A stretch of 25,641 bases of DNA from a virus. The translations under genes were made by a program, and so were the position numbers. The stretch spans positions 1-25,641 of the IMG/VR virus record IMGVR_UViG_3300042905_000374; one strand, given 5' to 3'. Under the pieces are notes generated by a model that saw only the letters and a list, made by a program, of their open reading frames with translations, was not told the DNA's origin and searched no databases. Positions 1 to 25,641 of this stretch are shown one piece after another. Position 1 is the first letter of the stretch; each line of letters starts with the position of its first letter.

Positions 1-359
1 ATGCAATCAAGAATGGCTCAACTGCTAACTACCGTTTGGTAATTAACAACCCAGGCGAGAATGGCACAACATACGGTTCAATCGTGACAGGACTTCAGAA
101 TGAAGTCACTGGCAAGGCCGTGGATCTTATGGTTCACCCTTGGTTGAACTCAGGTGTTGCACCAGTCCTCTCATGGACTCTGCCAATTCCTGACACACAG
201 GTGTCTGATGTATGGGCAAACTTCCTTGTGCAAGATTACATGGGGGTACAGTGGCCTGTGACCCAGTTCACTTACGACTTTTCCACCTATTTCCGTGGAA
301 CTTTCTTCTGCACCGCTCCTGCATGGAATGGCGCAGTTTCAGGAATTCAGCAAGCGTAA
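1..359 (+). CDS. probable major capsid protein, C-terminal fragment (5' partial)
   Basis: The reading frame is open from base 3 to a TAA at 357-359 and has no stop upstream, so the gene begins outside the window and only about 118 C-terminal residues are visible. The fragment is rich in aromatic residues and prolines and has no low-complexity sequence, as expected of a compact structural domain. It is followed by a hairpin terminator and then by head-tail connector, tail terminator and tail tube genes, which is the usual position of the HK97-fold major capsid protein. The assignment rests mainly on this gene order. A capsid decoration or other head protein remains possible because the diagnostic N-terminal part is missing. 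Confidence 0.55.
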   Translation, partial: AIKNGSTANYRLVINNPGENGTTYGSIVTGLQNEVTGKAVDLMVHPWLNSGVAPVLSWTLPIPDTQVSDVWANFLVQDYMGVQWPVTQFTYDFSTYFRGTFFCTAPAWNGAVSGIQQA

Positions 360-381
360 GTTACAACTTGACAAAAAGAGG

Positions 382-408
382 GGGTGCGGTGTAAAAGCCG
401 CACCCTTT
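382..408 (+). terminator. hairpin terminator after the capsid gene
   Basis: GGGTGCGG (382-389) pairs perfectly with CCGCACCC (398-405) across an 8-base loop, and the stem is followed by TTT. It lies 22 bases after the capsid stop and before the next ribosome site. The short T run suggests a leaky terminator or an mRNA 3'-end stabiliser that keeps capsid transcript levels above those of downstream genes. Confidence 0.65.
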
Positions 409-430
409 CCCAATTAACTAGGGGGCAAAA

Positions 431-706
431 ATGGCAAGATGGGTAGCACCTGACAAGGGTGTAAAAGAAACTGTTATTGGCGGCAAAAGTTACTTTACAG
501 ATCGCCAAGGTATTTATAATGTAGAAAACAAGGCACACCAAAAGGCAATGAAGGCTGAAGGTTTTTTTGAAGCATCACTTAATCCAATTTCTAGTGATGA
601 CCGCAAGCGCGGATTTAGTTGCGTAGAATGTGGCTTTGAGGGCTGGTTTCGCAAGTGTGGGCGTTGCGGATACGAGTCACAAGAAACACCGCGAGATGGA
701 GAATAG
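431..706 (+). CDS. small zinc-ribbon protein in the head-tail region
   Basis: This 91-residue protein has a GGGGG ribosome site (421-425) five bases before its ATG. The N-terminal half is a mixed hydrophilic region. The C-terminal third carries two CxxC pairs (CVEC and CGRC, about residues 64-67 and 76-79) separated by an aromatic loop, the pattern of a zinc ribbon. It sits between the capsid and the head-tail adaptor genes, where actinophages often have a small protein of unknown role, sometimes grouped under DUF7302. That family link is from memory and uncertain. A structural or assembly role is inferred from position only. The gene ends four bases before the next start, so the two are probably translated from one message. 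Confidence 0.7.
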   Translation: MARWVAPDKGVKETVIGGKSYFTDRQGIYNVENKAHQKAMKAEGFFEASLNPISSDDRKRGFSCVECGFEGWFRKCGRCGYESQETPRDGE

Positions 707-709
707 ATC

Positions 710-1603
710 ATGGCCGTAGGTATCACGCCCGACATTAGTAATGAGAACCCATACATTAGTGTGGCGGAATACAAGAACGCGCCAACGGCAATTAACTATG
801 ACATGTTAGTTGTGGGAGGTAACGCGGCTGCACAAGACGCAGAACTTGCAGAAGTTATTTTACGCGCTTCTTCATACATGAATGAATACCTCAACCAAAA
901 TCTTGTAGCAACTCAGTACACAGAAACACAACGCATACGCTATTCAGCATCAGGCGGGTACTACGCACTGCACCCATACAACGCGCCTATTGTTTCTCTA
1001 TCAGCATTTTATTATGGGGCAAACCCAAACCAGTTAAATGAATTACAGGACTGCTCAATAGCATGGTTTGAAGGCCAACAAATCATTATTCCTGGCAATC
1101 AAATTGGGTGGAATTACACTTCTCAAGGCCCGCTTCAGTTTGGCGGTTCTATTGGGCAGAACAATTGGACATTTACTAAGTACACATACATTGCAGGGTT
1201 TGCTAACACAGAACTTGCGGTGGCTACCCTTGCAGGAGATAACACTTTAACCGTAGCCAGTGGAGTAGGTATTTTGGCAGGCGAGCAATACCGCATTTTT
1301 GATGGTCAGAGAACTGAGCGCGTAACAGTTGCAAGCAACTATGTTTACGGATCAACAACAGTGCCGTTAGTTGCTCCTATGTTGTTTGCTCATGGTGTCG
1401 GCGCGACATTTAGCAACTTGCCAACTGTTCTCAAGCAAGCCTGTATTTTAATTACAACCGCATTTATTAAAATGCGCGGTGATGCTTCTACAACTATGGC
1501 TTACACAACTTCACCTGCGGGCAACATTCCTGGCTCAGTGCGCTATGGCAGTGACATAGCCGTTGCCCTAGACATGGTAAACAAATACCGCAGGATCAGA
1601 TAA
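710..1603 (+). CDS. head-tail adaptor/connector protein
   Basis: The 297-residue protein starts with ATG shortly after a GGAG-containing sequence at the end of the previous gene. Its N-terminal part (about residues 15-75) has an 'ISVAEYK' strand followed by a helical stretch with 'ELAEVILRASSYMNEYL', the pattern of gp6-like head-tail connectors in which helices pack on the portal ring. The middle is beta-rich and the C-terminus returns to helices ('LPTVLKQACILITTAF', then 'DIAVALDMVNKYRRIR'), also typical of this class. It is longer than many gp6-like proteins and may contain an inserted beta domain at about residues 170-240. The gene overlaps the next by one base (TAATG), so the two are probably translationally coupled. 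Confidence 0.65.
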   Translation: MAVGITPDISNENPYISVAEYKNAPTAINYDMLVVGGNAAAQDAELAEVILRASSYMNEYLNQNLVATQYTETQRIRYSASGGYYALHPYNAPIVSLSAFYYGANPNQLNELQDCSIAWFEGQQIIIPGNQIGWNYTSQGPLQFGGSIGQNNWTFTKYTYIAGFANTELAVATLAGDNTLTVASGVGILAGEQYRIFDGQRTERVTVASNYVYGSTTVPLVAPMLFAHGVGATFSNLPTVLKQACILITTAFIKMRGDASTTMAYTTSPAGNIPGSVRYGSDIAVALDMVNKYRRIR

Positions 1604-2109
1604 TGACCGCCGTACCTACCCTTACAGGCCGCAACGCGGTACGCCAAACGCTATCTTTATTTTTAGCCAATCCGCGTATTCAGAATGTTAATCAGGTTTT
1701 TACATCTTTCCCAAAGATCATTAACTACCAAGTAAACGCTGAACCAGGGCAAGCCACAAGAGCGGCAATTGTTGTTTACATTGCTGATGAGTATGAAACA
1801 CGCTTAGCAATTGGTGGGGCAACTAATGGTTGGAAGCGTATTGATTACACCGTAATTGTTCAGATTTTCTGCATTTCTTTTCATAGAGAAGCAGAAGATG
1901 TTATGACTGACTTTGACACAATCGTTGATAACATCAAAGAGCGCTTGAGATCAGATCATAACTTTGGCGATCCAACAGGTAATTTAGTTTGGCAAGGTGC
2001 AGAGCCAGTTATTCAGGCCCGCTATGGAGAACCTTCTACTGAAAAAGAAGGCGTTACAGAAATCTTTGCTGAGATACAATTTCCAGTGACACAGATGATC
2101 CAGGCATAA
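1603..2109 (+). CDS. probable tail terminator protein
   Basis: This 168-residue protein starts at an ATG overlapping the previous stop. It combines an N-terminal helix, a central strand pair ('RAAIVVYIADEYETRLAIGG') and a helix containing 'EDVMTDFDTIVDNIKERLRSD', then C-terminal strands ending in 'IFAEIQFPVTQMI'. This alpha/beta layout and length fit tail terminator or neck proteins of the lambda gpU and HK97 gp10/gp11 region. Such proteins cap the tail tube and join it to the head. Its place between the adaptor and the major tail protein supports the call. A head-closure (stopper) protein is the main alternative. Confidence 0.55.
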   Translation: MTAVPTLTGRNAVRQTLSLFLANPRIQNVNQVFTSFPKIINYQVNAEPGQATRAAIVVYIADEYETRLAIGGATNGWKRIDYTVIVQIFCISFHREAEDVMTDFDTIVDNIKERLRSDHNFGDPTGNLVWQGAEPVIQARYGEPSTEKEGVTEIFAEIQFPVTQMIQA

Positions 2110-2117
2110 GGAGCATG

Positions 2118-2327
2118 ATGAAGTACAAATACAACGGAACTGATGAACGCGTGTTCCCTAGCATTGGGAAAACTGTGAAACCTGGTGATGAGTTTGACGC
2201 ACCTGAAGGGTTTGTTGCAGTAGATGTAATTTCTGCAAGCGCAAAGCCATCAGTTACAGAACCAACAAAACCAACAGAACCAACAACAACCGTGTCTGCC
2301 GCGTCAGACAAGAAACTAGGAGCGTGA
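2118..2327 (+). CDS. small accessory structural protein, function unknown
   Basis: This 69-residue protein may start at either of two adjacent ATGs (2115 and 2118). GGAG at 2110-2113 is four bases from the second but only one from the first, so 2118 is preferred. The N-terminal 40 residues form a short beta-type domain ('YNGTDERVFPSIGKTVKPGD', then 'EFDAPEGFVAVDV'). The C-terminal tail is a Thr/Pro/Lys-rich linker with repeated 'PTKPTEPTT', probably disordered. Small proteins of this kind often sit just before the tail tube gene in actinophages. No function can be assigned from sequence. Confidence 0.7.
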   Translation: MKYKYNGTDERVFPSIGKTVKPGDEFDAPEGFVAVDVISASAKPSVTEPTKPTEPTTTVSAASDKKLGA

Positions 2328-2331
2328 AATA

Positions 2332-3318
2332 ATGTCTGTTCAACAGTCCGTACGCTCGTACTTAGGTATTGCTAAAGAAGCAACCCGTGGTACGGCAGTA
2401 GCACCAACCGACTTCATTCCAGTAATGAAGGACGCATTAAAGCCAGTGGACATTGTAGATCCACTGTATGACACAGGTTTGCGTGGCTCAAATGTATTGA
2501 ATTACAACTACATTCCAGGCCGCACACGCTCAACAGTAGATTTTGGTGGAGCAGTATTTGCTGACACCGTGGGCTACGCAATTGCAGGTGTTTTAGGATC
2601 AGTAGCAACTACTGGTGTATCTGCACCTTACACTCACACAATTTCATTATTTAACAGCCTTGCATCAGGTGGAGATGTTCAGCCAATTTCTTACACATTG
2701 ACTGACTTCTACGCGGTAGATGTTCGCTCATACCCTGGTTGCCAGTTCTCTGACTTCTCATTGAAGTTCAACGCAGACGGCATGCTTGAGTATGATGCAA
2801 AAAGCACTGGTTTCCAGTCTGAAACTGTTTCAGATCCAACACCTACATTCTCAACAGTTCTACCTACACCAGTGTGGCGCGGTACTGTTTCAATTGGTGG
2901 ATCTGCGGTATCAACTGCCATGACTGGCAACATTGACATGACACGCCCTGCAACACCTATCTATGGCATCTCAAATACACAAGATCCATACCAAGTATTT
3001 TTAGGGCCTTTGGAAGTAACAGGCAAGATTACATTTGTCATGGACAATGACTCTCAGTTGCTTAACTTCCTTAACAACTCACAACCTGCTCTTGTATTTA
3101 ACTGGGCTTATGGTGCTGGTGCTTCTGCGGTTCAAATCCAGGCAACTCTTACTAAGGGCGCTTACACCACTGGTGTGATTGAACGCGGTGAAGATTTTGT
3201 ACAGGTAACAGTGGACATTAACGCGCAATCAAATACAACTGATGCTGGTTCTTCAGGCGGCTTCTCACCTATCAAATGGGTGTTGCAGAACGCTAAGGCT
3301 TCAGGTACATACGCATAA
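2332..3318 (+). CDS. major tail (tube) protein
   Basis: The 328-residue protein starts at ATG 2332 shortly after an 'AGGAGCG' ribosome site inside the end of the preceding gene. The N-terminus 'YLGIAKEATRGTAVAPTDFIPV' (split here: YLGIAKEATRG, TAVAPTDFIPV) is the characteristic opening of siphovirus tail tube proteins. It is followed by alternating strands and 'YTHTISL' and 'YPGCQFSDFSLKFNADGML' segments, which match the hexameric tube fold. A C-terminal region of about residues 190-300 may form a surface domain. It would polymerise around the tape measure to form the tail tube. The gene ends in a hairpin terminator and lies just upstream of the frameshifted chaperone gene, the standard siphovirus order. 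Confidence 0.8.
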   Translation: MSVQQSVRSYLGIAKEATRGTAVAPTDFIPVMKDALKPVDIVDPLYDTGLRGSNVLNYNYIPGRTRSTVDFGGAVFADTVGYAIAGVLGSVATTGVSAPYTHTISLFNSLASGGDVQPISYTLTDFYAVDVRSYPGCQFSDFSLKFNADGMLEYDAKSTGFQSETVSDPTPTFSTVLPTPVWRGTVSIGGSAVSTAMTGNIDMTRPATPIYGISNTQDPYQVFLGPLEVTGKITFVMDNDSQLLNFLNNSQPALVFNWAYGAGASAVQIQATLTKGAYTTGVIERGEDFVQVTVDINAQSNTTDAGSSGGFSPIKWVLQNAKASGTYA

Positions 3319-3331
3319 CTAGATCAGGGCG

Positions 3332-3389
3332 GCGGTGTGGTTGAGGGCGATTGCCTTCCCGCTCTCCCACACCGCTTGCTCTCCTTTTA
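3332..3389 (+). terminator. long hairpin terminator after the tail tube gene
   Basis: GCGGTGTGG (3332-3340) pairs perfectly with CCACACCGC (3367-3375) around a 26-base loop that can fold further, and a T-rich stretch ending in CCTTTT follows. It fills the gap between the tail tube and the chaperone genes. Its place after a very highly expressed structural gene fits a partial terminator or mRNA-end stabiliser. Confidence 0.6.
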
Positions 3390-3425
3390 GGTATGATTTA
3401 GGAAGGCAAACCAACAGGAGGCAAC

Positions 3426-3782
3426 ATGTCTAAAGAAGTAACGCTACCATCAGGGGCAAAAGTAGTTCTAAAAGACCCAACAACATTGCGTGTAAAAGAC
3501 CGCAAAAATGTAATGCGTACAGCCGACAATGCAGTAGGCGGAGATTTAACAAAGGCGCTTGCATTAGGTGATGCACTTATTGCAATGCTTGTTGAGTCAT
3601 GGTCATTTGATTTAATTCCGCCATCAGTCAAACTTGAGTCATTAGATGAACTGACAATGGTTGATTATGACGCTTTGGTAGAACATACAAAAGACGCTCA
3701 AAAGTATCTGTTCCCTAACCTGGCTGAAACGCCACAGACAGAGGCAGACCCAAAAGCGATTGGCGAGAACTCCAACGCCTAA
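3426..3782 (+). CDS. tail assembly chaperone, short form
   Basis: This is the unshifted product (118 residues) ending at TAA 3780-3782, analogous to lambda gpG. AGGAGG (3416-3421) lies four bases before the ATG. The protein has an N-terminal beta hairpin ('VTLPSGAKVVLKDP') followed by helices ('ALALGDALIAMLVESWSFD') and an acidic, polar tail, the usual composition for this chaperone. It lies between the tail tube and tape measure genes, which is diagnostic. Most translation should give this form, with a minority giving the frameshifted form. Confidence 0.85.
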   Translation: MSKEVTLPSGAKVVLKDPTTLRVKDRKNVMRTADNAVGGDLTKALALGDALIAMLVESWSFDLIPPSVKLESLDELTMVDYDALVEHTKDAQKYLFPNLAETPQTEADPKAIGENSNA

Positions 3783-3970
3783 AATGGTTACTTCAGGGTG
3801 GGGAACGCCATGAGGCGTTCTCTTATCCTGATGAGCAATGGTATTACTACCAAATGGCAGAGCGGTTTGGTTGGACACCTGAACAGGTAGATAACTTGCC
3901 CGCTAGTACGGCAGATTGGTTAATAGCAATTGCTAGAACCGTTGATGAGGTGAAAACAGAAGGGTTATGA
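3426..3970 (+). CDS. tail assembly chaperone, long form made by -1 frameshift
   Basis: Joining 3426-3755 to 3755-3970 gives a 181-residue fusion. Ribosomes read 110 codons in the first frame, slip back one base on CCCAAAA (3749-3755) and continue for 71 codons to the TGA at 3968-3970. The added part is open across this span and contains 'GWTPEQVDNLPASTADWLIA', a pattern typical of the C-terminal extension (lambda gpT-like) of siphovirus tail chaperones. Long and short forms coat the tape measure and guide tube assembly. The extension has no ribosome site or suitable start of its own. It ends one base before the next gene. Confidence 0.85.
3749..3779 (+). promoter_or_regulatory. programmed -1 ribosomal frameshift site
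   Basis: C CCA AAA in the zero frame matches the canonical X XXY YYZ slippery heptamer, allowing tandem re-pairing to CCC AAA. Six bases downstream, GGCG (3762-3765) can pair with CGCC (3776-3779). A stronger hairpin, GGGGAACGCC (3800-3809) with GGCGTTCTCT (3814-3823) including two G-U pairs, lies further on. GAGAAC (3765-3770) could also pair with GTTCTC (3817-3822). Which structure stimulates slippage is not known. Confidence 0.85.
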
Positions 3971-3971
3971 A

Positions 3972-4442
3972 ATGGCTGAAATTGTCATCAAGAACCTTAA
4001 AGATGTTCTCGCCGCAATTGATGGAGCGGCTGAAAAGATTGAACAAGGCGCGCAATTAGGAGTTATGCGCGTTGGCCTTGCAGTTGAACGACAAGCAAAA
4101 TTAAACTTTCAAGGTACGCGCAGTTATGAAAAGCGTGTAAGTAAAAACGGTAATCCTTGGTTAAAAATAACTCCACCAAGACATGTTGGCGGATCAGGGC
4201 CTAACACAGTTACAGGTAATCTCAAGCGATCTATTAAAACTACTTACCGTGTTGGCTTAGGTGTTTACACTACTGAAGTTGGCCCAACAATGATTTATGC
4301 CCGTCAAGTAGAAAAGGGCGGTGGAAAATGGCCTGCGGGGGTAAAATACCCTTACTTAGAACCTGCGGCATTGATGCTATTGAGAAGTGGCAAAATCAAC
4401 AGGATTTTTGCAACCGCTGTTAGAGAGAAATTGGGGAGTTAA
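3972..4442 (+). CDS. HK97-gp10-like tail/neck protein
   Basis: The 156-residue protein begins with a long helix ('NLKDVLAAIDGAAEKIEQGA'). It continues with a region containing 'VERQAKLNFQG', 'TGNLKRSI' and 'YARQVEKGG', and a C-terminal 'PYLEPAALMLL' helix. The series 'tGnLrrSi ... yA..vE.G ... pyl.pAl' is the signature of the HK97 gp10 family, which takes part in head-tail joining or tail completion. Family members normally lie upstream of the major tail gene. Here the gene is between the chaperone and the tape measure, an unusual place. It starts one base after the frameshifted chaperone stop and is followed within a few bases by the tape measure gene. Confidence 0.75.
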   Translation: MAEIVIKNLKDVLAAIDGAAEKIEQGAQLGVMRVGLAVERQAKLNFQGTRSYEKRVSKNGNPWLKITPPRHVGGSGPNTVTGNLKRSIKTTYRVGLGVYTTEVGPTMIYARQVEKGGGKWPAGVKYPYLEPAALMLLRSGKINRIFATAVREKLGS

Positions 4443-4444
4443 TC

Positions 4445-7400
4445 ATGGCTGATCTAATTCCACCAATGCTTATTAAATTACAGGCAGATGTACAAGACCT
4501 TAAAGTAGGTTTGGCTCAGGCAGAAAACGCCATCAAGGGTGTAGATAACTCTGTGAAAACAGCCTCTACTGGCATGACTAATTTTGTTGGCAAAGTAAAA
4601 CAAATTGGCGCATCTCTTGGTATTGCTTTTGCGGGTACTCAAGTTTTGCAATTTGGTAGAGATGTTATTGCTCAAGCACAAGAGGCAGAAGCACAACAGC
4701 AACGCTTATACCAATTGATGAAGGTTGGTACTGGTGCAACTGATGAGCAGATTGCCGCACTTAATGCGCAGGCTGAGGCTTTAGAAAAAGTAGGTGTTGT
4801 AACAGGCGGCAACATTACTCAAACTCAATCACAATTGGCAACATTTAATTTGCAGGCCGACACAATTAAAACGCTGACTCCTGCAATTCTTGATTATGTA
4901 ACTGCGGAAAAAGGCGCGGCGGCTGGTGCTGATGAGTTCAAGCAAATGACAAATGGATTGGCACAAGCACTTAACGGTAACTTTGGCTCTCTTACAAGAG
5001 TTGGTTTTGTGCTTGATGAGAATACAAAAAAACAAATTTCATCAGGAACGGAAGCGCAACGCGCCACGGCTATTGTTGAGGTACTTAATTCAACATACAA
5101 AGATTTCAATAAAGAACTAAGAAACACGCCTGAAGGCCGTATGCAGGTACTTAGAAATGATTTTGATGCGTTAAAAACAGATTTAGGTAAAAAGTTATTA
5201 CCTGCTCTTAAAATAGTTACAGACTTTTTAACAGACAAACTTATTCCAGGTTTGCGTTCTTTTGGCACATTCTTAAAAAATAACGCAACAACAATCACAG
5301 TATTGACTGCCGCAATCATTGGTGGAGTTGCCGCTTACAAGGCTTACTTAGCAATTCAAAAATTAGTTCTTGTTACAACTACTTTATTAAAAGTTGCGCA
5401 AGTTCTTTTTACAGGCGCAACGCTTGCTTCTATTGCTTCAACTAATGGACTTGCCGCATCAATGCTTGCGCTTAATGCGGCTATGCGAGCAAACCCAATT
5501 GGCATCATTGTTACGGCTATTGGTTTACTTGTTGCAGGATTTGTTGTTGCTTACAAAAAGAGTGAAACATTTAGAAATGGCGTAGCCGTTGTTGCTAAGG
5601 CTGTTCTTGGTTATGTAGCCTTTATGATCCGCGCATGGGGTGAAATGATCACCATTATTATGAAGGTCATTACAGGCCCAATGAGATTGTTCTTAGGCGT
5701 TATGTCTAAACTTCCTGGCGTTGGTAACGCGGCTAAACAAGGTTTGAAATTAGTTAATGGCGCTATTGAAGGTGTGGGCAACTTTGCTGAAAAGACTGCA
5801 AACAAAGTTGAAGGACTTAAAGCAAAGGTAGATAGTTTTACAGCCGCGGCTAACAAATCCGCTAAAGCAGGGCAAGACGCTGAGAAAAAAAGTAGCGGCA
5901 CTGGCGGCGGCGGCGGTGGTGGTGGTGGCGGCGGAGGCGGCGGCCTTGATGAAAAGCAAAAGAAAAAACTTGAAGGCTACAAAAAAGATGTAGCAAAGAT
6001 TTACAAAGACATGAATGAGGCTATTGCTGATGCGCAAGAAAAAGCGCAAGAGGTATTAGACAGACGCAATGAGGTCATGCTCAAGGCTCACAAAGAACAT
6101 GATGAAAGAGTTGCTGATCTTAAAAAGCGCAACAAAGAAGTTCTTGATGAAGCCCAAAAGCGTTTTGATGAAGCGGAAGCAGAAGCCCTAGAACGCAAGA
6201 ACAAGGCTGAGGCACAAGCGTACAAACGCCATGCAGAAATTATTGAGAACATTGACAAAGAACTTGCTGATAAAAAAGCAAATCTTCTCAAGGCTAACAA
6301 TGCCAAACTTGATGACATACGCAAAAAAGCGGCAGATAAAACCGCTGACCTGACAAGAAACGCGGCAGAAAAACAAGCAAACATTGTTCAACAATCAATG
6401 GAGCGCTTGAGTAAAGCCTTTGCATCTAAGACTGGCTTTGATTTAGGTGAGGCATTTAAGGGTGGGGCAGACAGTGCTGAGAAACTTCTTGCTGACCTTA
6501 AAACAAAATTAGCCGCCGCTAAAGAATTACAAGCCAACGCCGCAAAACTTGCAGGCATGGGTTATAGCCAAGTATTTATTGAAGAAGTTGTTAAGCAAGG
6601 CCCTGAAGCGGGTAACAAGATTGCTGAAGCACTCAAAGCCGCATCACCTGATGCAACAAAAGAATTACAGTCTTTGTATGGTCAGGTAGAAAAAGTTTCT
6701 GAAACTGGCTTAGACGCTCTTGCGCAGACAATGAACGCAGGCGGAAAACTTGCTACACAAGAATTGATGGACGCTTACACACAGGTATCTACTGACCTTA
6801 AAGAGTCATTAGCCGCGGTCAATACTGAAATGAATGAGGCATTGGCTGAGGCTAATGCGGCATACAGTGAAGCCGTTACTGAGGCTGAGACAGTTCGCAA
6901 AGAAAAGTTGGCTGAGGCCAATAAGGATCTTACAGAGGCTTTGGCTAATGCTAAGACTGCCTATGATGAGGCTATTGCAGACGCTTCAAAGGCGCTTACA
7001 GAGGCTAGGGCGCGGGCGCAAAAGGATCTTGATGAAGGACTAGCGGAGGCCGCTAAAACCCTGCAAGAAGCGCTCCTAGAGGCTCAAAAGGACTATGAAA
7101 AGGCTATTGATGAAATCAATAAGTCCACCATGAAGAAACTCAAGGATCTTCAGGACAAGTTAAAGGAAGTTGCCGCGGCTATGAAGTCTTTAAGTGCATC
7201 TTCTGCGGCTAGTGCTATTAACAACGCCCCTAAGTACACACCAATTATTGCTACAACTATTCCTGGCGGAACAAACACAGGAACTACAACAACAACTAAC
7301 ATCAACACATCTGTTACTGGCGTTAATTTAACTGATCCTTACACCACAACAACTAGCGTTGTTAATGCTATTAAGTTTGGCAATGTAATTGTTCCTTCTG

Positions 7401-7516
7401 CTCCTAGCGCATTGGCCGCTGGTGAAAGCGGTGCTATTGGAGCGGCTTCTATTGCCTCTCGCATTGTTACCGTACCTACCGCAAAATCTTTAAGCGCTAA
7501 TTTGAGGGATAGATAA
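4445..7516 (+). CDS. tape measure protein
   Basis: At 1,023 residues this is the longest gene of the window, as expected for the protein that sets tail length and helps DNA entry. The N-terminal 270 residues are helical. Hydrophobic segments follow at about residues 280-345 and 350-370, the latter with the 'NPIGIIVTAIGLLVAG' pattern and 'KKSETFRN' seen in many tape measures. A run of 14 glycines (residues 487-500) separates this part from long Lys/Glu/Ala-rich coiled coils (about 500-665 and 780-930) with repeated 'EALAEA' and 'KAYDEA'-like units. A Thr-rich C-terminal tail ends the protein. It overlaps the next gene by one base (TAATG). Confidence 0.92.
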   Translation: MADLIPPMLIKLQADVQDLKVGLAQAENAIKGVDNSVKTASTGMTNFVGKVKQIGASLGIAFAGTQVLQFGRDVIAQAQEAEAQQQRLYQLMKVGTGATDEQIAALNAQAEALEKVGVVTGGNITQTQSQLATFNLQADTIKTLTPAILDYVTAEKGAAAGADEFKQMTNGLAQALNGNFGSLTRVGFVLDENTKKQISSGTEAQRATAIVEVLNSTYKDFNKELRNTPEGRMQVLRNDFDALKTDLGKKLLPALKIVTDFLTDKLIPGLRSFGTFLKNNATTITVLTAAIIGGVAAYKAYLAIQKLVLVTTTLLKVAQVLFTGATLASIASTNGLAASMLALNAAMRANPIGIIVTAIGLLVAGFVVAYKKSETFRNGVAVVAKAVLGYVAFMIRAWGEMITIIMKVITGPMRLFLGVMSKLPGVGNAAKQGLKLVNGAIEGVGNFAEKTANKVEGLKAKVDSFTAAANKSAKAGQDAEKKSSGTGGGGGGGGGGGGGGLDEKQKKKLEGYKKDVAKIYKDMNEAIADAQEKAQEVLDRRNEVMLKAHKEHDERVADLKKRNKEVLDEAQKRFDEAEAEALERKNKAEAQAYKRHAEIIENIDKELADKKANLLKANNAKLDDIRKKAADKTADLTRNAAEKQANIVQQSMERLSKAFASKTGFDLGEAFKGGADSAEKLLADLKTKLAAAKELQANAAKLAGMGYSQVFIEEVVKQGPEAGNKIAEALKAASPDATKELQSLYGQVEKVSETGLDALAQTMNAGGKLATQELMDAYTQVSTDLKESLAAVNTEMNEALAEANAAYSEAVTEAETVRKEKLAEANKDLTEALANAKTAYDEAIADASKALTEARARAQKDLDEGLAEAAKTLQEALLEAQKDYEKAIDEINKSTMKKLKDLQDKLKEVAAAMKSLSASSAASAINNAPKYTPIIATTIPGGTNTGTTTTTNINTSVTGVNLTDPYTTTTSVVNAIKFGNVIVPSAPSALAAGESGAIGAASIASRIVTVPTAKSLSANLRDR

Positions 7517-8376
7517 TGACAACGCTAAGTCAAGTTTATTCTTTTGCTTTTAACAATCAAGTATTTGGCGGCGCTGGTTCGCCCTACCAAATCCTTAGCG
7601 TTGATGGCCTTGAGTCTTTGCCTGGTATCCGTAATCAAGATGATAACCGTGGCTACCATGATGGCATGTTTACAGGCCGTGACTTCCTAAGCGGCAGAAG
7701 CGTCTCAATTATCTTTAACACTTTTGGCGATAGCAACGGTTCTGCTCAGACAAATTACAACACAATTCAACGCACCCTTTTGCCACAAACTCAAGGTACA
7801 ACACCTTTGTTTTTCAAATTTCCAAACATTCCTAGTAGTGAGCAATTTGTTGATGCTCGCGTACGCTCTTTGCGCACAACAGTAGATCCTAATTACACAT
7901 ACGGATACATTACTTCTCAGGTTGAATTTTTCTGCCCTGATCCAAATTACTATGACAGTAACTTGCAGACCGCCAACATGCTCATTAGCGCGGCTTTAGG
8001 GCGCACATACAACAGAGAATTTAATTACACATACGGTGGCGGTTCTTCTAGTGTTACAACAACAATTAATAACATTGGTTGGGCTACTACTTACCCAACA
8101 ATTACTATTCAAGGGCCTATTACAAATCCTGTTATTGGTAATACAACCACTGGTAACACACTTAATTTTACAGGCATTTACACTGCGTTAGATACTTTAG
8201 AAATTGATCTTTACAATCAATTGATTACACTTAACGGCAACCCTGCGCGTAATCTTTTAATTTCAGGAACATGGTTTGATGCGCCACCAGGCAATTCAAA
8301 TTTCTTTTTTACTGGCACAAGCACTTTGGCAGGAACTACTCAGGCTACCGTTTCTTGGTATTCTGCGTACATCTAA
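7516..8376 (+). CDS. distal tail protein (Dit-like)
   Basis: The 286-residue protein starts at an ATG overlapping the tape measure stop. The N-terminal domain has 'GLESLPGIRNQDDNRGYHDG' followed by 'GRDFLSGRSVSIIF'. This pattern of a glycine-rich loop leading into a strand is typical of Dit/phage tail family proteins, which form the hexameric ring at the tail tip. The C-terminal half (about residues 165-286) is beta-rich with Thr/Asn-rich strands ('TYPTITIQGPITNPVIGN', 'LNFTGIYTALDTLEIDLYNQ') and looks like the galectin-type or carbohydrate-binding domain common in Dit. Position immediately after the tape measure gene strongly supports the role. Confidence 0.8.
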   Translation: MTTLSQVYSFAFNNQVFGGAGSPYQILSVDGLESLPGIRNQDDNRGYHDGMFTGRDFLSGRSVSIIFNTFGDSNGSAQTNYNTIQRTLLPQTQGTTPLFFKFPNIPSSEQFVDARVRSLRTTVDPNYTYGYITSQVEFFCPDPNYYDSNLQTANMLISAALGRTYNREFNYTYGGGSSSVTTTINNIGWATTYPTITIQGPITNPVIGNTTTGNTLNFTGIYTALDTLEIDLYNQLITLNGNPARNLLISGTWFDAPPGNSNFFFTGTSTLAGTTQATVSWYSAYI

Positions 8377-8386
8377 GGGAGAATAA

Positions 8387-9283
8387 ATGACACTACAAAC
8401 ACCTCCATCATGGTTGCAGGCAGGCTCATACCCTGCTCAGTATGACCGTTTAACAGCGCAAGCGTTGTGGGCTACTACTGGCATCATTGGTAGTTCTTCA
8501 TTAGCCATTACCGCTAATTCTCCTGCGGGTATGTCAGTACGCGTTGCTTCAGGGTGGGCCGCAATTGTTGGAACAACAACAACAAACATGGGCGTGTACA
8601 CAATTTTTAATGACGCTCAAGACACCCTAACAATTACAACCGCAGATCCAACAAACCCCCGCATTGACCTTGTATGCGCAACGGTGCGTGATGCTTTTTA
8701 TTCAGGCGCAAACAATGATGTGATTTTTCAAGTAATCGCAGGAACTCCTGCGGGATCTCCTGTTGCTCCTGCACTTCCTGCCAATTCAATTTCACTTGCA
8801 ACTGTTGCAGTAGGTGCGGCTGTTACTCAAATCAATACAGGTAACATTACAGATACACGCGTGAATGTAACAACTAACATTCCTGAAACTGGTGACATTT
8901 CTAGCGTCACAGCGGGCGCAGGTTTAACAGGAGGCGGTTCAAGTGGCGCTGTAACTTTAGCGGCAAGCGTTGCGACAAATCCACAAACAGGAACTACTTA
9001 CACTTTGGCTTTAGCAGATAATGGAAAACTTGTAACGCTTGCTAACGCTTCACCTGTTGCAGTCACTATTCCTCTTAACAGTTCTGTTGCGCTACCAGTA
9101 GGTGCTGTTATTATGATGGCGGCTTATGATGCAGGGGCAGTAACAATTTCAGGAGCAGGAGGTGTCACCGTGGTTTCAGGCGGTGCAACAGCGGCAAGCC
9201 CTGTAATACGCGCTCAGTATTCATCTGTTGGGTGTATTCAAACTTCTGCAAACAATTGGTTAGTCGTTGGAGATCTTATCTAA
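8387..9283 (+). CDS. minor tail / tail-fibre-like protein
   Basis: This 298-residue protein follows a GGGAGAA ribosome site. The N-terminal ~150 residues ('PPSWLQAGSYPAQYDRLTAQ' then a beta-rich domain with 'NPRIDLVCATVRDA') match a baseplate-proximal domain often found in actinophage minor tail proteins. The middle carries 'SVTAGAGLTGGGSSGAVTL', a repeat-type element seen in many trimeric phage fibres. The C-terminal ~100 residues are strand-forming with many Val, Ala and Gly, suited to a fibre shaft or tip. It likely belongs to the host-contact apparatus. It overlaps the next gene start by one base. Confidence 0.7.
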   Translation: MTLQTPPSWLQAGSYPAQYDRLTAQALWATTGIIGSSSLAITANSPAGMSVRVASGWAAIVGTTTTNMGVYTIFNDAQDTLTITTADPTNPRIDLVCATVRDAFYSGANNDVIFQVIAGTPAGSPVAPALPANSISLATVAVGAAVTQINTGNITDTRVNVTTNIPETGDISSVTAGAGLTGGGSSGAVTLAASVATNPQTGTTYTLALADNGKLVTLANASPVAVTIPLNSSVALPVGAVIMMAAYDAGAVTISGAGGVTVVSGGATAASPVIRAQYSSVGCIQTSANNWLVVGDLI

Positions 9284-10419
9284 TGTCAATTATTTCTGTT
9301 ATGTCATCATCAGGGCCAGTAAAACCTGACGCGCCTACAATAGGAACTGCAACTGGCGGAGATGCAAGCGCGTCTGTTACTTTTACTGCTCCTACTTTTA
9401 CAGGGCGTAGGGCTATTACTTCTTATACAGTCACATCATCACCTGGATCAGTTACAGGAACAGGTGCATCATCACCTGTAACCGTTTCAGGACTTACAAA
9501 TGGAACTGCTTATACATTTACAGTTACAGCAACTAACGCGGCAAGTTTAACATCTGTTGCTTCAGCGGCTTCTAACTCGGTAACTCCTTCCCTTCCTAAA
9601 CCAGTTGTTACAGGTGGAACTCTTACATCAGATGCAACTTATTATTATCGTACATTTACTAGCAATGGAACTTTAACAGTTACAACAGCCACTCTAGTTG
9701 CGGATCAACTTATTGTTTCAGGAGGTGGCGCTGGTGGTGGAGGCGGTGTTTTTTGTGGCGGAGCAACAGAAAATAGAGGTGGCGGAGGCGGCGCTGGTGG
9801 TTTGTTATACACATCAAGCCGCAGTATTTCTCCACAATCTTTAACAGTAACTATTGGCGGCGGCGGTGCTGGCGGTGGGTCTTTAGCCACGCGTCCTGGT
9901 AATCCAAGTTCTGTTACTGGTTCTACAAGCCCTAATGGTGGAGGTTACGGAACAGATTTGAATGGCGGCGGTGCAGGGCCTTACGGTTCAGGTGGCGGCG
10001 GCAATAGATTTTTTTCATGCGGTTTTAATAGTCTCAACGGTAGCAGTGGAACTGTTGGACAAGGAAATAACGGTGGAGCGGCCGCAGCCGTCTCTGCAGT
10101 TTTAGGTTCAGGCGGCGGTGGTGCTGGTGCAGTTGGTGGTGTTGCAACTGGTGGAGTAACTGGTGGAGTTGGCGGCGCTGGTGCATCTTATTTCGGTTCA
10201 ACTTATGCTGGCGGCGGTGGTGGCTCAGGCGTAAATAGTGGCACAGGCGGTTCAGGTGGTGGTGGTCAAGGTGCATCAGGTTCAAACGCGGGAAATGCGG
10301 GAACTGCAAATACTGGAGGCGGTGGTGGTGGTTCAGGCAATAGAAACCCTCCGCAAATTGGCGCTAGTGGCGGTTCAGGTGTTGTAATTTTTAGATACAC
10401 AAGAAGTCAGGTGGATTAA
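9283..10419 (+). CDS. FN3 and glycine-rich tail adhesin
   Basis: The start chosen is the ATG at 9283, overlapping the previous stop, giving 378 residues. An ATG 51 bases upstream in the same frame lies inside the previous gene. Residues about 12-105 form a fibronectin type III domain ('PDAPTIGTATGGDASASVTF', 'YTVTSSPGS', 'GLTNGTAYTFTVTATNAAS'). Residues about 125-378 are extremely glycine-rich with many GGGG and GGAGG runs, the pattern of glycine-rich phage tail adhesin domains that can fold as stacked polyglycine II helices. The protein ends with 'GVVIFRY', the usual closing strand of that domain. It is probably a receptor-binding component. Confidence 0.75.
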   Translation: MSIISVMSSSGPVKPDAPTIGTATGGDASASVTFTAPTFTGRRAITSYTVTSSPGSVTGTGASSPVTVSGLTNGTAYTFTVTATNAASLTSVASAASNSVTPSLPKPVVTGGTLTSDATYYYRTFTSNGTLTVTTATLVADQLIVSGGGAGGGGGVFCGGATENRGGGGGAGGLLYTSSRSISPQSLTVTIGGGGAGGGSLATRPGNPSSVTGSTSPNGGGYGTDLNGGGAGPYGSGGGGNRFFSCGFNSLNGSSGTVGQGNNGGAAAAVSAVLGSGGGGAGAVGGVATGGVTGGVGGAGASYFGSTYAGGGGGSGVNSGTGGSGGGGQGASGSNAGNAGTANTGGGGGGSGNRNPPQIGASGGSGVVIFRYTRSQVD

Positions 10420-10751
10420 TGGCGCATTGGGCAGAGATTGATGAAAACAACATTGTTGTTCGCGTTCTTGTGGGGTCTAATGATGACCCTGATGAGGGTT
10501 ACGCTTGGTTAATTGAAAATTTAGGTGGAACTTGGATCAAGACTTCTTACAACACACAAGGCGGAATTCACGCTGTAGGAGGTACTCCTTTGCGTAAAAA
10601 TTATGCTGGAATTGGTTTTACTTATGATGAACAGCGTGATGCGTTTATACCGCCTAAACCTGAACAAACACAAACATTAACAGGTAAACCTATTGTTTGG
10701 GAATTAGATGAAAATACTTGCACTTGGTTGCGAAAGGTTATACAGTCGTAA
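10419..10751 (+). CDS. conserved aquatic-phage protein of unknown function
   Basis: The 110-residue protein starts at an ATG overlapping the previous stop. It opens with 'MAHWAEIDENNIVVRVLV', continues with 'GGTWIKTSYNT' and 'LRKNYAGIGFTYDEQRDAFI', and ends in a Trp-containing segment. I recognise this pattern from small proteins widespread in cyanophages, pelagiphages and other aquatic phages, where they lie near tail fibre genes. No biochemical function is established to my knowledge. Here it lies directly after the glycine-rich adhesin and before another gene of similar phage distribution. A role as a fibre-associated or assembly protein is a guess from position. Confidence 0.75.
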   Translation: MAHWAEIDENNIVVRVLVGSNDDPDEGYAWLIENLGGTWIKTSYNTQGGIHAVGGTPLRKNYAGIGFTYDEQRDAFIPPKPEQTQTLTGKPIVWELDENTCTWLRKVIQS

Positions 10752-10773
10752 TCTAAAGAAAGAAGGCAAACCA

Positions 10774-11478
10774 ATGAACAAGATTATTTTTACAGACATT
10801 CACAATCCTGATGGCGTATTAGAAAAACCAAAACCTGCAAAAGATTACATACCTGAATGGTACAAAAAAGCAAAACCGCATAATAATTTTGAAAATAAAG
10901 CAATACCATCTTTAGATGGTACACCTGTTTCAACTATAAAAAAATGTATGCCTGTATTTGACATGATGACTGCTGGTTACATTATAGAAACTCCTTATGA
11001 CATTTATGTAAGAAGAACAGAAGGAAAGCCACCTTATTTTCAATGGGGCAATAATGAGGCAATTGTTTTTCAAGCAATGGAGCAATTTCAAAATCACCCT
11101 TACTCACGCGGTATAAATTACGCTGTACGAATAAACATTCCGTGGAGTATAAAAACTCCTAAAGGTTGGTCAATTATGGTAATAGAGCCACAACATCATG
11201 AACCTAGCCCAATTGAATGTGCTAGTGGAATTGTAGATACTGATGATTTTTCTATACCTTTTAACATGTTTCTTAAATTACGAGATCCTAATTTTGAAGG
11301 CTTGATCCCTGCGGGTACGCCATTTGTTCAAATTATTCCTTTTAAGCGTGAAAAATGGATTTCTAAATTAGGTGGAGAAAAAGAACGCATTAAATACAAT
11401 TCAGACATTCGTAAATTTAGTAGAGTATTGTTTGATCGGTATAAAAAATTTTGGTGGGTAAGAAAAGAGTATGAGTAA
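10774..11478 (+). CDS. DUF6065-like protein of unknown function, AT-rich
   Basis: ATG 10774 follows an AAAGAAGG site. A start upstream at 10708 would overlap the previous gene and is less likely. The 234-residue protein has 'AKDYIPEWYKK', 'TIKKCMPVFDMMTAGYII', 'NIPWSIKTPKGWSIMVI' and 'IPAGTPFVQIIPFKRE'. These resemble a family of uncharacterised proteins (DUF6065, recalled from memory) found in cyanophages and bacteria. No catalytic motif is obvious. Sampled lines of this gene are about 27-32% GC by hand count, against about 53% for a sampled line of the next gene, so it is a compositional outlier and probably a recent acquisition. It overlaps the tail hub gene by one base. Confidence 0.65.
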   Translation: MNKIIFTDIHNPDGVLEKPKPAKDYIPEWYKKAKPHNNFENKAIPSLDGTPVSTIKKCMPVFDMMTAGYIIETPYDIYVRRTEGKPPYFQWGNNEAIVFQAMEQFQNHPYSRGINYAVRINIPWSIKTPKGWSIMVIEPQHHEPSPIECASGIVDTDDFSIPFNMFLKLRDPNFEGLIPAGTPFVQIIPFKREKWISKLGGEKERIKYNSDIRKFSRVLFDRYKKFWWVRKEYE

Positions 11479-12590
11479 TGGCAACAACTTACCGTTACCT
11501 TTTTGTTGATCTTTTAAGTAATACCATCATTGCAGAACTTCCTTTAACTGGTGTGGGCTTTACTCAGCAACTTAATCAACCTGGAACATTTCAAGGACAC
11601 TTGCTTTTGTCGGGCGTAAACGCAGACAAATACAATGTTGAACTTTCAACTATTCCTGCTTTTTGCGGTCTGTATGTAGATCGTGATGGCATTTTGGTAT
11701 GGGGCGGAGTTATTTGGGGGCGCTCATACAACAGCACCTCACAGACTCTTTCCTTTAACGCGCAGGAATGGATCTCGTACTTTGATCACAGGCGCATTAC
11801 GCAGGACATTCAGTTCACAAACACAGATCAATTACTTATAGCCAAAACCCTTATTGAAAATGCGCAGACTGCCACCTATGGTGACATTGGCGTTGGCTAT
11901 AACAGCGCAGGGCAAACCTCATCAGGGGTGTTAATTGACCGTGTTTATTACAATTATGAATTAAAAAATGTTTTTCAAGCAGTACAAGATCTTAGCCGTC
12001 AGGGTGATGGCTTTGATTTCTCAATTGATGTTGAGTATGACGCAATTACAGATTTGCCTGTTAAAAACTTTAACACTTACTTCCCGCGTAGTGGCACTGC
12101 CTATACTTTTGGTGATCCAAATGTGCCTGTATTTACTTTTCCTGCTGGCAACATGGTGGAGTATGAATACCCTGAAGATGGTTCAGTTGTAGCCAATACC
12201 GTTTACGCGTTAGGCGCAGGCTCTAATGAAGGCAAACAAATTGCAACGGGGCAGGACACTACAAAACTTTTGGCAGGTTGGGCATTATTAGAAACCACAT
12301 CTAATTATTCTGACATTACAGATGTTACCGTTTTGCAAGAATTGGCTAACGCGCAATCTTTGGCTACCTCTTATCCGCCAACAGTCTTAAAAGTTGTTGT
12401 TCCTGCTTATGTTGATCCTGTATTTGGTACTTATGCTTTAGGTGATGACGCTCGTATCATCATTACGGATAGCCGTTTTCCTAATACGCTTGATGAAATT
12501 TACCGCATTGTTGGCCTTACGGTTCAGCCAGGTGAAGATGGCCCTGAGCGCGTAACATTAACTCTTGCACAAGGAGCGGGAGAAGCGTAA
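11478..12590 (+). CDS. tail hub / Gp37-like minor tail protein
   Basis: This 370-residue protein resembles the Siphovirus ReqiPepy6 Gp37-like group, tail-tip hub proteins related to gp27/Tal. It has an N-terminal beta domain with 'PGTFQGHLLLSG', a central segment with 'IVWGGVIWGRSYN'-like strands ('ILVWGGVIWGRSYNSTSQTL') and 'AQEWISYFDHRR'. A following domain contains 'QAVQDLSRQGDGFDFSID'. The final ~120 residues ('YALGDDARIIITDSRFP', 'EIYRIVGLTVQPGEDGPERV') match the C-terminal strands of this family. It would plug the tail tip and form the platform for fibres. The gene is bounded by one-base overlaps on both sides. Confidence 0.75.
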   Translation: MATTYRYLFVDLLSNTIIAELPLTGVGFTQQLNQPGTFQGHLLLSGVNADKYNVELSTIPAFCGLYVDRDGILVWGGVIWGRSYNSTSQTLSFNAQEWISYFDHRRITQDIQFTNTDQLLIAKTLIENAQTATYGDIGVGYNSAGQTSSGVLIDRVYYNYELKNVFQAVQDLSRQGDGFDFSIDVEYDAITDLPVKNFNTYFPRSGTAYTFGDPNVPVFTFPAGNMVEYEYPEDGSVVANTVYALGAGSNEGKQIATGQDTTKLLAGWALLETTSNYSDITDVTVLQELANAQSLATSYPPTVLKVVVPAYVDPVFGTYALGDDARIIITDSRFPNTLDEIYRIVGLTVQPGEDGPERVTLTLAQGAGEA

Positions 12591-12805
12591 TGCCATACAT
12601 CAATCAGCCTATTGATTTGCAAAGAATGTTTTACGACATTAACAACCGCCTAAACAAACTAGAAACAGCGGTGCGTTTTACATTTCCTAATGTAACTGTT
12701 GATCCTACTTACCCGCGCATTGGTGATGCGTGGCTAAACATTACAACTAACCAAGCAAAGATAGTAGATAGCACTGGCACTGTTCGCGTCATTACCTGGA
12801 CATAA
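12590..12805 (+). CDS. small tail-associated protein
   Basis: This 71-residue protein starts at an ATG overlapping the hub stop. The N-terminal half is a helix with coiled-coil spacing ('LQRMFYDINNRLNKLETAV'). The second half is a short beta segment with 'PTYPRIGDAWLNITTNQAKI' and 'GTVRVITWT', a pattern found at the ends of phage fibre and tail proteins. It may be a tail-tip accessory or a fibre trimerisation protein. No firm function can be given. Confidence 0.65.
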   Translation: MPYINQPIDLQRMFYDINNRLNKLETAVRFTFPNVTVDPTYPRIGDAWLNITTNQAKIVDSTGTVRVITWT

Positions 12806-12823
12806 CAGTTATACTTTTTCACC

Positions 12824-13042
12824 ATGAACGCATTAGATTGGGCGGCTTTGGCCGTCAGTATCATCACCATTTTAGGCGGGTTTACAGCCGCGGTACGGTG
12901 GTTAGTCAAGCATTATTTGGCTGAGTTAAAACCTAATGGCGGCACATCATTACGAGATGAACAAAACCGACAGGGTGAGACAATCAAGCGTTTGGAGAGC
13001 CGCGTTGATGAAATTTATAGCCTTCTTCTTAATCGCCGCTAG
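12824..13042 (+). CDS. membrane protein with coiled coil, holin- or spanin-like
   Basis: The 72-residue protein has one N-terminal transmembrane helix (about residues 5-28, 'WAALAVSIITILGGFTAAV'). A soluble segment follows with heptad spacing ('QGETIKRLESRVDEIYSLLL'). This layout matches small actinophage membrane proteins annotated as holin-like (for example DUF2746 type, recalled) and also inner-membrane spanin subunits. It is the first gene of the lysis cassette. Its last 35 bases overlap, in another frame, the start of a lipoprotein gene. Which lysis role it has cannot be decided from sequence. Confidence 0.65.
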   Translation: MNALDWAALAVSIITILGGFTAAVRWLVKHYLAELKPNGGTSLRDEQNRQGETIKRLESRVDEIYSLLLNRR

Positions 13043-13193
13043 TCTTAGCGGGTGTGGCTATCAAGGCTACACGCGCTACCCTTGTCAGGAATTTGTAAAC
13101 TGGGAAAAGGCAGAATGTAATCCTCCGCAATGTGAAGCGCTAGGACAATGTACAAAGGATTTATTACCTGATGTGGAAAATCAAAATGGCTAG
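13008..13193 (+). CDS. small phage lipoprotein overlapping the membrane protein gene
   Basis: The preferred start is ATG 13008, eight bases after GGAGAG, giving 61 residues. An upstream in-frame ATG (12936) would put 24 polar residues before the signal sequence and is rejected. The N-terminus is a lipoprotein signal: Met-Lys, a hydrophobic stretch and the lipobox LSGC, with the modified cysteine at about residue 17. The mature part has 'YTRYPCQEF', 'KAECNPPQCE' and 'CTKDL', with five further cysteines. I recognise this motif set from small lipoproteins of aquatic phages. The first 35 bases overlap the previous gene in another frame, recalling Rz/Rz1. An adsorption-blocking lipoprotein is the main alternative. 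Confidence 0.75.
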   Translation: MKFIAFFLIAASLSGCGYQGYTRYPCQEFVNWEKAECNPPQCEALGQCTKDLLPDVENQNG

Positions 13194-13467
13194 ACGCAAA
13201 TACACACCTGAAGAATTACATGCGCGGTTAATTGTCACCATAGGAATTTTGTTAGCGTTGGTGTTTGCTGGTTCAGTCTTTGCTATGTTGTATGCGCTGG
13301 TGTTTGTAACGCAACCTATGGCACAAGCGCCTAATGATGCCGCTTTTATTGATCTTGTTTCCACCCTATGCGTATTCCTTACAGGAACGCTATCAGGCAT
13401 TTTATCTGCTAATGGACTAAAATCTAAACCAAAGCCACAGGAAGGAAAAGAAGATGAGCCTAAATAA
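13171..13467 (+). CDS. two-helix membrane protein, candidate holin
   Basis: The 98-residue protein has a basic N-terminus ('MARRKYTPEELHARL' after an internal ATG at 13186) and two hydrophobic helices at about residues 20-46 and 60-83. The tail is charged and Lys-rich ('GLKSKPKPQEGKEDEPK'). Two helices plus a charged tail fit a class II holin. Start 13171 overlaps the lipoprotein gene, and start 13186 has a GGAAAA sequence upstream, so either is possible. It overlaps the endolysin gene by 14 bases, which suggests coupled expression for lysis. Confidence 0.65.
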   Translation: MWKIKMARRKYTPEELHARLIVTIGILLALVFAGSVFAMLYALVFVTQPMAQAPNDAAFIDLVSTLCVFLTGTLSGILSANGLKSKPKPQEGKEDEPK

Positions 13468-13921
13468 AGTTATAGAACTTTGTAATGCATCAGTTGGTTA
13501 TACAGAAGGCGCAAACAATGAAACCACATTTGGTAAATGGTTTGGCTTAAACAATCAACCCTGGTGTGCAATGTCTGCATCAAAGATGTATTTTGATGCT
13601 GGAATTATTGCATCAGTTGCCAACACAAAAAAGGGGTTTGCCTCTTGTGATGCCTGGTTAAAGTACCTAACAAAGAACAATCAACTTGTGCCTATTGGTC
13701 AGGCTAAGCGCGGGGATCTTGTATTTTTCCAATTTGATGAAGATGCCCAACCTGATCATGTGGGCATTGTTAAGTTCCACCATACAACGCTCAAGTACCT
13801 ACAAGTATTTGAGGGCAATACCTCAAGCGGTAAATCAGGAAGTCAATCAAATGGTGATGGCTTTTACCTCAAGAGGCGTGACTACAAAACAATCATGGCG
13901 GTAGCCCGCCCAAAGGAGTAA
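13454..13921 (+). CDS. CHAP-domain endolysin
   Basis: This 155-residue protein consists of a single CHAP (NlpC/P60-related) domain that cleaves peptidoglycan amide bonds, either as amidase or endopeptidase. The N-terminal 'GYTEGANNETTFGKWFG' leads to 'QPWCAMSASKMYFDAG' with catalytic Cys38. 'AKRGDLVFF' follows, then 'DHVGIV' with catalytic His102. The third polar position is probably in 'FEGNTS' (Glu120/Asn122). There is no signal peptide and no separate wall-binding domain, so release to the wall should need a holin. GGAAGG before the ATG serves as the ribosome site. Membrane protein genes on both sides support the lysis role. Confidence 0.88.
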   Translation: MSLNKVIELCNASVGYTEGANNETTFGKWFGLNNQPWCAMSASKMYFDAGIIASVANTKKGFASCDAWLKYLTKNNQLVPIGQAKRGDLVFFQFDEDAQPDHVGIVKFHHTTLKYLQVFEGNTSSGKSGSQSNGDGFYLKRRDYKTIMAVARPKE

Positions 13922-13923
13922 CA

Positions 13924-14184
13924 ATGGAACAGAAGCACCTAGACATGCTGAAATCAGCAATCCGCCACTTTGCAATTACGGCTGTTGCGCTTTATGCCGC
14001 AGGAGTAACTGACATTAAGGCACTTGCATTTGCAACCGCAGCGGCAGTTGTTGGCCCTGCTATCCGTGGCATTGATAAGAAAGATCCTGCATACGGCTTG
14101 GTTGCAGATGTAGTAACCGCAGAGATTGACAAGTTAGCAAAGGCAAGCAAGAAGAAGTCCGCGCCTAAGAAGAAAACGAGTTAA
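13924..14184 (+). CDS. holin-like membrane protein with Lys-rich tail
   Basis: The 86-residue protein follows GGAG by a short spacer and starts two bases after the endolysin stop. A hydrophobic region spans about residues 13-50 ('FAITAVALYAAGV' and 'ALAFATAAAVVGPAIRGI'), enough for one or two helices. The C-terminus is strongly basic (KASKKKSAPKKKTS). Hydrophobic helices plus a positively charged cytoplasmic tail and the place directly after the endolysin suit a holin. Because another candidate holin lies at 13171-13467, one of the two may act as a pinholin or antiholin. It is the last gene before the strong terminator. Confidence 0.7.
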   Translation: MEQKHLDMLKSAIRHFAITAVALYAAGVTDIKALAFATAAAVVGPAIRGIDKKDPAYGLVADVVTAEIDKLAKASKKKSAPKKKTS

Positions 14185-14191
14185 GTAAACT

Positions 14192-14214
14192 GCCCCGCTA
14201 ACGCGGGGCTTTTT
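14192..14214 (+). terminator. strong intrinsic terminator ending the late operon
   Basis: GCCCCGC (14192-14198) pairs perfectly with GCGGGGC (14203-14209) around the loop TAAC, followed by TTTTT. It lies a few bases after the last lysis gene and clearly separates the structural and lysis block from the genes to the right. Confidence 0.93.
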
Positions 14215-14248
14215 ACTTTGAGGTACGCTTGTCGTAGGAGGTAAGGCA

Positions 14249-14500
14249 ATGGCATTAGAAAAAGCGTTTGACGAAATTATTAGCAAGAGGGTAGCGGGTC
14301 GTTTATTGGGCAATCAATGCGCCTATAAATCATTGTATGACTCACTTAATAAAGCGGATCAAAAGACACTAGATGAAGCATGGGAGAAAAATTACCCTGT
14401 AAATTTGATTGTCCAGGCTTTGAGATCTGAAGGTCATAAATGCAGTTCAGACACAATTAGAGTTCACAGGAATGGTTCTTGCAGGTGTACAAAAGAGTAG
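14249..14500 (+). CDS. small HTH-like DNA-binding protein
   Basis: The 83-residue protein has a perfect AGGAGG (14236-14241) seven bases upstream, one of the strongest ribosome sites here. The C-terminal half ('VNLIVQALRSEGHKCSSDTI', 'RVHRNGSCRC') matches a small actinophage family in which a short helix, the 'eG ... s.dtI.rHr' turn and a paired cysteine end suggest an HTH or zinc-assisted DNA-binding fold. Cysteines are at about residues 24, 65, 78 and 80. As first gene after the late terminator it could be an early or middle regulator. The exact role is unknown. Confidence 0.65.
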   Translation: MALEKAFDEIISKRVAGRLLGNQCAYKSLYDSLNKADQKTLDEAWEKNYPVNLIVQALRSEGHKCSSDTIRVHRNGSCRCTKE

Positions 14501-14742
14501 AGGAAGTTCTTGATGATCGCCAAAATGAATACGGGAGCGCTCGCAAGAACTTCACAGCCATAGGCCGCATGTGGGGTGCGCTTTTGGACATAGAGGACAT
14601 TGACCCTGCCATTGTTGCGTTGATGTTTGATGCGGCAAAGTCAGTGCGGATTACAGCCAACTTAGAGCATGAAGATAGTTGGATAGACAAAGAAGGCTAC
14701 ACACACCACGGCAAGGAGATTGTGTTTACAAATGAGCCTTGA
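14479..14742 (+). CDS. DUF6378-like phage protein
   Basis: The TTG at 14479 is used as start, six bases after AGGAA. A GTG at 14485 is an alternative. The protein of 87 residues overlaps the previous gene by 22 bases. It contains 'DRQNEYGSARKNFTAIGRMW', 'PAIVALMFDAAKSVRI' and 'DSWIDKEGYTHHG'. This order of 'DRq..YG..r.nf..ia..w', a helix ending in K.vR, and 'DswiD..GY' is characteristic of phage proteins grouped as DUF6378 (recalled), which are related in pattern to MazG-like all-alpha nucleotide hydrolases. Activity is not established and no metal motif is clearly complete. Confidence 0.65.
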   Translation: MQVYKRVEEVLDDRQNEYGSARKNFTAIGRMWGALLDIEDIDPAIVALMFDAAKSVRITANLEHEDSWIDKEGYTHHGKEIVFTNEP

Positions 14743-15763
14743 AAAAAGATTACAAGACATGCCTGAAGGCATTGAGTCGCAAGATGTAAAAGAACTACGC
14801 CAAGTAATTTTGCGATTACAAAAACAGTTAAAGCAATCTAAAGAGCGTAGTGAAGATTTAGTAGAAGCAACTCACCGTGGTGCTTATGATGCAATGATTT
14901 CATTGGGTGCAATTCCACCTGTTTCTGCGCCACAAAAAGACACACGCAAAATTAGTCCTGAAGTGGCTTTGATCCACACAACAGATTGGCAAGGCGCAAA
15001 AGTTACAACCAGTTACAACACTGAAATTATGCGTGAACGCGTGATGCAATTTTCTGAGAAAGTAGTACATCTAACTGATTTGCAACGCCATCATCACCCT
15101 GTAAAAGAATGTGTGGTGATGTTTGGCGGTGACATGGTTGAAGGTTTGTTTAATTATCCTGCGCAGTTATGGCAGATAGACGCATCATTGTTTGGCCAGT
15201 TCACAAATGTTTCAAGGCTTTGTGTGGACTTTGTGCGCGAGATGTTAGCCAATTTTGAAAAGGTAACAGTAATTGCAGAGTGGGGAAATCATGGGCGCAT
15301 TGGTGGCAAACGCGCAGAAGTACCCAAATCTGACAATGTGGACAGAATGGTTTACGAGATGAGCCGCCAAATCCTTGCAGGAGAAAAGCGTTTAACCTGG
15401 GAAGATTGCCCAGAGGACATACAGGAAGTTGAGATTGGCAATTACCGCGCCCTGCTTATGCATGGTGATGAGTTAGGCAGATCAGGATTTGCAAGCCCTG
15501 CCGCATGGATTGCAGGTGCTAACCGTTGGAAAGCAGGCGCACATGATTACGATTTTCACGACATTTTTTTAGGTCATTATCACCGACATGCACAAGAGCC
15601 AATTCAAAAGCACTACAACATTTATTGGACTGGTTCAACAGAGTCAGATAACCGTTATGCGCGTGACTCAATGGCCGCGAGTGGCAGACCTTCACAGCGT
15701 TTGCACTTTGTAGATCCAATTAAAGGCAGAACTACCGCGCAATACCAAGTTTGGTTAGACTAA
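14732..15763 (+). CDS. metallophosphoesterase (SbcD/Mre11-like fold)
   Basis: The ATG at 14732 is chosen. A TTG at 14720 sits one base after GGAG and is too close. The 343-residue protein starts with a coiled-coil segment (about residues 16-45). The phosphoesterase domain follows with metal-binding motifs in order: D85 in 'TTDWQGA', D134 in 'GGDMVEG', N186-H187 in 'GNHGR', 'HGDE' at 244-247 and 'GHYH' at 281-284. All five expected motifs are present, so it should be active as a metal-dependent nuclease or phosphodiesterase. It lies among DNA metabolism genes and may process DNA ends or nucleotides. It is convergent with the next, minus-strand gene. Confidence 0.85.
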   Translation: MSLEKRLQDMPEGIESQDVKELRQVILRLQKQLKQSKERSEDLVEATHRGAYDAMISLGAIPPVSAPQKDTRKISPEVALIHTTDWQGAKVTTSYNTEIMRERVMQFSEKVVHLTDLQRHHHPVKECVVMFGGDMVEGLFNYPAQLWQIDASLFGQFTNVSRLCVDFVREMLANFEKVTVIAEWGNHGRIGGKRAEVPKSDNVDRMVYEMSRQILAGEKRLTWEDCPEDIQEVEIGNYRALLMHGDELGRSGFASPAAWIAGANRWKAGAHDYDFHDIFLGHYHRHAQEPIQKHYNIYWTGSTESDNRYARDSMAASGRPSQRLHFVDPIKGRTTAQYQVWLD

Positions 15764-15966
15764 TCCTCATCATCATCTGAATACTCAGATGTAATAAGGC
15801 GCATGTTTGATACATCAATACCGTGTTCTTCTGCTTTGTCCATGGCATCTTTGAATGTGGCTAAACAACGGTTAGTCAGATCGCTCACCATGTCAGGGTA
15901 AGTTGCTTCACTTCCAATTTCCACGACAAGACCGCCTAAGCGGATTGAGATTTGTGAGTAAGCCAT
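15760..15966 (-). CDS. lone minus-strand small protein, function unknown
   Basis: This 68-residue protein is the only well-supported gene on the minus strand. Its ATG (complement of 15964-15966) has GGGGGAAA a few bases upstream on that strand. It contains 'SIRLGGLVVEIG', 'YPDMVSDLTNRCLATFKDAM' and an acidic tail 'SEYSDDDED'. The alternating beta then helix pattern resembles small uncharacterised phage proteins. Its stop overlaps the stop of the convergent metallophosphoesterase gene by four bases, and it is divergent from 16104. The region between may hold promoters for both directions, which could make this gene regulatory. That is inference. Confidence 0.75.
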   Translation of the reverse strand: MAYSQISIRLGGLVVEIGSEATYPDMVSDLTNRCLATFKDAMDKAEEHGIDVSNMRLITSEYSDDDED

Positions 15967-16029
15967 GATTTCCCCCTGACCCCTAAGTATGCCATTTCCG
16001 CCACGCCACGCCCATAAATTACAGGGTGC

Positions 16030-16058
16030 TTGTATTTGTCAGCGCCATAGGGTCTAAT
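16030..16058 (+). promoter_or_regulatory. putative rightward promoter in the divergent region
   Basis: TTGTAT (16030-16035) and TCTAAT (16053-16058) are separated by 17 bases and would serve the rightward early genes from 16104. A small hairpin, GGGCT/AGCCC (16070-16083), follows in the leader. The -10 box matches consensus at five of six positions and the -35 box at three. Confidence 0.4.
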
Positions 16059-16103
16059 TCTCCCTACAAGGGCTGGTTAGCCCCCTGACAGGAAGGCAAG
16101 AAA

Positions 16104-16295
16104 ATGGGTCACAGACTTATTGATGAAAATGGCACAACAATTACAGGGCAGATCAGAATGGTGTTTGTTTGCGACATGTGCGGCAACACAGCCGATTTTT
16201 ACCATGGCATGACAACTTACGCAGGCGTAATTAAAAACACTATTACGGCTGCAAGTTTTTGTTCAGAAATTTGTGCAAGAAAAGCGGTGGCATAA
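16104..16295 (+). CDS. small zinc-finger-like protein
   Basis: The 63-residue protein follows an AGGAAGG ribosome site. Its N-terminus is beta-rich and contains 'CDMCG', and the C-terminus contains 'CSEICARK', giving two CxxC pairs separated by about 28 residues, a probable zinc-binding treble-clef or ribbon. It is the first gene of the rightward block after the divergent region. Its role is unknown. Position suggests early expression. Confidence 0.65.
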   Translation: MGHRLIDENGTTITGQIRMVFVCDMCGNTADFYHGMTTYAGVIKNTITAASFCSEICARKAVA

Positions 16296-16469
16296 ATGTC
16301 ATGCACATTATGTGATTGCACAAGTTATTTAGGAATAACATTACAAAACAACAAGTTTCTTTGTTTCAGTTGCATACTTGAAATAAAAAAGTACAAGCAA
16401 CATGCGCCAAATCCATTTCAAATTGTGGAACACCCATTAGATTATTTTCCAATGATCGGAGCAAAATAA
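16296..16469 (+). CDS. cysteine-rich 57-residue protein
   Basis: An ATG directly after the previous stop opens a frame of 58 codons ending in TAA at 16467-16469, one base before the next ATG. The N-terminus has 'MSCTLCDCTSYLG' and then 'FLCFSCILEIKKYK', giving two cysteine pairs of zinc-ribbon spacing. The remainder is polar with prolines. Its exact fit between two genes with no spacer supports expression. No function is recognised. Confidence 0.6.
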   Translation: MSCTLCDCTSYLGITLQNNKFLCFSCILEIKKYKQHAPNPFQIVEHPLDYFPMIGAK

Positions 16470-17060
16470 ATGGCAAATTACAAAGGCCCATTAGATTACA
16501 TTGATGTTGCAACACGCATAATTGAATTCCGCGAAAAGTATCCAACAGGTTCTTTACAGTCATGGAAAGACCCGTATGTAATTGAAGTAAAAATGCCTGA
16601 CGGATCTATCAAAAGTTACATGGTGTATAGCGCGGCTGCATACCGCACACCTGATGACAAATTACCAGGCGTAGGTTGGGCGTACGAGCCAATACCAGGG
16701 CCAACAAACTTTACGCGTGACAGCGAATTACAGAACGCGGAGACAGCCGCGTGGGGTCGCGCCATGGTTGCCGCTCTTGCTGTTGATACTAAAAAAGGCA
16801 TTGCATCATCTGAAGAAGTACGCAACCGCCAAACAAAAACAACTGATGCACCACAAGCAAAAGCACCTGCGGCTAAGCGTGAATACACAACTGATGAAAT
16901 TGCAAGCGCAACAGCCGTGTTTGCTTTGATTGAAGCAACATCTGATTTAGATGAACTCAAATCAGCATGGCAGTTAAATGCAGATCTTCTTGATGTGGTT
17001 ATTGATGGCGTAACTTTGCGTGACACAATCTTGGCAAAGAAAGATGCAATCAATGGATAA
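16470..17060 (+). CDS. probable ERF/Rad52-like single-strand annealing protein
   Basis: The 196-residue protein has 'YIDVATRIIEFREKYPTGSL', 'YMVYSAAAYRTPDDKLPGVG', 'AYEPIPG' and 'SELQNAETAAWGRAMVAAL' followed by 'KKGIASSEEVRNR'. This series is a recurrent pattern in actinophage proteins annotated as ERF or Rad52-like recombinases, in which the 'NAeTSAWGRAiva' helix is the most conserved element. It would anneal single strands during phage recombination and replication. The C-terminal third (about residues 125-196) is a linker plus helices that may bind SSB or nuclease partners. Cas4-like nuclease, SSB and RusA genes nearby support this. Confidence 0.6.
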   Translation: MANYKGPLDYIDVATRIIEFREKYPTGSLQSWKDPYVIEVKMPDGSIKSYMVYSAAAYRTPDDKLPGVGWAYEPIPGPTNFTRDSELQNAETAAWGRAMVAALAVDTKKGIASSEEVRNRQTKTTDAPQAKAPAAKREYTTDEIASATAVFALIEATSDLDELKSAWQLNADLLDVVIDGVTLRDTILAKKDAING

Positions 17061-17358
17061 CAAGGTCATTATTGCGAACAATGCACAATCCACATCAGTA
17101 GCCGCGGCCATGAAAGCCCTGCCTAGAACTGGATCAATGCGCCGCAAGGTGTATGAATACATTGTGGGGCAGGGTTTGCGTGGGGCTACTGATCAAGAGA
17201 TAGAAAAAGCATTAGGCATTGATGGAAACACAGTACGCCCTACTAGGATTAGCCTCATCAAAGATGGTTACATCATTTGGGCAGGCACATTTAGAAAAAA
17301 TAAACACAACAATGACTGCTTGGTTTACCGCGCAGTAGAGGAAGGAATGATGCTATGA
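17053..17358 (+). CDS. winged-helix DNA-binding protein
   Basis: The ATG at 17053 is inside the end of the previous gene and gives 101 residues. An in-frame ATG at 17044 would add three. From about residue 27 there is a winged-helix pattern: 'SMRRKVYEYIVGQGLRGAT', 'DQEIEKALGIDGNTVRPTRI' as the HTH and 'LIKDGYIIWAG' as the wing. This fold suggests a transcriptional regulator or a DNA-binding replication protein. Related actinophage proteins lie in early regions, but no specific target is known. It overlaps the next start by four bases (ATGA). Confidence 0.7.
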   Translation: MDNKVIIANNAQSTSVAAAMKALPRTGSMRRKVYEYIVGQGLRGATDQEIEKALGIDGNTVRPTRISLIKDGYIIWAGTFRKNKHNNDCLVYRAVEEGMML

Positions 17359-17615
17359 GTAAAAAAGAAAATAAGTTTGAACCCTCAAACGGATTAAAGG
17401 TTGCAGTGCATTACAACATCATTGCAATCCGCGCTATGGCTCAAGAGTTAAACATCTTTCCTGAAGTGCTTGCTGAAAAGTTAGATAGCGCGGGCTTCAT
17501 GCTTACGCCTGATCCTTTTAACATGTCATCAGATGCGGGCAAGGTAATTGCGTTGCAGAACAAGCGCGAGAATTCAAACATCAGCCTAGTAAAAGAGGAA
17601 ACAGTTGATGAGTGA
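17355..17615 (+). CDS. hypothetical early protein (86 residues)
   Basis: The gene starts at an ATGA overlap with the previous stop. The central part ('LKVAVHYNIIAIRAMAQELN', 'FPEVLAEKLDSAGFML') looks like a helical domain. The C-terminus is polar and charged. There is no recognisable motif or membrane segment. Tight coupling to a winged-helix gene and a tiny downstream gene marks it as part of the early operon. Confidence 0.65.
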   Translation: MSKKENKFEPSNGLKVAVHYNIIAIRAMAQELNIFPEVLAEKLDSAGFMLTPDPFNMSSDAGKVIALQNKRENSNISLVKEETVDE

Positions 17616-17730
17616 ACAAGAAAAAGCATTTTGGGAGTGGTGGGAAAAAAACGAAATGCACAATTACCGTCTAAATTTTCGCATGGCATTTGATGCAGGT
17701 TATGAAGCGGCAAAGAAAGGCGAGCAATGA
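17608..17730 (+). CDS. 40-residue aromatic/charged microprotein
   Basis: The frame starts at ATG 17608, overlaps the previous gene by eight bases and ends at a TGA that overlaps the next ATG by four bases. GAGGAAA at 17595-17601 is a suitable ribosome site. The N-terminal part contains 'FWEWWEKNEMHNYR' and the second half 'MAFDAGYEAAKKGEQ'. The second part resembles a motif found in small phage proteins that may form a single helix. The overlaps on both sides suggest a real gene; function is unknown. Confidence 0.6.
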   Translation: MSEQEKAFWEWWEKNEMHNYRLNFRMAFDAGYEAAKKGEQ

Positions 17731-18095
17731 GCGAAATTATTACGCCCGCAATGGTGGAGCAAAAATTACGCGGTCTTTCTAAAGAAGTAGATGTAGCCCA
17801 CAAAGATCTTGTAGAGGTTGAAACGATTTACCACAGCATCAAGGCAGAGTATGAAGTTGCTATGGCTAAATCCCGTATGACTTTTGCAACTCAATCATCA
17901 CCTACTGGCAAAAATTACACAGTAGGTGAGCGTGAGGACATGGCGCTTATTCAGAATGAGGAATTGCACAAAGATCTTGCAATTGTGCAAGCCAAAGTTT
18001 TGGCTACCCGCGCTAACACCAACAGGCTAAAAATGCAGGTGGACATTGCCCGTTCAGTAGGTACATCAGTGCGCACCAGTATGGATCTCACATGA
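17727..18095 (+). CDS. coiled-coil protein of the recombination region
   Basis: The 122-residue protein is almost all helix with heptad-like spacing ('MVEQKLRGLSKEVDVAHKDL' and 'NEELHKDLAIVQAKVLATRA'). A short polar loop in the middle ('QSSPTGKNYTVGERED') separates two helices, so an antiparallel hairpin is likely. Proteins of this kind often lie between annealing protein and nuclease genes and might be structural partners, but I do not recognise a named family. It ends with a four-base overlap to the next small membrane gene. Confidence 0.65.
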   Translation: MSEIITPAMVEQKLRGLSKEVDVAHKDLVEVETIYHSIKAEYEVAMAKSRMTFATQSSPTGKNYTVGEREDMALIQNEELHKDLAIVQAKVLATRANTNRLKMQVDIARSVGTSVRTSMDLT

Positions 18096-18265
18096 TTGCT
18101 TTTACTACATTTGTAGCGGGTTTAATTGTGGGTTATTGGCTGTACCCATTGTACATGGCAGTTAAGTTGTACAAAATAAGCAAAAAAATTAGACAGTTGG
18201 AAATTGAACACATGGCAATTATGGAAGATTTACGCGGCAGACAATGGAATGAGGATAATTTGTGA
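18092..18265 (+). CDS. single-pass membrane microprotein
   Basis: The frame of 57 residues starts at ATG 18092 (overlapping the previous TGA) and ends at TGA 18263-18265, overlapping the next GTG. The N-terminal 25 residues are hydrophobic ('FTTFVAGLIVGYWLYPLYMA') and the rest is a charged amphipathic helix ('KLYKISKKIRQLEIEHMAIM'). It looks like a membrane-anchored helix, with the charged part probably cytoplasmic. Function is unknown. Confidence 0.65.
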   Translation: MIAFTTFVAGLIVGYWLYPLYMAVKLYKISKKIRQLEIEHMAIMEDLRGRQWNEDNL

Positions 18266-18933
18266 TTGATTTACAAGAGATGGTTACTAAAACTTTAGTA
18301 GCCAACGACAATGCTAGGGCTAGATCACAACAAACAGCCATTGGGCCATCTGCAATTGGCGGGTGTCAGCGCAGGTTATGGCATGACATTGCACAAACTG
18401 AACCAACAAATGTTGGTGACAAGTTAGGCGCAATCCTGGGAACTTACATTCACACAGGCATTGAAGAAGCCATAAGGCGTGAAGATCCGTTTGGCGTTCA
18501 GTATGAACTAGAAATAGCCGTAGAAGCCAACGGTGTGCCTGGTCATGTGGATTGCTATGACAAAATCAACCACACGGTTATTGATTGGAAAACAATTAAG
18601 AAAGGCAGTGGCCGTTACTTTGGTGCTAACAACAGGCAACAGGTTTGGCAGATACATCTCTACGGCTATTTACTAATAAAAAATGGTTACACAGTCAAAG
18701 ATGTAGCCCTAGTAGGTATTCCGCGTGATGGAAAAATGTCTGACATTTTGGTGTACATGCAACCTTATGATGAGGAAATTGCATTACAAGCGTTAGAACA
18801 TTTAGAAAAAACGCGTGAGATGGTTGCACAACAATTACAGCCACGGCCTGAAAAACCATTAGCATTTTGCGCAGACTTCTGCCCCTACTACGATCCGACA
18901 GGAGAAGAAGGTTGCCCAAGTACACAGAAGTAA
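18262..18933 (+). CDS. Cas4-like PD-(D/E)XK exonuclease
   Basis: A GTG start overlapping the previous stop gives 223 residues. The protein has the RecB/Cas4 nuclease motifs in order: 'GPSAIGGCQRRLW' with Cys35, 'GTYIHTGIEE' with His64, 'GHVDCYD' with Asp97, 'VIDWKT' with Asp108 and Lys110, and 'QVWQIHLYGYLL' with Gln130 and Tyr134. Three C-terminal cysteines (203, 207, 218) complete an N- plus C-terminal cysteine set that should hold an iron-sulphur cluster. It probably resects DNA ends for the annealing protein. Actinophages commonly carry such nucleases without CRISPR. Its end overlaps the WhiB gene. Confidence 0.88.
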   Translation: MIDLQEMVTKTLVANDNARARSQQTAIGPSAIGGCQRRLWHDIAQTEPTNVGDKLGAILGTYIHTGIEEAIRREDPFGVQYELEIAVEANGVPGHVDCYDKINHTVIDWKTIKKGSGRYFGANNRQQVWQIHLYGYLLIKNGYTVKDVALVGIPRDGKMSDILVYMQPYDEEIALQALEHLEKTREMVAQQLQPRPEKPLAFCADFCPYYDPTGEEGCPSTQK

Positions 18934-19247
18934 ATTGGGAAGAAGCAGAATGTAAAAGGTTGGAAGTGCATACAGATTTGTTTTACGACATAGAAGAACA
19001 AAGATCTGTTGATGCTTATGATCACATAAATGCAGTGCGCTCTATTTGTCTCTCTTGCCCTATTTGGAAAGATTGTCTAACCTACGCATTTCAGCACGAA
19101 AATTATGGAATGTGGGGCGGCATGACTAGCCAAGAAAGGGCAAGTATTGATGAGCCGTTAAAGTACCCAAATCAACGCATTAGAGGACTTAAAGCCTTAC
19201 AACAAATGGGCGTTTCATTAGAAATGATTAAGGAGTGTAAAAAGTGA
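18912..19247 (+). CDS. WhiB-family iron-sulphur regulator
   Basis: A TTG at 18912, preceded by the purine-rich GGAGAAGAAGG, gives 111 residues. An ATG at 18867 in the same frame would add an arginine-rich stretch encoded entirely inside the previous gene and is disfavoured. Cluster cysteines are C14, C46, C49 and C55 ('SICLSCPIWKDCLTYAF'), followed by the 'GMWGGMT' turn at 66-72 that is characteristic of WhiB and contacts the primary sigma factor. WhiB proteins are confined to actinobacteria and their phages, which fixes the host group. The C-terminal basic segment ('NQRIRGLKALQQMG') could bind DNA. Roles reported for phage WhiBs include repressing host WhiB and blocking superinfection. Confidence 0.93.
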   Translation: MPKYTEVNWEEAECKRLEVHTDLFYDIEEQRSVDAYDHINAVRSICLSCPIWKDCLTYAFQHENYGMWGGMTSQERASIDEPLKYPNQRIRGLKALQQMGVSLEMIKECKK

Positions 19248-20692
19248 AGGCTGTTTCATTGTTTGCAGGTATAGGCGGCTTTGATTTAGCGCTTGAAAGA
19301 AATGGAATTGAGGTTGTTGCAAGCGTTGAGTGGGATAAGCATGCGCAATCAGTATTAAAAAATAGATTTCCTAATAGCCAAATTTACGGAGACATACAGG
19401 AGGTAACAGGTGAACAACTTATCAACGCAGGATTTGATCCGCGAAATGGAATTATTACAGGAGGATTTCCTTGCCAAGACCTCAGCGTTGCAGGAAAACG
19501 CGCTGGACTTGCAGGAAACAGATCAGGACTCTTTTGGGAAATCTGCCGACTCCTTGACGAAACCAAAACGCAGTATTTCATCTTGGAAAATGTCCCAGGA
19601 TTACTTTCCTCAAGTAACGGAGCAGACATGGGAACAGTCATCTCAGCGTTGGCACAACGCGGGTATGGGCTCGCTTACAGGGTTCTTGACGCTCAACACT
19701 TTGGAGTACCCCAACGACGCCGTAGAGTGTTCATTGTCGGCAGTCTTGGAGACAACGGGGGAACACCTGCTGAAATACTCTCTATCGCAGAAGGCCGCTC
19801 AGGGTATCTTGCGCAGGGCGGAAAATCGCGCAAAAGTCCTACCACCGCTGCTAATGGAAGCCCTGCAACAGTTGGCACACTCCTAGCAAGAGATCACAAA
19901 GGAATAGATCAGATTTCTGTTGAGGAAAACAAATTAGTCTTGTTTGATTTGCCAAATGATGACAAGGAACAAAAAAATGATGCTTTGTTATTTCAAGCCA
20001 CAAGAAATGAAAACATAAGAATTTTTGAAAAACACAGTCCAACATTGGCAGTTGCAGGTTGGTTGCGTAGCCTTAGTGTTTTTAGTCCTTCAAATTTTGC
20101 AAATTACTCAGAAAATGATGATGTTGCGGCAACTTTAAGAGCGGGCGGTGGTGATTTAGGAGGCGGTTCAGAAACATTATTAGTGTTTGACCCTCATCAA
20201 ACAGATGGTGTAAGACTTCAAGGTAAGACTACAAACACTCTAAGAGCGGCTATGGGAATGGGTGGCAATAATGTGCCTATGGTCGCTTACCCCATGCATG
20301 GGGCTATGGTTGGAAGAAGTGATACGGCTGGGCCTAATGGTTCAGGTTTTCTTGATGAAAATGATCCTAGTTACACATTGACTGCATCATCACAGGCTAG
20401 ACATGGGGTTGTTGTTGCTTTTGACACCTATAACCACACAACTGCGGAAACAAATCAGACATTGAGAGCAGGAACAGATGTAGATAAACAGGGAGCAGTT
20501 TTGCAAAATTCAATGGTGCGCAGATTGACACCATTAGAGTGCGAAAGATTACAAGGGTTTCCTGACCATTGGACTGAAGGGCAAACTGATGGACACCGCT
20601 ACAAGCAACTAGGTAATGCAGTAGCCGTACCAGTAGTTCAATGGATTATTGAGCGCTTGGTAAAAGTTATCAATGAAAAGGAGGCGCAGTGA
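19244..20692 (+). CDS. DNA C5-cytosine methyltransferase
   Basis: The start overlaps the WhiB stop by four bases. The 482-residue enzyme has conserved motif I 'FAGIGGFD' (residues 7-14), motif IV with catalytic Cys77 in 'GFPCQDLS', motif VI 'ENV' (115-117), motif VIII 'QRRRR', motif IX 'RRLTPLECERLQGFPD' and motif X 'LGNAVAVPV'. The target recognition region is unusually long (about residues 180-420) and has at least five spaced 'TLxA' units. It transfers methyl groups from S-adenosylmethionine to cytosine in a specific DNA sequence, probably to protect phage DNA from host restriction. No cognate nuclease is seen nearby. A second open frame is nested within codons 56-214. Confidence 0.93.
   Translation: MKAVSLFAGIGGFDLALERNGIEVVASVEWDKHAQSVLKNRFPNSQIYGDIQEVTGEQLINAGFDPRNGIITGGFPCQDLSVAGKRAGLAGNRSGLFWEICRLLDETKTQYFILENVPGLLSSSNGADMGTVISALAQRGYGLAYRVLDAQHFGVPQRRRRVFIVGSLGDNGGTPAEILSIAEGRSGYLAQGGKSRKSPTTAANGSPATVGTLLARDHKGIDQISVEENKLVLFDLPNDDKEQKNDALLFQATRNENIRIFEKHSPTLAVAGWLRSLSVFSPSNFANYSENDDVAATLRAGGGDLGGGSETLLVFDPHQTDGVRLQGKTTNTLRAAMGMGGNNVPMVAYPMHGAMVGRSDTAGPNGSGFLDENDPSYTLTASSQARHGVVVAFDTYNHTTAETNQTLRAGTDVDKQGAVLQNSMVRRLTPLECERLQGFPDHWTEGQTDGHRYKQLGNAVAVPVVQWIIERLVKVINEKEAQ
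19398..19403 (+). promoter_or_regulatory. internal AGGAGG ribosome binding site
   Basis: A full consensus AGGAGG lies inside the methyltransferase coding sequence (codons for Gln-Glu-Val), six bases before a GTG that opens a 158-codon frame. Such a site would be expected to load ribosomes regardless of the outer gene. Confidence 0.6.
19410..19886 (+). CDS. possible nested gene in the methyltransferase +1 frame
   Basis: A GTG with a consensus AGGAGG six bases upstream opens a frame of 158 codons, entirely within the methyltransferase gene and offset by +1. The protein is hydrophilic: a helical N-terminal part ('TQDLIREMELLQEDFLAKTS'), a central 'SSWKMSQDYFPQVTEQTWE' with 'GMGSLTGFLTLNT', and a C-terminal part 'VECSLSAVLETTGEHL' with 'YSLSQKAAQGILRRAENRAK'. 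The last segment resembles sequences I recall from phage proteins and methyltransferase-associated reading frames, usually 'SLSDILE ... KAAxGILRRAEkR'. No catalytic motif is seen. It may be a true dual-coding gene, or a conserved shadow frame produced by codon bias. Confidence 0.45.
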   Translation: MNNLSTQDLIREMELLQEDFLAKTSALQENALDLQETDQDSFGKSADSLTKPKRSISSWKMSQDYFPQVTEQTWEQSSQRWHNAGMGSLTGFLTLNTLEYPNDAVECSLSAVLETTGEHLLKYSLSQKAAQGILRRAENRAKVLPPLLMEALQQLAHS

Positions 20693-21465
20693 CTTGGATT
20701 AAATTAGATGACACTTTGCCCAACAACCCAAAGATTTTGCCATTAAGTGACAAAGCATTTCGCCTATACATTGAAGGACTTTGCTACGCCAACCAGTACC
20801 TCACTGATGGATTTCTAGCCCAGGCTGTGATCAATCGCCTAGATAGCGGAAACGCATGCCAAGAACTCCTTGATGCAGGACTATGGATTGAGGTAGAAGG
20901 CGGTGCGCAGATCCACGATTATTGCGAGCATCAGACAAGCCGCAAGGTTGTTGAGGAAAAGCGTGAGCAGGTGCGCAATCGTGTAACGCGTTACAGAGAA
21001 AAAGGTAACGCTGTTGTAACGACACCAGAAACAGAAACAGAAACAGAAACAGAAACAGAAACAGATAAAAGAAAAGACTTTGATCAATTTTGGAAAATTT
21101 ATCCTTTGAAGGTAGGCAAAGGCGCAGCCCTGAAAGCATTTCTAAAAGCGATCCGCACAACTGATGCAAACATAATCATTAAAGGCGCTCAGAGGTACAA
21201 ATTAGACCCTAACAGGTCGCAGGCATACACAGCACATGCCGCTACTTGGTTAAACGCTCACAGGTGGCTTGATGAGCCTTTACCACCGCGTAATCTTTCT
21301 CCCGCAGAAACTAAAGAAAAAGAATTACAAGAAGCGAAAGCAAAAAAGGAACGAGAGAGAGCAGAAAGCGAAGCATGGTTCAAGGAACAAGAAGAACTAC
21401 GAGAACGCGCAGTACCTCCACCCGCAGAACTGAGAGAACTTTTGAGAAAGAGTTTTGGAAAATAA
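20689..21465 (+). CDS. replication organiser / helicase-loader-like protein
   Basis: A GTG overlapping the previous stop follows AAAGGAGG and gives 258 residues. The N-terminal ~90 residues form a winged-helix-like domain ('MTWIKLDDTLPNNPKILPLS', 'AFRLYIEGLCYANQYLTDGF') as in phage replisome organisers. A Glu-Thr repeat linker (about residues 113-125) follows. The C-terminal domain ('FDQFWKIYPLKVGKGAALKA', 'ATWLNAHRWLDE') matches the conserved end of phage O-like and DnaD-like proteins. A Lys/Glu-rich coiled coil closes the protein. It probably recognises the phage origin and recruits helicase. The origin may lie inside the gene, as in lambda O. Confidence 0.7.
   Translation: MTWIKLDDTLPNNPKILPLSDKAFRLYIEGLCYANQYLTDGFLAQAVINRLDSGNACQELLDAGLWIEVEGGAQIHDYCEHQTSRKVVEEKREQVRNRVTRYREKGNAVVTTPETETETETETETDKRKDFDQFWKIYPLKVGKGAALKAFLKAIRTTDANIIIKGAQRYKLDPNRSQAYTAHAATWLNAHRWLDEPLPPRNLSPAETKEKELQEAKAKKERERAESEAWFKEQEELRERAVPPPAELRELLRKSFGK
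21028..21063 (+). repeat. six tandem GAAACA hexamers
   Basis: Six perfect copies of GAAACA run from 21028 to 21063 and encode the (Glu-Thr)6 linker of the replication protein. They could be a length-variable microsatellite or iteron-like DNA. Confidence 0.9.
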
Positions 21466-21485
21466 CTCAAACATTATCCGTAACT

Positions 21486-21502
21486 GTTACCATTGATGTA
21501 AC
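21486..21502 (+). repeat. small inverted repeat between genes
   Basis: GTTAC (21486-21490) and GTAAC (21498-21502) form an inverted repeat with a 7-base spacer in the 53-base gap before the next gene. An ACCATT direct repeat overlaps it. It may be a weak operator or leader hairpin, or nothing. Confidence 0.3.
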
Positions 21503-21518
21503 CATTACAGGAGGAACT

Positions 21519-21707
21519 ATGACTAAGCAATTAGTTAATCCCGCAGTTGTGCAACCAGGTGATCATGTTCTTGATAGAGGTCATGACCTCATGGTGAAAT
21601 ACATTCAAGGCCCTGATCATGTTGGCGTTTATGATTTTCATGGCGTGAATGAAACTGGTGCAGATCAAATTGCAACAGCGCAGGATCTCATTACACTTCT
21701 TAGGTGA
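21519..21707 (+). CDS. hypothetical 62-residue early protein
   Basis: The ATG at 21519 lies shortly after a perfect AGGAGG. A longer in-frame ORF beginning at 21375 runs back into the replication gene and is rejected. The protein contains 'VVQPGDHVLDRGHDLMVKYI' and 'DHVGVYDFHGVNETGADQI', a small beta barrel-like pattern seen in uncharacterised phage proteins. It overlaps the RusA start by four bases (GTGA). Confidence 0.7.
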   Translation: MTKQLVNPAVVQPGDHVLDRGHDLMVKYIQGPDHVGVYDFHGVNETGADQIATAQDLITLLR

Positions 21708-22084
21708 TTACTTTTCAGGTAGATGGTCAGCCAGTTCCGCAAGGATCTATGAAGGTCATCAATGGGCATGTCATTCATGCCAAAGGTTCAGAACTAGCCG
21801 CATGGCGTTCTGCCATTGCTTTGCGGGCTAGAGAAGCAGGGGCAAAGCCGCACCTTGAACCTGTTGAAATTGACATGATTTTCACAATGACCCGTCCAAA
21901 GACTGTAAACCGCCCTGAGCCATCAGTAGCGCCTGACCTAGACAAACTGGTGAGAGCAGTCCTAGATGGTCTCACGGCTATCGCCTATCGTGATGATGGG
22001 CAGGTTGTACGCCTGACCGCAGCCAAGATCTATGGGGTCACGCCTGGGTTGTGGGTTCAAATGTGGGCAAAAATGCCTGCGTAG
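21704..22084 (+). CDS. RusA-like Holliday junction resolvase
   Basis: The GTG at 21704 overlaps the previous stop and gives 126 residues, the family's usual length. The N-terminus 'FQVDGQPVPQGSMKVING' is the typical RusA opening strand. The active-site region 'APDLDKLVRAVLDGLTAIAY' and 'RDDGQVVRL' carries the acidic residues D78, D80, D88 and D97/D98 expected to bind metal and cut branched DNA. It would resolve recombination and replication junctions before packaging and completes the recombination set with the annealing protein and Cas4-like nuclease. Confidence 0.88.
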   Translation: MITFQVDGQPVPQGSMKVINGHVIHAKGSELAAWRSAIALRAREAGAKPHLEPVEIDMIFTMTRPKTVNRPEPSVAPDLDKLVRAVLDGLTAIAYRDDGQVVRLTAAKIYGVTPGLWVQMWAKMPA

Positions 22085-22085
22085 G

Positions 22086-22101
22086 GTGTGACCAGTCACA
22101 C
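22086..22101. promoter_or_regulatory. perfect inverted repeat, possible operator
   Basis: GTGTGAC, two bases, then GTCACAC form a 16-base palindrome just after the RusA stop. The absence of a following T run argues against a terminator. It lies upstream of the promoter at 22133-22160 and could be a regulator binding site. Confidence 0.45.
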
Positions 22102-22132
22102 AAAAACAATGACTAAATAAATGGCACTTTTT

Positions 22133-22160
22133 TTGCCAAATACCTACTACCTAGTGTAAT
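22133..22160 (+). promoter_or_regulatory. putative sigma70-type promoter
   Basis: TTGCCA (22133-22138) and TGTAAT (22155-22160) are separated by 16 bases, with five of six consensus matches in each box. The site lies in the 122-base gap after the RusA gene and would drive the cluster of small genes from 22207. Confidence 0.6.
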
Positions 22161-22199
22161 CTTTTCTTTGTAAGGGGGAAACGCCCCCAAAGAAAGAAG
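22161..22199 (+). promoter_or_regulatory. 5' leader hairpin before the small-gene cluster
   Basis: GGGGG and CCCCC pair around AAACG, and outside them a pyrimidine-rich CTTTTCTTT pairs with AAAGAAAG with one mismatch or G-U pair. The structure covers most of the leader and ends at the AGAAGG ribosome site of the gene at 22207. It may control ribosome access or RNA stability. Confidence 0.5.
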
Positions 22200-22206
22200 G
22201 CTCCAA

Positions 22207-22398
22207 ATGATGTTTCTCAAGGTCACAAATAATCGCTATGTTTCATTTGATGGCAAATTTGAAATTGTAAAACTTGGTGTTGGTATTTGGTCTGTTAGCA
22301 AAAAAAATGACAATGATCAATACTTTTCACTTTATTACAGTTTTTCATTTGAAAGCGCATCAAAAGCAATGGCAGAGTTGCAAAAGGTAGGTGCATAA
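22207..22398 (+). CDS. hypothetical 63-residue protein
   Basis: The first gene after the promoter, with AGAAGG six bases before the ATG (a second ATG follows at once). The protein is a mixed beta-alpha type ('VSFDGKFEIVKLGVGIWSVS', 'QYFSLYYSFSFESASKAMA'), with no cysteines and no membrane segment. It overlaps the next gene by one base. Function is unknown. Confidence 0.65.
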   Translation: MMFLKVTNNRYVSFDGKFEIVKLGVGIWSVSKKNDNDQYFSLYYSFSFESASKAMAELQKVGA

Positions 22399-22634
22399 TG
22401 AGTAACCGCCTATGGGTAGATGACAATGGAACAGTAGTTTGTGATCAACACGCAGGTATGTATTTGCGTTGTGCGATTGAAGCAAAACCAAAAGCAATCA
22501 AACACCGCACACCGCTTGGAACTTGGTGCGCTTATTACACACATCTTCTAGGTGGAGAAAATTTAGTGTGTGAAGTTTGCACACCTTGGAATTCACCTGA
22601 TCACCCATACAACAAAATGAAGGCAGGCGCATAA
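22398..22634 (+). CDS. cysteine-containing 78-residue protein
   Basis: The gene starts at an ATG overlapping the previous stop. It contains 'VVCDQHAGMYLRCAI', a Trp/Tyr-rich middle and 'LVCEVCTPW', so one CxxC and other Cys/His residues could bind zinc. It is tightly coupled to the following small genes. I do not recognise the family. Confidence 0.65.
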   Translation: MSNRLWVDDNGTVVCDQHAGMYLRCAIEAKPKAIKHRTPLGTWCAYYTHLLGGENLVCEVCTPWNSPDHPYNKMKAGA

Positions 22635-22792
22635 TGTTAATTAGATACACAGAAAATGGAGTGCGTTACCAATACAAGGCAAAAAAGTGCATTACCAACA
22701 TTCACCCTATTTGCATTAGTTCTGACTCAAATCTTCCTGAGTGCATTTGCTGGTGCGCAGAGTGCAGAGAACATAGAAAGGCAAAAAAATGA
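22634..22792 (+). CDS. cysteine-rich 52-residue protein
   Basis: The ATG at 22634 overlaps the previous stop and the frame ends at TGA 22790-22792. The N-terminus is basic and the C-terminus contains 'ECICWCAECREH', a dense cysteine cluster followed by a basic tail. Six cysteines in 52 residues suggest zinc binding. Overlaps on both sides support a real gene. Confidence 0.6.
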   Translation: MLIRYTENGVRYQYKAKKCITNIHPICISSDSNLPECICWCAECREHRKAKK

Positions 22793-22959
22793 AATTCAAA
22801 GTTGTAGTGACTGTGGAGTTAAATGATTTTGTAATCCCACCAAACAAAAGTCAATCAATGATAAATGGCATGCAACGCGAACAAGTCTTGTATGCCATTT
22901 ATGACAAATTGGCTGAAATGCACCCACAGATCCATAATGTTTACAAGCAACGATCCTAG
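22789..22959 (+). CDS. hypothetical 56-residue protein
   Basis: This frame overlaps the previous gene by four bases and ends at TAG 22957-22959. Beginning with a short strand ('KFKVVVTVELNDFVIPP') and ending in a helix ('REQVLYAIYDKLAEMHPQI'), it may fold as a small alpha/beta domain. No cysteines or recognised motifs. It overlaps the following gene by 23 bases. Confidence 0.6.
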   Translation: MKFKVVVTVELNDFVIPPNKSQSMINGMQREQVLYAIYDKLAEMHPQIHNVYKQRS

Positions 22960-23101
22960 ATGTATTTGGTGCGGTACTTATGGTTCACCTGCAAATTTTG
23001 TAATTGTATTTGAAACAGAAGAAGGCAACCCACTTTGCGAGTGCGAGTGGTGCGGTAAACAAGAATGGTTCAGGAGGAAGGCAAGCAATGGCAAAGAGTA
23101 A
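22937..23101 (+). CDS. zinc-ribbon-like 54-residue protein
   Basis: The ATG at 22937 gives a short protein with 'CIWCGTYG' and 'CECEWCGKQEWFRRK', two CxxC pairs spaced as in zinc ribbons. A longer in-frame start (22865) is less likely because it lies deep in the previous gene and adds no conserved feature. There is no strong ribosome site, so translation may depend on coupling to the preceding gene. Confidence 0.55.
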   Translation: MFTSNDPRCIWCGTYGSPANFVIVFETEEGNPLCECEWCGKQEWFRRKASNGKE

Positions 23102-23243
23102 ATTGACACGCAGAGGCAAGATTGTTTTGGGTATTTTGTTTGTAATAGCCGTGTGTTGGCTGTACGACATAACAACGCCTGATCAATGCAAGGTAGCAAT
23201 TGAGAACATGTCTGAATGGTGCAAAGATTTGAGATACCCATGA
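23088..23243 (+). CDS. small single-pass membrane protein
   Basis: The ATG at 23088 follows AGGAGG by ten bases and gives 51 residues. A basic N-terminus ('MAKSKLTRRGK') leads into one hydrophobic helix ('IVLGILFVIAVCWLYD') and a short tail with 'QCKVAIENMSEWCKDL', which carries two cysteines. The charge pattern places the N-terminus in the cytoplasm and the tail outside. Function unknown. It overlaps the next start. Confidence 0.65.
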   Translation: MAKSKLTRRGKIVLGILFVIAVCWLYDITTPDQCKVAIENMSEWCKDLRYP

Positions 23244-23353
23244 GCGGGCCTTATGGACAAACTCAATGCGACACATGCGAACAATTTGAGGCAATTTGTG
23301 AAGAATGTGGCGTGTGTTTTGTATGTTGCGGCGTAAAAGAACATAAGGAGTAA
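23240..23353 (+). CDS. 37-residue protein with eight cysteines
   Basis: ATG 23240 overlaps the previous stop and the frame ends at TAA 23351-23353. The sequence has 'QCDTCEQF' then 'ICEECGVCFVCCGVKEH', so about one residue in five is cysteine. The spacing allows one or two zinc sites. The tight fit between neighbouring genes argues for expression, but it is one of the smallest genes called here. Confidence 0.55.
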   Translation: MSGPYGQTQCDTCEQFEAICEECGVCFVCCGVKEHKE

Positions 23354-23358
23354 ATGAC

Positions 23359-23565
23359 ATGACACCTGAAGAAATAATTAAAAACCATCTTGAACCGCTA
23401 GAAGATGTTTTGACAACCTGGATTGAAAGCCCTTATGTGGCAAAGATGTTGGGTGAACCTGAAACGCGTGAGCGCTACATGGGCTTTGTAGAAGGGTTAC
23501 GGCTGAGCAGGGCAAATGTAATTCAAGCAAAAATCAACTTAACACCACAGGAGGAAGAAGAATGA
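23359..23565 (+). CDS. hypothetical 68-residue helical protein
   Basis: ATG 23359 follows AAGGAG by eight bases. The protein is helical and acidic ('PEEIIKNHLEPLEDVLTTWI', 'ERYMGFVEGLRLSRANVIQA') and ends in four glutamates. No motif is recognised. It overlaps the next frame by four bases. Confidence 0.65.
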   Translation: MTPEEIIKNHLEPLEDVLTTWIESPYVAKMLGEPETRERYMGFVEGLRLSRANVIQAKINLTPQEEEE

Positions 23566-23645
23566 TGTTTATTGCAAGCGTAATTATTGTGACCCTTTTG
23601 GGCGTTGTAATTAGTGAGATTTGCTATAAAATAGAGCAGTCCTAA
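23562..23645 (+). CDS. 27-residue membrane microprotein
   Basis: The frame starts at ATG 23562 after AGGAGG-type sequence and ends at TAA 23643-23645. Almost all of it is one hydrophobic helix ('MMFIASVIIVTLLGVVISEI') with a polar end. Real expression is suggested by the ribosome site and the overlap, but a chance frame cannot be excluded. Confidence 0.45.
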   Translation: MMFIASVIIVTLLGVVISEICYKIEQS

Positions 23646-23669
23646 AAATAACCTGAAAGGGGTAAAGAA

Positions 23670-23759
23670 ATGGACAGTTTAATCAATCGTTGTTTGTGCG
23701 GTAGTTGGGTTTACGGTACTGCCGCTTGCGAAGTGTGTAGAAAGTTGGCGAAAGGCTAA
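23670..23759 (+). CDS. 29-residue zinc-ribbon-like microprotein
   Basis: ATG 23670 follows AAAGGGG and the frame ends at TAA 23757-23759. Four cysteines in the pattern 'CLCGSW' and 'CEVC' form two CxxC or CxC pairs. Its stop lies just three bases before the likely start of the secreted transglycosylase gene, in the same frame. Confidence 0.45.
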   Translation: MDSLINRCLCGSWVYGTAACEVCRKLAKG

Positions 23760-23762
23760 AGC

Positions 23763-24188
23763 CTGAAGCGTCTAACACAAATCCTTTTAAGCGCCGCATT
23801 AGCGGTAGGAATTGTGTTTGCTTCACCTGCGGCGGCTCAAGCACCAAAATTACAGTTGCATCAAATGCCGCCAAAAGTCATTGCACTTGAGATGGTGAAG
23901 AAAAATTATCCTGATCATAAAAAGCAATTTGCCTGCCTAGAACAATTGCTTTACAAGGAGAGTGGGTGGAGGGTCAATGCCCTGAACCGCTCATCAGGCG
24001 CATTTGGGCTTTTCCAGTTTTTGCCTTCAACATGGAAAAATTACAAGTACCCTTACATGCCCAAAGACGCTTACACGCAAATCAAGGCTGGCTTGCGCTA
24101 TGTGTACAAGCGTTACTCCACTCCCTGCGGGGCTTGGGAATTTTGGAAAAAGCAGGCTGGCCCTGACATGCACGGAGGTTGGTACTAA
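23763..24188 (+). CDS. secreted lytic transglycosylase (SLT/lysozyme-like), CTG start
   Basis: The first ATG or GTG in this frame is GTG 23814, which would remove most of a signal sequence. Starting at CTG 23763, seven bases after AAAGG, gives 'MKRLTQILLSAALAVGIVFA', an ordinary Sec signal followed by 'SPAAAQA' as a cleavage region. The mature domain has the transglycosylase pattern 'CLEQLLYKESGWRVN' with catalytic Glu66 and 'SSGAFGLFQFLPSTW', ending in 'YSTPCGAWEFWKK'. It would cut the glycan backbone of peptidoglycan outside the membrane. Its location among early genes, apart from the lysis cassette, suggests a role other than endolysis, for example wall remodelling. Confidence 0.8.
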   Translation: MKRLTQILLSAALAVGIVFASPAAAQAPKLQLHQMPPKVIALEMVKKNYPDHKKQFACLEQLLYKESGWRVNALNRSSGAFGLFQFLPSTWKNYKYPYMPKDAYTQIKAGLRYVYKRYSTPCGAWEFWKKQAGPDMHGGWY

Positions 24189-24280
24189 TGACCACATCAC
24201 CCTTTGGGCTGCCTTTACGCGTTGATCTTCCTACGGTAGATCCTACTGATTGGGAAGATGACGAAGAAGATGGCGATTGA
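24188..24280 (+). CDS. 30-residue acidic microprotein
   Basis: ATG 24188 overlaps the previous stop and the frame ends at TGA 24278-24280. The C-terminus is nearly all acidic ('DWEDDEEDGD'). It overlaps the HNH gene by 23 bases in another frame. It may be a real coupled gene or a chance frame. Confidence 0.4.
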   Translation: MTTSPFGLPLRVDLPTVDPTDWEDDEEDGD

Positions 24281-24611
24281 TAAGAAGGTTGTTGCAACTG
24301 TAATTAACAGGGCTAATGGCTATTGTGAAGTCTGCGGTGGCCCTGGTTTGCCTGAAAACATGGCTTTACATCACCGCAAACTTAAATCTAGGGGGGGCAA
24401 AGACACCGTTTCAAACCTTATCTTGATCCATCACGGTTGCCATAATCTAAAAACCGATAGTATTCACCTCAAACCTGCAAGCGCAGAGCAAAAAGGTTGG
24501 ATTGTGCCTTCATACAGAGAGCCACACGAATTTCCTTTTGTGAAGCCTGATGGTTCAATTGTATTACTACAAAATGACGGCACTGAGGCCGTAATGATGG
24601 AAGGTGACTAA
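24258..24611 (+). CDS. HNH endonuclease
   Basis: The 117-residue protein (ATG 24258, or 24270 for a start four residues later) has a compact HNH domain. 'NGYCEVCGG' with Cys23 and Cys26 begins the zinc site, 'ALHHRKLKSRGGKDTVSNLI' carries the catalytic His38/His39 region and Asn53, and 'HHGCHN' (58-63) closes the motif. The C-terminal tail is a polar segment with 'WIVPSYREP', common in phage HNH proteins. Such nucleases assist packaging or recombination or are mobile. Here the gene lies next to SSB, not terminase. It overlaps the SSB start by one base. Confidence 0.85.
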   Translation: MTKKMAIDKKVVATVINRANGYCEVCGGPGLPENMALHHRKLKSRGGKDTVSNLILIHHGCHNLKTDSIHLKPASAEQKGWIVPSYREPHEFPFVKPDGSIVLLQNDGTEAVMMEGD

Positions 24612-24979
24612 TGAACATAAGTGTAAAAGGTAATTTAGGCAGTGACCCTGACCTAAAGTTTTCTAAGAACAACACCGCATACTGTAATTTTTCATTGGCT
24701 TACACACCACGCAAACAAGTTGCTGGTGAGTGGCAAGATGGCGAAACAATGTGGTTCAAAGTTGTTGCATTTGGTACAAAGGCTGAAGCAATTGCAGACA
24801 CTTTTAGAAAAGGTGACACAGTTTTAGTAACTGGTGAATTGGCGCAAAGCACCTACACCGACAAAGAAGGAAACGAAAAAACTTCTATGGAGATTACAGC
24901 CAAAGAAATAGGTTTAGTTCCTAAACTGGGAAAGCCAAAAACAGGACAATTTTCAACTAAGGAGGCAACACCATGGTAG
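24611..24979 (+). CDS. ssb: single-stranded DNA-binding protein
   Basis: The 122-residue protein begins with 'MNISVKGNLGSDPDLKFSKN' and has 'FSLAYTPRKQV', 'MWFKVVAFGTKAEAIADTF', 'KGDTVLVTGELAQSTYTDKE' and 'SMEITAKEIGLVPKLGKP', a complete OB fold of bacterial SSB type. The C-terminus is short and lacks the acidic DDDIPF-like tip that recruits partner proteins in host SSBs, so it may not bind host SSB partners. It would cover single strands for the phage replication and annealing proteins. It overlaps the next gene by seven bases. Confidence 0.9.
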   Translation: MNISVKGNLGSDPDLKFSKNNTAYCNFSLAYTPRKQVAGEWQDGETMWFKVVAFGTKAEAIADTFRKGDTVLVTGELAQSTYTDKEGNEKTSMEITAKEIGLVPKLGKPKTGQFSTKEATPW

Positions 24980-25158
24980 ATGATCTAATGAGCGCGGCAG
25001 AAGTATGCGAGCGTTTGAACATTACATTAAATAACTTACGACAGATCCAACACCGTAAGACACTTACATGGGTGCAGAAGTCAGGCCGTAATGTGTACTA
25101 CACAAGAGCAGATGTTGAAAACTATTTTTCAAAGCGCTCGGAGCGTAATCAAGGCTAA
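24973..25158 (+). CDS. excisionase-like HTH protein
   Basis: The ATG at 24973 lies within the end of the SSB gene. The 61-residue protein has 'MSAAEVCERLNITLNNLRQI', 'TWVQKSGRNVYYTRADVENY' and a basic end, the MerR/excisionase-type winged HTH (helix-turn-helix_17-like). It might bend DNA as an excisionase or act as a small regulator. No integrase is in the window, so regulation is as likely as excision. Confidence 0.75.
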   Translation: MVDDLMSAAEVCERLNITLNNLRQIQHRKTLTWVQKSGRNVYYTRADVENYFSKRSERNQG

Positions 25159-25167
25159 CATCTTCAT

Positions 25168-25353
25168 GTGATCGTCATTGAAGAAGAAGTAACCGTGGCT
25201 CAGATAGATGAATGTCTGAGTCATGTTTACGCCATGCTTAAAACAGATGAATACGGCAACCGCATGGATTGGCGCAAAAAAGAAATGCTGACAGAACAAT
25301 TAGATGAATTGCTTGATGCTCGTATCAATTTAGTAAAGACAGGCAAACCATGA
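25168..25353 (+). CDS. hypothetical helical protein (61 residues)
   Basis: A GTG at 25168 is the first start; GTG 25195 is an alternative with GAAGAAGAAG upstream, and the first has only a weak site. The protein is helical ('IDECLSHVYAMLKTDEYGNR', 'EMLTEQLDELLDARINLV'), with alternating charges. Similar small helical proteins occur in actinophages; function unknown. Confidence 0.6.
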   Translation: MIVIEEEVTVAQIDECLSHVYAMLKTDEYGNRMDWRKKEMLTEQLDELLDARINLVKTGKP

Positions 25354-25436
25354 CAGAAGAAGAAATAGAAGCAATTTTGGATCAGATTTTTAGTAAGCAT
25401 GCAAAGGACTGCGATTGTGAACAACACACCGTTTGA
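25350..25436 (+). CDS. 28-residue acidic microprotein
   Basis: ATG 25350 overlaps the previous TGA and the frame ends at TGA 25434-25436. It starts with an acidic helix ('MTEEEIEAILDQIFSKHAKD') and ends 'CDCEQHTV', with a CxC pair. Overlaps on both sides favour a real gene, but evidence is limited. Confidence 0.45.
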   Translation: MTEEEIEAILDQIFSKHAKDCDCEQHTV

Positions 25437-25506
25437 TGGAGTAATGCTTTTTATTGTGCTGAGTTTGTTTATTGCAGTAGTTGCAATGTCGTTAGGAGTC
25501 CGATAA
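25417..25506 (+). CDS. 29-residue membrane microprotein
   Basis: A GTG at 25417, eight bases after AAAGGA, opens a frame to TAA 25504-25506. After nine polar residues it is one hydrophobic helix ('VMLFIVLSLFIAVVAMSLGV'). It overlaps the previous small gene by 20 bases. The ribosome site and composition support a gene. Confidence 0.5.
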   Translation: MNNTPFDGVMLFIVLSLFIAVVAMSLGVR

Positions 25507-25519
25507 GTTACGCATACTG

Positions 25520-25536
25520 ATCCCCACCGTGGGGAT
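25520..25536. other. first hairpin of the end region
   Basis: ATCCCCA (25520-25526) pairs perfectly with TGGGGAT (25530-25536) around CCG. No T run follows, so it is not a terminator by itself. It lies 16 bases before the terminator hairpin. Confidence 0.55.
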
Positions 25537-25552
25537 TGAGTGCTGGACACAG

Positions 25553-25586
25553 CCCCTATTCATAACGAGTAGGGGTTTTGTTCTTT
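25553..25586 (+). terminator. intrinsic terminator of the right-hand operon
   Basis: CCCCTATTC (25553-25561) pairs with GAGTAGGGG (25567-25575) with one G-U pair around ATAAC, followed by TTTTGTTCTTT. It closes the small-gene cluster. Confidence 0.88.
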
Positions 25587-25604
25587 CAACTTGCAGGAAA
25601 CTTT

Positions 25605-25633
25605 TTGAAACATTAACATGAACACATTATGGT
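25605..25633 (+). promoter_or_regulatory. putative promoter at the right edge
   Basis: TTGAAA (25605-25610) and TATGGT (25628-25633) are separated by 17 bases, directly after the terminator. It would drive rightward genes beyond the window. The -35 box matches at five of six positions and the -10 at four. Confidence 0.5.
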
Positions 25634-25641
25634 AGAAAATA

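Follow-up and report, generated by a model that had tools for sequence, protein, structure and literature searches.

Mobile regulatory cassettes termed PeSL are said to occur in the hyperplastic regions of T4-type phages, a description attributed to Arbiol in 2010 and to Comeau in 2014. The available parts of two reports (PMC4503421, PMC4177764) present these regions as collections of small, functionally uncharacterised accessory genes, which are shuffled between related phages and have promoter and stem-loop modules between them. The array of small genes described here was found in a 25,641-base IMG/VR virus record (hereafter the window, meaning the whole stretch analysed; GC 43.5%), and it resembles those regions in that a promoter and stem-loop module recurs between accessory genes, both at the start of the array and at internal sites. 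The comparison with T4 PeSL draws on secondary text, and on this basis the array differs in several respects: its covarying hairpin comes after the promoter, where the mRNA is predicted to begin; most of its joints are linkers of 14-20 nt made up of stop codon, Shine-Dalgarno (SD) sequence and start codon, rather than promoters, and exchange proceeds gene by gene; and its carriers are probable actinophages of ~40 kb.

A second described system comes from actinophages. Start-associated sequences (SAS) and their extended forms (ESAS) occur in mycobacteriophages of Cluster K and Microbacterium phages of Cluster EF, the ESAS being an inverted repeat upstream of some SAS (PMC3203893, PMC7302621, accessible sections). 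Likeness to the array lies in the actinophage setting, which is probable for the array, and in a start-associated motif at the SD position, represented in the array by its linkers, that is common to non-structural genes of different families. In contrast, RNA pairing is reportedly not supported by the repeats of ESAS (PMC3203893, accessible text) but is supported by the leader hairpin of the array, and the accessible sections of both reports link SAS to no cassette slot (PMC3203893, PMC7302621). Furthermore, the 13-bp SAS consensus GGGATAGGAGCCC, which belongs at the SD position, has 0 matches in the window with up to 3 mismatches. The array works like T4 PeSL regions and SAS/ESAS, but it is not SAS.

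Other systems share part of this design. Early anti-defence regulons of archaeal viruses were found through a shared regulatory sequence, and two of them were validated by experiment; like the array, they combine diverse and unrelated accessory genes with a shared leader and are unconserved between close relatives, but the array has one leader per operon instead of one per gene, and its function is a proposal from sequence comparison (PMC11065993). The 'Ca. Nanopelagicales' phages E7 and F5 are alike in size (~39 kb), GC content (~45%), possession of WhiB and high gene flux, and differ in that no cassette array is described in the accessible part of the report (PMC10202952); neither phage was found in the collection searched. 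Finally, integron arrays also consist of combinatorial single-gene cassettes behind one promoter, but neither a recombinase nor an attC-like site was found for the phage array.

The genes of the window include WhiB, RusA, a C5 methyltransferase, SSB and HNH. The closest named relatives of its RusA and transglycosylase are mostly actinophages, all at less than 60% identity, and these relatives, together with WhiB, indicate that the host of this phage family is probably an actinobacterium. The likeness to E7 and F5 is no more than a hint of a freshwater origin and a Nanopelagicales host (PMC10202952, accessible part). A DNA search against named phages gave no match, and a search for WhiB in genomes gave no match useful for host assignment. 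The relatives compared are viral contigs, mostly metagenomic (labelled L003, L008 and so on, the window being W), with genes called by mechanical chaining. Identical arrays recur in separate records (e.g., L031/L032/L034, L025/L026 and L014/L015), which argues against assembly error. Elsewhere in the window, a strong hairpin (GCCCCGC-TAAC-GCGGGGC, followed by TTTTT) at 14192-14209, 3' of the structural and lysis genes, is a likely terminator.

The array itself comprises ten plus-strand genes of 27-78 residues at 22207-23759, between RusA (ending at 22084) and the transglycosylase. The original prediction counted about nine genes in this size range; the range holds, but the genes number ten, since a 63-aa gene at 22207..22398 (o0) opens the run. 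This variable cassette is found in the window, in L019 and partly in L003, and has relatives at 26-39% in some phages bearing o1. The next gene, o1 (22398..22634; 78 aa, 5 Cys), is also a variable cassette; it is 69-86% identical in other phage lineages that do not have the core genes of the window, and relatives at ~41% occur in M. chelonae/abscessus prophages. The final cassette of the variable slot is o2 (22634..22792; 52 aa, 6 Cys), which is also present in L019, L079 and L081, with a partial tblastn match in L020. The conserved o3 (22789..22959; 56 aa) forms the right border of this slot and is followed by the conserved o4 (22937..23101; 54 aa, 5 Cys) and by o5 (23088..23243; 51 aa), which has one hydrophobic, membrane-like segment and is swapped for a membrane-like protein of 59-64 aa in some relatives. 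An optional cassette, o6 (23240..23353; 37 aa, 7 conserved Cys), occurs in the window, L003, L008 and L086. The run ends with the conserved o7 (23359..23565; 68 aa, no Cys), the conserved membrane-like microprotein o8 (23562..23645; 27 aa) and o9 (23670..23759; 29 aa, 4 Cys), which is among the most widely conserved members.

The five reading frames predicted to carry paired cysteines (starting at 22398, 22634, 22937, 23240 and 23670) are indeed present, except that the one at 23240 has 7 Cys instead of 8, and the two proposed membrane microproteins, at 23088 and 23562, are both membrane-like. The genes were also thought to be linked by short overlaps; they are tightly linked, but two junctions are gaps of 5 and 24 nt. 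The overlaps of o3/o4 (22937-22959; 23 nt) and o4/o5 (23088-23101; 14 nt) each involve different frames and are kept in many relatives. Downstream of o9, the transglycosylase (23763-24188) has an apparent CTG start just after the o9 stop and a signal-peptide-like beginning (LKRLTQILLSAALAVGI); no ATG, GTG or TTG occurs ahead of codon 18, and 19 of 20 distinct relatives retain the CTG.

In the close clade, a promoter-like pair together with a hairpin and an SD opens the array, 109-124 nt past RusA. In the window, the promoter-like TTGCCA-N18-TAATCT (22133..22162, plus strand), which takes the form TTGACA-N17-TAATNT in several relatives, is followed by the hairpin GGGGG-AAACG-CCCCC (22174..22188, plus strand) and then by the SD AAAGAAAGAAGG. 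The proposal that the genes stand behind one promoter survives as a single leader and promoter, but these lie at 22133-22201 and the run does not start at 22398. A generic promoter scan found no excess over shuffles, and the pair at 22133-22162 is too weak for such a scan, so that the putative promoter rests on comparison. An inverted repeat, GTGTGAC-CA-GTCACAC, lies just 3' of the RusA stop (22086..22101), and differing inverted repeats occupy this position in many relatives; it is a possible terminator or operator.

The hairpin, by comparison, shows clear covariation. Across 19 distinct hairpins of 15 nt, no cell is unpaired and 14 cells carry compensated two-sided changes, while the covariation score was reached in 0 of 500 shuffles and was far lower in every slid control. 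Because related sequences can beat shuffles without any structure, the slides and the unbroken pairing weigh more; the MFE z-scores alone are weak, and the case for the hairpin thus rests on covariation. A covariance model locates the leader at the array of relatives, usually as one strong copy per ~40 kb genome, and internal copies precede some cassettes (L009, L027, L029, L057, L089, L093, L098 and L101). In more distant relatives, hairpins with other stems can be seen by eye at the same place. Rfam gave no match to the window or to seven loci. A separate intergenic stretch of 99 nt with several inverted repeats (cccgcccctagtgggtt...ggcgggcgctag, tagtaccaccgtggtacta) lies in the gap after family F45 in L093 and L095 and between families F43 and F44 in L091; it may be a structured RNA, and it too has no Rfam match.

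When 28 complete arrays of close relatives, defined by a RusA identity of 88% or more, are compared, the cluster divides into a conserved and an exchanged half. This division is absent from the original prediction, as are the single-gene exchange unit with its shared linkers, the covarying hairpin of the leader and the second slot in the window. The right part, o3-o4-o5-o7-o8-o9, is kept nearly always. The interval between RusA and o3, which holds o0, o1 and o2 in the window, is hypervariable, with 1-7 variable cassettes per array. These cassettes form 48 families in 27 gene orders among the 28 arrays (counts that take in the few insertions of the right half, except o6 and families F22 and F25), and the accumulation curve is still rising. 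Cassette sharing and core DNA identity are uncorrelated (Spearman rho 0.08, p 0.12): some pairs of arrays with core DNA 94-95% identical have no cassette in common, and cassettes 98.6-98.9% identical occur in arrays whose cores are only 79-88% identical. The comparison strongly supports exchange of array genes between related phages.

What is exchanged appears from arrays that have one cassette in common and different genes beside it. On the left, sequence identity drops to the background level at the start codon of that cassette, and on the right it does so immediately beyond its stop codon, from which it follows that the exchange unit is, in this sequence comparison, a single gene. The joints are short stop/SD/start linkers that are common to unrelated genes: GGTAACTAATTATG occurs in 14 contexts, with 10 families to its left and 9 to its right, and GAGGCAAAATAATG and GAGGCAAACTAATG occur in 8 and 7 contexts, respectively. 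The repeated protein tails KAGN, EAN and EAK result from these common linkers. The joints of the window are of type GGTGCATAATG and GGCGCATAATG, which are also found around o1 in other phage lineages. Furthermore, a scan of viral contigs found the exact 20-mer AAGGCAGGTAACTAATTATG in 22 contigs, where it joins 11 upstream with 14 downstream families, and in some of the phages that bear it the core proteins match those of the window at only 31-65% identity.

It is known that phage mosaics are built by relaxed homologous recombination (PMC3945230). Tentatively, we propose that the array is integron-like without a recombinase: phages of several lineages would share the linkers of 14-20 nt, and any small gene could swap singly into a translation-coupled, hairpin-led operon, forming a common pool of counter-defence microproteins. 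A serious competitor to our best reading, given below, though one we hold at rather less than even odds, is ordinary mosaicism, in which illegitimate recombination is random, selection keeps the joints at gene borders and the linkers are SAS-like translation signals instead of exchange points. Selection by itself would leave borders at start and stop codons; an SD core is part of the linkers, selection on translation could keep them, and SAS-like signals are known from non-structural genes of differing families, at whose starts they lie (PMC3203893, accessible text). Against this, the exact 14-20-mers reach past the SD and the start codon (AACTAATT) and join many unrelated families, and the linkers are absent from 15 structural-gene starts or junctions in the window.

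A second slot of the same design is located at 16054-16469. Its leader (16054..16103, plus strand) contains the hairpin GGGCT-GGTT-AGCCC (16070-16083) with an SD, and is followed by two plus-strand cassettes with Cys pairs, of 63 aa with 4 Cys (16104..16295) and of 57 aa with 5 Cys (16296..16469). The first is present or absent among relatives, and the second is 52% identical to cassette family F11, a family found in the first slot of other phages. Relatives carry neither, one or both cassettes, and where both are missing the next gene directly follows the leader. The gene behind the slot in the window (16470-17060; 196 aa) lies among recombination genes and matches only PHROG families of unknown function, the best being phrog_23738; its motif QNAETAAWGRA presumably recalls single-strand annealing proteins.

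Two Cys/His pairs give many of the array products the look of small zinc-ribbon-like proteins, for which zinc binding is predicted. A CxxC motif is present in 30 of 75 array families (40%) versus 3 of 36 other window genes (8%; Fisher p = 0.0007), part of the contrast being due to the small size of the array proteins, as the figure is 15% among other genes of up to 130 aa. Two invariant Cys/His pairs of the zinc-ribbon-like kind were found in o1 (C15/H18/C58/C61) and in o4 (CxxC...CxxC; C9/C12/C36/C39), and both fit a predicted zinc site. A PDB sequence search with the o1 and o4 profiles gave nothing significant, and o1 had no match in bacterial species genomes. In the Mycobacterium phage McProf (gp87-gp86; L109, 5001-6204), a relative of o1 precedes an ADP-ribosyl glycohydrolase gene and overlaps its start; this prophage also has a Tdi-like immunity gene. 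The McProf neighbourhood is a possible hint to the function of o1.

Our best reading, with a probability of about 0.6, is that of an operon of exchangeable single-gene microprotein cassettes, the exchanged ones being early host-takeover or counter-defence factors. Transcription would proceed from the sigma-70-like promoter at 22133-22162 to give one early-type transcript, whose 5' end would be the short hairpin (22174-22188) followed by a strong SD. In most downstream genes the start codon is joined directly to the preceding gene's end, which makes a short linker of stop, SD and start and probably couples translation. Relatives replace o6 and the cassettes that lie between leader and o3 (o0-o2 in the window) singly, the probable route being homologous recombination between co-infecting phages at the linkers and conserved flanks, and o3-o5 and o7-o9 stay as a conserved tail. 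The exchanged cassettes are probably takeover or counter-defence factors because the archaeal-virus anti-defence genes were found by this pattern of high variability behind a common leader (PMC11065993), and such loci show hypervariability and horizontal exchange together with a shared leader. Among 76 cassette families, Pfam recognised only GP88, DUF7249 and a C5 methyltransferase; that two families elsewhere match C5 methyltransferase and GP88 fits accessory cargo. In the libraries searched, no known family of anti-defence or takeover proteins is matched by an array protein of the window.

The conserved tail could be of another nature, namely an envelope or lysis accessory module (o7, o8, o9 and perhaps o3-o5) belonging with the downstream transglycosylase and not counter-defence cargo. 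Close relatives do not depart from the order o7-o8-o9-transglycosylase, membrane-like segments are present in o5 and o8, and the transglycosylase adjoining o9 has the signal-peptide-like start noted above. We nevertheless consider this unlikely, as o9 and o4 resemble metal-site proteins and an endolysin candidate is already present at 13454 (weak matches to NlpC/P60 and CHAP that stay below cut-off). An integron-like site-specific cassette system, in which a dedicated recombinase works on the linkers, would account for single-gene cassettes, one promoter and a repeated joint; it is highly improbable, since tyrosine and serine recombinase models (PF00589, PF00239) had no match in nine relatives of 38-42 kb, with positive controls, and the linkers are plain start/stop sequences and not folded attC-like sites. 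Models of the annealing recombinases ERF and RecT likewise had no match in the nine relatives.

That the small frames are spurious and untranslated is scarcely credible, despite their lengths of 27-78 residues and lack of database matches, given pN/pS values of 0.00-0.42, third positions richest in substitutions, and frames that stay intact across exchange. These values cover all ten frames in relatives from viral contigs (two sequences for o0, three each for o2 and o6), and the comparison shows that the frames are real and coding; family F6 (24-40 aa), a reading frame over the RusA tail, gave 1.03, was rejected as an artefact and serves as the control. Lack of conservation of the small frames in close relatives, which the original prediction had named as grounds for refutation, was thus not observed. 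Its remark that some genes are too short for standard gene callers is supported for several array genes, and its statement that they have no recognised function agrees with searches of the ten array proteins against Pfam, PHROGs, NCBIfam and PADLOC, which gave nothing above cut-off.

The array offers a clean natural case in which to ask whether mosaicism at gene borders arises through recombination at linkers or from selection alone. The leader hairpin and linker together provide a sequence rule by which accessory genes, probably for counter-defence, can be located in uncultured phages, and this rule reaches genes that are missed by gene callers and family libraries. A single slot yields dozens of small protein families, many of them with Cys pairs.
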